DNA of 64,000 bases from Cylindrotheca closterium. Lineage: Eukaryota; Bacillariophyta; Bacillariophyceae; Bacillariales; Bacillariaceae. Under the pieces are notes generated by a model. The model had not been told where the DNA came from and ran no database searches. It was given only the letters and a program-made list of their open reading frames with translations. Where the stretch lies: contig CAKOGP040000025.1 of the NCBI GenBank assembly GCA_933822405.4, forward strand, positions 30,282 through 94,281, in the 5' to 3' direction. Positions within the stretch are counted from its first letter, which is position 1. Each line of letters begins with the position of its first letter. The position numbers and the translations under genes are program-made. Shown in pieces: positions 1-64,000 of this stretch.

Positions 1-311
1 CGGACGAAACCATACTCGAGACAGACACATTTTGGACAACACAAAATGGATGCGTAGGCCTCGCATTGGAAGCTATATTTACTAGCAAGACGGCAGCCAT
101 GGCACTTGTTCAGAGGTTGACTCAAGATCTCTGTTTGGTTGCAGACGAAACAACTACAGTAGATATGTTCAAGTTAAGATGTTTGCAAGAGTTGATGTCA
201 CGCTCTAGTCTTGCAGCAGAGAAGACAAAGAGGGATTTGACTGTTGATCAATTCAAGGAAGGGAGTAAAATGAGAGGCTACGTGCAGAAGCTATTCGAGA
301 CGGCATCATGA
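1..311 (+). CDS. 3' end of an unrecognised protein gene (partial)
   Basis: An open frame enters from the left edge (first full codon at base 3) and ends with TGA at 309-311, giving about 102 residues of a C-terminus. It has no in-frame stop across the visible stretch and a mixed, soluble-looking composition: a short charged tail, no membrane segment and no low complexity. I recognise no domain. It is convergent with the sigma factor gene, whose stop lies 126 bp away, and the A/T-rich gap (312-436) is probably shared 3' UTR. The start and most of the protein lie outside the window, so the function cannot be judged. It could also be the last exon of a spliced gene. Confidence 0.45.
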   Translation, partial: DETILETDTFWTTQNGCVGLALEAIFTSKTAAMALVQRLTQDLCLVADETTTVDMFKLRCLQELMSRSSLAAEKTKRDLTVDQFKEGSKMRGYVQKLFETAS

Positions 312-436
312 GAGTTCCAAACAAACAAGGAAAAGGTTATCTTAAGAATTATTGTCATTTCTATCTTTTTCTAGTGTTGAGCGTAACAGACACAAAATTC
401 TGTACAACGAGTTAATGAGAAAATCATCTTGAAATT

Positions 437-2402
437 CTAGTTCTTCGCCGTTGTCATATCAGCACCAACAAAGTCGAGAAAGTCATGAAGTCGAGCTGTA
501 TGTACTGAATATGGCGACCGGAGCTTACGACACGCCCTCATCTCAACATTGCGTATATCAGTCAGACTCACACTCCCTCCACATATTTCGGCTACCTCCC
601 GTGCTGTTCTTGATACCCCGTCGTCCAGTCCATGACGTAGTCGAAGGATATCCCGTTCGTGTGGGGATAGTTCAGTAGCCATCGCGTTTTCTAGACACTG
701 ACGCAGCAAAGAAATTTCGATTTGGTCTTCTAGTGACGGCTCGGGAGATTTGAGGTTGGCCGCCATTCCTAAGAGATCATTGGAGGCCTCTTCGCCACCT
801 GCTTTTCCGGGCATCGAAACCTTTTGAAATTGATTTGGCGGAGCATTGATCGAAATTGGTGAGGTAGTTGACTGTAGAATGAAGGCAAGTCGCTTAGGTG
901 TAAGGTCAAGTTCCTTGGCCGCATCTTCAAGTGTGACTCCTTCGCCAGTCAGGTCGTATTGCTGCTTGACGAACGCTTGATACTTCTGTCGATAGGCGTG
1001 ATAATACACGGGGACACGAAGACCAACTTCCTTGGCGGTGTTGAAACAGCTGCGAACTGAGTTTGTTACCCACCAAGTAGCATACGTTGCAAATTTTAGG
1101 TTGCGCTCAGGCTCAAAGCGATCTGCAGCTATGGAAAGACCCAAAATACCCTCTTGGATTGCTTCTTCGAGACTCGGCTAAAAAGTTAACGGTTGGAGCA
1201 TTGAATAGACAAAGCATCAGACGACATGGTGAAGATGAAGAACAAGAACTTTCACACAGCGAGGCCTTACTCTGTCCCAACCGCCTGCATATTGCGCATT
1301 ACCTGACACTGCAGTGGATCGTTGACACCAAGTCTTTGCAATGCTGAGGACTAGACGTATATTACTGCTAATCAGCTTTTCCTATAAAAAAATTTCAGAA
1401 GTATTAGACGACATGACGAAGATGAAAAACCAGAACTTTCACACAGCATGGCCTTACTTTTGCCAGAGCACCATCAAGAATAATTCGTGCCAATTCATCC
1501 CGACCACCAGCAATATTCAATTCTGCTACGACATCTTCTTCTGTCAAAATTTTGTCTATTGATAGCGGGCTGGAGTTGGGTTGAAATGACGACGACTGAT
1601 CAATTCCCAAAATGTCGAAATCTGTCTCTCGGAGTCGTTGAAAATTCCAGCCTTCGATATCATCGTCCATGCCACTTAGACTTCGAGCATCCATTTCTTC
1701 AAGGCGATTGCAATGTACACCAAAAATAGAAAGCCCCTCGATGTCTTCTTCATCCAGTCCCAAACTTGGATATTGATCAATTTGCATTTCTGAGATGAAT
1801 TCATTGGAGTATGCTTCTTGTTCCATGTTCGACTCCTGCAGTCGCAATTGCTTCATCTCTGCGAATTTTGTTACTTTGGCCATTGCCTTTGACGCCCGTC
1901 GTATTTTCATCCCTAGTTCTCTCTCTTCCTCTCTCGTGAGAAGGTCGTGCATCAGTGCATCTGTCATCATTAGGTAGTCATTTGGGTGTGATTTCTTCTT
2001 CATTCTCCGAGTCCCTATTGTAGAAGCAGCCGTGGATTCATTTGCATTTGCACTTGCATTTACTTTCACTCTTGATCCACTCCACTTTCTTGCTCCTTTC
2101 TTGGATTCTGTTTTTCCTTCTGCCGGAGCAGCTTCTCTCCTGCTCGCAGCATGAAGAGCCGTGGTTCTGGCAGTCGAAGAACTCGAAACCGACCCCAAAG
2201 CTGTCGCCGGTTGGGAAGCTTGAAACGCATTGCATGTCGATACAGCCAAGCAACAAACAAGTGCATAAGCCGAAGAGTGAGCTCTAGAATTGATTCGTGT
2301 TGTTTGCTTCATTTTTGAACGCATGTGGGCAATTTGAATTTGCAAATGTAAGGTCTTTCGTAAATCTGGGGCAGCTGTTCTTGTTCTTGTTGACGTAAGC
2401 AA
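437..2402 (-). CDS. Plastid RNA polymerase sigma-70 factor, 3 exons
   Basis: A nuclear-encoded sigma factor expected to direct the plastid's bacterial-type RNA polymerase to promoters. Joined exons 2402-1458, 1381-1271 and 1177-437 (all phase 0) give 598 residues. Region 1.2 is near residues 153-170 (LLTREEERELG). Exon 2 supplies region 2.1 (SNIRLVLSIAK). Exon 3 opens with regions 2.2-2.4 (AIQEGILGL, FATYATWW). Regions 3 and 4 follow, with a helix-turn-helix around residues 521-575. The N-terminus has a hydrophobic segment ending in CNA-FQ, matching the signal-plus-Phe plastid targeting of diatoms. Met27 or Met31 would place that signal right at the N-terminus and may be the true start. Intron 1 (1457-1382) and intron 2 (1270-1178) have nearly the same first 59 bases. 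The acceptor of intron 1 was chosen at the T-rich tract because later AGs break the frame. Confidence 0.9.
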
Positions 2403-5400
2403 AGATTCTTCAGATCAGTGACATACTGTAGTGTAGGAGTCGTCTGGTCATCCATCGAATTTGACCAATTTTACAATTTTTACTATTCAAAAAAATATGT
2501 ATGAATACAAAATTTGAACTTTTACGCTACCATAAAAACAGTACTATCATGATTGTAACTACAGTACCACTGTTGAATGCATATATGAAGCAACAAGTGT
2601 CAACATGCGAATCTTTTCTACCTTATCGTCATTGCACAAAGAAGTACTACTAGGTAGTAGAGGTGGTGCTGACTGGCTGGCTGGTGGTGGCGGTAGATCT
2701 CCTCCTCCTGGGGCAGGGCAGTTCAGTCTGTCGTCCAGCATGTCATTTGTTGTGAGGTGGGATGAGGTCGACTTTCTAAAACCATAGGTACAAACGAATA
2801 CAAGGACGTTGGAAACAAAGAAGCCAGCAGTACCAGCGCAAGAAGACAGGAGAAGCAAGGCAGCTACAACTGCTACTACTACGACAGTACTACCACTATC
2901 ATACGACTACTACTAGTAGCAGCAGCAGCAAGAGTAGTAAGCTTAAATCGCATGCTGTGCAAGAAGGAGGGAAAAAGTTGTTCTTCTCCATCACCTTGAG
3001 ATTTACAACTCTCTTATACAAGTACTCAAATTACTGTACTGAACTGTACTGTAGTTGCCTCCTTCAGCATAGTATTTTATATACCACCGTTCGATGGACA
3101 GACAAGTAAAAATAAATTATGATATTTTAAAATACCGTACCAGGTACCGGTACCGCAGGTACCGGTACCACTTCACGAACCGTAATAACATTTTTTAAAT
3201 TAAAATTCAACACAGCAGTAATGTAACAGTACTGTAGTGACCAGCTGAAAGGTATATCGTCTGATATACGGTAACATCTGTACGTCCCATCACCATATAA
3301 ACATAGCTTATCGTGGATAGAAGCACAGGATATCGTTTGATGCTTCATGGCACAATTTGTAATATCATGGCATAGTTCACTCCAAGAACACATCAAGGAC
3401 ACGCAAAGAGAGAAAAGAGGGAATGCCCCAGCCAGCTGGGGGGCATGCATTCTCTGGAGGAAACACTATGTGTCAGCTACTGTGAATCGTGGTGATTGGA
3501 CCATGGGGCATATCTTCGACGCCCAGCACTAGTAGTACTGTAGGCTAGCTAGTACTCTAGTAGTAGTACTTCAAGAAGAAGTGTTACCTTCCCAAAAGAG
3601 GTGATCAGTCTTGCAAGGACCTACATCGTGCATCATCTAACCCTTGCCCCGACAATGAGACGAAATTGAAAATACTCCAACCATTTTGGTCAAGGAGGAG
3701 ATGAAGTAACAATTCCCTGTCATATCTTGGGGGGAAGACCTAAAAAAGTTTAGTAGAAATGATTGTTATATTTTTCTATACTTCGTTGTTTGGTTGTGAG
3801 GTACTAGTGCATGTGCCCTTCTCAATTAATTGACACGTAGTATTCCAATAGATACCAAGATGGCTGCCGACCCAATACTCAGGAGAGAATATGTCTGGTT
3901 GATTCTAAGGGAAGAAGTGCCAAGAAAAAAAACATAAAAAAAAACGATTCACAGTCAACTAATATCTTATATTATACTGGGGTGTTATATTATACTATGG
4001 AGGCCTTCGGCTATGAAGTCATGCATTCTAGGAGCGAAACTTGAACAACGGTATCGCCACTCCACCACATCCCTGCTTTTCGTCGTGACAGAAGCCGCCA
4101 CTAGTGTTCTGGGCTCAATCCAATTTTGGATTTAAACCAGAAGTTTTTTGTATCTCTGCTGGACCCAATGGTTCGCTGCAAAAGGCAAGATTGCAAACAG
4201 ACTGTCATCGGTTTGACAACGATATCGGCCATCTGGCAGTGATCTTCTCAGCAGAGAACACAGACATCCAAGCAAAACAACGACCGGTATCAAATCAAAG
4301 CATCGATAGCCTCATGGACCAGCCATCACAGAACAGTGTTGATTGCTGAGTCAGGGGATGAAGAAGTGTTGTCGATACTGGAGATGAAGAAGGAATGCAA
4401 TACAGCATGTTCTTCACAAAAGAGAGCCAAAATAATGCTCCTGGCGGTCCTTTGTCTTCATCATGGCCATGATGATATCAACAAGAACTCAACAGACGCC
4501 AACACAAAGAGGATCAAGTAGCAAGTTATCATGTCCCCAATAATGTGGTGGAAATCAAAGCCCTTTTCCGTCCACGGCTGATTGATATGTTTGGCAACAA
4601 AACAAGAGGATTCCAACCTTGCATAACGCCAGCAAAAGTGGGCAAAAGTGGGCAAATGTGCATGTGCTGGATGCGAAGCCGAGTCTTGTGCAAAAGAAGG
4701 ACCTGGAGCGCACCGTTGCAAGTTTTGTTGCAAGTTTTGTGGTATCCCCGTCCATGCAGCGTGTTCCGTTGATAGATGATGGGTTGACAAAAGCGATGCC
4801 ACCAACCCTTGCCTGGTACAGGTTTTGCAGTGAGCCATTATTGAGAAAATCTACAGCGAGGCCAGAGGTATTACATTTACATAAAAATATCTTGGTTTCT
4901 CGTGTCTCGTTTCGTTTTATTTGTTCGTTCCATCGATATTGATGTTTGATGTTTTCGTACATATTTTTGAATATATTCAATATATACCGTGCGGATCTGA
5001 AACCAGACCAGTATTCTGGTCTACGTTCAAATTAGTACGATTTCTACGTAACAAAATAAGTCCCAACTTGAATTTTATTCGTAATCCGGAGTGCCGATAT
5101 ACTTTTCTGCAATACCATGTGGGAACTAAAATTTCACTAGCTAGTAATCGTATGGTAGATGATTTCCAGGTACACGTACGTGTACCGGTATTGCGGAAAA
5201 GTATGATTTTGATATACGGGGGATGGCTCAAAAGTAGGTTTTTATGGGGGACGGACAAACAAGTACTTACTAAGTCTAAAACAGATGAAAACGGAACTTC
5301 AGAATCTACCATTTCGAGTTCTCAAAATCCCCCAAAGTGACTGTTGATATACAAGGAACCAAGTCAGATTCCTGTGAGTAGGATTCCGCTGTTCGTACTG

Positions 5401-5691
5401 GAAATCCCGTACTATTACTTGTACGTACCTTTTACCACGAAAATCTGTAGGGCCAAAAGTATGATGACTAAAATCTGTAGGGCCGGAAGTATGATCGATT
5501 TCCAAGTCTCATAAACGCTACAGCACTTCGAAGTCAGCAGAATATTTTGTGCTGAGTCGCAGCTCTAGATATTTGGAATGGATACACGCAGGGCACAGAC
5601 AGAATGCAGGCTGATGGACCGATTCAACGTTGAGTTCGAGTGGTAGTGATGCAAATGCTGTTACTGTACCTGTCAGAATGAAATTTCGCAG
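2403..5691. other. Long intergenic region, no supported gene
   Basis: This 3.3-kb stretch shows only short overlapping frames on both strands without recognisable motifs. It holds a CTA/GCA-type trinucleotide-rich patch (about 2868-2940), a dense palindromic patch of GGTACC/GGTACCGG units at 3137-3170, and short direct duplications near 4628-4655 and 4715-4740. The region around 4100-4980 is open in several frames at once, which argues against real coding. The left part should contain the promoter of the sigma factor gene (upstream of 2402), but I see no clear element. Confidence 0.5.
5218..5500. repeat. Dispersed repeat, copy 1 (inverted relative to 7340-7600)
   Basis: Two blocks here recur in the opposite layout at 7340-7600. 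The block at 5218-5262 (GGGGATGGCTCAAAAGT and GGGGGACGGAC) matches the reverse complement of 7558-7600. The minus strand of 5437-5496 carries two tandem copies of a ~30-bp motif (core CATACTTTTGGCCC then ACAGATTTT), and one related copy lies on the minus strand at 7345-7382. The intervening sequence is diverged. This looks like an old dispersed element, but its family is unknown. Confidence 0.5.
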
Positions 5692-5802
5692 ATGTTTCGT
5701 TGGGAAGTTATAGTCCATATACAGTTCCCCACTATCAACAATCAGCCTCTTGGAATATATGTTGTTGATCTGAGACGCTTGGTGTTGCTAGCTTTTTTCA
5801 CG

Positions 5803-6096
5803 ATGGCCTCTCATGAAGATGACAAAGACGAGATGTCTGGACCCACCTGCAAAAGAATCCAAGACTGGCACGAACAGCGAAAAGAGGAGCACCATGCGAG
5901 AGAGTTTGCATTTCAGCATTGCGTTGCAGGCTTGACACTGTTTGCATCTTTTCCAGATCCAAAGCCACTTCCCTTGAAGGCGTTTATGATGGAATATTTG
6001 GGGACAGCACCACAAATGAGTAGCCTGAGCTTTACCTTTGCTTTGGAGATGCTCCATAAGGATTTCAAGAAGTACATGTATCCGCACGGCCATTAA
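5803..6096 (+). CDS. Small hypothetical protein
   Basis: A frame of 97 residues from the ATG at 5803 to TAA at 6094-6096. The same frame stays open upstream to about 5692, so a longer form is possible. The product is charged at the N-terminus (ASHEDDKDE, HEQRKEEHH), with a more hydrophobic middle, and contains no domain I know. It stands alone between repeat-rich non-coding tracts, and an opposite-strand frame of about 100 codons overlaps it, which weakens the case. It may be a small lineage-specific gene, a gene fragment or chance. Confidence 0.25.
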   Translation: MASHEDDKDEMSGPTCKRIQDWHEQRKEEHHAREFAFQHCVAGLTLFASFPDPKPLPLKAFMMEYLGTAPQMSSLSFTFALEMLHKDFKKYMYPHGH

Positions 6097-6355
6097 GTCT
6101 GCAAAGACACCGAGCTGTATATATTTCTGACTTCAGTCACGACGAACTATAGTTTTGACTAATAGATCTAGTATTTTAATTATTTTTCTTTTGAATACAT
6201 ATTCAGCACTAGAATTTGGCAAGAAGAACTAGCGATAATATAGCAGAAAGCCAATCTAGTACAAGCCATCCCAGTCTTCTTCGTCGATTGTGATAGCAAT
6301 TATCAAGATAGCTACACCTTGGAAAAATTCATTCTGTGAGACAACACCGCTTCAA

Positions 6356-6745
6356 ACACACGTTTCAAACATCGTATTCCCCGCTTCAAACATGGTATTC
6401 CACGCTTCAAACATGACAGTCTCACGTTTCAAACATGGTATTCCCCGCTTGAAACATGGTATTCCCCGCTTGAAACATGGTATTCCCCGCTTGAAACATG
6501 ACAATCTCACGTTTCAAACATGGTATTCCCCGCTTGAAACATGGTATTCCCCGCTTGAAACATGGTATTCCCCGCTTGAAACATGACAGTCTCACGTTTC
6601 AAACATGGTATTCCCCGCTTGAAACATGGTATTCCCCGCTTGAAACATGGTATTCCCCGCTTGAAACAGGATAATCCCGTCAAACATGACACTCCTTTTT
6701 TTCAAACATGATATTCCCTTTTTTCAAAAACATGATATTCCCGTT
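6356..6745. repeat. 21/22-bp tandem array with 85-bp higher-order period
   Basis: About 17 head-to-tail units of 21-22 bp. Most read ...TTGAAACATGGTATTCCCCGC, but every fourth unit is a variant with a CTCACG ending (ACAGTCTCACG or ACAATCTCACG) followed by TTTCAAACATG. Three plain units plus one variant therefore recur as an 85-bp block, at least three times. The first and last units (from 6356 and after 6664) are more degenerate. Both strands stay open because the unit length is a multiple of three, but the implied peptides are pure repeat and unsupported. There are no unique spacers, so it is not a CRISPR array. Confidence 0.9.
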
Positions 6746-8060
6746 TATCTCCCTGATATCAAATAAGACATCCTCCAAGACGAAAACATCGACAACAACA
6801 TCAAGCGTCTCAAATCAACAAAATCAACAAAAATCAACAAAAACCAAAATACACTAAACTAGAGCTCTATTTAATAACGAATACTTATCTGTTCTAGGAG
6901 TAGCTTCGCTTATAATCTTGGTCTGCATATCCTCACAACTGCTGGTGCAACTTCGTGGCGAAAAGATGAGCGATTGGCACCACTCCTCCTTTTGCTATGA
7001 ATGAATCCAACGAGACGATTTTTGTTGGCAGCGTTGAATAGAGGGCATTATGTTGATTCCTATGCAATTCATGTGGCATCCCAAGGCTGATTGTTGACAG
7101 TAGGGAACTGCATTTCCCTTGAAACGCATGGTGATTCTTCCAGAACCGCTTTACTCTGTAGATCATTTGCACGGTCGGAGAAGGAATATGCTGCTCTGCT
7201 TCACCAATAATGAAAATATGGTAGTATCACGCTAAGGGAGAAGGAAAAGCAGCGGCTCCGTCAGCAATCTATAATCCGCTTGAACATCAACCGTCTAAAC
7301 ATCATTTTGTTCTTGGTGTTTTCCAAAAAAAGTACGATTTTTCGGAGAAATGACTGAAGTCTGTTGGGCCTAAAGTATGATGGGTACGTAAATACCGTAT
7401 CGTACTGGGTACGTCTGTTTCGGACCGTAAACGGAATCTTCCACTGACGAACCTAGAAAGGAAACTAGGGGAGGGAGGATCGTAAAAAATAATCTCGGAT
7501 ATACTTCCTCCCGTTTTTTGTAAGCTGGAGAATTCCTTTCTTATTTGGACGTCCTTGTTCGTCCGTCCCCCAAACAAATCCACTTTTGAGCCATCCCCAC
7601 GTTTCGTGCGGAAATGCGCGGTAATGATATATCCTTCAGTAAGTTTGTAGTGTACGCGATTTGGCAGTTATGGGAGTGAGAGACAGCCAGCAGCATTGTC
7701 AAAATCATCCAAAGGCTAAATGAAAATAATTTTCGAGTTACCGAAAATCAAAATTGTGTCCGTTTCACGAATGATCAAGGATTGAAGTGCTGGATCTGGC
7801 TGGTGCTACTGTACATCAGGATCCATTCAACGTCATACAACCCGTCATCTGTTGTGTAGTATACATCCCGTCATCTGTTGTGTAGTATAGTGGTAGTACC
7901 GGGTAGCGATTTCGGCACCAAAAGACGGAGTCCGGCTGTCAAGTCCGCGTCTGGTTCAACATTGGTCGGTTGTTTGCTCATTTGATTGTGGCCGAGTATT
8001 AACATCCTTTCCTATTTTCTGGACCACCTAGGCCTAGCTTTTTCTGCAATTGTCTGCACA
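6746..8060. other. Intergenic region with dispersed repeat copy 2
   Basis: No gene is supported here. 7340-7600 holds the inverted counterpart of the dispersed repeat at 5218-5500. 7841-7889 is a two-copy tandem duplication with a 26-bp period (core CCGTCATCTGTTGTGTAG). Short minus-strand frames at 6933-7172 and 7302-7583 lie in this repeat context and lack motifs. The last ~100 bases should include the promoter of the gene starting at 8061. Confidence 0.45.
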
Positions 8061-9301
8061 ATGATTAGGTCGGTTAGAAAGAAGAAGTTTTCAAGGCTAC
8101 GCCGCTTGATTTCGTGCACAGTAAGTTCTTCGAGCTGGTTTCCCATGTTTCATGGTTACAAGAGAAGGCACCACTCAACCAAACGATCTCATTTGTGTTG
8201 TGTTGCTTGCAGAAAGATCGGAAGAAAAATGGAACCGATAACTGTGGGGAGACGGATTCGTCTTACGAGAATGAGAACAAAGCTCAGAACACTGCGGTGA
8301 AAGGAACACCTTCAACACCTGCAAAAGCATTGAGGGGCTCCCCGCCGTCGACACCGTCAACAATTCCTGAAACATCAACGCCGCAAAAGAATGAGAGATC
8401 AAAAGATAGTGCCTTTGTTGTCACGTACAATAACGAGCACTCGGCATCCCATGAATCGATATATGAAAACGCGCCTGAGGCTCAGTCCAGTGTCGTATTT
8501 GTCCGGAGAGATAGTTTTAACCAGCTACCCGGTGGTCCTGAAAACCCCAGCGGTATAGGACGAAGCCAAGAGATAGCAACTGCCTTGGAGATTGACCAAC
8601 GTGAGCTAGTTATATCAACGGAAGATGATATCGTTTCAGTGCCGCAAGAGGACTCAACCGAGCTCGACCATGTGAGTAGACAGCTCTTTCAAAAGTTGGA
8701 AAAATCTCAGAAGGATGTTTTGGCTTCCGTTGTTTATCAAAAATCAATAAATGAACCAGGAAGTAAAAAAGACCAAAAGCCTTTGACTAAAATCCCTGAC
8801 CATCCGGCTCTTGGGAATCTTGAAAAGTACCGGTCGGGGCTTGCATCTGGTACTCTACGTCGAAGCAGTTGTGCAGAGGGAGATTTGCCTAAAAGTTTCA
8901 TGGGAGAAAGTGATCGTAATCTGGACAAGGGATCAGTTTCAGAAGGGTTCAAGTTGCTCTGGGACGAGACAACGAAGAATTTGGAATCGATGAACAAAGT
9001 ATTTTCATCATGTGCACTTGATTGGAAGCAGGAGACGCAGGAAAGCTTTGGTGAATTTGCGTACAATGGGGAGGACGGGAGAAAGGCACCACTAAATGGG
9101 TCGTGGTTGGCATTTCCAGACGAGCATGGGGAAGATATTAGTCTGTTGTCCTATCCAAAAGACATTGCGTCCATTTCCAGTCGATGGACGGAGTCACAAC
9201 TAGATGGCACACCGGTCCTTAGAAAAGAAATTGCAACGATTGTTGAAGAAGACCAACCAATACAAGAGAATTCTAAATCCCGATACAATCGGTGGCTGTG
9301 A
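8061..9301 (+). CDS. Unrecognised Ser/Thr-rich, acidic low-complexity protein, 2 exons
   Basis: Exon 1 (8061-8120) encodes 20 residues with a strongly basic start (RSVRKKKFSRLRR). It is followed by a clean intron 8121-8212 (GTAAGT...TTGCAG) and exon 2 (8213-9301), for 382 residues in total. The N-terminal third has repeated S/T-P dipeptides (TPSTPAKALRGSPPSTPSTIPETSTP), suggestive of proline-directed phosphorylation. The rest is acidic and mostly predicted disordered, ending RYNRWL. I find no domain or membrane segment. The long uninterrupted frame and good splice signals support a real gene. A regulatory or scaffold role would be a guess. An alternative model extends the frame upstream through the intron. 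Confidence 0.6.
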
Positions 9302-9565
9302 TAGACTGATTTTTTTAAGTTTGATGAACCAATAGGTAGAGATGTTCGGAAGCTGTTGTCTGGTTGCCTTCGATTTTATACTGGTTACCTTTCAATGAAC
9401 GGCATTCAAATCAAATCGACCGCCAATTTCAAATTCGCCGTTGATATGATAGGTCACAGTTGGCAATGAACGGTATCAAATTATATTGTAACCAAAATTC
9501 TTGTATGAGATCGGAGCACTATCGCTTCAAAGGACGAACTCCTACAAGTGATTGTTGGAAATAGA
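9302..9565. other. Short spacer before the inverted repeat
   Basis: No gene seen. The stretch carries two related short segments (ATTCAAATCAAAT..., near 9395-9425, and ...AACGGTATCAAATTATA, near 9470) and ends where the sequence shared with 18332-19162 begins. Confidence 0.4.
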
Positions 9566-10111
9566 GACATGCCATTGGATTCCTTTACTAGTACTTTGTC
9601 TCAATACAGAGAAACCTCTAGAAGTCGTCTTCTCAATATGAGTTCGATATTCATTTACCTGCAGCTCCATAATCTGAGCTCTCGGTATCATCTTCGCTAT
9701 CTGTGCTGTTCTGTTTGCCAACTTCTGATATACACTCATGTTCCATGATCCTGGCCTCGTTCTTCTTGAATATCAGAAGGGCTTAATTAGAATTTCAATT
9801 CTCAAATTTATGTGCGGAACTGCTTCGGAGTGAATCAATCAATCCTCGAATACTTTTCGGCGACTTTTTGCTCGACATGCTTTAAAAAAGTATGTGTCAC
9901 CCACTTCCTTGCTCGTCCTTTCTACAGTAGAGACCCACCCAAATGGCAGAGCATGATGATTGATTGATGCATTCATTCCTGTACAGTACCTGGTACAGTA
10001 TCGATCCAGAGGCCACACACGCTGTTGTGCAAAACGTGAAATGCGAAAGACATGGCACTTGCCAAAGGCGAAGAGTGGCAGATTTCTGAAGCCTCAGCAA
10101 GTGAAGGGAAG

Positions 10112-10119
10112 AAAAAAAA
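10112..10119 (-). terminator. Pol III T-run terminator of left U6
   Basis: Eight consecutive T on the minus strand directly follow the U6 3' end, the standard RNA polymerase III stop signal. Confidence 0.85.
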
Positions 10120-10222
10120 GTATTGCTTCTCTTCGATTTTGCGTGTCATCCTTGCACAGGGACCATGCTAATCTTCTCTGTATTTTTAAGCGTTTGTTTG
10201 ATGTTCTGGCCGAAACCAGAAC
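10116..10222 (-). ncRNA. U6: U6 spliceosomal snRNA (left copy)
   Basis: About 107 nt, identical in its core to the copy at 18506-18612. It starts with a 5' stem-loop (GTTCTGG paired to CCAGAAC). It then has the invariant ACAGAGA box, the AGC triad region (GATTAGCATGG) and the segment that forms the internal stem-loop and pairs with U4 (CCCTGTGCAAGGATGACACGC), and ends in a U-run. A TATATATA box lies about 23-30 bp upstream. U6 forms the catalytic core of the spliceosome, in keeping with the many introns here. The 5' end was placed at the base of the stem-loop and could shift by one or two bases. Confidence 0.93.
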
Positions 10223-10244
10223 ACATTCGGGAGCGAAAGCACGC

Positions 10245-10252
10245 TATATATA
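10245..10252 (-). promoter_or_regulatory. TATA box of left U6 gene
   Basis: TATATATA is centred about 26 bp upstream of the U6 5' end. This matches an external Pol III promoter of the U6 type and is preserved in both arms. Confidence 0.8.
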
Positions 10253-10344
10253 CACCCTCTCCAATTGTTTCTCACGAGAGAGGAAAGGATTAATAGATGT
10301 ATTTTTTATTAGTAAGGGGCAAATGACATCAGACGAACTCTGAT

Positions 10345-10377
10345 AGCGTATTTGATGTTTCAGGCCAAAGCCAGAAC
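10345..10377 (-). pseudogene. Truncated U6-like 5' fragment (left)
   Basis: On the minus strand these 33 bases resemble the first ~35 bases of the adjacent U6 gene (GTTCTGG, GGCC, GAA, CATCAAA, ACGCT shared), with mismatches that weaken the stem and without the ACAGAGA or downstream core. It lies about 120 bp upstream of the U6 start. The same fragment is present in the right arm, so it predates the inverted duplication. Confidence 0.6.
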
Positions 10378-10393
10378 GCTGTCACAGGGAGGT

Positions 10394-10801
10394 TGCTCCT
10401 TTATATTATTCACACTGTATCCGTTTTATAAAACCCCTGGTACGACAAACCAGATTGTTCTATTGAACGCGTCATTTCACGCCAAACTGACGATCGAGCA
10501 AGACGTCAAAGGTTTCGTTGCTTTACTGATGGCATTCGACTTCACAACTAGAAGAGAACTAGAAGTAAGGAAGGCGTATCCAACTGGTAACTTTACGGTG
10601 TAACTAGTTTCACCAAACCAGGTGTACCTTTAGCGACGTTTAGCGTGATTCCAAATTTTCTATTCTGTTGAAAGCGCGCTATTCTGAATCGGTCGGAATT
10701 CAATTGGGGGGTGGTCACTGATGGTCCACATCTAATCCGTTACTCGTCATAACTATTACAGACGTTGAATCCTTGATCCATCCGTACCTGTCACAAAAAT
10801 C
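10394..10801. other. Intergenic, promoter side of mrpL28
   Basis: A frame reaching 10603 begins inside the repeat arm and lacks motifs, so I do not call it. The ~200 bp before 10802 should hold the L28 promoter, but I see no specific element. Confidence 0.4.
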
Positions 10802-11293
10802 ATGCTAAGAAAGGCAACATCGATTGGGTTATTCTCTTCACGAAACGTGACACATGCCGCTGGTTTGACTGTGCCGTCTTTCGGTTTTCGTCCTCAGGAA
10901 TGGTCACAGGCATCCAGCACTGGAGCAGTGCGTCATCGCAGCAATCGATCAAAACGAGGTCTCTACGATGGCAAAGACATTCGATCTGGAAACAACGTTT
11001 CTTTTAGTATGAAATCGACAAAGCGAAAGTTCAAGCCAAATGTCTTTACCAAGAAAGTATATTCTGAGATTCTTGATGAAATGATCAAGTTTCATCTGAC
11101 AACCTCCACACTCCGTTCGATTGACAATGCTGGCGGGTTAGACAACTATCTATTGACAAGCAAACACGTTACTTCGGGAGAGGGTCTAGTGGCGAAGAAA
11201 AGAATCGTGTCTCGGCTAAAATTGAATGAGAAAATGGAGAAGTGGAAGCTAGAAGATTCTGACTCAGTTGAGTCTCAAGAACAGTCAATTTAA
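10802..11293 (+). CDS. mrpL28: Mitochondrial large-subunit ribosomal protein bL28m
   Basis: A single exon of 163 residues. The core from about residue 50 matches the L28 family: SKRGLYDGKDIRSGNNVSFS, then KSTKRKFKPNV with the conserved K/R-W/F-PN turn, a VYSE segment, and TTSTLRSIDNAGGLDNYLL. The first ~45 residues are basic and Ser/Thr-rich without acidic residues (MLRKATSIGLFSSRN), typical of a mitochondrial presequence. The tail is longer than in bacterial L28. It would sit in the large subunit of the mitoribosome. A plastid location is less likely because there is no hydrophobic signal peptide. It is convergent with OPA3. Confidence 0.9.
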   Translation: MLRKATSIGLFSSRNVTHAAGLTVPSFGFRPQEWSQASSTGAVRHRSNRSKRGLYDGKDIRSGNNVSFSMKSTKRKFKPNVFTKKVYSEILDEMIKFHLTTSTLRSIDNAGGLDNYLLTSKHVTSGEGLVAKKRIVSRLKLNEKMEKWKLEDSDSVESQEQSI

Positions 11294-11806
11294 GACACTT
11301 AAAATCTGTTTTCATTGCTTTTAAGCATAGTATGAAAGTGATCGGTGGTTTTGTTCCAAGTATCCATGCTATCAATTCTAGAATCAACCGAAAGCTTTGG
11401 AGAACACCTGTGAAGGAGCGAGCATGAGCGTACTTTTAAAAATATATATGTTGACCTTGTGCCATTCAACTCATTTGTTCTAAATATACAAGCAACGATA
11501 CAAGGTATCGGTACTTCGAAAATAGAAAAGATTATGATTTTGACTTGGTGTTTCTTGCTGAGAAGATCAATAGCTATTAAGTAATCTTTGCAACACTTTC
11601 AACGGTCTAAGGAGAAACAATCAGCATTACTTTGAGGATTTTTATTCGTAGTGGAAGCCATTCATCCCAGACTACAAGTTTGATTGAAAGAATAGTCCTT
11701 TCAGAAGTTCGCTCGTAGGTCGTTTTGAGGAGACTCAGCTATGCCAGATACGCTATCGGCCATTTTATACACAAAACAGTCTTTTCATGCGGCGGTTCGA
11801 GAGAAG
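11294..11806. other. Gap between convergent mrpL28 and OPA3
   Basis: About 510 bp, A/T-rich, with short frames only. It presumably holds the two 3' UTRs. I see no RNA gene or repeat. Confidence 0.45.
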
Positions 11807-12355
11807 CTACCAAATTTTCCACCATGATCTCCCCCATTCCTTTGAGTTCGAGAGTGTCCTATCGGTCTGTTTTGGAGCTTCGCCCTCGTCAATTGGAACC
11901 AACGTCTTGGATTCTGGTTCAACATAATTCCCTCGAATCCCCAATATGGATTGAGAGTTCTTCTTGACGACGTCTTCGACTGCATTCAGTCTTTCGTCAA
12001 GAGCATTCAGCTTCGCTTGAAGCTTCTCGCTTTTTTTTCTCGCTGATTCGTTAGACCTCCTGTATTCCCAAACAACGAGGTTCCCGCTGACGAAAAAAAT
12101 GAACGCCTCGCCAACAAACTCGGCGCCATCCTGCAACGCCTTCTCCGGTTCAAGAGCACTGATCTTCTTAACTCTATATCCAGCACTCCAAATCTGCATC
12201 CTTGAGGTGACTGAGTGTGATGTCTGCCCAATCCCTATCAACATGGCCTTAGTTGTGTTGTTCTTAGAGAATTGAGTCTTGATTCGTTTTGACAGTGGCT
12301 TTGCCAGAGTCTTGACAAGAAGACTTGCTAATTTTGTTAACGGAAGAGCTGACAT
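11807..12355 (-). CDS. OPA3: OPA3-like mitochondrial protein
   Basis: A single exon of 182 residues, matching the OPA3 family (optic atrophy 3), which acts in mitochondrial membrane organisation. It starts with the family's LPLTKLASLLVKTLAKPLSKRIK pattern, and an aromatic/basic segment follows. The conserved block EKALQDGAEFVGEAFIFFVSGNLVVWEYRRS (residues ~72-102) contains the hydrophobic stretch, and a coiled coil comes next (ARKKSEKLQAKLNALDERLNAVEDVV). Length is normal for the family. The gene follows valyl-tRNA synthetase on the same strand, 120 bp downstream of its stop. Confidence 0.9.
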   Translation of the reverse strand: MSALPLTKLASLLVKTLAKPLSKRIKTQFSKNNTTKAMLIGIGQTSHSVTSRMQIWSAGYRVKKISALEPEKALQDGAEFVGEAFIFFVSGNLVVWEYRRSNESARKKSEKLQAKLNALDERLNAVEDVVKKNSQSILGIRGNYVEPESKTLVPIDEGEAPKQTDRTLSNSKEWGRSWWKIW

Positions 12356-12475
12356 CAGGACCAGTGATTACTAACACTATGGCGCCAGCTCCTTCGCGAT
12401 GTTGGCAATCGAAGGCAAACACGAGATATGGAAATGAGAAGGAAAAAAGAGCTAAATGAGTACAATTCACTCTTT

Positions 12476-15400
12476 TCAATTTTTTAAAACTGGAAGGGCT
12501 TCTAAACTGCTTTCAACCTTCTTTGCTTGATCTTCAAGCTCAGCAAGCTCCGCCTTTGCTTTGTCAACGACAGTTAGAGGGGCTTTATCGACAAAGCCCT
12601 TGGACTGCAGTCTACCAGAGAGCTTTTTTATTTCACTTTCCAGTTTTTCTTGCTGCTTTTGCAGTCTCTTTCTTTCCTTCTCGGGATCGATGAGCCCAGA
12701 GAGTGGCAAAAATGCCTCCACGCCATCTTGAACAACAAGTTGAACAGAGTCTTCCGACACAGCAGCCTTTGCTTCGTCACTTCCCGCTTCACAGACACTG
12801 ACGCTCTCTGGATCCAACTTTGCCAATGCAACAAGAGACTTCAATTCCTTTTCTAGTTCAGCCTTCAAATCACCTGAGGCAACAACGACAGCGCTAATGC
12901 GCTTCCCTGGTTCGACATTGTACTCAGCGCGGGCATTACGAATACTTCTGGTAAGAGCCTGGAAACACTCGAAGGAACTAACAGCTTCTTGACTCGTCAC
13001 CAAGGGGTTGTTGTCATCCATCTGTGGCCAGTCTGAAAGCATAAGAGCGTGCGCTGCTTGTTCATCCGAAGCAGATGACCGTGGGAGATGGTGCCAAAGC
13101 TGCTCGGTCACATACGGCATGTACGGATGCAACAAGCGAAGACTTGTATCAAGAATGTAAACTAGAACACGGCGCGCTGCCTTGGCTTCGTCTTCGTCGC
13201 CACCACCAAGGCCTTCGTATAGTCGTGTTTTCGAAATTTCGATATACCAATCGGCGTACTGATCCCATAAAAACTCATATACCTTACTTCCTGCAGCACC
13301 AAGCTGATAATTCTCAATGTCAGCAGTGACTGATTTCACCAAGTCATGACATTTGGATATAATGTATCTTTCTGGAAGTGAAAGACTCTGAAATTCATCT
13401 TCTGTGATGGGCCCTGAAACTCCTAGTTCATTCAGTTCGGCCTTCTCAACATCCTTTAAGGCATTGCCAGTCACAAATTTACAGCAGTTCCAGAGCTTGT
13501 TCGCAAAATTTCGGTTCGCTTCAATCTTTTCCATGTTCAGAGGAATGTCCTATGGTCACACCTTTGTTAGGAATGACGGAAGATTGTAAGAAATGTTTTG
13601 GCTCGAAGCTTACCTGGCCAGGAGTTACACCTGTAACTAGAGAATAACGGAGACTATCTGCGCCAAATTTTGCCACAGTATCCAACGGATCGAGAACATT
13701 TCCCTTCGTCTTTGACATTTTGCTTCCATCGGCAGCCCGCACTAGACCATGCAAGTAAACCACGCTAAACGGGCTCTTGCCAGTCAATTCAATACCCATC
13801 ATTACCATGCGAGCAACCCAGAAAAATAGAATATCGTATCCTGTCTCCAAACATGTACCAGGGTAGAAGCGTGATAAGTCCGAACCCTCTACACCCTCTG
13901 ATGCTGGCCACCCAACTGTAGCAAAAGGCCAGAGTCCAGAACTGAACCAAGTATCCAAGACATCTTCCTCTTGCCGCAGAACAACATCATCCGAAAATCC
14001 CTGCTCGATAGCCTTCTCGCGAGCTTCTGCCTCATTGCGGGCCACGATGTAGTCTGATTCCCCTGATTCGCCAACGTACCAGACAGGGATTCGGTGTCCC
14101 CACCAAAGTTGACGAGAAATACACCAATCGTGGATATCGGTAAGCCAATTGTTCCAAATCTTGTCAAAGCGCTGAGGAACAATTTTGATATCACCACTCT
14201 CGACAGCCTTTAGCGCTTTTGCCCCCATTCCTTCCGTCTTGACAAACCATTGACTGCTTACGAGGGGTTCAATCACCTCCCCACCACGTTGCGATCTGGG
14301 TACTCGTTGCATGTGGGGGTCGACCTTGATTGTAAGTGTCAACTCCTCCATATCTTGCCACAGCTTTTCACGAGCTTCAAAGCGATCCAAACCGTTGTAG
14401 ATTCCGGCATTTGCATTCAAACTTCCATCCTTGTTCATGATATTGATGATCGGGAGGTCATACTTCTTTCCGATGGCGTAGTCATTGGGATCATGACCAG
14501 GAGTAATCTTCAGCGCACCAGTTCCAAACTCCATATCCACGTAGTCATCGGCAATAATCGGAATAGTGCGTCCGTCTCCCATTGGAACAAGAGCTTTCTT
14601 TCCAACAAAATCTTGATAGCGCTTATCATCAGGGTGTACGCAAACCGCTGTATCGCCCATGATTGTCTCTGGTCGAGTAGTGGCGACAGGCAAATAATCT
14701 TCCAAAGCCATGTATGAGAAAAAGAGATCCAAAGATTCGTTTGACACGGTCACCCTTAATCTTACCATCACTTCCTTCCACCATGTATTTGAAGTAGTAC
14801 AGTTTACCCTCTTCTTCGGAGTATTCGACTTCGAGGTCACTGACTGCTGTTTTCAATAGGGGCGCCCAATTCACCATATACTCGCCTCTGTAAACCAGGC
14901 CTTTCTCATGAAGCCGAACAAAAGCCTCCGTGACAGCTATGCTCAAGTCGGAATCCATTGTAAATCGTTCTCTAGTCCAATCTGCGGAGGCCCCAAGCGA
15001 ACGCAACTGCTTCGTTATGTGTCCACCTTGTTCTGTTTTATACTCCCATACTCGTTCTAAGAATTTTTCGCGACCTACGTCTTCTCTCGTTGTTCCCTCG
15101 GCAATTAAAAGCTTTTCAACTTGCAGTTGGGTGGCAATCCCGGCATGGTCCGTCCCTATCGAGAAAAGGATTAGCATATGCACCGTACAAGAAAAGCAGG
15201 GGCAAAACATGTATGTGGTACGCACCAGGCAACCAAAGTACAGGGCGGCCTCTCATGCGGTGGAATCTGGCCAAAACATCTTGCAAAGCAACGAAAATGG
15301 CATGACCCATATGCAAACGCCCAGTGACGTTTGGCGGAGGCATTGGTAATACATAAGGCTCCTTTTCGCCATTGGGCTTTTGTTTGGCATCTGGCTGAAA

Positions 15401-15778
15401 ACATCCAGAATTTTCCCACCAGGAATAAATCTCCTTTTCGAATTCATTGGGAGCGTATGAATCAAGCCCCTTCTCTTTGTTCAAAAGATCATAATCCTTG
15501 TTAGCGGTTGACAACGCCAAACGGGACGGCCCTTGCCTCATTCTGGACGACGGGAGTGTCGCTTTGATCGACACAGCTGCACGATTTGCAAATGATGGCG
15601 ACTTGAATGCCTGGTTTCGGACAAAGGCTCCCCGTGCGGTGGGTGCGAATGATGTCGACAAACACAGCCAGGCCGTCACCATCGTTTTGGATCCAAAAGC
15701 TGAAGCCTTGTTCTTTTTCCCGCAACTTATCAGCTGACTCGGCATATCAGGGTTCGGTAGCTTCAGGAAATGAATCAA
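12476..15778 (-). CDS. valS: Valyl-tRNA synthetase, organelle-targeted, 4 exons
   Basis: Charges tRNA-Val with valine. Exons 15778-15226, 15155-14766, 14698-13614 and 13549-12476 join in frame to 1,033 residues. Introns are 70, 67 and 64 nt. The class I signature HMGH is at residues 156-159 ([13 protein letters not shown]), the editing-domain entry reads [15 protein letters not shown], the second signature KMSKT is near residue 640, and the anticodon-binding domain follows ([10 protein letters not shown]). The C-terminus is the ValRS coiled coil ([20 protein letters not shown]...). The N-terminus carries about 90 extra residues. A hydrophobic stretch from Met33 ([20 protein letters not shown]) looks like a plastid bipartite signal, while the longer form has a basic leader, so alternative starts may serve two compartments. 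Confidence 0.93.
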
Positions 15779-16092
15779 GACCTACGGATCGAAGCTTTGT
15801 CCGGTCCTGCGATCGGTACAAGTATTTTGTACTTGTATTGATTTGTGATGATGGATGCTTCTTGTAACAACACATCACCATCATTTCAACATCGCACAAA
15901 CGTCAGACAACCAATCCACAGTAACAGTAGGACAGACGACAATTCAAATTTCTCCAGTACACGTGTACGTGTACCAGGTACAATACGAGTACGACATTGT
16001 GATCCTATCATGCATCATGTCACATGTGACAAATCCATGTTCATTTTTCGGTCAGACTGTCACAACACAGCTTCACTGTCGGCCTCGCAACA
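15779..16092. other. Divergent intergenic region
   Basis: 314 bp between valyl-tRNA synthetase (minus) and the degraded Sec14-like gene (plus). It contains a GTAC-rich palindromic patch (GTACACGTGTACGTGTACC, about 15957-15978) like those in other gaps. It presumably carries the synthetase promoter. Confidence 0.45.
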
Positions 16093-17288
16093 ATGTCGAA
16101 TAAGCGGCCCACAGAGCCTACTTTTCGATGGTACCTCTTGATTTCAATTGCAATTTTACTCGTGAAATTTACGCACTCTGAGATACCAGTGTCAAAGTCA
16201 CACAGATGGAAGTCGAGAATGAGTAGCATCATTGTAGATTTCGGGGCGGTGACGAGAAATTTGAAGAAGCGATTACGGAGATCGATTATTCCAAGTCACC
16301 TTGATCTTCCAGTCTATTCCAGGACAACGATGGTAGTCAAACGGACCCTGATGGAATTCCATCTCCATATCTTGTGATGCAGAAGAATCGACGTGACCGG
16401 GCAAAAAAGATATGTGAAGCGACCTTGTAATGGAGGGAGGAAAACTATATCTACACAATACTGGCACGGCCGCATCCAAACTTTGATGTTTGCAAACGAA
16501 TATTTCTTTTTGCTTTTGTGATAGAGACGACTCGGACCGCCATATATTGCTACAAAGGCCTGGTATCATCGATTCGGTGCTGGTAGAGAAAAACAAAATC
16601 TCTCCAGACGTTGTTCAACCGTAAAAATTTCTCAAGTCATCTTGACCTCATCTGAAACGCTACCTAACCGCGACCATTCCTTCCTTTATAGATTATGTCT
16701 ATGCTATGGAGCATCTTTGGCAACTGCTCGAACCCGAGTCAGATGCTTTGATGACATCCACTATCGACCTTGCTGGTCTTAGCTTTTCGGTTCTATGCAG
16801 GCGTGAATTACTCAAGTTCATTCAAAAGTTCTGCAGCATCATGGACAATCATTTCCCGCAACGAGCGCATCACACACTACTCATAAATTCGCCAAAGGTG
16901 AGTGGTCTGCACTTCACTCCAAGTACAGTCCATTCGTATTACCGCCAAAATTGACGAGTTCGTCAAAGTGGTTCAATGCGCTTTATAAAATCTTATCACC
17001 TATTTTGCGCGAGTCGACAAGACAGAAAATAACCATCCTTTCAGACGGACAAAATTCAGACAAAGTTCTAGAGTCTCTATGTCCAGGATATACAAGTGAA
17101 TCGAGCCAACCCCTTCATGATATGATGGATACTGACATCGCAGACAACTTTCGGAGTTTTGTAAGTTGAAATTGAGACCGATTGCCAAGTTCTTCCAGAG
17201 AATCTTTACTGATAGCTCTCTTTCTCTCTGATAGTGCCTTGCTCGTTTAGAAGAATCGAAGATGCGGATGAAAAAATTGATCTGCTAG
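16093..17288 (+). pseudogene. Degraded Sec14/CRAL-TRIO lipid-transfer gene
   Basis: Pieces of a Sec14-type phospholipid-binding protein lie in order but in different frames. First comes a possible signal-bearing start at 16093. A CRAL-TRIO N-lobe at ~16340-16500 (RAKKICEATL, stop TAA at 16427-16429, WREENY...ARPHPNFDVCKR) is next, then a frame change into HILLQRPGIIDSVLVEKN, then YVYAMEHLWQLLEP. The core IDLAGLSF...LLKFIQKFCSIMDNHFPQR...LLINSPK follows, then WFNALYKILSPILRESTRQKITIL, with a last exon at 17235-17288 after an intron (17161-17234). A TGA (near 16300), the TAA and at least two frame changes cannot be removed by plausible introns. Sequencing errors or unusual splicing remain possible. 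Confidence 0.65.
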
Positions 17289-17405
17289 AAGGAACGAGAA
17301 TACTGAAAACGAAAGTAGTACTTTCCGGTGTTTTCATTAGGAATAGAAATCTTTGTTTTTAGTCCTAGAACCAAAGTGGTTACCTTCCAATCCACCGAAA
17401 TTAGT

Positions 17406-18149
17406 CTATAATAGCAAGAGACAAAGGATGACAAATGAAGTCAGAATGATCAAAAGACGCGAAAGATACTCGGTTGCATTGGGGTGTGCATCTAACTCTG
17501 CTACATCCCCAATTCTTCTGTGAAGTGGAGGCACAGACGAAGACGTAGCTTGTTGAAAAGTCAGCATAATGCCATGGCTTAAGGATGCCCGATGACTGTT
17601 TGGAGACTGCGTCACCATGAGGTTGTTGTTACGTCTTGAATCGTGGTTCGGTGATTGTGGCAATGGGGACGATGCAGCTGGTCGTGACGGCACCAGTCTT
17701 TGTCTCAATCCCAAATTTGGATCGTCGGGTAGAGATGGAGAAGTCCTTCCATCGCCTTCTACGCTGACGCGATGTATTGGATCAGTAGTCGATGATCGAT
17801 TTTGTACTGAGATTTTCGACGTCAAGTTTTCTGGTATGGTCACTTCTTGCCCTCTTGAAGTTATTTGTATCGATTCATCGGATCGGACATATATGGGTAC
17901 TAATGTGCGTGTGGAACAAGGTGATTTACATACAGGACACATGCAGCGGCTGCTGTTTGTAGGAGCTGTTGGTAAAAGTCCTAGTGAGGCTCGTTCATCT
18001 GGTAGCATGCCAGGTTCCAGCCATCGAAATAAGCAGGGCCAACAAAATAAGTGCCCACAGCGAGGCACTACAGGCTCAACTACAGCATCAAAGCAAATAT
18101 TGCAAGTGAATCTCGCGTCTTGATGACACTTTTGAGAATCAGATGACAT
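17406..18149 (-). CDS. RING-finger E3 ubiquitin ligase, tail-anchored (RNF5/RNF185/RMA type)
   Basis: 247 residues. An N-terminal C3HC4 RING has all eight ligands visible (C16, C19, C31, H33, C36, C39, C71, C74) in FTCNICFDAVVEPVVPRCGHLFCWPC...CPVC. A disordered Ser/Pro-rich linker follows, and a C-terminal hydrophobic anchor covers about residues 228-247 (LLIILTSFVILCLLLL). This layout is that of RNF5/RNF185 and plant RMA ligases, which sit in the ER membrane and act in ER-associated degradation. The spacing between the sixth and seventh ligands is longer than usual, and the protein is larger than RNF5. The right arm of the U6 repeat begins about 180 bp upstream of the start codon. Confidence 0.88.
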   Translation of the reverse strand: MSSDSQKCHQDARFTCNICFDAVVEPVVPRCGHLFCWPCLFRWLEPGMLPDERASLGLLPTAPTNSSRCMCPVCKSPCSTRTLVPIYVRSDESIQITSRGQEVTIPENLTSKISVQNRSSTTDPIHRVSVEGDGRTSPSLPDDPNLGLRQRLVPSRPAASSPLPQSPNHDSRRNNNLMVTQSPNSHRASLSHGIMLTFQQATSSSVPPLHRRIGDVAELDAHPNATEYLSRLLIILTSFVILCLLLL

Positions 18150-18347
18150 GTCAGGAACATCAACCTTTTGCTTTTGGCCAAGTTTCTGCCTGCGGTTTCA
18201 GTAAATGCATGAATGTGTGGTTCGTTTGTCACAGAAGGCACTTTATATGTACCTTTGCCAACTTTTGTGACTGTTGACCGGTTCGTACCAGGTGTAGTCA
18301 CGTACTGCTGCAGCTCAGCCTCAAAACCTACACCTCCCTGTGACAGC

Positions 18348-18380
18348 GTTCTGGCTTTGGCCTGAAACATCAAATACGCT
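18348..18380 (+). pseudogene. Truncated U6-like 5' fragment (right)
   Basis: The right-arm counterpart of 10345-10377. It aligns with the first ~35 bases of the U6 gene that starts at 18506, then diverges, and it has no core or T-run. Confidence 0.6.
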
Positions 18381-18475
18381 ATCAGAGTTCGTCTGATGTC
18401 ATTTGCCCCTTACTAATAAAAAATACATCTTCTATTAATCCTTTCCTCTCTCGTGAGAAACAATTGGAGAGGGTG

Positions 18476-18483
18476 TATATATA
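18476..18483 (+). promoter_or_regulatory. TATA box of right U6 gene
   Basis: TATATATA lies at about -30 to -23 relative to the U6 5' end, the position expected for a Pol III U6 promoter. Confidence 0.8.
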
Positions 18484-18505
18484 GCGTGCTTTCGCTCCCG
18501 AATGT

Positions 18506-18612
18506 GTTCTGGTTTCGGCCAGAACATCAAACAAACGCTTAAAAATACAGAGAAGATTAGCATGGTCCCTGTGCAAGGATGACACGCAAAATCGAAGAGA
18601 AGCAATACTTTT
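18506..18612 (+). ncRNA. U6: U6 spliceosomal snRNA (right copy)
   Basis: 107 nt with the 5' stem-loop (18506-18525), the ACAGAGA box at 18547-18553, AGC at 18559-18561, the U4-pairing and internal stem-loop segment (CCCTGTGCAAGGATGACACGC) and a terminal U-run. The RNA is intact in all parts needed for function and equals the left copy. Both genes have their own TATA box and T-run, so both could be expressed. Confidence 0.94.
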
Positions 18613-18616
18613 TTTT
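18609..18616 (+). terminator. Pol III T-run terminator of right U6
   Basis: Eight T at the 3' end of U6, followed by C. Confidence 0.85.
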
Positions 18617-19162
18617 CTTCCCTTCACTTGCTGAGGCTTCAGAAATCTGCCACTCTTCGCCTTTGGCAAGTGCCATGTCTTTCGCATTTCACGTTTTGCA
18701 CAACAGCGTGTGTGGCCTCTGGATCGATACTGTACCAGGTACTGTACAGGAATGAATGCATCAATCAATCATCATGCTCTGCCATTTGGGTGGGTCTCTA
18801 CTGTAGAAAGGACGAGCAAGGAAGTGGGTGACACATACTTTTTTAAAGCATGTCGAGCAAAAAGTCGCCGAAAAGTATTCGAGGATTGATTGATTCACTC
18901 CGAAGCAGTTCCGCACATAAATTTGAGAATTGAAATTCTAATTAAGCCCTTCTGATATTCAAGAAGAACGAGGCCAGGATCATGGAACATGAGTGTATAT
19001 CAGAAGTTGGCAAACAGAACAGCACAGATAGCGAAGATGATACCGAGAGCTCAGATTATGAAGCTGCAGTTAAATGAACATCGAACTCATATTGAGAAGA
19101 CGACGTCTAGAGGTTTCTCTGTATTGAGACAAAGGACTAGAAAAGGAATCCAATGGCATGTC

Positions 19163-19681
19163 CGATGTGGAGGTTTTCAATCCTACCAAAGACAGCATAT
19201 TATCAGCAACTTGTTGCGAGGACTTTTATCCGAGTCGTCTTGAGCATTGAAACCAGTTGGGACGAGGATGAGTGGACAGATTCCAAGTTTCTCAATTGGA
19301 GGAGCAGATTCCTAGAAGTTGAACTCAAGAGCGCTTACTGCGTTACGGTGTAAACAGCATCAATCTTCAAGTGACCAGACCATATTTCTTCAAGGCCTTA
19401 AGCGTAATGAGTGACAACCAGTAAGTAGCAGTTGCGAATGGCGAACCTTCATAACAGGAGTTACAGTATGTTGAATAACTTGCAGCAGGAGCAGAACACG
19501 AAATCTATCTGACATGTCTTCCGTTGTGGGCGGTATATAACATTGCAGTGGCCCATGGCTTGAGGAGCTTCAAAGGCAAGCACATCCATTTCTTGTGTGA
19601 AAAACAAGGGCATGGTATAAAGATTCAATCAAGCTATTGATCATGTAAGGATAAGTCAAATATGGTTACGAGTTACGAGTC
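19163..19681. other. Gap with weak coding remnants downstream of the right arm
   Basis: Just outside the repeat arm, one frame reads DVEVFNPTKDSILSATCCEDFYPSRLEH and stops near 19245, in frame with codons in the arm's last ~35 bases. A second short acidic stretch follows (SWDEDEWTDSKF). Composition looks protein-like but I recognise nothing. It may be the tail of a spliced gene or a fragment joined by the duplication. The remainder to 19681 shows no gene. Confidence 0.3.
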
Positions 19682-22600
19682 TCAGAAAAAGTGTTTTTTC
19701 TGAAGGATACTCGGAGTCTGTGAAGGTAGTTGGACAGAATCAATAAGCTCACCAAGCACCTTCAGCGCCTCTGATCTATCGAATGTTTCACGTCGCTCAT
19801 ACTTTCGGATGCTCTTGGTCTTCATTTTTGAATCTTTAGAAGCAGACCGAGCTCTACGCAATGACAGCTTGTAGATTCCTTTCAGACGTTTCAGGTGCTC
19901 ATGCATTCCACAAAAATCCTTGACGTCATCATGAGCAAAAATTATTCTCTGCAAGAGAGATACGGAGAGGCAGAAGATCCCGTCTTTGTCACGGAACATC
20001 TGCACTTTGTCAAGGAAGACTTCTGCAGATTTACAATCAGCAAATCCAGTCAAAAGTGAAGTGTGTTGGCCAACATTCTCGAGGGTCAGAAGAATCCAGT
20101 GCACCAACTCCACGTGGGGCAAGCTGCGGTTGCATGCTCGAATTAAGTCAAGCAGAATCTTCGCCGCATTTGCATTCGTAAAAACCTCGCAACATTTTTC
20201 TGAAAACCGCGTCGCTGACTCAAGGGTTTTCACTGCATCCATTATTTCTGCTAGGCTTGTGCTTGCTTGCAGAATTGCTAAGGCAATGCTTGTTCTGCAA
20301 CCCAGGCTTTGCGTCGGGTCATCTTGAGCCCGCTTGTTTGCACGATGAACTCTATGAGCTACGTTGGTAATCACCTTTGTCCTTTTTTGCCTTGTGACAC
20401 GAGCTCGAAACGCAGCTTGCAAGCGAACTGTGGCTCGCGTGAGCATATTTGCTCGCCACCGCGCCAAGTATTCACGGAAGCAAACCTGAATTGTTCTCGC
20501 GGCCCCTGACATTCTCCGTTTACAGACATGTGTTCGATACTGTTTTTGAATGACAGAAGCCTTGCAGTTACGATTGAGTTGTAACCTCTCATAGGTCTTC
20601 TCTACAACGTATCTGCGTACGCAGGACTGTATTTTGAGTGTGGAATGAAGCATGCATGTAAACTCAACATTCTGATCGAAACCACGCCAAATTCTTTGAA
20701 TTTCAGTTGCAGCATAATGCTCAATTTCAACATTTAATCTCGTACACAACCCTCTTGTCATTCGTTGCACCTCCACAGCAGCCCATTTCTGGACACCAAA
20801 TATGCTGCGACCTAAGTACGATCGATATGCAGCTTGTATTTTAGTGGCAGCTTCTCTCAACTTCCGCACGTGGTCCCTTACTGCGTATCCTCGAGTATAG
20901 GATTGTATCTTCAACACACAATGATACTTTTTTTCGTATGTCTTCATTACAAGATACCTTCGTACCTGGGCTTGCATCGAAAGCACCGACATCACTTGCA
21001 CAAGAAAATCAATATGAGTAACAAAGCAACGCCATGTCTTTTGAATCTTCCTCGCTGCAATATGTCTGGATACTCTTTTGCGGGTCACATACCCCCTCCA
21101 TAACGACTGTATCTGACTACTGCTGTGACTTTTTCGATAGGAAAGGGACCGCTCCCTTCTGCGACTGTGAAGTTGTCGTCTAGCGACAACCAAGCGAGCA
21201 AAGCTCTGCATGATAATGACAGCTGAAAACGTCCCTGCAAGGTTTCTGACTGCTATCGATCTGCGTGCGAGACTTTGGGCAATTATTACGCCTCGCTGTT
21301 GGTCCATGAATGTTTTTGTAGCTGCGAAACCACGAAATGTAGATTGAATTTGGACCGCTGCAATATGTTGAGAATGGATATGTTCCCGTGACTTGTATCC
21401 TCGGTAGACTGATTGGAGCTTGCATACCATTGCATTCTGTGATTCCTGAATCTTCATTTCTCTTCGACGGACAAAAACAACTTTTTGGCTTGCTCTCTTG
21501 CGGGCAACAGACTGTATCTTCATTGCAGCACACTCCCGCTTCATTAGCATTTGCTTTACGAGCCATCGACGTCCCATGCTCTGGATTGTGATTACGTCGA
21601 CTACATCAACGCTATAGCATACCCTAGCCACGAATCCACGGAACGCTGCCTGTATGATGGAAGCTTGAGTGTGATATATTGATAGGCTAGATCTGACTGC
21701 AATGCCACGGACACGAGATTGCACTTTCAAGGCTGCAAGATATTGCCTCTTTCGCGTATGAAGGACACAAAAGCGACGAACCACACTTTGCGCTGTGATC
21801 ACATCCCCGACAAGTGCTCTGTATCTGATGCATGCTGCGAAGCACCTCCATTGCGATTGTATGACGACTGCATTCATGTGATCGTGTACAAACCTAGTTC
21901 GACATTGAGACGATCGAAAAACTGACTGCAATGTAAGTATTCCATTCCGAAAGCTTTGGTATCTACATTGAGCTGCTTGGCTTCTCCACCATGTCTGCAA
22001 AACAACAGAAATACTTATATACTTCTGATAGCTCCTCTGCTGCAGCCATCGACGCGACAAAGCCTAAGATGAATCCAATTGAGTTTCGTGACCCATTGAA
22101 GCACAATGCCCGAAAGATATTGAAACAACATACCTGAATGGAGACCATCGCTTTGTGATATACCATATGCTCAAGCTGCACTCTCTGAAGTCTTCCCAGT
22201 TCCTGCACAGCCAGAAAGGATCTTGACGCATGCTGTATCTTATGAATTGAAAGTCTACGATGATTTGCAGCTCTCTTCGCCAGATATCTTCGGACTGCGC
22301 CCTGAACAAAAATTATCTCGAGAACATCTAAGGTAAATTCTCTTTTCGCAAAAAATGAACGCCAAGAGCTTTGGATGACCGTCGATGCAAAATGTTCTTT
22401 CTCTAGAGCAACTCTTGCACTGAAACCACGCCAGTACCTTTGTATGGACTCAACAGCAGCAAATGAATGACGAATCACCAGTGTGATAGAATGTGCTCTC
22501 CATGTTTTCTGAATCACAATTGCCGACACATTGATCCGCATATTCCATGTATGATCCCTCCAAACAGACTGAATTCTGGCAGCGCTCTGATTCCATGAAA

Positions 22601-25600
22601 ATATTTTCCGGCGGACATTTAAGCCTCGCAAAAGAGCTTGACACGAGACTACTGTCGATCTTAAAAGACAGTAGGAGACAGTCTGAGTATATTTCCTCCA
22701 CTGACTCTGAATGATTGACGCAGCAATATATTTGTGTCGCAAGGTAGCCGATCTGCCAAGGGACAGCCAAGAACGAATAGCGCATTGACAGGTTATTGCA
22801 GCTTCCACGTAACGGAAATGGATCTTTAGACGCATCCTTGCTAACCAACACCTTGCTACGCTCTGTATTTTTGCTAGAGCATTCGTCATGGCACAGCGCC
22901 GTTTTAAAGCGAGACTTCTCCTGGCAAGGCTTTGAATTGTTATAATGTCCAGTATGATCGTTTGAAACTCAACATGAAGAGAAAAGCCTCGCCAGGCACT
23001 TTGAATTGCAATGGCAGCTCGATCGTTTGCCTCTTCCTCCTCGAGAATTCTTCGCACAAGTTCCGATCTTGCAAGCGAACCTCGCCATAAACTTTGTATA
23101 GCGGTTGCCGCCCACCGAACTTGCCAATTTTGAACAAAGTTCCACCATGCCTTTTGTAAGATTGACGCAGCGATCTCCTGCCGCTTTATCTGTCTCCTTG
23201 CTAAATCACCTCTTGCATATCTCTGGATCGTCCGCACAGCATTTATTTGACGCGCATATATATAAAGGCTCGCAAATCTTCTCCATATGGATTGCACAAG
23301 AGTGGCTGAGTTGCGTTGCAAGCGTAGTTGTTTTGTCCGGCGTACAACTAGAAATCTTTGATAGCCCACTTGAATCATGATAGCAGCACTCTGTTTCCTA
23401 AGCAATTGACTATGTAGTTTTCTTCCTTGCGTGCCTCGAAAGACACGCTGAACAGAAGTCGAGGAATCAGTCAGACTGTGGGTGGCATAAAACAACAATC
23501 ACAATATCCAAACCTACCTGGATAATCCGTACTGCGGAAAGCATCCCCTCTTTTCGCTCTCTCGCTTTCTTCAGCCGAAGTAAGCTTTCCCAGTTTGCAA
23601 GAGCAAAAGACTCAACCATTGCAACAGATTGGGAGTACCGTCTTCTTTGCGAGTCGAAATACTTGTCCTTGTAGCGTTTCCAAACCCAAAAAATTGTCAA
23701 TGCAGCTTCTCGCTTCCGTTCAAGGAGCATCTTTTGATTGTACTTTCGGTAGCATTGTTGGATCAAGATCGAAGCAAAAATTTCAGTGCTGGACTCCATC
23801 AGACGGGAACAAAGATATGTTAAGCATAGCAACATGGACTCTTCATCAGGGGGGTTCATTGAATCACAATACGGGAGCATCTTTGGAATCCCACCTAAGT
23901 CTGATGCTCTTTGTGATGCCAAGATGGAATTCATTCTTTCGTTACGCATAGCACTTTCTGAGGAGAGATTCTCATTATCAAGCGATGTAGGCATAATTTC
24001 ATCCAGTCGAATGACACTAGGATGGTAGTAGTGGATGAGATAGCAAAGAGCTCTACCATCAGCAAAAGAAGTTGTGAAGTTTAGCAGCTTCAACCCAAAA
24101 GTGGAGCACACCGCCTGTGACCATCGAAGCAACAGACTCGCCAATACCTCTTTCGGGTCTGTACCAACCAAACAAACGTTCTGTCCTGCTTTTTCGTTCT
24201 GACGAAACAAAAGCTGACCTTGGATCTTTCGCCTGGCTAGGTTAGTGCGCAGAACATTTTCGATTTCTCTTTCCACCAAGTCATCCTTTAGTAGCTTCCC
24301 CATACAGCTATGGGCAATGATTGACCACATGACCTTAAGCACCATTTCGCGATGGCCATCAACAATATGATGAGCATCGACATCCTTTGGAACAATTACA
24401 CCACGTTTTCGAAGTGAAACGAGCGCCAAATTCAAGTTATGTAGCTTCTGCAAGCGAGAAATTGGTGGAAGTCGCAGCTTGCACATAAGTGATTTCGCAG
24501 GCTGTGCCGTTGCGATTTCTGTAAGTCGAGTCAGACAAGTACCATCTCGTAGATCAGTCGCTAGATTGCGAACTCCGAGGTCCAGCTCATCTACAGGATC
24601 TTGCTTGTAGGTAACCTTCAGCCCAATTCTGGATAAATGTTTGATGAAGTCCCCTTCCGAGGACAGGCAAATCCTACAGAGTGCAAGCAAAACTTCTCTT
24701 GAAGACTTTACTTGGGAGCCCCTTACGAACAAACGAGGCACCTTGTCCAAAATGTTACACTTTTTTGCTTGATCGAGAAAGAAGATTAACAACATTATGC
24801 GATACAGCACAAGACTTCTCATCTCTGCGCGAAATTGCTTCTCAAAACGTCCAGAAGGAATCTTGCACTTCCCTTTGGTGTATTTTTTCAACACTGCTGT
24901 GTCAGATAAGATTCGGTTGACTATGAACTTTCCAAGAGACGGCCGTATTTGGCTAGGTTGCGCCTGAGACGGAGTGAACAAAACGTAAGGCACAGGCCCA
25001 TTCTTGGTATTCCATAGGAAAGGAACAAGGCACAAGTCTTACCTTCATGGACTCTTTGGGAGCATTTCCTACTTCGATAGATTCCCCATACATTACTTCA
25101 AGACCAAGACGAAGCCAAGGCGCTGAGTACGACTGCAACAATGTGGTGACTTGGCGTCGCAACGTCAAATCGTAGTATAGATCTCGGTCTGATCGAATGG
25201 AGAGACGCCCTTTGCCAATCTCATCGTGAATTGTAGCCTTTAGTTTTTCCATCTGATCCCCATAGAACACCCCCGATGCTTTCATGCGTAATTGCGACTG
25301 CCGACGATGAACAAGCAGCATTCTCAAACCGGCACAGCTTGGTGATCTTCCACTTTCATCCAGTTCTTTCTCTTCATCAGCTTCTCCTGAAGATATGGTG
25401 TAGTTTATCCATTTGACGAATGTATTGGATTGCTTTTCTGCCCAATCATTCACGTGGCTTTCACTGCATGACTTGGAAGATACCAATGGGTTTACATTAT
25501 CAAATGTAGCCCCATGTTTGGGGGTGGCCATTGCGGCATATTTTCCCGACATTCTATCAATTGTGTCAGTCTTTGCAACTCGCGAAGAGGTTCTCTTCAT

Positions 25601-27427
25601 TCTTGGCCTGCCAATTTCTTCTGTCGCCTTCTTTCGACAATCGAGTGTTGACGACCGAGGAATGCGGCTTTGATCGACGTGTGAAGGCATGGAGTGGTTC
25701 TGGCGAGGCCTATTTCGTTGCGCATTTCTGGAAACTCGAGTATTCGTGGTCTCAACGAGTACTCGTCCGTTTTGCGCCTTCTCGCCAATGATCTGATGAT
25801 CTCTTCCTCCTGTACTTTTTCTTTGTCCACCGGTAGAGGCCGATAGAGTAAATGAATGCCCCAAGGTGCGTGACGCCAAACAGTCAGATTGAGATTTCAA
25901 GAAATTCTTCGACGCGCTTCCAGTTGGATTCGATTTCTTGATGCTCCTTGACTCGGCACCATCACCAGTCTTTGTCATGTTTTTGGGAGACTTCTTCGAC
26001 GAGTGTCGCAAACGCTCCACCAAATGAGGCGGCGGTGATCTCTTGGTCTTTGATACCGAAAATAGATGCGTGAAATCCATCAGCCCACTTCCATTCGTCT
26101 TGGCGTCTGCGTTGATCTCTTTCTCTTCTACCTCTGCACTACCGTCATGATACTGCGTAACGACAGTTGACACGCTTTCCGTTGGAGGTTGAGTCTCTCT
26201 GGTTGACGACTCTTTCGTTACAGACTTCGCCTTCGGAACTGGTCTCTTTTGCCTGTCTACGGACTTGGTTCCATCCACGGAGGAATCGTTTGAAGATCTG
26301 ATGGACCGATGCTTAAGCCGATGAAGCAAGTGAGTTGGAGGTCCTGTCGCAGCTTTCTTCGAACTTGAAAACATATGTGAATAATCCATGAGACCTGTCT
26401 CTCGTTCGGTTGAATTCTCTCTGGGAGTGTAGATATCGCTTAGTTGCTCGATTTCTACTTTTTCCGTTGCATTTTGGTTGATGGATGAATCTTCTTTAGT
26501 TAAATGACGGACATCAGTACTTCGTAGAAGAAGAGCCTTCATATCGTTTGGCGTCTTGAGTTGTGGAGAAGTCTTGAATAAATTTGTACGCACAACAGGA
26601 GTATCACAGACATCATTTGTCGAAGCAACGGTCTCGGCGTCTTGGAGACTAAACCATGGACTCTTGGTATCCGATGCCGAATCGGCAGAAGAAACTGGAG
26701 ATGAAGGTTTCCTGTTGCTCAGTTTCTTCACCGTCGAGATTGCTAACTTTCTTGGTTGCAATGGGGGCGAAAAGAACGGCGATTTGTCATCCATCTTTTG
26801 ATCTCTCCCTTCCTTGAATTTTCTTGCAGAAAGTGTTTCGTGTATTTGAGTGGCAACGTGGGGAGAAACCACCACTAACCTAGTGCTGTTTGTTTCTAGA
26901 CGATTCCACAGAGCGTCAGGTGGTGGCGAAACAAGAAAGCTTTCCTCTTCCATGGAATCATCCTCCTCCATTTCACTCCGAAGAAGGGATTTAGGAGTCT
27001 TCGGTACTACACGCTGAGGTGGACCGAGAGCCGTGGAAATAATTTTGCCAGTAGATCCATTCGTTGCGTATCGTGACCGCAAGACCCCGCCAGACGGAGA
27101 TCCAAGACGTCGTCCAGCAAGCAGCCTTGAGCCGCCACCGTTTCCTCTCAAACTTTGACGAAAAGATTGTACACTTGTGGGTACTGATAAACTGTTTTGA
27201 TTTTCTTTCGACTTTGCAAACGCCACACTTTTCGTAGCGCTCTTGGTTGGGTTTGTCGAAGTCGCTCCTTGTTCGTAGGCTTCTTTGCTAGAAGTGGTCT
27301 TGAGGGACTGTCGAAATGCTTGCATCGGAGTCTGACGGTTGTGAGGAGTCAAGGGTTTGCGGGAGCGAAGTGTTCCATGTCCACCAGGAGTACGGTCATT
27401 GATATCGGCATCTCTGTAGATTTCCAT
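19682..27427 (-). CDS. ASPM: ASPM-type spindle-pole protein (CH domains plus IQ array), 4 exons
   Basis: Exons 27427-25043, 24963-23518, 23447-22134 and 22063-19682 join in phase 0 to 2,508 residues. Introns are 79, 70 and 70 nt. Residues 1-795 are basic and disordered, with a duplicated motif LMDxxHxFSxSK...PPxHLxxRLxH (about 345-380 and 448-480) and two QxFRQSL motifs. Calponin-homology domains lie near residues 876-1016 and 1071-1183. From ~1190 to ~2290 there is a very long array of IQ motifs (IQxxWRxxxxR type) expected to bind calmodulin light chains. The last ~220 residues are helical, like the ASPM C-terminal ARM-like region. This order matches ASPM/Asp, which focuses spindle microtubule minus ends. 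A class of IQ-rich myosin-like protein is excluded by the absence of a motor. Intron acceptors were picked so that IQ motifs continue across them. Confidence 0.93.
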
Positions 27428-27762
27428 CTTGAGAAATCGGTGCGGTGTATTCCTCTTCGAATCGAAGAGTAACGGTCAATTTTCCTATTTATATGTGTAC
27501 TATGGATTCTGTGTCTTCGTCGAGTTCAGAAATGAAAGTGGGCAAACGATGTGCCTTCGTTCTCTTTCAACACACACGGATCGCGCGAAAAGTTGAATTT
27601 CAAACTTTTATTCAAATTTATTCATGTATGAGTATAGCATTCAAAATCAATTGTACGTACGCGAATCCTTCAAAATCAAAGCATTTGATCGACAAAGCAT
27701 CACCACAACAAGCCAAAGCTGTTCACCATACGAGATTTGTTCGATACCGGTACCAGAACAAC
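27428..27762. promoter_or_regulatory. Bidirectional promoter region, ASPM / CPAP-like
   Basis: 335 bp separate the two start codons. The region is A/T-rich toward the CPAP-like gene and contains an E2F-type site at 27583-27590. A GGTACC-containing patch lies at ~27746-27757. Confidence 0.6.
27583..27590. promoter_or_regulatory. Candidate E2F/DP binding site
   Basis: GCGCGAAA (TTTCGCGC on the other strand) is an exact match to the E2F consensus TTTSSCGC. It lies 156 bp upstream of the ASPM start and 173 bp upstream of the CPAP-like start, which suits cell-cycle control of both genes. An eight-base match alone is weak. Its position between two mitotic genes is what makes it notable. Confidence 0.45.
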
Positions 27763-29610
27763 ATGCCGGAAACGAAATTATTCTCTTCTCCTCTAAGCTA
27801 CTCCTGTTCAGCATCTTCAACACAGAGACCAAAGTCACCTCCACCACCTCCGTCTACCCAAAAGAGGGACGAGAGCGGCATGCAGACACCATCTATTCTG
27901 TGGCGAGCATCAGAGATTGGATCACCACAACCACAAAATGGTGACATTCAACAGTTGCTTCACTACATCGACAATCTTTCGTTTTCGTCGGAAGCGATCG
28001 ACAATGAACACTCTCTATATGTCCCAGAACAAGAAAATAAGTTGGCAAAACATGAGAACACCTCCTTTCAGAGTCCAAAGGCTTCTGTATTGCAGAATCG
28101 TTCCACGAATCATTCGAAGAAACATAATTCATACCATGATGTTATTGTCAAGGCACAAAGGTTCCCTGATTTAACGCCTATTCGAAGTAAACCGAGCCCC
28201 TTACGTTCGCCTCCCTCCGCGAAAAGCAGCTGCCGATTGGATCCAGTAGGTGCCACCCCGCTAAAGGCAAAGGAAAACCTACTTAACGAAGCCAGCCGTT
28301 ATATCTACACTCGAGAAGAGGAACCTATCGGGAACTCACCTATGCGCTTAAGCGAAAGGCACCTCTTTCAGTCTAGTAGACATTATCTGAGTGATGAAGA
28401 AAGTAGCGCCAGTAGCTTGATCCCTCACGGACAATTGGAGACGAATCGGGCATCTTCTTCCTTTTTTGCAACAAAAGCGAACGAATACCACAACAAAAGC
28501 TTGCTTCCCACTCCCTCACGACAAAGGCATAGGCCAGAACCAGAAGCAAGCCCAAGAAAGGCTCTTGAAGCTTCTCTGGAGCACAGCATTGACGAGGCAT
28601 GGTCAATTGTCCTGGGCTCAACTATCATCGAAGAAAGTGATGCCGAAGATGAAAAGAAACAGGTACAATCGACGACAGCAACGAATCAGGACCACTTGGT
28701 TCAAGGGCCAGCGACACCAGGTATCAGCCGAAGCGGCAGAATCCTGGATGATTTGCCAGACAAGGTGAAATCCCCGGAGGATGCTAAAAAACTACTTCGC
28801 ACGGCTGTCCATACATTGCAAGATGCAAGAGCGGAAAGAGAGTCAGCACGACAGTGGGCTACAGGCATGAAAGATGCTGTACACAAGTGGGTCGAGCAGC
28901 AGCGTGAGTTGATGAAAGCAGAATCTAGTGTCACTCAGTCCAGGGCTTGGCAGCAATCCCAATTACAGTCTCTGTCGAACTTGGAAGGCTCGATTCAAAA
29001 TCTTTGTCAGGAAGTTCACAGCTCGAATCAACAGCGGACATCAACAGAGGAAAAGCTTCACAAGCTCCTCGTTGATCAGCGAGAAAAGATCCAGTCCATG
29101 GCGGAAGAAGTCTTGTCTATGAAGCAGCAGATTCAACAAATGGACCAGCAAGTTACTCAACCAGAAAAGACAAATACTCCAACACGCAAAAAGAAAGGCA
29201 AAGTGACGTCAAATTCAAGCTCCAAATTAAAGCTGGAAACTCCGAGTCGCTCGACGGCATCATCAACGGCTTCTTCTCGCGTCCGGAAAGAAGGGAAAGA
29301 TGGTGGTCATATCATTCTATATGGGAATGGAGTGCGAAAAGAAGTTCACAAAGATGGGACTACAGTTATTCGCTTTACGAATGGCGACGTCGAAACCAAG
29401 TTTTCTGGCGGAACAACAGCTTACTTTCATGCAAAAGATCGAGTCATGCAGATCAACAACACGGCTGACGGGTCAACGCTTTTCGAGTATCCCAACCGTC
29501 AGATTGAGCGTCACTACAGGGACGGTAGCAAAGCAATTCTGTTTGCTGATGGTACGAGACATCGTATTTCTGCGCAAGAAAAAATGGACACAGCATTTGT
29601 GAAAGCATAA
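27763..29610 (+). CDS. CPAP/SAS-4-like protein with C-terminal TCP10 (G-box) domain
   Basis: 615 residues from the ATG at 27763. The frame is open further upstream to 27445, but that part reads as A/T-rich non-coding sequence and would leave almost no promoter. The first ~330 residues are disordered and Ser/Pro-rich. A coiled coil spans about residues 330-470 (DAKKLLRTAVHTLQDARAERESA..., EEKLHKLLVDQREKIQSMAEEV). The C-terminal ~95 residues are the TCP10/G-box beta repeat: GVRKEVHKDGTTVIRFTNGDVETKF, then DGSTLFEYPNRQIERHYRDGSKAILFADGT. This domain marks CPAP/CENPJ/SAS-4 and relatives, which bind STIL/Ana2 and build centrioles and pericentriolar material. Other CPAP motifs (tubulin-binding PN2-3) are not evident. 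It sits head-to-head with ASPM. Confidence 0.82.
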   Translation: MPETKLFSSPLSYSCSASSTQRPKSPPPPPSTQKRDESGMQTPSILWRASEIGSPQPQNGDIQQLLHYIDNLSFSSEAIDNEHSLYVPEQENKLAKHENTSFQSPKASVLQNRSTNHSKKHNSYHDVIVKAQRFPDLTPIRSKPSPLRSPPSAKSSCRLDPVGATPLKAKENLLNEASRYIYTREEEPIGNSPMRLSERHLFQSSRHYLSDEESSASSLIPHGQLETNRASSSFFATKANEYHNKSLLPTPSRQRHRPEPEASPRKALEASLEHSIDEAWSIVLGSTIIEESDAEDEKKQVQSTTATNQDHLVQGPATPGISRSGRILDDLPDKVKSPEDAKKLLRTAVHTLQDARAERESARQWATGMKDAVHKWVEQQRELMKAESSVTQSRAWQQSQLQSLSNLEGSIQNLCQEVHSSNQQRTSTEEKLHKLLVDQREKIQSMAEEVLSMKQQIQQMDQQVTQPEKTNTPTRKKKGKVTSNSSSKLKLETPSRSTASSTASSRVRKEGKDGGHIILYGNGVRKEVHKDGTTVIRFTNGDVETKFSGGTTAYFHAKDRVMQINNTADGSTLFEYPNRQIERHYRDGSKAILFADGTRHRISAQEKMDTAFVKA

Positions 29611-30028
29611 AGTTGGTCGTTACTTTTATATTTTGCAAAAAAAAAAAACTAGAAAGCTTGGTGGGGAATGGTCTTCAATCTTGGCTTCGGTGACGATGCT
29701 ACAGTATATGTTTCAATTATGGGATGATCAAAGTAGTCTTGAATTTGGGCACACAAGAGTTTGAGAGCTTCATCAAGAAGGAGAGTTGACTTGATTCAGA
29801 TCTTGCATACAAGACCAGTTAATACCTGGTACGATACTACTCGTACTATCATTTGTCATAATACGCATTTACAGTTCTGGTTTACCTCGACTCATTCGAT
29901 TTAAAGAATTTGATGTGCAATGACGCGACCCTTTGAATCGTACCGGTACCGGTACCATACAAGGATATTCTCAAGCATCTTGAGTGACGGACCCGTGGCT
30001 TCAGCACGGGTCGTCTCGTATCGATGAG
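29611..30028. other. Intergenic, with GTAC palindrome
   Basis: No gene. It has a poly-A tract after the CPAP-like stop (29636-29649), possibly from 3' end sequence, and a triple GGTACC-type palindrome at 29940-29957 just upstream of the glycosyltransferase. Confidence 0.45.
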
Positions 30029-31328
30029 ATGAAGAGGACAAAGCAAAGCTATTGTTTCCGACGAAAGGATAAGGCAGCGAAGAGGTATCTAACATCTCCG
30101 CTAATATTCTTTGTCGCTTTAACCATGCTTTGCGAGAAGCACTCTATGAAGCAGTATTCAATGGAATTGGACCAATCTCGTGACGGCGTTGTTCCCCTTT
30201 TTCTGACACGACGACCTAGTTGGAATCTGAAGCATGGTTGGTGGAAATCTGAAAGGCAGTGCAGATCATATTCAAAACAGATCCGGGATTTTTGGAAACG
30301 CAATGAAAAGGCAGTATGTGGTCCAGAGCATAAGAGTTGCTCCGCATTGGTTCACACGGAGCTGATGCAACAGCGAGACTATCGTTTTAAAAACGATGCT
30401 CGTCGGGAACAGCTGCCCATCCTTTCATTTTTGGTAACACAACATGCATCAGTTAGGATGAACATTGTTGTGAACAAACAAGACTATACAAACCCGCCTG
30501 GATGGCTGGCATGTCTGCTTCGACACCCTGTATATGGTGAACGACTACAAACCACGAATTTTGATTTTGAGGCACTTGAGAACTTTCCACAGAAACGACT
30601 TCTGTCAAAGGCATATCACAATGTGAAAACATTGGCAAATAAAAGCGACCTGCGACGATATGCTGTTTTATATCAGTAAGTTGAAAAAGCTTATCCACGT
30701 TACTGATCTGATTATCGCTTGAACTATAGACTCACCCATGTTTTTTTAATCATCGCCTGGAAATCATAGTTTTGGGGGAATCTGGGTTGATCTGGATAAC
30801 TTAATTGTCAACGATATGCGACCTTTGTTTGGGTTTGACTTTGTGTATGCCTCTGGAAGTCGATTAAACGGTGCAGTTCTCGGTGTTTCTGGTCCACAGT
30901 CTCTCTTTATGCGCGCTGCAATTGACCATGCTATTACCACCTTCGAAACAAACAGATATCCCAAGAGCTACTATAAGTTTGCAGACGATTTGTTCAAAGA
31001 TCTGGACAAAAAATACAAGAAGCTTTTTCTCAAGCTCAGTGGATGTCTGTTTGAATCTAGTTGGGGTGGAAAGTTTCAGCATGCTCCATCGAATTCAGAT
31101 TTCTGGAGGCATCCAACAAAGCCAGAAAATGAGGGCTTTTTCTTAGATCCTACTGGCATGTTTACATATCACTGGCATGGCAATTGGGGGTTGGGTATCA
31201 CACCCACGTCTTTTGGTTCAGTGGCCCACTCCAATTATGTAAGAGAGTTAGAATTGGATCGATCGATATTTCAACCTGCCGAAGAACATAATTGGTCGCG
31301 ACCGACAGAAATGCTGCTTAATCGATGA
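30029..31328 (+). CDS. Type II membrane glycosyltransferase with DXD motif (GT32-like), 2 exons
   Basis: Exon 1 30029-30675 and exon 2 30770-31328 (intron 94 nt, phase 2) give 401 residues. A basic N-terminus precedes one hydrophobic segment (about residues 23-36, SPLIFFVALTMLC), typical of a Golgi type II protein. The catalytic signature spans the splice site: DLRRYAVLY-H-FGGIWVDLDN, the 'SDxxRYxxLYxxGGxYxDxD' pattern of the sugar-binding DXD family (Gly_transf_sug/A4GALT-like), with DLD as the metal-nucleotide-sugar site. A Cys-containing stem lies between. The acceptor is unknown. In a diatom, Golgi glycan or cell-wall/exopolysaccharide synthesis would be reasonable. In-frame GTG at 29984 was not used because ATG 30029 is available. 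Confidence 0.82.
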
Positions 31329-31832
31329 AACTAACGAAGCGAAGAATTGAGTCGCACTAAATCGTATTGGTTGCAGGCAGAGCTACATGTCGAAATCATC
31401 TACAGTACGAGCCCATTGCAGTGACGGGCACAGGAATACTGCAATATTCAATTGTTTTCGCCCGACAGTCTTATTACTGTATGGGTCACTCGACGATTTT
31501 GACTTACTCATCTACCCTCCTTGGTACTGTACTTTTCCCACTCTGAACTTGTCTGAACAGGACCAGGGTACCGGTACCTGGTACTGTACGGTAGCCAAGA
31601 GTGCTGTAGTGATCGTGTCATGTCGCATAACAGACGCCGTACACGTGAACCTCGTTCCTCAGTCACACACAAATATAAAAACTAAAAAAGATCTACTTTT
31701 CCCATCATTTTGACCCTTCTCGCATGTACCGGTACTGATATCCTGCTACGTGCATCGGTAGTGTATGGAGGACAGAAATACCCAACATTTTCACCTCTCG
31801 CTTCAGTTGCTTTTTCACACAAATTGTTAGAC
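31329..31832. other. Intergenic, with GTAC palindromes
   Basis: Frames here are not supported. It carries GGTACCGGTACC-type palindromes at 31567-31590 and 31727-31736, the latter about 100 bp before the CLF1 start. No RNA gene seen. Confidence 0.45.
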
Positions 31833-33899
31833 ATGTCTAGATCAGGCCAAGTCAAGAATCGAGCCCCAGCGCCAATCCAAATATCAGCGGAGCAAATCTT
31901 GCGTGAAGCTGCAGATCGTCAAGAGGCGCATACGGTCGACCCAGTGGTTCAAATTCATGACGCAGAGGAGTACCAGTCTTATCTTCGCGATCGGCGAAAG
32001 CATTTCGAAGATAACATTCGTTACAGAAGGGAGCATATTGGAAATTGGGTGAAATATGCGCGGCTAGAAGAAGAACACAAAGAGTTCGAGCGAACCCGCA
32101 GTATCTTTGAAAGAGCATTAGAGGTGGACGGTCGCTCTGGAGAGCTATGGTTGAGGTACGCTGAGTTTGAGATGAGAAACGAATTTGTGAATCATGCTCG
32201 CAACATTTTAGACAGAGCAATACAACTACTGCCGAGAGTTGACTTCTTGTGGTACAAATACGTGTATATGGAAGAACTAGTTCGTGACATACCGAAATGT
32301 AGAGCAATTTTTGAGCGTTGGATGAAGTGGATGCCAGATGATAACGCATGGCTGAGTTATGCGAGGTTCGAGACTCGCTGTGGCTCTCTTGATCGGGCAG
32401 AAGCGGTGATGAGAAGGTATGTCAATGCATATCCTTCAGCAAAAGCTTTCTTGAAATTTGCCAAGTGGGCAGAGTATGAGGCCAAGCACATTGATTTGGC
32501 GCGGTCGATTCTCGAAGCATGTCTGTCAGAATTAGAACCAGAAGAGTCAAGGCAAGCACATGTTTTCCAAAAGTTTGCTTTTTTTGAAGAGCGACAAGGA
32601 GAGTATGAGCGCGCTAGGGTGATCTACGAGCATGCGATAAAGCTATTGCATTTAGGCGAGGTCAAACCAATGGAACTGGATGACGATATATCTCAGTGGG
32701 AACAAAAAAGACGAGAAGAGCTTTATAAATCTTATCTAAGTTTTGAGAAAAAACATGGTGACAGAGAAGGGATTGAAAAAGTCCTGTTGGCAAAACAGCG
32801 AAAGCAGTACGATAACCGTGTCGAGAATAACCCGCACGATTACGACGCTTGGTTTGAATTTGCAAAACTAGAGGAGGATGCAGGAAACATATCCTCGGTC
32901 AGAGACGTTTACGAGCGTGCAGTTGCACAAGTACCACCTTCCACAAATAAAGACCATTGGAGGAGATACATTTATCTTTGGATATACTATGCAACATATG
33001 AAGAGCTCTCCAACCAAGACACCGATCGCGCATCGCAAATTTATCAGACATGCTTAAAAGTCATTCCTCACAAGGAATTTACCTTCGCCAAGATATGGAT
33101 TTACGCTGCCAAAGTTCATGTCCGGCGCAAGGATTTGGCAGCAGCGAGAAAGCTGCTTGGCAGGGCGATAGGACTGTGCGGGAAAGAACAAATTTTCACA
33201 GAATATATTGCGCTTGAACTATCTTTGGGGGAGATCGATCGTTGCAGAGCTCTATACAACAACTACCTCAAGTCCATGCCCCATAATTGTGTTGCCTGGT
33301 CAAAGTATGCGGAGCTTGAAACGTCACTTGGTGAGACCGAAAGATGCCGTGCAATCTTCGAGCTCGCCGTCACACAGCCAACACTGGACATGCCAGAGGT
33401 TTTGTGGAAAGGGTACATTGATTTTGAAATCAACGAAGGCGAAGGCGACCATGCTAGAAAATTGTACGAACGTCTTCTAGAGAAGACGTCGCATGTCAAG
33501 GTGTGGATATCATTTGGGCAATTTGAGGCAAGTGAGATCGGACAAGGAATGGGCATCGCTCGTTCAACTTTTCAAAAGGCATACGACCAGATTAAGAACC
33601 AAAACCTCAAGGAAGAGCGTGTGCTTCTCCTTGATGCATGGAGAGCTTTGGAACAAGACAGGGGGGATCTGGCGAGTGTGGAAAAAGTGGAGAAAATGTT
33701 ACCCCGTCGAATCAAGCGAAAACGAATGCGAAAGGATTCAGGGGGCAACGACTTGGGATGGGAAGAGTATTTCGACTACCAATTTCCAGATGAAGGCCAG
33801 TCGGGATCCTCGAATCTCAAAATCTTGGAAATGGCTGCGAAGTGGAAGAAGTCTGTGGTTGACAGCAGCGATGACTCAGATGACGAGATATCAGATTGA
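31833..33899 (+). CDS. CRNKL1: Crooked-neck-like splicing factor (CLF1/SYF3)
   Basis: A single exon of 688 residues. It begins with the family's conserved start (VKNRAPAPIQISAEQILREAADRQE). About 14 HAT (half-a-TPR) repeats follow, with recurring W..YA.FE..., A R.I.ERAL and WLRYAEFEMRN segments through residue ~610, then an acidic tail (SDDSDDEISD). CRNKL1/Clf1 is a scaffold of the Prp19-associated (NTC) complex needed for spliceosome activation. The length matches yeast and human orthologs. The in-frame region before 31833 lacks homology, so the ATG there is preferred. The stop is only 31 bp from the stop of the convergent PDZ gene. Confidence 0.96.
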   Translation: MSRSGQVKNRAPAPIQISAEQILREAADRQEAHTVDPVVQIHDAEEYQSYLRDRRKHFEDNIRYRREHIGNWVKYARLEEEHKEFERTRSIFERALEVDGRSGELWLRYAEFEMRNEFVNHARNILDRAIQLLPRVDFLWYKYVYMEELVRDIPKCRAIFERWMKWMPDDNAWLSYARFETRCGSLDRAEAVMRRYVNAYPSAKAFLKFAKWAEYEAKHIDLARSILEACLSELEPEESRQAHVFQKFAFFEERQGEYERARVIYEHAIKLLHLGEVKPMELDDDISQWEQKRREELYKSYLSFEKKHGDREGIEKVLLAKQRKQYDNRVENNPHDYDAWFEFAKLEEDAGNISSVRDVYERAVAQVPPSTNKDHWRRYIYLWIYYATYEELSNQDTDRASQIYQTCLKVIPHKEFTFAKIWIYAAKVHVRRKDLAAARKLLGRAIGLCGKEQIFTEYIALELSLGEIDRCRALYNNYLKSMPHNCVAWSKYAELETSLGETERCRAIFELAVTQPTLDMPEVLWKGYIDFEINEGEGDHARKLYERLLEKTSHVKVWISFGQFEASEIGQGMGIARSTFQKAYDQIKNQNLKEERVLLLDAWRALEQDRGDLASVEKVEKMLPRRIKRKRMRKDSGGNDLGWEEYFDYQFPDEGQSGSSNLKILEMAAKWKKSVVDSSDDSDDEISD

Positions 33900-33930
33900 C
33901 GGCGTTGAATTGACAAGAGTCACTTAGATA

Positions 33931-36900
33931 TTACTGTAGTGATTGAACCCATATTTTTCGCTGATCGTCACAAAACATGACTTCAACACAACCTTGTGAC
34001 TTCCAGCTCCTATCCATTGCACTCAATACCATCTGTGGAGTGGCAAACGATGGGACAAACTCTCCATTTACAGCGTCTATGGATTGATGAAGCTTCTTTG
34101 TCTGCCGATCTTTCAATATCGCTGCTAGGGACTGGAAAGGTCCGGGTACTCCTTCGAGGTCCTTAACGACAACATCCGATGCATTGACTGTTTCGAGAAC
34201 CAGACCGAGCTGTTCGGGTGCGTCCGCCGCTACGCACACCGTCTCGGAGTTTTCCATCGTGATAGCAGTGGATTTTGGCCCACCACCACTAATCATTGCT
34301 GACCAGCCCTTATTATCGGCTCTATCACGCAAAGGGCGGGCAAAAGTCAGCCCTATCGGGTACTTTGAAGCATCCTTGATCATTCCTTCGACCTCTGCCA
34401 TGGTTGGATTCGAGCTCTCTCCAAGCCATCGACAACCAGCTCCGACGGAGCAACCGTTTACAAAAACCAAATAATCACCCAACAAAATACCGCTCTTTTC
34501 TGCGATCCCATCAACCTGCTTGAAACCAGTCAACGCGACTCGCTTCGTACCTTCGACTTTCTTTTCTTCAAGCTTGAGTTCTTCGGGACCTCCAATCTCT
34601 ATTCCAGAGCCCTCAGGCTTTTTGAAAGAAGCCCGGAACAAATAGGGATCTGAAAACTCAAGTGAAAGAGGGCGTTTGTGTCCTTCTTCTTGCAAGAGCT
34701 TCAATGCTTTCGACCTTCCAGCACCGTCAGCACCCAATACAGGGTTGCCATTCACACGGGTAAGTAAGTCACCCTCATTCAAATCCTCACAGCGCTCAGC
34801 AGCAGTGACCACACCATCGTCTCGGGGAATTAGCTGCCTGATAACTAGCCCAAAATTATCTGGCGCGTTTGCAAACTCGATACCTAAGTCTCCAAGCTCT
34901 GTAAACAGAACTTTTCTCGTAGAGAAGTTGCGCTCAACTGGCCCATCATCAACTTCCTCTGCTGATGCATCTTTTTTGCTCTTCGCAACGAAGTTTTTGA
35001 TTCTCTCTGCGTCTTCACTTTCGGCCAACTCGAATTGAATAGTCTTCGGCCGGCTTGGATCCTTCAACGCTTCGAACAAGTCATCGTCATTCTGATATCG
35101 AATTCCATTGACAGCCACAATGGTGGACCCTTTGAACAAGTTAGGATCAAGGTTCCGTTTTTCGCAAACGCTTCTGGCTTGACTTCCACGCGGAAAATCA
35201 ACAATCTTTAATTTTCCGCTTTCGTCATTCAGAAGAAGGTTCATTCCCAATGGGAGCCGCTCTCGCCATACTAGTTCGAGCAGATTAGTTTCTTTCTCAG
35301 GAATTGCCTCAATAATGTCGTCACGTGTTGCAATCTCCAATTCGCTTAACTCTAATTTTGCAGTTCTCAGAAGTACGTCCCAGAACGGACTTAGTCCTTC
35401 GTTGAGCTTCGAAAGGATCCAGCCACTCCTGTTTGAGATTATTTGAAGGATTGCTTTTACAACGTAATCTCTCAAAAGTCCTTTAAAAACCGACGCGACC
35501 TTGTTAATAACCCACGCAAGTTTAGACCCACCTTGCATGGAAAACTCAACAGAGCCAATGGTGCAGAGTCTATCATGCAGACACAAAACAGGCTCCCAGT
35601 CTTCTGGTTTGTATTCGTTCTGACCCTCTTCGATCCCTACTTTTAGGCGTTTTCTTAGCTCAAAGGAAAGGCGAATGGCGCCGCCCGACATCTTCACGTC
35701 AAACTTCCCATTTCCTTTCAAATAAGGCATGTACGTTTGCTCGAATCCCCACATGGCATGGTTAAATATCGCGGAAACCTGCTTGACATCAATGATCAAC
35801 AATTCTGTGGCATTGACAACAGCATTTTCATCTAAATGTGTGTCCAGATCCATCGATGAGCTAGTATTTCGAATATTTCGCCCTGTTGTGGTATCACCAC
35901 CCTCCGACGATTCGGCACCCGACTCCTTGGCACCATCAGCTTTCTTGGTCGCACGCATACCAGCAACCTCGACTAAGATGTTTTCTTTTGTGACTTTAAA
36001 ACCCTCCATTGAAAGGTTCGATATATGATATACTAAGCCATCCTTGACCCCATCCACTGGAGGTATAGGCATCGAAGGGAGGACTCGAAGAATGAAATCA
36101 AGGGCTGTATCTGTCGCATCAGATAGAAGTTTCTGTCTTGCTGCGTCATCATTGATCGCATTTCCTGCATTGTCCTAGAATACATCGTTAAAAGAGCAAC
36201 GCAATGATGTTTTTCAATGAGACCTAATACGTACCAAGAGTTCATTGACATCGATCTTTTCAATGCCTTCCATGACACTATCCTTTGTAATTCCCGCCTT
36301 TTCAGCAATCTGCAGAGCATCTTCGACCATTTTATTACCGGAGACACCTTCTATCACATCTAGTACTTGCTCACCCTGCTTGACAAGGTTTTCACCAGCA
36401 GCGACCACATTATCATCGTTGAGAATACCGACGACCTCATCCATAACTGCATTCACTGTCATCTCTCCAGAAATGATCTTTCGAACATGTTTCAAGACTC
36501 CCAGCATTGTCTCATCGGTCACAGATTCCTCTGCGGCGCCAAGCTGCTTTTCGATCTCATCGGCTGCTCGCTTTGCAATGGGTTCGAACAGTTTCGATGT
36601 TCCTCCTTCTCCTCTGGCAAGGGCAGCAATTTCTTCAGGTGCCATATGCTGACCTAAATGTGATTCTAACTCACAGAGAACTTGCTCCAACTTAAGAAGT
36701 GCTACGTCGCGGTACTCATTTCGATGTGAAAGGACGGAAATAAGGGATTCGTTCGCATCCTTGCTGGCGGAGTCAGCTTGGCCTTGGAGGAGCGTAAGCA
36801 TATCTTTTAATTGATCACCTGATTCCCCACCCTTCGATCTCGCTGTTGTTAAAGCTCCAGCAATGATACCATCCAGTCCTCCAAGTGATTCGCTTCTAAT

Positions 36901-38271
36901 TTCAATCGCTCGCACAAGACGGTCTCGCACCGACTCTCCTAACTCAATTGATTTCAGTCTCGCCACTGCAGCATCTCCTTCCGTGAAAGCTTTAGTGAAC
37001 TTTGATCCAATTTCCCCAGCCCACTGTAGCTGATCTTTTGAGAAAAGACTGGCTGCCCTAGCTTGGATACGGTTTGCACCTTCGAAGAAAAGACTGGCTG
37101 AGCGAGTTGACATGAGCCGTCCCGTCGCCTCCTGCCACTCAGCAGTTTGCTCATTCAAAGTGTCCAAAATCTTCGCTAGATTTCGATCTGATTTCGCAGC
37201 AGCTGAGAGTGAGTCGAACATTGTACTGAAGTTTTCTCCCAGGCTTTCCTTAATGCTGTCCAAGTCGCTTGGATCCACCTCAGCTTTCTTGAGAAGATCA
37301 TCTAAAGCCTCAAGTGCCATTTCTCTCGATTTTGTAATTGCTTCTGAATAAGGAGACTCTCTGAATTCTTCATCCATGACCACGCGAATGCCTGCATTTT
37401 CTAGAGCCGCTTCTGTCGCTTTTGGGATGTCTTTGTTGAGCAACTGTTCCAATCGTGCTTTCCCTTTTTCAAGAAGGAATGTTAGATCCTCGTCTTTAAT
37501 CATAGCCATCACTTGCTGGACTTCGTCTTCATTGACAGCCCCCTTGACTTGCGTTGCCAAGTTATCGACAGCACTTCCAATTACATCGTCGGGGATAACA
37601 GATGATGCCTGTGCCATCGCTTCAGCCGACTGCTTATGAGTATATTCTGAGGCCTTTCCCAGTACGTTGGTGACTTCATCCTTGTTGAGAAATTCGGTAG
37701 TTGCGCTAGCTGTTTGTTCTCCACGGCGTATCAATTCGACTAACAACGGATAAAACTTAGCACTAGGAGATGGAGACAAATCATTTGCAGAGACTGACTC
37801 CACATGGGCAGAAATTAGAGACGAATGTGGATCCGAAAGTATATGGCCACTCACAGAGAGTCGAGACAGTCTCTCTGAAGTAACGGTATCGTTGCTTTTG
37901 CTTGGATCTATATCTACTGCTGTCGAGTTTGTAGTATTTGCCGCGAGCTCATCGTTGTCCTCAAGAGCTCTGATCTGGTAAAGCTTGGTCGATGCATAAT
38001 AAGCCTGCACCATATACTTTCTCTTCGAAGGATCACCAGCTTTGATTGTAATCATTCCTGGGGCCACGGGCAATCTCCCCAAGATTGAATCCCGCTGGAT
38101 GTGTGCGGTACTCGACGAACCCATAGACTTGCCGGGAATACGCCAGAGCATGACTTTGAAGAAAGCCGATTCTTCCCCCGGACATGAGGCAATTACCCCA
38201 ACACCGAATGATGTCTCGACCACATCTCCAGGATTTAGTTCTTCCATCGCCATTCGCTTGAATGTGGCCAA
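33931..38271 (-). CDS. Large multi-PDZ protein of unknown function, 2 exons
   Basis: Exon 1 38271-36235 and exon 2 36174-33931 (60-nt intron, phase 0) give 1,426 residues. The N-terminal ~110 residues form a beta-rich module (LNPGDVVETSFGVGVIAS..., KYMVQAYYASTKLYQIRAL). Residues ~150-710 are almost entirely helical, with amphipathic repeats. Residues ~728-963 resemble a lipid-binding/TULIP-like fold by pattern (alternating hydrophobics, LNEGLSPFWDVLLRTAKLELSEL), but this is tentative. Four PDZ-like domains follow at about 983-1065, 1099-1188, 1198-1293 and 1316-1418, each with a GL/LG-[IL] carboxylate loop or DxL.xVNG core (GSTIVAVNG, GDLLTRVNG, GDYLVFVNG). I know no named family with this order. 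A membrane-associated scaffold is a guess. Confidence 0.85.
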
Positions 38272-38480
38272 ACTACTCTGACGCTCGGTTATACTTCCTT
38301 TTTGGGCAGTCAGTAGTCTTCACCGGTAAAAGTACCTGTTCAGAAGAGGAACATCATTAAAAACGAAACAAATCGACCAATTCGAACAATCTTTGCAACG
38401 TTGAACGGGCTGAAATTGAAATTTCTGTTGCCAACAGTCCTAAATGGTACCGTAAACAGTTTTTCTTTGCATTTCAAACA
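38272..38480. promoter_or_regulatory. Divergent promoter region, PDZ gene / tRNA endonuclease
   Basis: 209 bp between two divergent start codons, so both promoters must lie here. I see no specific motif beyond A/T-rich patches. Confidence 0.5.
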
Positions 38481-39686
38481 ATGAGCCACAAGCCAAATGA
38501 AGGCGTCAAAGCTGCTGCCGTAATCTTCGACAGTGACCTTGTGAAATTATTGAACTCGGACGACATTCGTATTCCTACAAATTTTGTTGGAGTGAGACGG
38601 GTTCGACCGCACAAACTACTAGAGGAAAAGAGAAATAGTAACACTGTTCGAAATGAAAATACTGTTTTCACAGTAAAAGTTGCTAATGGCATCGGTCGTA
38701 GGATGACCAAACAAGAGAAGAAGAAAGAAAAGCAAAAGATGAAGCAGAAGCAGAAAGAGGATAGAAAGCGGCACCGACAGGAACAAATGGATTCGCCAAC
38801 CTCCATTCCATCAAACTTGAAGACTCCTAGCATCTATTCGTCGACTACAAACAGTCGCTATTTCCAAGTGGCTCTCAACAATACTGCGTTAGAACAAGAA
38901 CTTGCCGAGTTGCGTGGGGAGCGCAATGGCCTTCCTCCCGTTCTTTTATCGCCAGCAATGGCAATTCATGCCGAAACGATACTTTGGCCATCGTCTGGCT
39001 CGGGTCACATTGAACACAAGCTTCAATTTACCTACGATCACGAAATGTCGAAGAAATGGGCAGAGCTCTTGAAAGAGACTATGCGTCCGGCTGAAGCAAC
39101 TCGTGAAAAGGATAATAAAATCAGACCCATGCCGTACCAACTAACTCCAGAGCCATGGACTCGCCTTCGGCAGAATATGGGCCAACAGAAGTTGGAGTCC
39201 AACAGAGATGCGCAACATTTCAGCAGCCGTTGGGACCTCATGCCTTCAAAATGCAAATCAACGAGAATGATTTGTCGCCAACCAACCGAGACCGACCTTA
39301 TTGCTTCACTCGTATTCGAATACCTGTTCATGGAATCCAAGTACTACGTATCTTGTGGAGCCAAGTTTGGCTGTGATTTTCTTATCTACGATGGGCCGCG
39401 AGAAGAACGTCATGCGTTTGCTGGACTACGTATTTTGAAAGCAAAAGAAGGCCAACTGCCTATCCAGAGTGCTTTTAGTCTCTCTGGCTTCGTACGATGC
39501 CTCAATACAGCGGGAAAGTTTGCCTTGCTTGCCACCGTTGTTAGAGATGAAAAATGCGAGAACCCATTATACAGATTGGCATTTGTTGATATTGCATTAG
39601 AAAAAGTCCTAACAGCACCAACGCACAAGAAAAGGGCTAGAACACAAAAACGACGAGATGTTGCAAAAAATCTAGCTAAATTGTAA
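38481..39686 (+). CDS. tRNA-splicing endonuclease catalytic subunit (SEN34/SEN2 type)
   Basis: 401 residues. The C-terminal domain (about residues 270-360) is the tRNA-intron endonuclease fold: VFEYLFMESKYYVSCGAKFGCDFLIYDG...RHAFAGLRI...NTAGKFALLATVV. The catalytic triad can be read as Tyr (in KYYVS, ~287), His (RHAFAG, ~310) and Lys (AGKFALL, ~344), so the subunit should be active. The G-KFG-DFL-Y-G pattern is closer to SEN34 than to SEN2. The N-terminal half contains a Lys/Glu-rich helix (MTKQEKKKEKQKMKQKQKEDRKRHR) and a basic C-tail (KKRARTQKRRD), suggesting nuclear location. It would cut pre-tRNAs at intron borders together with other SEN subunits. Single exon. Confidence 0.85.
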   Translation: MSHKPNEGVKAAAVIFDSDLVKLLNSDDIRIPTNFVGVRRVRPHKLLEEKRNSNTVRNENTVFTVKVANGIGRRMTKQEKKKEKQKMKQKQKEDRKRHRQEQMDSPTSIPSNLKTPSIYSSTTNSRYFQVALNNTALEQELAELRGERNGLPPVLLSPAMAIHAETILWPSSGSGHIEHKLQFTYDHEMSKKWAELLKETMRPAEATREKDNKIRPMPYQLTPEPWTRLRQNMGQQKLESNRDAQHFSSRWDLMPSKCKSTRMICRQPTETDLIASLVFEYLFMESKYYVSCGAKFGCDFLIYDGPREERHAFAGLRILKAKEGQLPIQSAFSLSGFVRCLNTAGKFALLATVVRDEKCENPLYRLAFVDIALEKVLTAPTHKKRARTQKRRDVAKNLAKL

Positions 39687-39724
39687 TCGAACCGAGGCTG
39701 TGATTACCACAGGAATTGAAGTCC

Positions 39725-41315
39725 TCAAGAACTGGGTCTTTCCGAATCTGGAGGGAAATGGCTACGTGTGCAGTGCCACACCATGCGACCATTAGAATCT
39801 TGGATCGGCCGAGCAACTCCGCGATCTTCATAATGCAAACTGGTCTTCTCACACTGCTCGTCAACGTGGGTGAATAGGATATGCTTCATTTGCGCAAGTT
39901 GCTGTGGAGATATGATTGCTGGCTCGTCCATGATGAACCACGAAACAATTTCGGTGCAAGGTGGCTCGGTTAGGGAACCGTCGTATCCATAAAAATAGAC
40001 TGTGCGCATCAAATCACCGTGGTATGGATGGAATTTCTCTGTCAGCTGTCTTGCGTTCCTTTCTCTTTGCTCAAAGGCAGGGTCATCCAAGTCTGTGGAA
40101 AAGTCATCCCATGCTTCGTTATCAATTTCCGATCGAGTATTATTGCCTCTCATCACCGCAGAGTGAAAATCAGAAACAAGCTTACGATCACGCTTTTTGT
40201 GCTGTCCGCATTTTGCTTGATCGACGTCGTACTCGTGTTGAAAAGCATCAATTGCTATCTGAAGAATGGCATTGTGCCCATTCGTCTCTACCTTGAACAG
40301 AATGGAAACGGCTGGCATTAGCCGGCGACCGGGGTGGAGGTGATATATCTGCATCTCTGCATCGAACTTTTCTCCGTAAATTTGATGTTCTGCTGGGACT
40401 TTGAAATCGATGTGTAAAACATCCGCATCCGACGCCCAACCATTCGGGAAATCAGCAAAAGGCGGATCTGGTTCTTTGCAAGCCTCATTAGAAAGCTAGG
40501 AATAGGTTTAGATTTGCACATAAATACACCAAATACACAGGACACGCGTGGAAGACGTACATCTTGGCAGGGTCGACGGTCGTAAAGTAGACGCAGTTTA
40601 CTTCCCAGGATTTGCCTCCTGACATTGCTTCCTTGAATTCGAAAATCACCAGGCTGAAGAAGCAATTAGTTTCAAAACCGTCTCAAAATGATCTTGCTTT
40701 GTCACTTACCCTGTGCCGAATTTGATGCGTTTCAACGCACGCCACACCAGACAATCGGATATCAATGGGACTTTGATTAGCTCCACTGCTACAAACACTT
40801 TGATCCATGTTATGATTCGCGAGAACGCTCTTCCAAGCACCCCATCCATTATCGCTAAACTCGTCCCAATAGTAATTGAATTTATCGGTCTTTTCTACAC
40901 TCCCCCAAGCATTGTTTTCATACTTGACACGAAATTCGTTGCCATATTGATAATATGACGGGTATCCAGGACCAAAGCGTGAAGTTCTGGACACGTCGTA
41001 GTTGAAGTAACCCCTTGGCGGATTCGACGGCACAGGATTTGTAGGGTACGATTCAGGATAATCCTGAAGATTTATTTCGTCACATCCCTCACAAGGTCGC
41101 GAATCTATTGGCGTAGTTCCAGGGGCTCCACTTGCTTCAGGGGTCGTAGGAAAAACATAGTCAAAAGGGTCAAATTCTGTTCGATCTTGCTCAAGATAGT
41201 CTTCTCGGATATCTACACCATTTTGAATGATGTCAATCTTGCTCCACGAACGACTCTTGACGCTGGTGGACAGGATCAAAACAAGAAACGAAGACCACTT
41301 TATTCTTTTTGTCAT
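39725..41315 (-). CDS. Secreted alpha-carbonic-anhydrase-like protein, 3 exons
   Basis: Exons 41315-40710, 40653-40561 and 40495-39725 (introns 56 and 65 nt) give 489 residues. A signal peptide is clear (KWSSFLVLILSTSVKS), followed by an acidic/Pro-rich spacer. The fold is alpha-CA: NNAWGSVEK..., NQSPIDI (~residue 187), PGDFRIQG, EHQIYGEKFDAEMQIYHLHPGRR, and the signature GSLTEPPCTEIVSWFIM. The usual zinc site is altered. Where active alpha-CAs have FHFHW/T (His94, His96), this has VLHIDFKV, and the His119 position (ExHLVH) reads EMQIYH, with Gln. Either it uses other ligands or it is a non-catalytic relative. It probably acts outside the cell or in the secretory/plastid-envelope lumen. It is convergent with the tRNA endonuclease (38-bp gap). 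Confidence 0.87.
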
Positions 41316-41646
41316 GGTCGACTTTGGCTTTCAAGGGTGGTTGAGTGACCATCTCCAAGGCTGGAGCATGGAATCGGCACACCTTGTCTTTTGCTAACCA
41401 AATTGTGAGTGGAAGTGAAACACACGCGTTGCTCTATGTAAAATGGGTGTCGCAGTTCTAATAGGTTATACCCATCCAATTATACACGACGCCAGCCGGC
41501 ATATTCAACGGTCCTTTGGTGCTCGAAATCTTACGTGCGATTCGTACGAACCGCATTGCTCGTTCTTGTTTCGGAAGTAGCCGATTTGTTGGAAGCACAA
41601 TTGCTCTCGTTGTTTCGTTTACTTTTGTTGCCAAGACGTAGACAGC
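41316..41646. promoter_or_regulatory. Divergent promoter region, CA-like / PH-like genes
   Basis: 331 bp between opposing start codons. A CCAAT (about 41474) is visible. Nothing else stands out. Confidence 0.4.
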
Positions 41647-43389
41647 ATGAGTAATCCTTTCGATCCTTTTGGGGCTCCAGCTCCAGCTCCTGCTACTGCT
41701 GCTCCTCAATATGGAGCTCCTCCACCACAGGCCAGTCCTTCAAACTACTCTTATCAGACTGCACCTCCTGCATTCGCTGGGACTCCCCAGTCTCAGCAGT
41801 ATCCTCCGCAGCAGCAACATCTACAGCAACCATTCACTCCTAATTCTGCGGCATCCGCTCCCGCGTTTGGGAACCAAATGGTAGTCGCCCAGCAGCAATC
41901 GAATCCTTACGGAGGCATGGTCGCCCAACCACCAGTGGCACTCCCAATGGATCCAATGCAGCACCAAGCTCTTGTGCCGGCTACTCAACACCCTGCTGCG
42001 GCGTCTCAGTGGGGCTTAGCACCAGCACCAAATGGATATCCAGGGCCTGCTCCAGCGGGATACCCAACCCCTGTTCCAGTAGGTGGCGCCTCTTTCGATC
42101 CTTTTGCGCCGCCACCTGCTGCTCCTCCGGCACCCCCACCTCCGCCTCCTCAGCAGCCTGCGCCAATGCCTCCGCAACCAGCATACGATGATCAACCGTT
42201 CCCGTTTGAGATGGCTCCTGCTCCTGCCCCTGTCGCACCACCTCCTTCGCAACATTTGAGTACCGAGGTTGTCGAAGCTCAACGGTCGGCTTATGAAAAT
42301 CGAGGAAACTATGGACACGAAGGGGGCCGTGGTCGAGAAACCAGCGATGATCGCCCACAGGAAGTTAACAGAAATAAATACTCCAACCAGATCGCCAGAA
42401 ATGTTCCAGGGGCATCGTCTTTGCCAAAGCCTGAATTGGTCAAGCAGAGTGGGTGGGTTTTGTCGCGCATCTCTTTTAGAACAATTCTTACCAAAAAGTG
42501 GAAGCAATCCTACTGGGTTCAGTATGGCTCGCACACAATGCTTTGGTTCCGTACTCAGCAAGATTTCGATGACTGGTTGAACAATCCATACCACAACCAG
42601 GCGCAGCGCAACTTTTTGATTAAGCTTGCTGTTAATTTTGTCCACGACTTGTACAAACCAAACGTTCGTGGATACCAAGTCACCCAATCCCGTGCCAAGC
42701 CATATGGAAACAAAATGGTGAGGCAGTTTAAGCTCGAGCGCTGGATGGACTATGGGCCTACCATTGCTGCTGCCTTTGGGTCGTATGACCCACAAGAGAT
42801 TGACAAACTTCGCTCAGCAATCGTTGAGTGCATGAAGAATACACCTTTGGAAGGTGGTGTCCGCCCCACTGGTGCCATCAAACAGCACCACGAGGAGCAA
42901 GCTGAGAAGGCTGCTAGACGTACTGGTGCGTAAAGGAATCGTTCTCAGTTGACTGGGAATCACGTGTTTTGCTTATCCTCTTTTCTCTTTCACACAGAAT
43001 CCGAGAGGTACGAAAATGGAGCCCCAAACGGGAACCGTGACAACTACAATTCTGCTCCAAGTGCAAGTCGTTCAGTTGCTTCAGTCGATGATCTCTTAGA
43101 CAGTTCCCCTACTTTCGACGAGAGCGCTTCTTACCCCAATCTACCAGGCTATGGACAACCTGACCCTGCCCAAGCTGCCTTTGCAGCTTATGCCCAACAG
43201 GCACCACCACCACAATCTTATCCACCGCAGCCACCTCCACAGCAACAAATGACCCCATACTATCCTACTCAAGCTTCACCGCAGCCACCACAAGCCCCTC
43301 CACAGCCTTATGGTGGGGGCTATGGACAACCCCCACCGCAAGCACCACCACAGCAACAGTACCAATACCAGCAGCAAGCACAGTTTTAA
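41647..43389 (+). CDS. NPF/DPF- and Pro/Gln-rich protein with PH-like domain, 2 exons
   Basis: Exon 1 41647-42925 and exon 2 42998-43389 (72-nt intron) give 556 residues. It opens with SNPFDPFG, and FDPF recurs at about residue 150. NPF and DPF are docking motifs for EH-domain and clathrin-adaptor proteins. Residues ~1-205 and ~470-556 are Pro/Gln/Ala-rich low complexity (runs such as PPPPPPQQPAP). Between them, about residues 268-402, is a PH-like fold: LVKQSGWVLSRISFRTILTKKWKQSYWVQYGSHTMLWFRT...RQFKLERW...EIDKLRSAIVECM. This suggests a membrane-binding adaptor in endocytosis or trafficking, which is inference. The reverse strand is also open through the repeats, a composition artefact. Confidence 0.8.
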
Positions 43390-43594
43390 TTCTCAGACAG
43401 TTGAAGGCTGCCTTTTGACGGAGTCGAATTACTTCAAGCAACATAGGTGTCTATCTACATCATCTACCTGGCAAATTGGTCGGTTTAAAGACACGGTGAG
43501 AACAATTTAGAGATATTAATGGATATCAATTCATCTCCTAGGATTTCAACATCCTCATGGTATCTTGTACAGTAGTATGTCTAATGGATTGATG

Positions 43595-44726
43595 TCATCG
43601 CCGAAACTTCGTCTTACGTTTCACTTTGTATCTTCGTTTCTGAGAGGCATCCTGTAGCAGGTTGCGTCGAAGCGATAGAATGATGTCTTCCGTTATGGGT
43701 ACAGTCTGCATTTTTGTTCCTACTTCCTCTTCACAAATCGTACTTGAAAAGGCTTCAGCATCGCTTCTCTTTGCTGACCGAAATATATAAGTGCAGGCGT
43801 CATGACATGGGAAACTTTTGCGATCTAAGGCCTTGAGGGGGCGATATGGAGGGAAAAGGAACCTGTCCAAGACGACCTTGCCCGCGAATATAAAACTGTT
43901 TAGCGGGAGCCACTCTAACGCCACATGTTCTAGCCCCCATTGGTTATAAGGCGGCTTACTCTTGTGGCAGATGTGAATTTCGCCACAGTCCGAAAGTAGA
44001 TCCTTCGCATCTTTAACGAATTGTCGAACAAGGTCTTTGTTCTTGTCCATTGCATCGTTTTGGCCGTCTTGCCCATACGCGATCGCAGTACATGGAAAGT
44101 TCCAGCAAATACGATCAAATTTCGACTCTGCTACAATTGGTAGGGTCTGGGCGAGCCTCGTAGCGTCAACGTTGAAGTATAGTTGGGCTCCAAGGCTAGC
44201 AAGTTCTCTGGAATAATCCTCGAATCGAGGATACGTTTCCTGAAGCGTCTCCCTAGACTCGTAGCTTGTGGCAATCACAGTACTTTTGCTTAGTTGCGGC
44301 TTTAGAATTCTGGCCAACGCCAAGGAATATGAAAAATCTCCATCGCCGATTGTGAGGACAGCCATTCCTTGCTGCAATACGAAAACGAGTAGATCTATTA
44401 ATAAGGAGTCATCCACAAAAAAGGAGGGCCGATATTCCTACCTGGAAATTCATAGTGCCGCTTGGCGTGCTTTTGACTGACGACCGCGGGCACTGCTCTG
44501 GTCGGACATTGGGTACAGACTTGGTGAACTCATAATCTAATGATACATCAAATAGTCCAATTTTGTAAGCACAAGGAATGCATTTGTGGATTCGAGCGCA
44601 TTGTATTGTGATTGGAGAGGCATGGAGCGATGAACAATCTCTTGTCACAGATTTTGTCCTGAAGCGTTGTGTCAGTTTATCGTGACTTCTCTTTCGGCTT
44701 GCACACTTTCTCTCGTCTGACGACAT
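43595..44726 (-). CDS. BMT5-like 25S rRNA (uridine-N3) methyltransferase, 2 exons
   Basis: Exon 1 44726-44442 and exon 2 44371-43595 (70-nt intron, phase 0) give 353 residues. The domain is the Rossmann methyltransferase of the DUF2431/BMT5 family: VLTIGDGDFSYSLALAR (SAM site GDGDFS), VIATSYESRETLQE with the acidic strand end, NVDATRLAQT, FDRICWNFPC and a KDLLSDCGEIHICHKSKPPYNQW segment. Exon 1 adds ~95 residues with several Cys and no clear domain. Family members in yeast methylate uridine 2634 of 25S rRNA. Related human FDXACB1 carries an extra domain not seen here. The basic tail (KRRYKVKRKTKFRR) fits a nucleolar protein. RRS1 lies just upstream on the same strand. Confidence 0.85.
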
Positions 44727-45014
44727 AGTCTTGGGTCTCCTGTCTCTTGGAATCGCTCCTGCTTTATATGATATCGTGGGGAATTTTTTAAAAATAACAA
44801 CGTTATGATGTTTTGGACATGAACCTTCGAAATGCTCCTGACTTATTGAGGCCTTATTTGTTCAGCCGTCACGACATTTTCTTTCTGCAGAATAGTACCC
44901 CTGTTATGTACAGTACCTGGTACCTACGTGTATAGGACTTGGTTCAGGCACCGTACAAACGAACGATCTACAAAAGGATTGGTAGAGTGTGACCAAGTAA
45001 CTATCAAACTGAAA

Positions 45015-46376
45015 CTATTTAATCCTTCGCTTTGTCATTTTCTTGTTCTTTCCGGCTCCGGCTCTTCCCTTCTTCTTTTTGAAAGAAGAAGCTCCAAGAC
45101 CATCGTCATATTCGTAGTCGAAAGCTGTTTCGCCCTTCGCCAATTTGCCCTTTCGAATTGCCTTTTCTTTTGCTACACCACCGCCATTCATCACCGAATT
45201 GAGAATCTTCATCGACTTTTCGCCTTCCGAAGACGAGTAGGTCTTCGATGTATTTGATTCGAACTTCCTCTTTTTCACTTTGGAGAGAATCTTCTTTCGT
45301 TCCGGTTCACCCTCCCTCATTTGATCGAATCGGCCCATAGAGGCTGTAGACCTCTGCACAGCCTCGAGCGCAGCATTTGTGGAAACCTTTCCTCTTTTCT
45401 TTGTATCGCCGTTATTTCCTTTTAAGTCCACAGGAAGACCACTTGGTGGGAGACTGTCACGGCCCAAATTGCCCGCATTCTTTCCGGATTTGCGACTCTG
45501 CTCTCGGGCCTTCATGACACGGTTTGTGGTTCCTTTTGCCAAATTTCCAGCCCTTTCTTGATTCTTCATGCGGCTCTCGATATTTCGATCCGTACGCGCT
45601 CGTTTTCCATCACGAAGAGTTTCCCAGGGATCAGCGTAGGGGTCATCGTTTGCTCCAACTTCCATGATTGGCCATTCTTTGGATTTGCTATTTGCCTTTT
45701 CATATCCATGTCGGAACATCCAAGTACCTGTAGTTTCGTCCCAAACCTTGCGCGAGCGCTTTTCTTTGTTGAGAGGAATACCTTTTGCTTTTGCAAACTT
45801 TTCCCATTTCGTTTCTTGTTTCGGAGGCGGCGGTGGAAGTGCCCTTGGGAGTTTCATCTCATCATAAGCAGGGAGTTGCACAAGTGGACCTGCATCACTG
45901 CGCTCAGTAGGCAACTGGAATAGAGCCTGGACAAGTTGAGTGCACCCGTGTGTAGCCTTTGACAAGAGGAAGTCTTCATCAATGACCAATCCGTGGCTCT
46001 CATCGAGTGGAATCGATATGTTCTTCTCATCGCTTGATTTCTTGTTGTAAAGCGATTTCAACGCAACTTGATCCGAATTAATGGCTAACATATTTCTGAG
46101 ATCAAATATGCACTCATCCGAATTTTTGTTGACAGACGCTGCAATATGATTTGCTTCCTGTGCATTATCATCGGAGTCTGCATCACTCATTCCCCCATCG
46201 TCACTTTCGTCTTGTTCCCTTCCCTTGAAGATCGCTGTGACATCTTCCTCATTCTCGGATTCCTCATCGGAGGAAGAATCCTCGATGCTCGAACTCTCAT
46301 TACTTCGTTTTTCTTCTTGGACTGAGCTATCTTCATCGGAGCTTTCCTTCTTTTTGGAGATGCTTGTCAACACCAT
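45015..46376 (-). CDS. RRS1: Ribosome biogenesis protein RRS1
   Basis: A single exon of 453 residues. The hallmark block lies at about residues 175-235: LPRALPPPPPKQETKWEKFAKAKGI, then KRSRKVWDETTGTWMFRHGYEKAN, the RRS1 core that binds Rpf2 and 5S RNP during 60S assembly. The upstream segment FDLRNMLAINSDQ...LVQALFQLPTE also fits. This protein has a longer acidic N-terminal region (SSDEDSS, EESENEED) than yeast Rrs1, and a Lys/Arg-rich C-terminus for nucleolar location. The gap to the methyltransferase start on the same strand (44727-45014) carries a CCTGGTACC palindrome. Confidence 0.93.
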   Translation of the reverse strand: MVLTSISKKKESSDEDSSVQEEKRSNESSSIEDSSSDEESENEEDVTAIFKGREQDESDDGGMSDADSDDNAQEANHIAASVNKNSDECIFDLRNMLAINSDQVALKSLYNKKSSDEKNISIPLDESHGLVIDEDFLLSKATHGCTQLVQALFQLPTERSDAGPLVQLPAYDEMKLPRALPPPPPKQETKWEKFAKAKGIPLNKEKRSRKVWDETTGTWMFRHGYEKANSKSKEWPIMEVGANDDPYADPWETLRDGKRARTDRNIESRMKNQERAGNLAKGTTNRVMKAREQSRKSGKNAGNLGRDSLPPSGLPVDLKGNNGDTKKRGKVSTNAALEAVQRSTASMGRFDQMREGEPERKKILSKVKKRKFESNTSKTYSSSEGEKSMKILNSVMNGGGVAKEKAIRKGKLAKGETAFDYEYDDGLGASSFKKKKGRAGAGKNKKMTKRRIK

Positions 46377-46901
46377 TTTCCTTCACGTCGATTGTGATTT
46401 GTGATGTGTTCTGAGAGTTCCAGAAAATTGGTGGCCGTAAACTCTCGTGACTGAAAAGATTGTTGGTGGGAATCAAATTTTGTATCGAGCTGTAATACCG
46501 GTACATTTTATATGTGGAATGTTTCGAAAGAACTAAGCTACGGTACCGGTTCCGGTACCGTTGCTCAAAATACATATGAATTTCGAGTCATCTGTGTCAA
46601 ACGCACTATTGCTTCTGCCTTTTTGGCAGTATTTTTGACGGTACCGTTGCTCGCTTTGTAACATGCCACGCAACATTTTCAAACAGAAATGTTATAAAAT
46701 ACTCTTTGCCATAAATATTCGTGTCGTACCACGAGTAATTTTCAGGCAGGATATCCATCGCTCAAACAAAAAAGTTACTTTTCGCCTTAAATATTCTATC
46801 GTATCATAAGTAACTTTCTGACAGTATATATTCATCACAAGACAGTATTATTCATCCACAATACAAAAATTACACTTTCTCGATCCTTCTTCTTTGAGAG
46901 A
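46377..46901. other. Intergenic, repeats and GTAC palindrome
   Basis: Contains a GGTACCGGTTCCGGTACC patch (46541-46558) upstream of RRS1. Two imperfect direct copies of an A/T-rich ~80-bp segment follow (near 46705 and 46790, each with AAATATTC, a CGTA.CA.GAGTAA/ATAAGTAA core and CAGG/CAGTATAT). No gene. Confidence 0.45.
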
Positions 46902-47670
46902 TGCAGGGTCAAAGAACTGCAGAAGAACAAGCAAATATGGACAGTGACGTCGTGATGGAGGAAGCAGCAGCCAATAACGACCATTCCGACGCTGGAAGGA
47001 GGCGCTTTGCACCACCAGAAGACTAGGATACTTGGCAGTGGTATGCCATCAGATACTCCACAGTGCCGCCCATACATTGCTGCCTGATATACAACAACCA
47101 GCCAAAAAAGGAGCGACGACCAGTTGACGATTGATGAGGCTATTATTATAGACGGTGATGGGGGCGCTGGTGCTGGTGGAGGCGTGGTGGCAGGGAACTC
47201 AACTTAGGAGACTTGTTCTTCCAAAGCATCCAGATAAGGAGTATCCAGCAACTGCAACAACAATTTAGCAACGTTGCTGCTCGATCTCATACAAATTCTT
47301 CAGATTTGAAGGCCTACATCCTGCATCGTGAACGAATTCTAAACAACAACATTCGTGCTTTTGGCGGAACAATTGGAGGTGGCTTGCGAATCCAACTCCA
47401 ACAAGCAAATACTGGCCGCAGACTACTACACTACCACTTCCAGCAAGAGGAGCAAATGCAGATGTTAGTCCCATCGTAGTTGCGAACATGGCTATTCTAT
47501 CGGGCAATCCCAGGTCGTTAAACGAACTTTGGCGGGAGTATCAGCATGGGATTGCTGGTCGGAAGCCAGTACCAGGTACCTACCGCCTATCGGTAAAGAA
47601 TACTGTAGCTTCAAAGTACGATTTTGAGCCACCCAAACCTCCCATGGTAATGCAAGCGATCTACAAGTAG
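46902..47670 (+). pseudogene. Degraded GCR1_C-domain (DNA-binding) gene remnant
   Basis: Protein-like pieces follow each other in three frames. The first is an acidic start from 46902 (RTAEEQANMDSDVVMEEAA). Next is a Gly/Ala-rich piece (DGDGGAGAGGGVVAG), then LKAYILHRERILNNNIRAFGGT, then near 47490-47560 SGNPRSLNELWREYQHGIAGRKP. That last block resembles the GCR1_C domain (consensus like 'CPRSLHDLWxEYExGIGGRKPA'), found in yeast Gcr1 and, as I recall, expanded in diatoms. The following RGRVKYKY part is lost or diverged. Internal TAG/TGA codons and frame changes indicate decay. The assignment rests mainly on one ~20-residue block. Confidence 0.5.
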
Positions 47671-47805
47671 CAAAATGGCCTGCGCGGTAGTAGCTACCGA
47701 TAGATGACAAATATTACATGAAGAACATAACAAAAAATTATTGCCCAGAAGCATCCAAAAGATCCCAGCACAACCTTCAGCTGGTAACAAAGGCTCTGGA
47801 GCACC

Positions 47806-49350
47806 CTACTTGTGATGTTCAATCACAATCTTCGATAATTCCCCTGCGCAATCTAAAGACACAACCGGGTCCCCATGGAATGAAGGAATATCACCTTGAA
47901 CCACTTGGTATTGAGGTTCATCCTCATAGCCCTTGATCCATGGATGGTTTTGCGCTTCACGGACGCTCAAACGATCATCTGGATTCATTTTCGTCAACGC
48001 TGAGATAAACAAAGTCGCCTCCTTTGGCATCTGGTCAGTATCACGGACCCTAAAAGGTGGTTTCTTGTTGGTTTCGACACTTGAGCCGAAGCAGCAGCAA
48101 CCGACTTCTTCAGGTTCTTCCTGTTGCTCTTTCCCTTCATGTTTTCGCATGTACTGCGAGATTGTAGAATTGGGAGGAACTCCCGTTAAGATCACACGAA
48201 GGGTCCACCCGACAGAATATGCATCAACAATCATTCCATAATCTGCAACACACTCTGTAAGTGCCGCATTTGGCTTGTCCTTATCCTCATCTGTCTTGTT
48301 CCGAAGCTTATGCTTAATCTCTGGTGCTGCGTAAGCTTTGGTACCGAGAGCACTCATAGATTTCATCTTTGCGCGGGTTGTTGACATTCGTGCCTTTCGC
48401 TGTGCTCGTAAGCGCATTGACTTACGTGGAGGAGCCTTGCCACCTGGTGCACCAGCCTCCTCTTGCCCCACCATCCCATCTCGTTCATCTAATCCAGCGT
48501 AGTGCGAAACATAGGATTTTCGATAATTATCTCTATCATCATCGTCAATTGCAGCGAAATCGGTTTCCACAATGGAGGTTCTACGAAGTGCCGCAGCAGT
48601 TTGTTCGATCAGCGCGAGCTCATCTGTTTCATCGTCGGAGTCGACAGACATGTTGCTCGCAATGTTTATGGCCTTCTTTTCCAAGATAATAGAATTTCTC
48701 ATGGGTCTCGATTGTTGCATGTACTCCTTATCCTCCAGCGCTCGAGCAAAGCCGAAATCAACGAGCATCATCTTCCACTTTTCCGTAGCAACTGCCTCCT
48801 TGGCGTCATCCCCGTCACTCCATATGGCAACATCTTGCGTATAGTCATAATACTCTTGCGCTGGAATCTGCGTGTTTTCCAAAATCAAGTTCGTCGGCTT
48901 GATGTCCCTGTGCAGCACAGCCCTCCCGTGCAAATAACTGACAGCCGAAATCAACTGCCGTGAAATGAGACGAGCAAGAGGTAGTCCAAGCGCACCCCTT
49001 TTGCTGACCACACGCTGAAGATTTGGACCTCGTGCCAATTGCAAGGACACAAGGCGAGAAGTTTCTTTGTATATTGGGAATGCACGAATAAGGCGTATAA
49101 CATTTGGGTGCCTCAATTCGGACAAGATGGAGATCTCTCTCTCTGCGTATACTTTCCCTTTTTCTTCCTTGATCTCAATATTTTTGAGAGCAGTGTACTC
49201 ATCATCGAGCTCATCAACCGGTTTTGTCATTCTTCTTCCCATCCAGACGAGCCCAAATGATCCTCTGCCCAAGACCTCAATACGTTCATACATTTCCTCG
49301 GCTTCTTCGGGCCAATCTTCCTCGTGGAAGACGTTTCGAAGCACGTCCAT
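47806..49350 (-). CDS. Ser/Thr protein kinase with long activation-segment insertion
   Basis: 514 residues, single exon. All core kinase motifs are present: glycine loop GRGSFG (29-33), catalytic Lys in ALKNIE (~56), Glu of helix C in YAEREI, HRDIKPTN (147-154), VDFGFAR with DFG at 198-200, the APE motif (AAPE, ~342-344) and VDAYSVGWTL (~375-383). Between DFG and APE there are about 130 extra residues, acidic (DSDDETDE, DDDDRD) and then basic (KSMRLRAQRKARMSTTRAK). The kinase should be active. I cannot place it in a named group. A CCC motif (419-421) near CCCFG could be a lipidation or metal feature. It is divergent from the small plastid protein gene at 49713. Confidence 0.9.
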   Translation of the reverse strand: MDVLRNVFHEEDWPEEAEEMYERIEVLGRGSFGLVWMGRRMTKPVDELDDEYTALKNIEIKEEKGKVYAEREISILSELRHPNVIRLIRAFPIYKETSRLVSLQLARGPNLQRVVSKRGALGLPLARLISRQLISAVSYLHGRAVLHRDIKPTNLILENTQIPAQEYYDYTQDVAIWSDGDDAKEAVATEKWKMMLVDFGFARALEDKEYMQQSRPMRNSIILEKKAINIASNMSVDSDDETDELALIEQTAAALRRTSIVETDFAAIDDDDRDNYRKSYVSHYAGLDERDGMVGQEEAGAPGGKAPPRKSMRLRAQRKARMSTTRAKMKSMSALGTKAYAAPEIKHKLRNKTDEDKDKPNAALTECVADYGMIVDAYSVGWTLRVILTGVPPNSTISQYMRKHEGKEQQEEPEEVGCCCFGSSVETNKKPPFRVRDTDQMPKEATLFISALTKMNPDDRLSVREAQNHPWIKGYEDEPQYQVVQGDIPSFHGDPVVSLDCAGELSKIVIEHHK

Positions 49351-49712
49351 GGTTGAAGAACTTTCTTCAAGGTCTAGCTATTGCAGCTGGATAGAACAAT
49401 GTCTATAGCCTCCTCTTCGGTTGAAGTTGACGTCGTTGTTGACAAAGACACAATGGTGGGAGTGACCGGACGATAAGAGATCTGAACTGGGAGATCATCT
49501 ACCAGGTGCAATCTCTACACGGAAGCTACCTGTTGTGTCCGGGTTCTTTCAAGTGAACGTCCAACGGAAATTCCCAAAATGTCCAATAACAACCAAAACA
49601 TCGGGGGAAAGACCTTTTCTGTTGAAAGGGAGATGAACAAACTGACCCCCGCACTTCGTGAAGACGAAAAACAAAGCAGCTGACCAAAACCTTGCCAAAA
49701 CACAAAGTGACA
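49351..49712. promoter_or_regulatory. Divergent promoter region, kinase / plastid protein
   Basis: 362 bp between two start codons on opposite strands. I see no recognisable element. Confidence 0.4.
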
Positions 49713-50325
49713 ATGAAATCTACTGCATTGTCTCAATTTGTGCTATTGCTGATATCATTCGTCTCAGTAAACTCATTCTTTCATGTCACCCTTGTCAAGA
49801 ATCGAAATAATGTTTTCCTTTCAATGGCAGCCAAAACAGACGATGCGAATGTTGAGGACTACAACGAAATGAGAAATTTAGTCCTCTCGTTGTCCCAAGT
49901 ACCAACGGACGAAGATCGAAGGGCCAGGTTAGCTAATATTTTTGAAGAGGCTTTGGCCAGGCCGAATGATCAACCGAAGCAATTTATAGATCTGTTCGAC
50001 GAGGCACTCACAAATGTTGGAAACGAAGTGCAAATTGAAGCCAAGAAAATGTTCGCAGCAAAGGATGCAGAAGCCTCTAATCCAGAAGAAGCAGTTGATG
50101 CAGACACTTCAGAAAATGAAGAATCAAATGACGAACGAGTAAAGTCCGCAGAAGAGTTGCAACTATGGGCAGTAAGTTTTAGATGACCTTCTCATCTGAA
50201 TCTTTACACCCCATCGTCTCACCACCTTCATTTCTTTGCAATAGCTTGTCGATATGATGGTTCAGAGCAAGACAATCGTGAAGAAGGTCAGTGGTAAACT
50301 TGGATCCAAAGGAACATTCCAATAA
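49713..50325 (+). CDS. Small plastid-targeted protein of unknown function, 2 exons
   Basis: Exon 1 49713-50171 and exon 2 50245-50325 (73-nt intron, phase 0) give 179 residues. The N-terminus is a signal peptide (MKSTALSQFVLLLISFVSVNS) followed directly by FFHVTLVKNRNN, a Phe-led basic transit peptide, which is the diatom plastid targeting pattern. The mature part (YNEMRNLVLSLSQVPTDEDRRARLANIFEEALARPNDQPKQFIDLFDEALTNVG) is helical and acidic, and the last exon is short and basic (KTIVKKVSGKLGSKG). I recognise no domain. A stromal accessory or structural protein is possible. Confidence 0.72.
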
Positions 50326-50793
50326 TTGGAGGATATGCTTGTGCAGACTAGAATAACTGTGAATAATTCGAGCAGTGAACTACTAGCGGTAGGATCCGAG
50401 AAAGAAATGGGGAAATATTCCAAGAAATTAGAAGATATGAGATGATAGTGCAGACCATAATAAGTTGTAAAAATGCCAGCGTTGAACTTGAGATCGAAAA
50501 ACGGATTGCAACATAAGGACTGCTTTGAAGGACGCTATTAGGAACGATCTTTGAACCAAATATTGTCACTCCTCCAACTTCAAAAACTGTTGATTATTCC
50601 ATTCCACAGGACTTTTGTAGTACCAGGTACCAGGAGGCACTTATTCAGAGAAGAATGTGACGAACGAACGTTATGTAGCGCAGCTACGAGGTTAAAGTAC
50701 TACCGTTGTACGTGGCCCCTATTAGCTTCTCAGTGCCGTTGTCGTGAAAAGTACATCGGTGGTTTCGTTGTTGCCCACTTGATATCTGAGACG
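50326..50793. other. Intergenic before the Rieske gene
   Basis: No supported gene. A GGTACC palindrome (about 50620-50630) lies ~165 bp before the Rieske start codon. Confidence 0.4.
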
Positions 50794-51638
50794 ATGAATG
50801 CTCTTCGGCTATCCTCCCGTTACGCTCCGCGAGCCTTTGGATTGACAAGAAATGTCAAGTCAACCCCAAGCTTGAGTAAGTTGCGAAGCTGCAAGAAAGA
50901 CAGCCTTGGCTTCGTGCATTTTACATGTGAAGACCATGACAGACGGACTGAATTAGAATATTCTCACTGTTGTCTTTGCGTCTCTTTTTGAATGATTCTA
51001 TTCATACAGACTCTTACCGTGCCTTTGCCAGTGGCTCCGGAAACGTCCCCGTTGCTAGTGGTGTTCCAGAACTTCACGAGCTTGGAAGTGTCGACACTGG
51101 ATTCTACGATGATCGTATTGACAAAGTGAAAGAACCAGAAAGACGTGCATTTGCTTACATGATGCTTACAACTGTCAGATTTGCCTATGCATCTGCCGCC
51201 CGATTGCTTGTCGTGAAGTGCGTCGCCTCTTTAAGTATTTCTGCTTCCGCTGCTGCTTTGGCGACTGCTGATTTCGATCTCAGCGAGGTCGAGTTCGGTG
51301 AGACTATTACTGTCAAGTGGCGTGGAAAGCCTATTTTCATTAGGCGCCGAAAGCCAGAAGAAATCGATGAAGTCCGGGCAGTCCCCATGAGCCATCTTCG
51401 TGATCAAGAGGCCGATGAAGACCGTGTTACTAACCCTGAATGGATTATTGTATTGGCTATCTGCCCTCACTTGGGATGCGTACCAGTATCAAATGCTGGA
51501 GAATACAATGGATGGTTTTGCCCGTGCCACGGGTCGCACTACGACATCAGTGGACGTATCCGCAAGGGACCTGCCCCATTGAATCTCGAAGTTCCTCCTT
51601 ACAAGTTCATGGATGAGAAGAACCTTCTCATTGGATAA
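50794..51638 (+). CDS. UQCRFS1: Mitochondrial Rieske iron-sulfur protein (cytochrome bc1)
   Basis: Exon 1 50794-50875 and exon 2 51010-51638 (134-nt intron, the longest here) give 236 residues. The presequence is basic (MNALRLSSRYAPRAFGLTRNVKS). A membrane-anchor helix follows (RRAFAYMMLTTVRFAYASAARLLVVKCVASLS), then the flexible hinge. The 2Fe-2S domain has both ligand loops intact: CPHLGC and CPCHGSH, then the Pro loop (KGPAPLNLEVPPY). It transfers electrons from ubiquinol to cytochrome c1 in complex III. Length and order match mitochondrial, not plastid b6f, Rieske proteins. Confidence 0.96.
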
Positions 51639-52129
51639 ATTGAATTACTTTAGAGTTGTTATTTGACTTCAACTGCTTTTTGTTCAACACCGAGCAGGGC
51701 ATCGTGATATTATCACCAGCTTTGGCTTCGTATCATCCATCATCAATGGATATTCAAAAACTCCACTAGTCGACGGAGTGAGTCAGTCGAAGATGAGCAA
51801 CTCTGATAGGGAAGAATCGGAAGGATTCCATGCCGTCATCGTCAAATCTAGCAATTTCCAAAAGAATACCATCTCATGTTGGTTGTGATCCACACTGCTA
51901 GTTTCGGTGTCCACGTTGACACACGATACCGGTACCTCCATTGGATAGTTCAAAGTGGTTTTGAATGTTCCGTTGATGGCCGTCGTGGTATACAGTAGAT
52001 ACCTGGTGGAGAGGAGAAGAAAAAAGTACCACTTTAGTGTACTACAGATATTGCGGTAATAAAAACTATCGGTAATTCTTCCCCCCTTTTTCATGTTTAG
52101 CTAGTCGTGTTTGATGTAGCTAGTAGTAT
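51639..52129. other. Intergenic 3' of Rieske
   Basis: Short frames only. One GGTACC palindrome (51927-51936). Nothing else seen. Confidence 0.4.
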
Positions 52130-53270
52130 GTGATATTGGGTCACTGTTAGGTTAACATGTAGGTCCGAATAAAGTAAGTTCTGCGTTGGTCTGCTGTAGC
52201 CAGGAGCTGATGTAGGAACGGAGATTGGACCAGAAGTAGGCCCGAAAGCACTAGGTCCTAGTCATGGTGATCTAGTATGCTTTAATGTTGGGTCACTGGT
52301 ACTTTCATACTATGTAAGTCCGAAAGTAGGAGCTAATAATTCATTGGCTGCTGGTTGGTTCAGTCCGGAAGTAGGTGCCAATCATGGTTAGCTAGTAGGA
52401 ACATATGTTGGGCCACTAGTACTACCTAGGTTCAGAGGTAGGTCCGAAAGTAAGTTCAATGCTGGTCCTCAAGGAGGAGCTGATGATTCGTAGCTAGTAG
52501 GCTCAGATGTGGGAAGGGAGCTTGGACCTGAAGTTCCGCAAGTAGGCCCCGATCTTGGCAATCTAGTAGGATTTGATATTGCGCCATTTGTAGGTTCATG
52601 CATAGGACCGGGCGTTGGGCAAGAAGTAGATCTGGAAGTTCATCCCGATGATGCATATGTAGTAGGAACTGAAATAGAGCAGGTGCCTGGTTCATAAGTA
52701 GGTCCGAGAGTAGCTCTTCATGTTGGTACTCTAGTAGCCTAGGTACTTCATTTCGCGGTTGTGCCAGAAGTTGGTTCGGAAGTTGGTCTTCACGAGAGGT
52801 GCCAGGTAGTCAGTAGTAGTGGTTGGTCCAGAAGGAAGTCTGGATTTACGTCCCGATGTCCGTGCGCCAGAAGGAGCTAGCTGATGTAGTGCCATTGGTA
52901 GGCTCCTCAAAAATACTAGGACCGAGCGCTGGACCACAAGTAGTTCCAGAAGTAGGTGAGAAGTAATAAAAAGTCCGGAATTAGTTCTGGAGATAGGTCC
53001 CGATTATGTTGGTCCACTAGTGGGAAATGACGTGGGGCCACTCGTATGATCATGGTTAGCTAGAAGTAACATTTTGGTACGCTAGTAGGAACGGTCCCGA
53101 ACATATTGCTACGCAAATACTAGGAGCGGGATGAGCAGCTAGTAGGAAATGAATTAGGGCCGGTGGCTGGTACACTAGTAGGTCTGGAAGCACTAGGTCC
53201 CGATGGTGGTTAGCTAGTAGGAACTGATGTTGGATCGCTTTAAGCAGGACCGAAAGTTAGGGATGCTCGT
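52130..53270 (-). pseudogene. Decayed Pro/Ser/Thr repeat (xPTSxP-type) coding remnant
   Basis: On the plus strand this reads as a degenerate minisatellite built on units such as CTAGTAGGAACTGATGTTGG, CACTAGTAGGTCCGAAAGTAG and variants, with no constant period. On the minus strand one frame reads peptide repeats: TSEPTSYESSAPP, RSGPTCGTSGPSSLPTSEPTS, CPTPGPMHEPTNGAISNPT, interrupted by stops. P/S/T repeats of the 'PTSxPS' kind are common in secreted and cell-wall-associated diatom proteins, so this is probably a dead or dying repeat domain of such a gene. No intact frame longer than ~80 codons remains. Confidence 0.5.
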
Positions 53271-54541
53271 GAGCTACTACATCAACAGTTAAATATTTGG
53301 GCATCCCTCATCACCTTTGTTCTCTTATCTTGGTAGAAACAGAGAGTTCGCAGTATAGAATTCAGTTGCACTTTCGTTTTCGCCATCACTTTCAGTCTCA
53401 CTTTCATTCGTTATAGTTTGGTCAAATTGCTTGTCGGGTACACGCAACTTCACGGGTGTTGTATTGGTACTAGGAAGTATTGTTTTGGATGCAAGCCTCC
53501 GGACAACTCACCCCCACCAAAACACGGAACAAGCGACAACTCATCGAGGACATCGTTTGGGAAGGCGCAGTGTTCGGTGCCATTGAAGGAGCAGAAAGCT
53601 GATACGGATTCTGGTGTCCTCGACAGTTTCAAGTTGGATTGGTCGGAAGATGCATTCTTGTTCGTCGGTACCATTGAAGGAGCAGAAAGCTGATTCAGAT
53701 ACTGTTGCCCTTGATGGTTGGCTTGATCTGGATATTGATGTCCTTGACGGTTGATTTGGTTCGAATATGCATCGTTCAGTGCCATTGGATGGTTTGGTGC
53801 ACCACACTAGGGCGTTGGACTGAAAACTCGTTGGCACTGGACCACGATGGGGCGGATTTCCCCACTTGCATTTTTTGATGCGGATATCGGTTTTCTTCTA
53901 GCAGTGGCACGTTGACTGCTCTGCCAGCATTTTTGCATCGACTCTTTTGAAAACATTGTGAACGCCAGAGTCGTTCCGCCTCATGGTCGATGCCCGGCCA
54001 ATACATTCGATTGCATTCTGTTCCCCGTCCTCCTCGTGACCAATCAATCTGGTGGCAATTTCCATCTGGTATATTCCTATTCATTGTTTTCCTACTGTTG
54101 TGTCAATAGCTTCTCTCCGTTATTACTTTTGTCGCATGTGAGTTGTTATCTCGCAGTCGGAATACAAAACAAAAATTTGTGCAACGAGTTGTCCAACCTA
54201 TACTCTTGGTCCAACAAAAAATGTGGTACACCACCACCCACGGTACTGGTATGGTACCTGGTACCGGTAGTACAGTACCGGTAGGTACCAGTACCTGCTG
54301 GTAATTGGTTGTACATGTCTCAAAGTGTCTCGACTGCCTCGACTAAAAATGCGAATTGACCGTTCGTCATATATAGAAACCGTTCGAATCATCATCCTTG
54401 CTTGATCCAGGCTTCTGATGAAAAGATATCGCGATTTGGAAGAATCGTGGTGAGTGAACATTTGTTCGGACTTGTGCAGGAAGAAAACTGTCTATATTAC
54501 AACATAGGATATTGAATCCTTCTAAGACAAAGATTTGAAAG
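53271..54541. other. Intergenic, direct repeats and large GTAC palindrome
   Basis: Includes a ~24-bp direct repeat (CCATTGAAGGAGCAGAAAGC at about 53580 and 53671) and the strongest GTAC patch of the window at 54240-54297 (overlapping GGTACC, GGTACCGG, CAGTACCGG). Minus-strand frames around 53450-54084 contain repeated Ser/Asn/Gln-rich peptides, perhaps a continuation of the decayed repeat gene. I do not call a gene. Confidence 0.4.
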
Positions 54542-56927
54542 ATGAGCGGAATTGCTTTTGTACCGCTTCAAATTCTTCTTGTATTTATTGATATCTTGGT
54601 ACGTCTCAGTGAATGAACGGCTTCACTTGGAATGTAATGTCTAGTCACTCATAGAATGCGCGTCGTGTAGCTGTCAATTGTAACCCTCAAATGGGTAGGT
54701 GTGATCAGGAAGCTTCTTGCTAGCGATCCGGTTAGATCTGTCCCCTTGAAGGATGACCCTTCCCATCGAGTGCACGCAGATTTTAAGGAAGCTCGTGTTT
54801 CTGTTCCCTCCAATGGAGCTCGTACCATGTACGACGTTGCCAACAAGGCGTTCTTGGATCACTCCGACAAAATCTGCATGAGACAGCGCGAATTCCTCGG
54901 CTGGAAAAGTCCAAAAGTCAAGGAGTTTTCCAGCAAGGTCCTTGAGTGGACATTTGCCGATGTTGAAAAGAAGGCTCATAGCTTTGGAGCAGCTTTGAGA
55001 GCAAATGGATGCGTGCCATCTGAACCAAGCACCAACCTTGACAAGGTCAAGAAACCGTGCCGTATGGCTATCTTCGAAAATACTTGTCCAGAGTGGATGA
55101 TGTCTTGTGTTGGTGCTTTTTCTCAGAGCGTTGGAGTTGTCACTGTCTACGCCACATTGGGCATTGATAGCGTCATTGAAGCAGTGGTTGATAACATTGT
55201 TCCTGTCATAGTCTGTAACAAGACAAATGTCAATTTTTTGGCCGAAAATGCGGCTCGGATGCCCTCATTGAAGGCAATTGTTTACACCAACGACTTGATT
55301 CCAAAGGACGACGAGACGGAGATTCTAGAGGCACCTCGGGGTCTGAAGATTTTTAGTTTTGAAGATTTTATCAGGACAGGAGATGTAGTTCAGTACCCCG
55401 TGTCTCCTCCCGTTCCTGAAACGACTGCGGTAGTAATGGTGCGTCTCGTTTTTGGTTGAAGATCAATCTCATTTGGTTTGTTTGAATGGTGAATCTAATA
55501 CGAATTTTCTCAGTATACCTCGGGAAGTACAGGCAAACCAAAGGGCGTTGTCATCACTCATGCCAGCGTTACTGGAGGTGCGGCCGCCTCGGAATTTGCG
55601 CTTGGTCTCACGCCTTCCCATCGCTACCTTGGATACCTTCCTCTAGCACACATCATGGAACTCATGGTTGAATTTGTTTGCCTTGGAAATGGAACTTCGA
55701 TTAACTATGCTGACCCTAAGAGTCTTACCCAAACTGGATCCTACCCTATTGGAGCCCTTGAACAATATGGCCCAACACATATGGTTGCTGTTCCTAAAAT
55801 TTGGGATACCATCAAGAAGGGGCTTCTTGCCAAAGTTGGGCAATCCAGCCCTGTTGCTCAAGTCTTGGTCCACACCGCTATCCAATGGCGTACTTTTGCC
55901 ATCAAGTTAGGACTAGACACACCATTGTTCAATGCTCTTGTTTTCAAGAAGTTCAAGAAGGCTGTTGGTGGACACCTCGAATGGGCACTTTCCGGGGGAG
56001 GTCCGCTTAACGGAGAAGTTCAAGAATTTATTCGCGTTGCCTTCAATGTTCCGTTGATCCAGGGATATGTACGTGTTGTTATTTTGTTGTTTTACCATGT
56101 CCTATTTTCTATAAATTCGTATCTCATAAATCTCCATCTCGCAGGGTTTGACTGAAACCTGTGCTGGACTGTCCATTGCCGATACGGACGATGGGCGCCC
56201 AGGAGTTGCAGGTGTGCCCATTGCAACTGTTGAAGTCAAGCTTGAGTCTACCCCCGATGTCTGTGACAGGGGCGGGCTACCATACATGTCTACTGATCGG
56301 AAAGATGTGGAGGGAAACCCTGTGTGGGGACGTGGGGAGATTCTTGTCAAGGGATCGAATGTGACTTCTGGTTACTATATGATGGCAGACAAAACAAAAG
56401 AAGTTTTCTCTGATGACGGGTGGTTCGCAACAGGTGATATTGGACAATTTCTCAGCGACGGGAGCATTCGAATTGTTGATCGGAAGAAGAACTTAGTGAA
56501 GCTCAAATCTGGAGAATATGTTGCTCTCGAGAAAATGGAGATGGTATACGGAAACTCGTCATTTGTTGACGCCATCGCAGGAGGCATTTGTTGCTATGCC
56601 GATGGGGACATGGACCGCCCAGTTGCCCTGTTCCAACTTTCGGAGCCTGTCACCATGAAGTGGGCAAAGGAAAATGGTGTTTCTGGCGACTTTGAAACTG
56701 TCAAGAATTCAAAGGACTTGTACAATGCAATTATGGCGTCTTTCATTGGAGAACATGCAAAAAGCGACTTGAGTCATATTGAGAAGCTCAAGGCTGCCAC
56801 AATACTAACAGATCCCTGGACTCCCGAGAATGGATGCTTGACTGCTGCCAACAAACTTCAGCGTCGCGTAGTCATCGATTCATTCCCCAAGGAATTTGAA
56901 ACCGTGAAGAAGAAGGGCATCTTTTAG
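54542..56927 (+). CDS. Long-chain acyl-CoA synthetase, 4 exons
   Basis: Exons 54542-54598, 54671-55438, 55514-56068 and 56145-56927 (introns 72, 75, 76 nt) give 720 residues. The first exons encode a hydrophobic anchor (GIAFVPLQILLVFIDILLSIVTLKWVGVI). The AMP-binding P-loop is YTSGSTGKPKG (~276-286). Other family motifs are GYLPLAHIMEL, WALSGGGPLNGEVQEF, GYGLTETCAGLS (across intron 3), GWFATGDIGQF and the LACS signature DRKKNLVKLKSGEYVALEKME. It activates long-chain fatty acids to acyl-CoA for lipid synthesis or beta-oxidation, at the ER or another membrane. The first-exon start was chosen because it joins in phase and supplies the anchor. No peroxisomal SKL is seen at the C-terminus (KKKGIF). 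Confidence 0.94.
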
Positions 56928-58289
56928 ATTTATTAGCTCCAGAATTACCTCTCTGCAAGCTACATTTCGTATGCAGGGTATTCATATTAAGTAGTACTGG
57001 GGTATGTACATGGTGTACTCCCACTGTTAGCACAAGTACGTATGTAGGTACATTATCACAAATTTCGTTCTGGTCTGTCACCAGGCTTTCCGACTGCGTT
57101 CGTAACAAGCTGACACTCTTCCTTTTTGTTCCTGTCGCTGCCTGTACTACAACGCATGAACCTTGTCTTTGTATGGTAGTTATCATTTTGCCTTCCTTCC
57201 AAAAGTGGTTGCCAGTTTGATCAGCAGGTGGAGGTTGTCGATATTCATGCAGTGGTACCTACGAGTCCCTAGGTACAGTAATCCCTGCATTCGAAAAACG
57301 CCTACTGTACAGACGCACCATGGGTGCCTGGCATCTTGGTCCTGGTACCTTAACTAGTACTGCAGGTATTGGTATTTCATATTCAATATCAATACAGTAG
57401 GTACCTTATTATATTCATATTGTATATTCGAGCATTTTCCCCAGCTCGTACCAGAATGTCGAAACACGCCGTAGAATTCCACGTTTCTGGTAGTCCATGT
57501 CAAAAATCAAACCTAACCTACTCTTGTTGGAAGAACCCAAATTTTGGTGCATGCACGGTGCGCTTTTTTTTAGGGATTCTGAACCCTGCAAGACGGGGTA
57601 ATTGTCGTAAATAGGGGCAGGGGGGCAGACGGGAGTCACCGTCTCAAGCGGGTTGCGGGCCCATCCTCAAACGAACAAAAAAAATAACTGTCATCGTCAC
57701 CGGCAGGGAATGAAAAAAGCTCGACCAAATTTTGCACACGATTCAAAACGGCTGCAAGGGCCAGGCATGCTCGTCGCCGAGTGAATCTAAATCATGTGGG
57801 AATCTAGAATCCACGAATGTAAATTTCTATTTCAGAACCATGATGAAATAGAATTTCTATTTCATCAAATTTTATTTCAGCATTCGGAAGTTGGAGCCAA
57901 AATGCTTGATCAGGGGATCGAAAAAACTGGGGGACAAATTCTAAGTTCAGACCCATAATATAAAAGTAAATTCAAAATGGACGTTGCCTAATATTTTTCG
58001 CAAGCTTTTAATTTTTTAAATAGAAGGAAGCAAGGCACTCCAGTAACGAAAGTTGGGTTGCTAAGTAAGCATCAGTGAATCTTTTTTCATTAGTTTCCTT
58101 GCAGGTGCTACTGATTCGTGATGGAGAGTGAAGGCAGGCAGTGTAGGAGCCCAAGGTGGAAGAAGGCTTCTTCGGAAAGTTCAATTCTCATCGTTGACAA
58201 AGAAGAGATAGGTTGTGTTTGGGGTAGACTTGGGGGAGCGTTTCAGAATCGGAAGCTGCGTTTCAGACTCGTAAGCTGGTTTCAGAATG
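56928..58289. other. Intergenic with GTAC patches and a 25-bp palindrome
   Basis: GTAC-rich palindromic stretches occur at 57003-57051, 57255-57277 and 57339-57407. At 57842-57866 there is a near-perfect 25-bp palindrome (GATGAAATAGAA / TTTCTATTTCATC), whose half-site also bounds the element at 58290-59252. No gene is supported. Confidence 0.45.
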
Positions 58290-59252
58290 GATGATGAAAT
58301 AGAAGTCTATTCCAGGAGCGGCCTGTAACTGGACCTAGACGCGCCGAGTCAGCTTTTTGGGGGTGTCATTCGGACAAAATGAGGGGAGTAGTATAGTCTT
58401 CAATTGTTTACCCAAGTTAGGCTGACTGGCGCGTCTTTCTTTTCAAAACTACTCGGCGTGCGTGCCCTTTTGATCTGCTTCCGAACCGTTGAACCTTCGT
58501 CCAAATGGACGAAAATAGTCGAACCTTCGTCGAGTCCGACTATTCTCGTCGGAGTCCGACTATTCTTCGTCGAAATGGACGAAATGGATGAACTGGACGA
58601 AACTGATTTCAGAGCTCGCAAGAATCTTGCATGACGAAAAATTCAAATTTGAATTATCCGGCTGGTAGTGGCAAGCTAGGATGACATGCAAAAACGGCAA
58701 AAAACGGTACACTAGAAAACAAGAAACGGTAACTAAATAAAAATGGCAGGTTCTATCTCTCCACAGCAATATGCCAAAGTTGCCAGAGATGTTTACAGAC
58801 ATGTTGCATACTTTCAGAAATTCAAACGTCAACAACGAATTATACTAACTTAGATGAGTGATAGATTTAGGATTCATCCGATCAAGAGGTTTGAAAAATA
58901 ATCTGCCCTATTCCTATTGCGACCATGTTTCGTCAGGTCCGACGAAGTTTCGTCAGGACCGACGAAGTTTCGTCGAGTTCGACGAAGTTTCGTTGGGTCC
59001 GACGAAGTTTCGTCGGTCCGACGAAGTGTCCGACGAAGTTCATCCATTTCAACGGAACGACCACGAATGAAATGAATCTTTAGGCAGGCTCGTTTTCAGC
59101 GAAGCCCAAGCTCTGCATTGCGCAGAATCTGTCACCGGCACGTCAGTTTCCGTCATCCTTGCCAGGGAATCTATGACATATCTGAGGACATTCCCAGCAA
59201 GTCTGCCATTTCAGGCCGCTCCAGAACAATGATGAAATAGAAATTCTATTCC
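58290..59252. mobile_element. Foldback/MITE-like element with TCGTC/GACGA subterminal arrays
   Basis: The two ends are inverted copies. The left end, 58290-58324, reads GATGAAATAGAAG...GGAGCGGCCTG. The right end, about 59212-59252, reads CAGGCCGCTCC...GATGAAATAGAAATTC, with a second short palindrome in it. Inside each end is an array built from TTCGTC/GACGAA: 58490-58610 on the left (CTTCGTCGAGTCCGAC units) and 58926-59045 on the right (GACGAAGTTTCGTCRGGWCC, ~20-bp period, about six units), in roughly opposite orientation. Between them is unique A/T-rich sequence without a transposase. This is the build of a non-autonomous DNA element. Ends are approximate and target-site duplications were not established. 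Confidence 0.55.
58926..59045. repeat. ~20-bp GACGAAGTTTCGTC tandem array
   Basis: About six units, each itself a short palindrome (GACGAAGTTTCGTC), separated by RGRYCC-type linkers. Some units are shortened at the right end. Confidence 0.85.
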
Positions 59253-59762
59253 AGAATCGGAACCTAATGTGGCAACAATGGTTTCACTCGTGGACTCGAC
59301 TGGCGATCATTCATCCGTTGTTCATAGCCAGATGTACAGGCGGGTGTTTTTACGCGAGGTCTATTTTAGAAAATATTATCGCTAGAATTTAACGGCTGGA
59401 GAAGCAGTCCAAGCAGGAAAAGACAGGAGTTCCGCTGTCATCTATGATCCCGTCTGCCTGCATGTCACCTATATCCGAAAATTACCCCGTCTTGCTGACT
59501 TTTGTGACTATCTCAGATCATGTATGGTATGATGTACACGTACCGGTACCAGTACCGGAGTTGATTTTTAGTGATTTGACTAACTCTCATTGGTTAAAAT
59601 TACACCTGGCCCATGACGTAGAAATGTCAATCCGCGCCAGTCATTCCATTCGTCTATCGCCAGCAAGTCACGGTCAGAAATGGAAAACATCCGTTGAACT
59701 GATTCACCCGCGCGGGTAGCGGGTACAAAAATTATGAGAAATCATTCTACTCGAATCCGCTC

Positions 59763-59955
59763 TTAAATTTAAGCGCGGATTGTCAATCCGCGCTTACTTT
59801 AGTAGCGAATTGGCAATCCGCGCTAAATCTAGTAGCGCATTGGCAATCCGCGCTTGGTTTAGTAGCGCATTGGCAATCCGCGCTTAAATTCGAGCGCGGA
59901 TTGCCAATTCGCATATAAATGGAAAAAGGCATTGTCAATCCGCGCCTAAATAAAT
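59763..59955. repeat. Left palindromic repeat array
   Basis: Six AATCCGCGC-bearing units: one palindromic, three of the TAGTAGCG.ATTGGCAATCC type, one palindromic with a mutated arm (GCCAATTCGC), and one degenerate (ATTGTCAATCCGCGCC). Confidence 0.85.
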
Positions 59956-60191
59956 GTTGATTGTTTTCTGTTCGCGCTTTTCATAAAAAAATCCTTTCGC
60001 AACTTGTCAGTTCAAAGTTTACTTAGAGAAGCACAAAGATCTTGTGGAACCTTGCAACCAAGGACTTTCAATCTCGTCAGCAGATATAGGCACCTTTGCG
60101 GCCGTAAACCTCAATGTTCTTGTCAAGGAGCTTAGCAGTAAAAGTAGGCAGTACTAGTGTTTTACTACATTCTTAATCTATGATTCTTCCC

Positions 60192-60836
60192 CTATGTTCC
60201 TTCCCCTTGGCTTTGAAAGTATTTTGCTATTCTAATCTCCTGGTGGTGGTCGTAGTCCCTGACGACATTCAAAGGAAACTCCTCGCAATACTGTTTTCGC
60301 GAACGCCATAGATCTCGTTTTCCTACCGGAGCCTTATCTTCTCCAGCCTCTATATAACTTGACGCAGAAGCTAATGGATATATCCGTAGTAGCTTTGAAA
60401 GGATGATACTGGATGATTGGCGACGAACTGTTTGACTCCGCTGATCTTCTCGTTCTCTTGCTTCCTCCGCGCTCTGACTGAGTCTATCAGCAAATTTCTC
60501 GAAATCAAACTTTCCAAGTTCCTATGTGAACTCGTGGCTCATGTTGCACACCTTCTTCACGATGACTTTTGTAGACAACTTTTTCCCATCGAGTGGAATG
60601 TCTCCGGTGTGAAAGAGATCCCATGTAATTTCTTTTGCTCTGCTCTTTTTCCATCCCGTCTTAGGCTTTTAGAAACCGTTCACCTTTTGAAAAGTTTTGA
60701 GCCTAGCAGCAAACTTCTTGGGATCCCACTTTTCCAATTCCTCTTTTTACACGTTGTTCATTTCGCAAATCATTTTCAAGATGACTTTTGGAGTCAACTT
60801 GTTCATTTCATCATCTACGGCGTCTGTCTCTTTCAC
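60192..60836 (-). pseudogene. Interrupted gene frame inside the array-bounded element
   Basis: One minus-strand frame of 215 codons is open except for TAA (60749-60747), TAA (60671-60669) and TAG (60524-60522), and ends with TAG at 60194-60192. It reads DEMNKLTPKVILKMICEMNN-stop-KEELEKWDPKKFAARLKTFQ, then WKKSRAKEITWDLFHTGDIPLDG, then KKLSTKVIVKKVCNMSHEFT-stop-ELGKFDFEKFADRLSQS, and a C-terminal tail. Two copies of the same ~45-residue module (LxxKVIxKxxCxM..E....ELxKxDxxKFAxRL) are evident. I recall similar 'SRAKxLLxxDLxxGxIPLD' repeats of unknown function in diatom genomes, but cannot confirm this. No upstream ATG was established. Confidence 0.55.
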
Positions 60837-60989
60837 GCGACAGATCCCCAAGGCTCAATAGTTCCTGGATGAGTGTTTTGCCATGCTGTTTTATCAGGGC
60901 GTCTCTAACACCATGATGGATAGCAAGCTTTCGGTGTTTGCTGTGTTCAATTGCATTTGGTTGTCGTAACAGCAATTTGTTTTTCAGTT

Positions 60990-61175
60990 CGCGCTGAAAG
61001 CGAATTTACAATCCGCGCTAAAATTTAAGCGCGGATTGGCAATCCGCGCTTAATGTAGTAGCACATTGGCGATCCGCGCTTAATGTAGTAGCGCATTGGC
61101 AATCCGCGCTTAATGTAGTAGCGCATCGGCAATCCGCGCCTAAATGTAAGCGCGGATTGCCAATCCGCGCTTAAA
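60990..61175. repeat. Right palindromic repeat array
   Basis: Units in order: a degenerate one, a full palindrome (GCGCGGATTG + GCAATCCGCGC), three TAATGTAGTAGCRCATYGGCRATCCGCGC units, and a full palindrome. Most units end CCGCGCTTAA or CCGCGCCTAA. Confidence 0.85.
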
Positions 61176-61596
61176 TGTTTGTGTGTTCGCGGGTAGACCG
61201 ATCATTGCGGGTGGCACAATCATTGAATCTACTACGACCCGTTTGAATTGTAAGAAGCTGCGCCAGCTCGGAGAGGAATGTGCACCGCACGCGCGCTTTC
61301 ACGTTTTCTGCGTGATGGGCCTGTGGGACTACCGCCCGATTGCCCTGGGAGCCAGACGGCCGCCAGACCCCCTTTACTTGGGGGCAAGGCCCCCAACCCC
61401 CACTAATAGAAGACGACTTTAACAGAAAGATTGAGCTTTCGCGCAACATTCCGTTAACAGGGTCGACAAAACTGTACGAAGTCTGTTCGTCCTCCTGTGC
61501 TTCAAAGCAAAAATGCTTGACATCCACAACCTCTACAGTAGGTTCACTGATGCACTAATTCAATAACAACAACAACAACGGAACGAAAAGGCCGTG
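61176..61596. other. Intergenic, upstream of SF3B2
   Basis: No gene. An AAC trinucleotide run (61561-61580) lies just before the SF3B2 start codon and is probably 5' UTR. Confidence 0.45.
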
Positions 61597-63338
61597 ATGG
61601 GTTTATCGGCTGCGGAGAAGAATCGCCGAAAGCGCGGGCGCAAGAAACGAGAAAAGGAAGAGCGTCGAAAGCAGCAAGCAGCATCGGATGTATCTAGCAG
61701 CATAGCGGAAGAGGAAGAAGTGCAAGTAGAGATTGAATATGTCGCTGAGCCAATCGTTCCACTGCAAAGTGAGAAAACGAACCGTTCTTCGAATGTCCCA
61801 GATGGCCTCCCCCCTGGAATGGAGAGCGAGGGAGATTCAAGCGAGTCTGATAATATGGAATCAGTCCTCAGGAGATTTCACCAACGAGCTGCAGTTGCTT
61901 CGACTGCCATTGTGTCTGACGTAGATGAAACGAATGGTTCCCAAGAAAATTCTCGGAATTCTGGGGACAGTAGCGACTCTGACGATGGTAGAAAGCCCAC
62001 TAGCAAAAGGAAGCTTCGGGAACTTATTCGTCCTTCAGTGGCCGAATTGAAAAGGCGAGTGAAGCGCCCAGATCTCGTCGAGGCACACGACGTCACCTCC
62101 GCCGACCCCGATTTTCTGCTTCAATTAAAGAGTATTCAAGGTACAGTGAGTGTTCCTCGACACTGGGGTCGGAAAAGGAAATACTTGCAAGGAAAACGTG
62201 GGTTCGAGAAACCCCCCTTTCAGTTGCCCGATTTCATTGTTAAGACTGGAATTACAGAGATTAGAGATACGGTTGCTGGAGACGAGGCCAACCAATCTGT
62301 GAAGCAGAAGAATCGTTCACGAGTGAATCCGAAAATGGGAGCCATGGATGTGGACTACAAGACGCTTTACGAAGCTTTCTTCAAGTTCCAAACAAAACCA
62401 ATCAATCTAACGAAATTTGGTGATCTCTACTACGAAGGCAAAGAGTTGGAAACTTCTACTAATGTAAAGCCAGGTGGCCCCTTGAGCAAGAAGCTTCGAG
62501 AAGCGCTAAGTATGGAATCTGTTACCTCTCCTCCACCATGGCTCGTCAATATGCAGCGCTACGGCCCACCACCAAGCTATCCAAATCTTAGTATTCCAGG
62601 GCTCAATGCTCCCCTTCCCGACGAGCAATGCCAATATGGCTACCACACTGGTGGATGGGGTAAGTTTGCATTGTTACGTGGCATTGGAGGAAGTTTTGTC
62701 TCATTTGGTCATGTTACTCACTTTTCACTTGAAAAGGAAAACCCCCTGTTGATGCCTATGGGCGCCCTCTGTACGGAGGTAATCCATTTGATGCACCAGG
62801 AAGTGGAACAAAAGAAGACAGCAACAGAACAGGAATCGTCACAAGCGATGGAAAGACAATCGGAATGCCCACTTGGGGATCCCTTCCGACTGGGGACCTG
62901 GAGGATGAGAATTCGGATCTCGATGAGTCTTCTGCAGAGAGTGAATCAGATAACGAGGGCGCCACTGATATGGAAGAATCAGATGGAGAAAACGAGAATG
63001 AAGACGCTGCCGAAGGAGAAGGAATCGAGACAGTGATGCCACCTCCCCCACCTTCGGTTGCAACGATGGCGTCCGACCTCCGAAAGCTGACTTCTGGTGA
63101 CGAAACCCCAGCACAGCTGTACCGAGTATTGGAGCAAAAAGCCCCAGCCATTCAGCAGGCAGGCGTTTTCCAATCGGACGTGCATTATGTCGTTCCGGGG
63201 ACGAACCACGTTTCGGCAGCTTTGGAAGGGGCGACCAGCGTCCTGTCAAAAGCAATGCCTCCCAAGGACAGTGCGAAGAGGAAGCGCAATGGTGACGATG
63301 ACGAGGATGGTGGGCTTGGCAAGAGTTTTAAGTTCTAG
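61597..63338 (+). CDS. SF3B2: Splicing factor 3b subunit 2 (SF3B2/SAP145/Cus1), 2 exons
   Basis: Exon 1 61597-62659 and exon 2 62737-63338 (77-nt intron, phase 1) give 554 residues. After a basic N-terminus (NRRKRGRKKREKEERRK) and acidic linker come the DUF382 core (residues ~150-240: VAELKRRVKRPDLVEAHDVTSADPDFLLQLKSIQGTVSVPRHWGRKRKYLQGKRGFEKPPFQLPDFI) and the PSP domain (~310-370: PGGPLSKKLREALSM...PPPWLVNMQRYGPPPSYPNLSIPGLNAP). The intron falls in the conserved GWGKPPVD-YGRPLYG. The C-terminus is acidic then basic. SF3B2 is part of the U2 snRNP SF3b complex that secures U2 at the branch site. It is shorter than human SF3B2 (895 aa) but similar to yeast Cus1. Confidence 0.95.
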
Positions 63339-64000
63339 CTCTATTTGTAGATTAGGAATTTCTTGTGGCTTGAAACTCCTCAAGTTTTACGAGGCCAGCC
63401 TCTACAAATCAAGATGATAGCATGCGGAATTTCTGCAGCGAGTAGCACTGAATCAGCTTGACAATAGCAGTCGACCTCCTACAATAAAATATCGTTCGAA
63501 AGTGAAGTTATTGTTTACTATACGACTACCGGTACTGGTACCGCGTGTGACTGTGGTGAGTTGTGGTGTGAAGCTGGTGTTTTGGATTGCGCGCGAAGTC
63601 TGCGATTCTAAAGACCAGTCTCGCGGGATATCAGAGACTTGCTTGCCTACTAGGCCTTGGATACATGCATTATGCGTCTAGGCAAGGCCCAACAGGGATG
63701 TGGTGGGAGGCAGTAGGGAAAGAAAGAACCTTTTGACACAATACGTGGTCGCTGATTGGCATTGATGGTCGTCTGACCATCGTCAGAGGGATGAATGATC
63801 TTCCGTTTACAATACCAGTACCAGGTACACGCACACGTACACGTACACGTACACGTGTACCTGTACACACGTTACATGTGATTTTATATTCGCACCGTGG
63901 TACCGGTAGGTACAGTACTGTAGGCAATAAATATAGTAGCAAACACAGTCTCGAGTTGTTTACATCGAACTTTCGTGAGAAGCACTATCACTAGTAGTCA
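63339..64000. other. Right-edge intergenic region with GTAC arrays
   Basis: No gene seen. GTAC palindromes lie at 63528-63543. 63823-63869 is an alternating CACGTACACGTA run flanked by CAGTACCAGGTAC and CTGTACAC, and 63897-63922 has GGTACCGGTAGGTACAGTACTGTA. Together they could fold into long hairpins. Confidence 0.5.

Follow-up and report, generated by a model that had tools for sequence, protein, structure and literature searches.

How a gene for a supposed centriole builder comes to lie head-to-head with a spindle-pole gene in a diatom, and whether both are under joint control, is the question raised by a locus of Cylindrotheca closterium. ASPM has a role at microtubule minus ends, and CPAP is commonly regarded as a centriole-building protein; the corresponding human genes are MCPH5 (ASPM) and MCPH6 (CPAP/CENPJ). 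Raphid pennate diatoms are not known to have centrioles. We analysed a stretch of 64,000 nucleotides (the window), in which an ASPM-like gene on the minus strand and a CPAP/SAS-4-type gene on the plus strand diverge from each other with an ATG-to-ATG distance of 335 bp. The features of the locus are:

27427-25043, minus strand: ASPM-like exon 1, encodes an N-terminus that carries two MD-x-[ST]-x-x-F motifs and gave no match to the ASH domain
24963-23518, minus strand: ASPM-like exon 2, calponin-homology (CH) domains
23447-22134, minus strand: ASPM-like exon 3, IQ motifs
22063-19682, minus strand: ASPM-like exon 4, IQ motifs, C-terminal region and stop
27428-27762, no strand assigned: spacer of 335 bp, GC 0.394, putative bidirectional promoter
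27583-27590, plus strand: E2F-type site GCGCGAAA, reading TTTCGCGC on the minus strand, TTTSSCGC class
27763-29610, plus strand: CPAP/SAS-4-type gene, 615 aa, intact frame, C-terminal G-box/TCP domain

We consider it about an even bet that the locus is a divergent pair of ASPM and a reduced CPAP/SAS-4-type gene, served by one E2F-type bidirectional promoter, with the CPAP-type protein placed at an acentriolar spindle pole.

Structure and identity of the two genes

The ASPM-like gene comprises four exons with 2508 codons (2508 aa), and the spliced frame has no internal stop. Its three introns of 79, 70 and 70 bp are all phase-0 with GT-AG borders. CH domains were found at exon 2 (PF00307, E 3e-18 in two stretches, and PF11971, E 4.7e-9, both on 23467-25035), and a series of IQ motifs follows at exon 3 (PF00612, E 1e-31 on 21963-23495) and exon 4 (PF00612, E 1.7e-37 on 19682-22060). 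This is the architecture of ASPM/abnormal spindle (MCPH5). Among the best 120 of 210 homologs, several are named abnormal spindle or abnormal spindle-like (e.g., P0020, P0033, P0058, P0085, P0090, P0120, P0130), and the named ones span Seminavis to vertebrates; many others of the 120 are nameless, hypothetical or named for a CH or IQ domain only. The identification as ASPM by the earlier note was thus borne out by the CH domains, the IQ array and the homolog names. Unlike ASPM elsewhere, exon 1 of the window protein gave no match to the ASH domain (PF15780) up to an E-value of 1. Since the 55 homologs with the best scores (P0012-P0066) likewise have no PF15780 listed, the missing domain looks like a lineage trait; within the same best 120 of 210 it is listed for Triparma (P0072) and for many animal homologs. 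We term the gene ASPM-like, a putative ortholog by its CH-IQ body only.

The layout with its 335-bp spacer was confirmed, as both start codons are backed by relatives. The ASPM-like start MEIY... is common to P0012, P0013 and P0015, and the N-terminus of the CPAP-type protein as read from 27763 aligns with P0002 and P0004. A longer open frame offers an ATG at 27493 for the CPAP-type gene; this start was rejected because 27763 encodes the residue at which, or close to which, the relatives start.

The CPAP-type protein consists of an N-terminal part with short motifs, two long helices at residues 338-386 and 390-464, and the G-box/TCP domain at about residues 503-612. The helices, mostly at pLDDT 77-96 in the structure model, are a candidate for the coiled coil that precedes the G-box in CPAP. 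The domain matched PF07202 (Tcp10_C) with E 6.5e-13 and 48.5 bits against a cut-off of 36. In the PDB sequence search the best matches of the G-box were CPAP/SAS-4 (4bxp, CPAP, E 1.3e-15), and the other matches of the protein were mS43. A search of NCBIfam gave no match. Two of the 10 relatives of the protein bear the source name centromere protein J (CENPJ), three are listed as hypothetical, and the others are without a functional name; a profile search with the alignment added one protein, P0011. The G-box and the helical segments are strongly conserved across the 11 aligned proteins, with runs of invariant columns.

The earlier note had itself considered that the 27763 gene might be another TCP10-domain protein. 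Outside the G-box, no part of the protein matched CPAP in the PDB sequence search up to an E-value of 1, a search in which a short, divergent form of the N-terminal tubulin-binding PN2-3 segment could escape. Against this alternative stand the names of the two CENPJ relatives and the Foldseek search with the structure model, in which ranks 1-11 were all TCP domains of CPAP/Sas-4. Furthermore, the genome search pointed to a single Tcp10_C locus (two matches, both in the 27763 frame, neither alone over the cut-off). The assignment to CPAP/SAS-4 survived these comparisons by sequence and by fold, and we regard a different Tcp10_C protein as improbable.

The likeness to CPAP/CENPJ/SAS-4 (MCPH6) lies in the C-terminal single-sheet G-box, where zebrafish CPAP has the same residue at 36 of 99 aligned positions, and in the long helices that precede it in the model. 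Most of the tested STIL-contact residues are also retained. In zebrafish CPAP, the STIL-contact residues F978, Y994, F1015 and E1021 were tested by mutation, and E1021 corresponds to the human microcephaly site E1235 (PMC3776556). In our alignment, position F978 is F in 10 of the 11 proteins and Y in one, while Y994 and E1021 are unchanged in all 11 and F1015 is replaced by Y throughout, a conservative change. The STIL contact Q1019 is Q in 11/11. Differences from CPAP are seen at two further STIL contacts, Y996 and H1003, which are H and Q, respectively, in all 11 proteins, and T1005 is variable. Of the zebrafish chain, which has 192 residues, the match spans residues 10-109, other parts of CPAP have no match, and the diatom protein is shorter.

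Centriole markers and the fate of the CPAP-type protein

A search of the genome at the level of the tubulin family matched alpha-, beta- and gamma-tubulin and FtsZ, each once; no delta- or epsilon-tubulin was among these matches. SAS-6 gave no match above the cut-off, in a search that is uninformative as its controls were 14 prokaryotes with no positive control. PACRG and IFT57 also gave no match above the cut-off in searches without a eukaryote control. The centric diatom Thalassiosira lacks Pix and IFT (PMC2582488). The joint action of ASPM and CPAP at centrioles, on which the earlier note had built, may therefore not carry over to a genome in which none of these markers was matched. The locus thus seems to have retained a relative of CPAP next to ASPM in a genome where no centriole kit can be recognised, which is a further difference from CPAP/CENPJ/SAS-4.

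The same searches, with the limits given for SAS-6, PACRG and IFT57, would also fit a gene that is decaying as a relic of centriole loss and has no role at the spindle pole. Human CPAP is roughly twice as long as the 615 aa of the diatom protein, and 358 of the 615 residues in the structure model have a pLDDT under 50. Against decay speak the intact frame, the conservation of the G-box and helical segments described above, and the failure of the genome search to reveal another Tcp10_C locus. We consider a relic highly improbable.

The spacer and its E2F-type site

Between the two start codons, the site GCGCGAAA is separated by 155 bases from the ASPM ATG and by 172 bases from the CPAP ATG. The earlier note had described it as an exact E2F palindrome. 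The site is present on the plus strand at 27583-27590, but it is an E2F half-consensus and not a palindrome; the stretch that is palindromic is TCGCGCGA, at 27581-27588. The window has no copy of the complete palindromic site, TTTSGCGCSAAA. In dinucleotide shuffles of the spacer, any TTTSSCGC occurred by chance in 3.25%, TTTSGCGC in 2.1% and TTTCGCGC in 1.4%. The site was singled out after the fact, with a chance of one site of 1-3%. Over the window, neither the TTTSSCGC class (11 matches vs 8.3 expected) nor GCGCGAAA (3 vs 1.8 expected) showed clear enrichment.

The site class was then compared between replication genes and controls. An E2F-type site within 335 bp was present at 5 of the 11 assessable replication genes and at none of the 19 controls (Fisher p 0.003). 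Thirteen replication genes were considered: the RFC gene L067 was left out as its start was unassigned, and the RFC gene L064 was not assessable, since 341 of its 500 upstream bases read N; counting L064 gives 5/12. Outside the count, L067 carries TTTGGCGC at 0-based locus position 518. DNA polymerase B and the E2F/DP genes were kept out of the promoter count because their starts were unassigned. MCM starts were set by eye from open frames, and 6 of 8 MCM promoters have no E2F-type site within 335 bp. The controls came from 30 mitochondrial-carrier loci, of which 3 were skipped (no start) and 27 gave 19 distinct genes by first ATG. E2F-type sites thus mark replication promoters in this genome. 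As the site class is commoner there than at the controls and E2F/DP-domain genes occur at three places in the genome, the E2F reading of the spacer site is reasonable.

The head-to-head layout alone says little about co-regulation, as close divergent pairs are common in the genome. An ORF of 150 aa or more in divergent orientation lies within 1 kb of 7 of the 19 controls (3 of these pairs within 335 bp) and of 6 of the 8 MCM genes, and the window contains a second divergent pair of open frames, 36214-38253 (minus strand) and 38481-39686 (plus strand), 227 bp apart. The two genes could therefore be plain neighbours in a compact genome, adjacent by chance, with the order inherited in Cylindrotheca fusiformis and the E2F-type site incidental or serving one gene. 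The lack of clear enrichment of GCGCGAAA over the window agrees with this. In C. fusiformis, the homologs of both genes are named as consecutive gene models on scaffold381_cov138 (P0013, name ending AAC.3, for ASPM; P0006, ending AAC.4, for the CPAP-type protein). By these gene-model names, the synteny check proposed in the earlier note suggests that the two are adjacent there, in whichever orientation. With 67% identity in the ASPM region, C. fusiformis stands closest among the named relatives (best 120 of 210 homologs), so the shared local order may be simple inheritance. On the other side, the adjacency outlasted a divergence of the CPAP-type protein to about 50% identity, and the spacer carries the site class that was seen at 5 of 11 replication promoters and at none of the controls. 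We regard plain neighbours as a real possibility, somewhat short of an even chance. No related loci were found among the viral contigs and genome contigs searched.

A putative shared promoter and a proposed role at an acentriolar pole

According to our preferred reading, the 335-bp spacer would act as one bidirectional promoter for ASPM and the CPAP-type gene, and the single E2F-type site would probably bind E2F and turn both on around S phase, resulting in co-expression. The locus resembles known divergent pairs with a shared bidirectional promoter in its head-to-head genes and its spacer of a few hundred bases. Control of centriole-duplication genes by E2F/DP has been described for C. elegans (PMC4777132). 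In contrast to our locus, centrioles are present there, and the passages on this control neither list sas-4 with the other genes nor mention linkage to ASPM. In the literature searched (titles and abstract openings, with subscription journals thinly covered), we found no report of ASPM and CPAP head-to-head or with a bidirectional promoter.

Since the searches revealed no markers of a canonical centriole, the most likely place of action of the CPAP-type protein is the acentriolar spindle pole, at the microtubule centre or polar plate. It would be a coiled-coil protein able to oligomerise, with a G-box that probably holds a proline-rich ligand. ASPM beside it would bundle microtubule minus ends.

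A bolder version, which we consider rather unlikely, is that in raphid diatoms a stripped-down CPAP outlived the loss of centrioles and forms an acentriolar spindle-pole module with ASPM, genetically locked by the E2F bidirectional promoter. If STIL is lacking, the G-box may take a proline motif of the same protein as its ligand. The N-terminal sequence P23-K-S-P-P27-P-P29 fits P-[RK]-x-x-P-x-P. Binding of this motif by the G-box could drive self-assembly into the pole and not into a cartwheel. If such a module exists, the partnership of ASPM and CPAP would be independent of the centriole. With a conserved G-box protein whose ligand pocket is mostly kept, lying beside ASPM in a genome with no recognisable centriole markers, this diatom may offer a natural test of acentriolar roles of CPAP and ASPM.

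The divergent pair and the genes around it

A divergent ASPM/CPAP pair with an E2F-type site between the two genes had been described in the earlier note. The observation was confirmed, although its wording needed correction. The genes considered here are (window coordinates):

12476-14768, minus strand: class I aminoacyl-tRNA synthetase bearing a C-terminal arm of the valyl type, split between two overlapping frames
19682-27427, minus strand: ASPM-like gene
27428-27762: spacer of 335 bp, E2F-type site (class TTTSSCGC) at 27583-27590
27763-29610, plus strand: CPAP-type gene, product of 615 aa
31833-33899, plus strand: HAT/TPR-repeat protein similar to PRP39, Syf1/CRNKL1 and Suf
36214-38253, minus strand, and 38481-39686, plus strand: divergent open-frame pair, 227 bp between

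The synthetase gene probably contains an intron. The 38481-39686 frame matched the tRNA intron endonuclease domain, and for 36214-38253 the Pfam search gave no hit at E ≤0.01.

The earlier note allowed that the gene at 27763 might prove to encode another TCP10-domain protein instead of CPAP, which would speak against its reading. Its G-box matched CPAP among PDB sequences (4bxp, E 1.3e-15), the Pfam Tcp10_C match was over the cut-off, and ranks 1-11 of a fold search were all CPAP or Sas-4 TCP domains (model with mean pLDDT 55.1 for the whole protein, 82-96 for blocks 511-610). A profile search of the genome (47.6 Mb, 572 contigs) revealed no further Tcp10_C locus. Together, these results favour a CPAP-type protein, as judged by sequence and fold comparison rather than by a tree.

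The head-to-head layout is ordinary in this genome, with divergent ORFs of ≥150 aa within 1 kb upstream of 7/19 control and 6/8 MCM genes; the identity of the two partners is not ordinary. In C. fusiformis, the ASPM homolog P0013 and the CPAP-type homolog P0006 are named scaffold381_cov138-Cylindrotheca_fusiformis.AAC.3 and.AAC.4 (same prefix), thus consecutive gene models on scaffold381 if, as we infer, the final number gives gene order; the names do not include orientation. By gene-model names alone, the linkage extends to this species. A DNA scan of two contig collections found no related loci, and most protein matches give no place.

The ASPM-like gene and its homologs

The ASPM-like gene has 2508 codons over four exons, with three introns, all phase-0. 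A Pfam search of the protein found CH domains and many IQ motifs and no match to the ASH domain. The best 120 of 210 homologs included entries annotated as abnormal spindle-like, in taxa ranging from Seminavis to vertebrates. For the CH region, the closest match among those listed (86%) was to an unnamed MMETSP transcript; of the named ones, Cylindrotheca fusiformis (67%) came first, followed by Nitzschia sp. Nitz4 (56%), Pseudo-nitzschia multistriata (55%) and three proteins of Nitzschia inconspicua (52%, 51%, 44%), the named species all being raphid pennates. More distant were Attheya (46%), Odontella (44%) and Triparma (43%). The gradient is unclean, since Seminavis (44% and 32%) and Epithemia (43%), raphid pennates as well, were not above Attheya or Odontella. 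On balance, these matches point to a raphid pennate close to Cylindrotheca and Nitzschia as the most likely source.

Within the best 120 of 210 homologs, the ASH domain (PF15780) was listed for 0/55 top homologs (P0012-P0066), and for Triparma (P0072) and many animal homologs (P0067 onward). The diatom lineage may therefore have lost this domain. At least three clearly different ASPM-type proteins were present in Nitzschia inconspicua (P0022, P0023, P0049; 52, 51 and 44% identical to the query) and at least two in Seminavis robusta (P0058, P0085; 44 and 32%), hence some diatoms may carry duplicated ASPM genes.

When the CH exon was searched against the genome, no second ASPM copy was found. 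The sole other match was an exact 70-bp copy of coding sequence (window 24509-24440, positions 1514-1583 of a locus on contig C190). Its flanks (100 bases each side, ungapped) were identical at 22/100 and 25/100 positions, which is chance level; the copy is perhaps a templated insertion. The N-terminus (25043-27427) contains a repeated motif at residues 347 and 450, MD-[YF]-[ST]-H-[ML]-F-S then PP-x-H-L-x-x-R-L, a possible docking motif. A pattern scan for the looser MD-x-[ST]-x-x-F found one to three copies each in P0012, P0013, P0015 and P0022, and none in P0018 and P0058.

The E2F-type site in the spacer

Sites of the TTTSSCGC class lay ≤335 bp from the start in 5/11 assessable replication genes (MCM 2/8, RFC 2/2, PCNA 1/1) versus 0/19 controls, all mitochondrial-carrier genes (Fisher p 0.003). 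Within 500 bp, the counts were 6/11 and 0/19 (p 0.0008). One RFC promoter bears the full TTTGGCGCGAAA, and one additional MCM gene has two sites slightly past 500 bp. Up to 1 kb, 2/19 controls had a site, at -526 and -647. E2F/DP domains were found at three genome places, and in Phaeodactylum, E2F1 serves as a marker of S phase (PMC4392632). Taken together, this indicates that the site class is meaningful in this genome. By shuffling, the site in the ASPM/CPAP spacer has a 1-3% chance of occurrence, a value for a single site picked after the fact. Co-regulation of both genes through the spacer, as proposed before, is a plausible hypothesis.

The ligand pocket and centriole markers

In the binding data of Cottee et al. 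(PMC3776556), zebrafish CPAP mutants at F978, Y994 and F1015 showed STIL binding decreased 20-40 fold, and E1021V about 8 fold. In 11 aligned diatom-type proteins, the F978 position was F in 10 and Y in one, Y994, Q1019 and E1021 were unchanged in all, and F1015 was Y in 11/11, a conservative replacement. On the other side, Y996 was replaced by H and H1003 by Q in 11/11. The STIL-binding pocket is thus mostly, but not wholly, kept. Among the 8 of these proteins with models reaching the N-terminus, 5 had P-K-x-x-P-x-P in that region, which agrees with the STIL consensus PRxxPxP provided that K stands for R; that it is a self-ligand of the G-box is speculation.

The genome search with PF00091 gave four loci with top PDB matches to alpha-tubulin, beta-tubulin, gamma-tubulin and FtsZ, hence no delta- or epsilon-tubulin among them, and searches for PACRG and IFT57 gave sub-threshold matches only (in each case lower-bound counts with prokaryotes as control genomes). 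The SAS-6_N search gave no match and its control, also of prokaryote genomes, was likewise silent. Of the interpretation in the earlier note, the gene identities and the divergent layout were supported, but joint work of the pair at centrioles is probably not transferable, because recognisable centriole markers were not found in the genome. Of greater interest is that a CPAP-type protein is retained in a genome without recognisable centriole markers.
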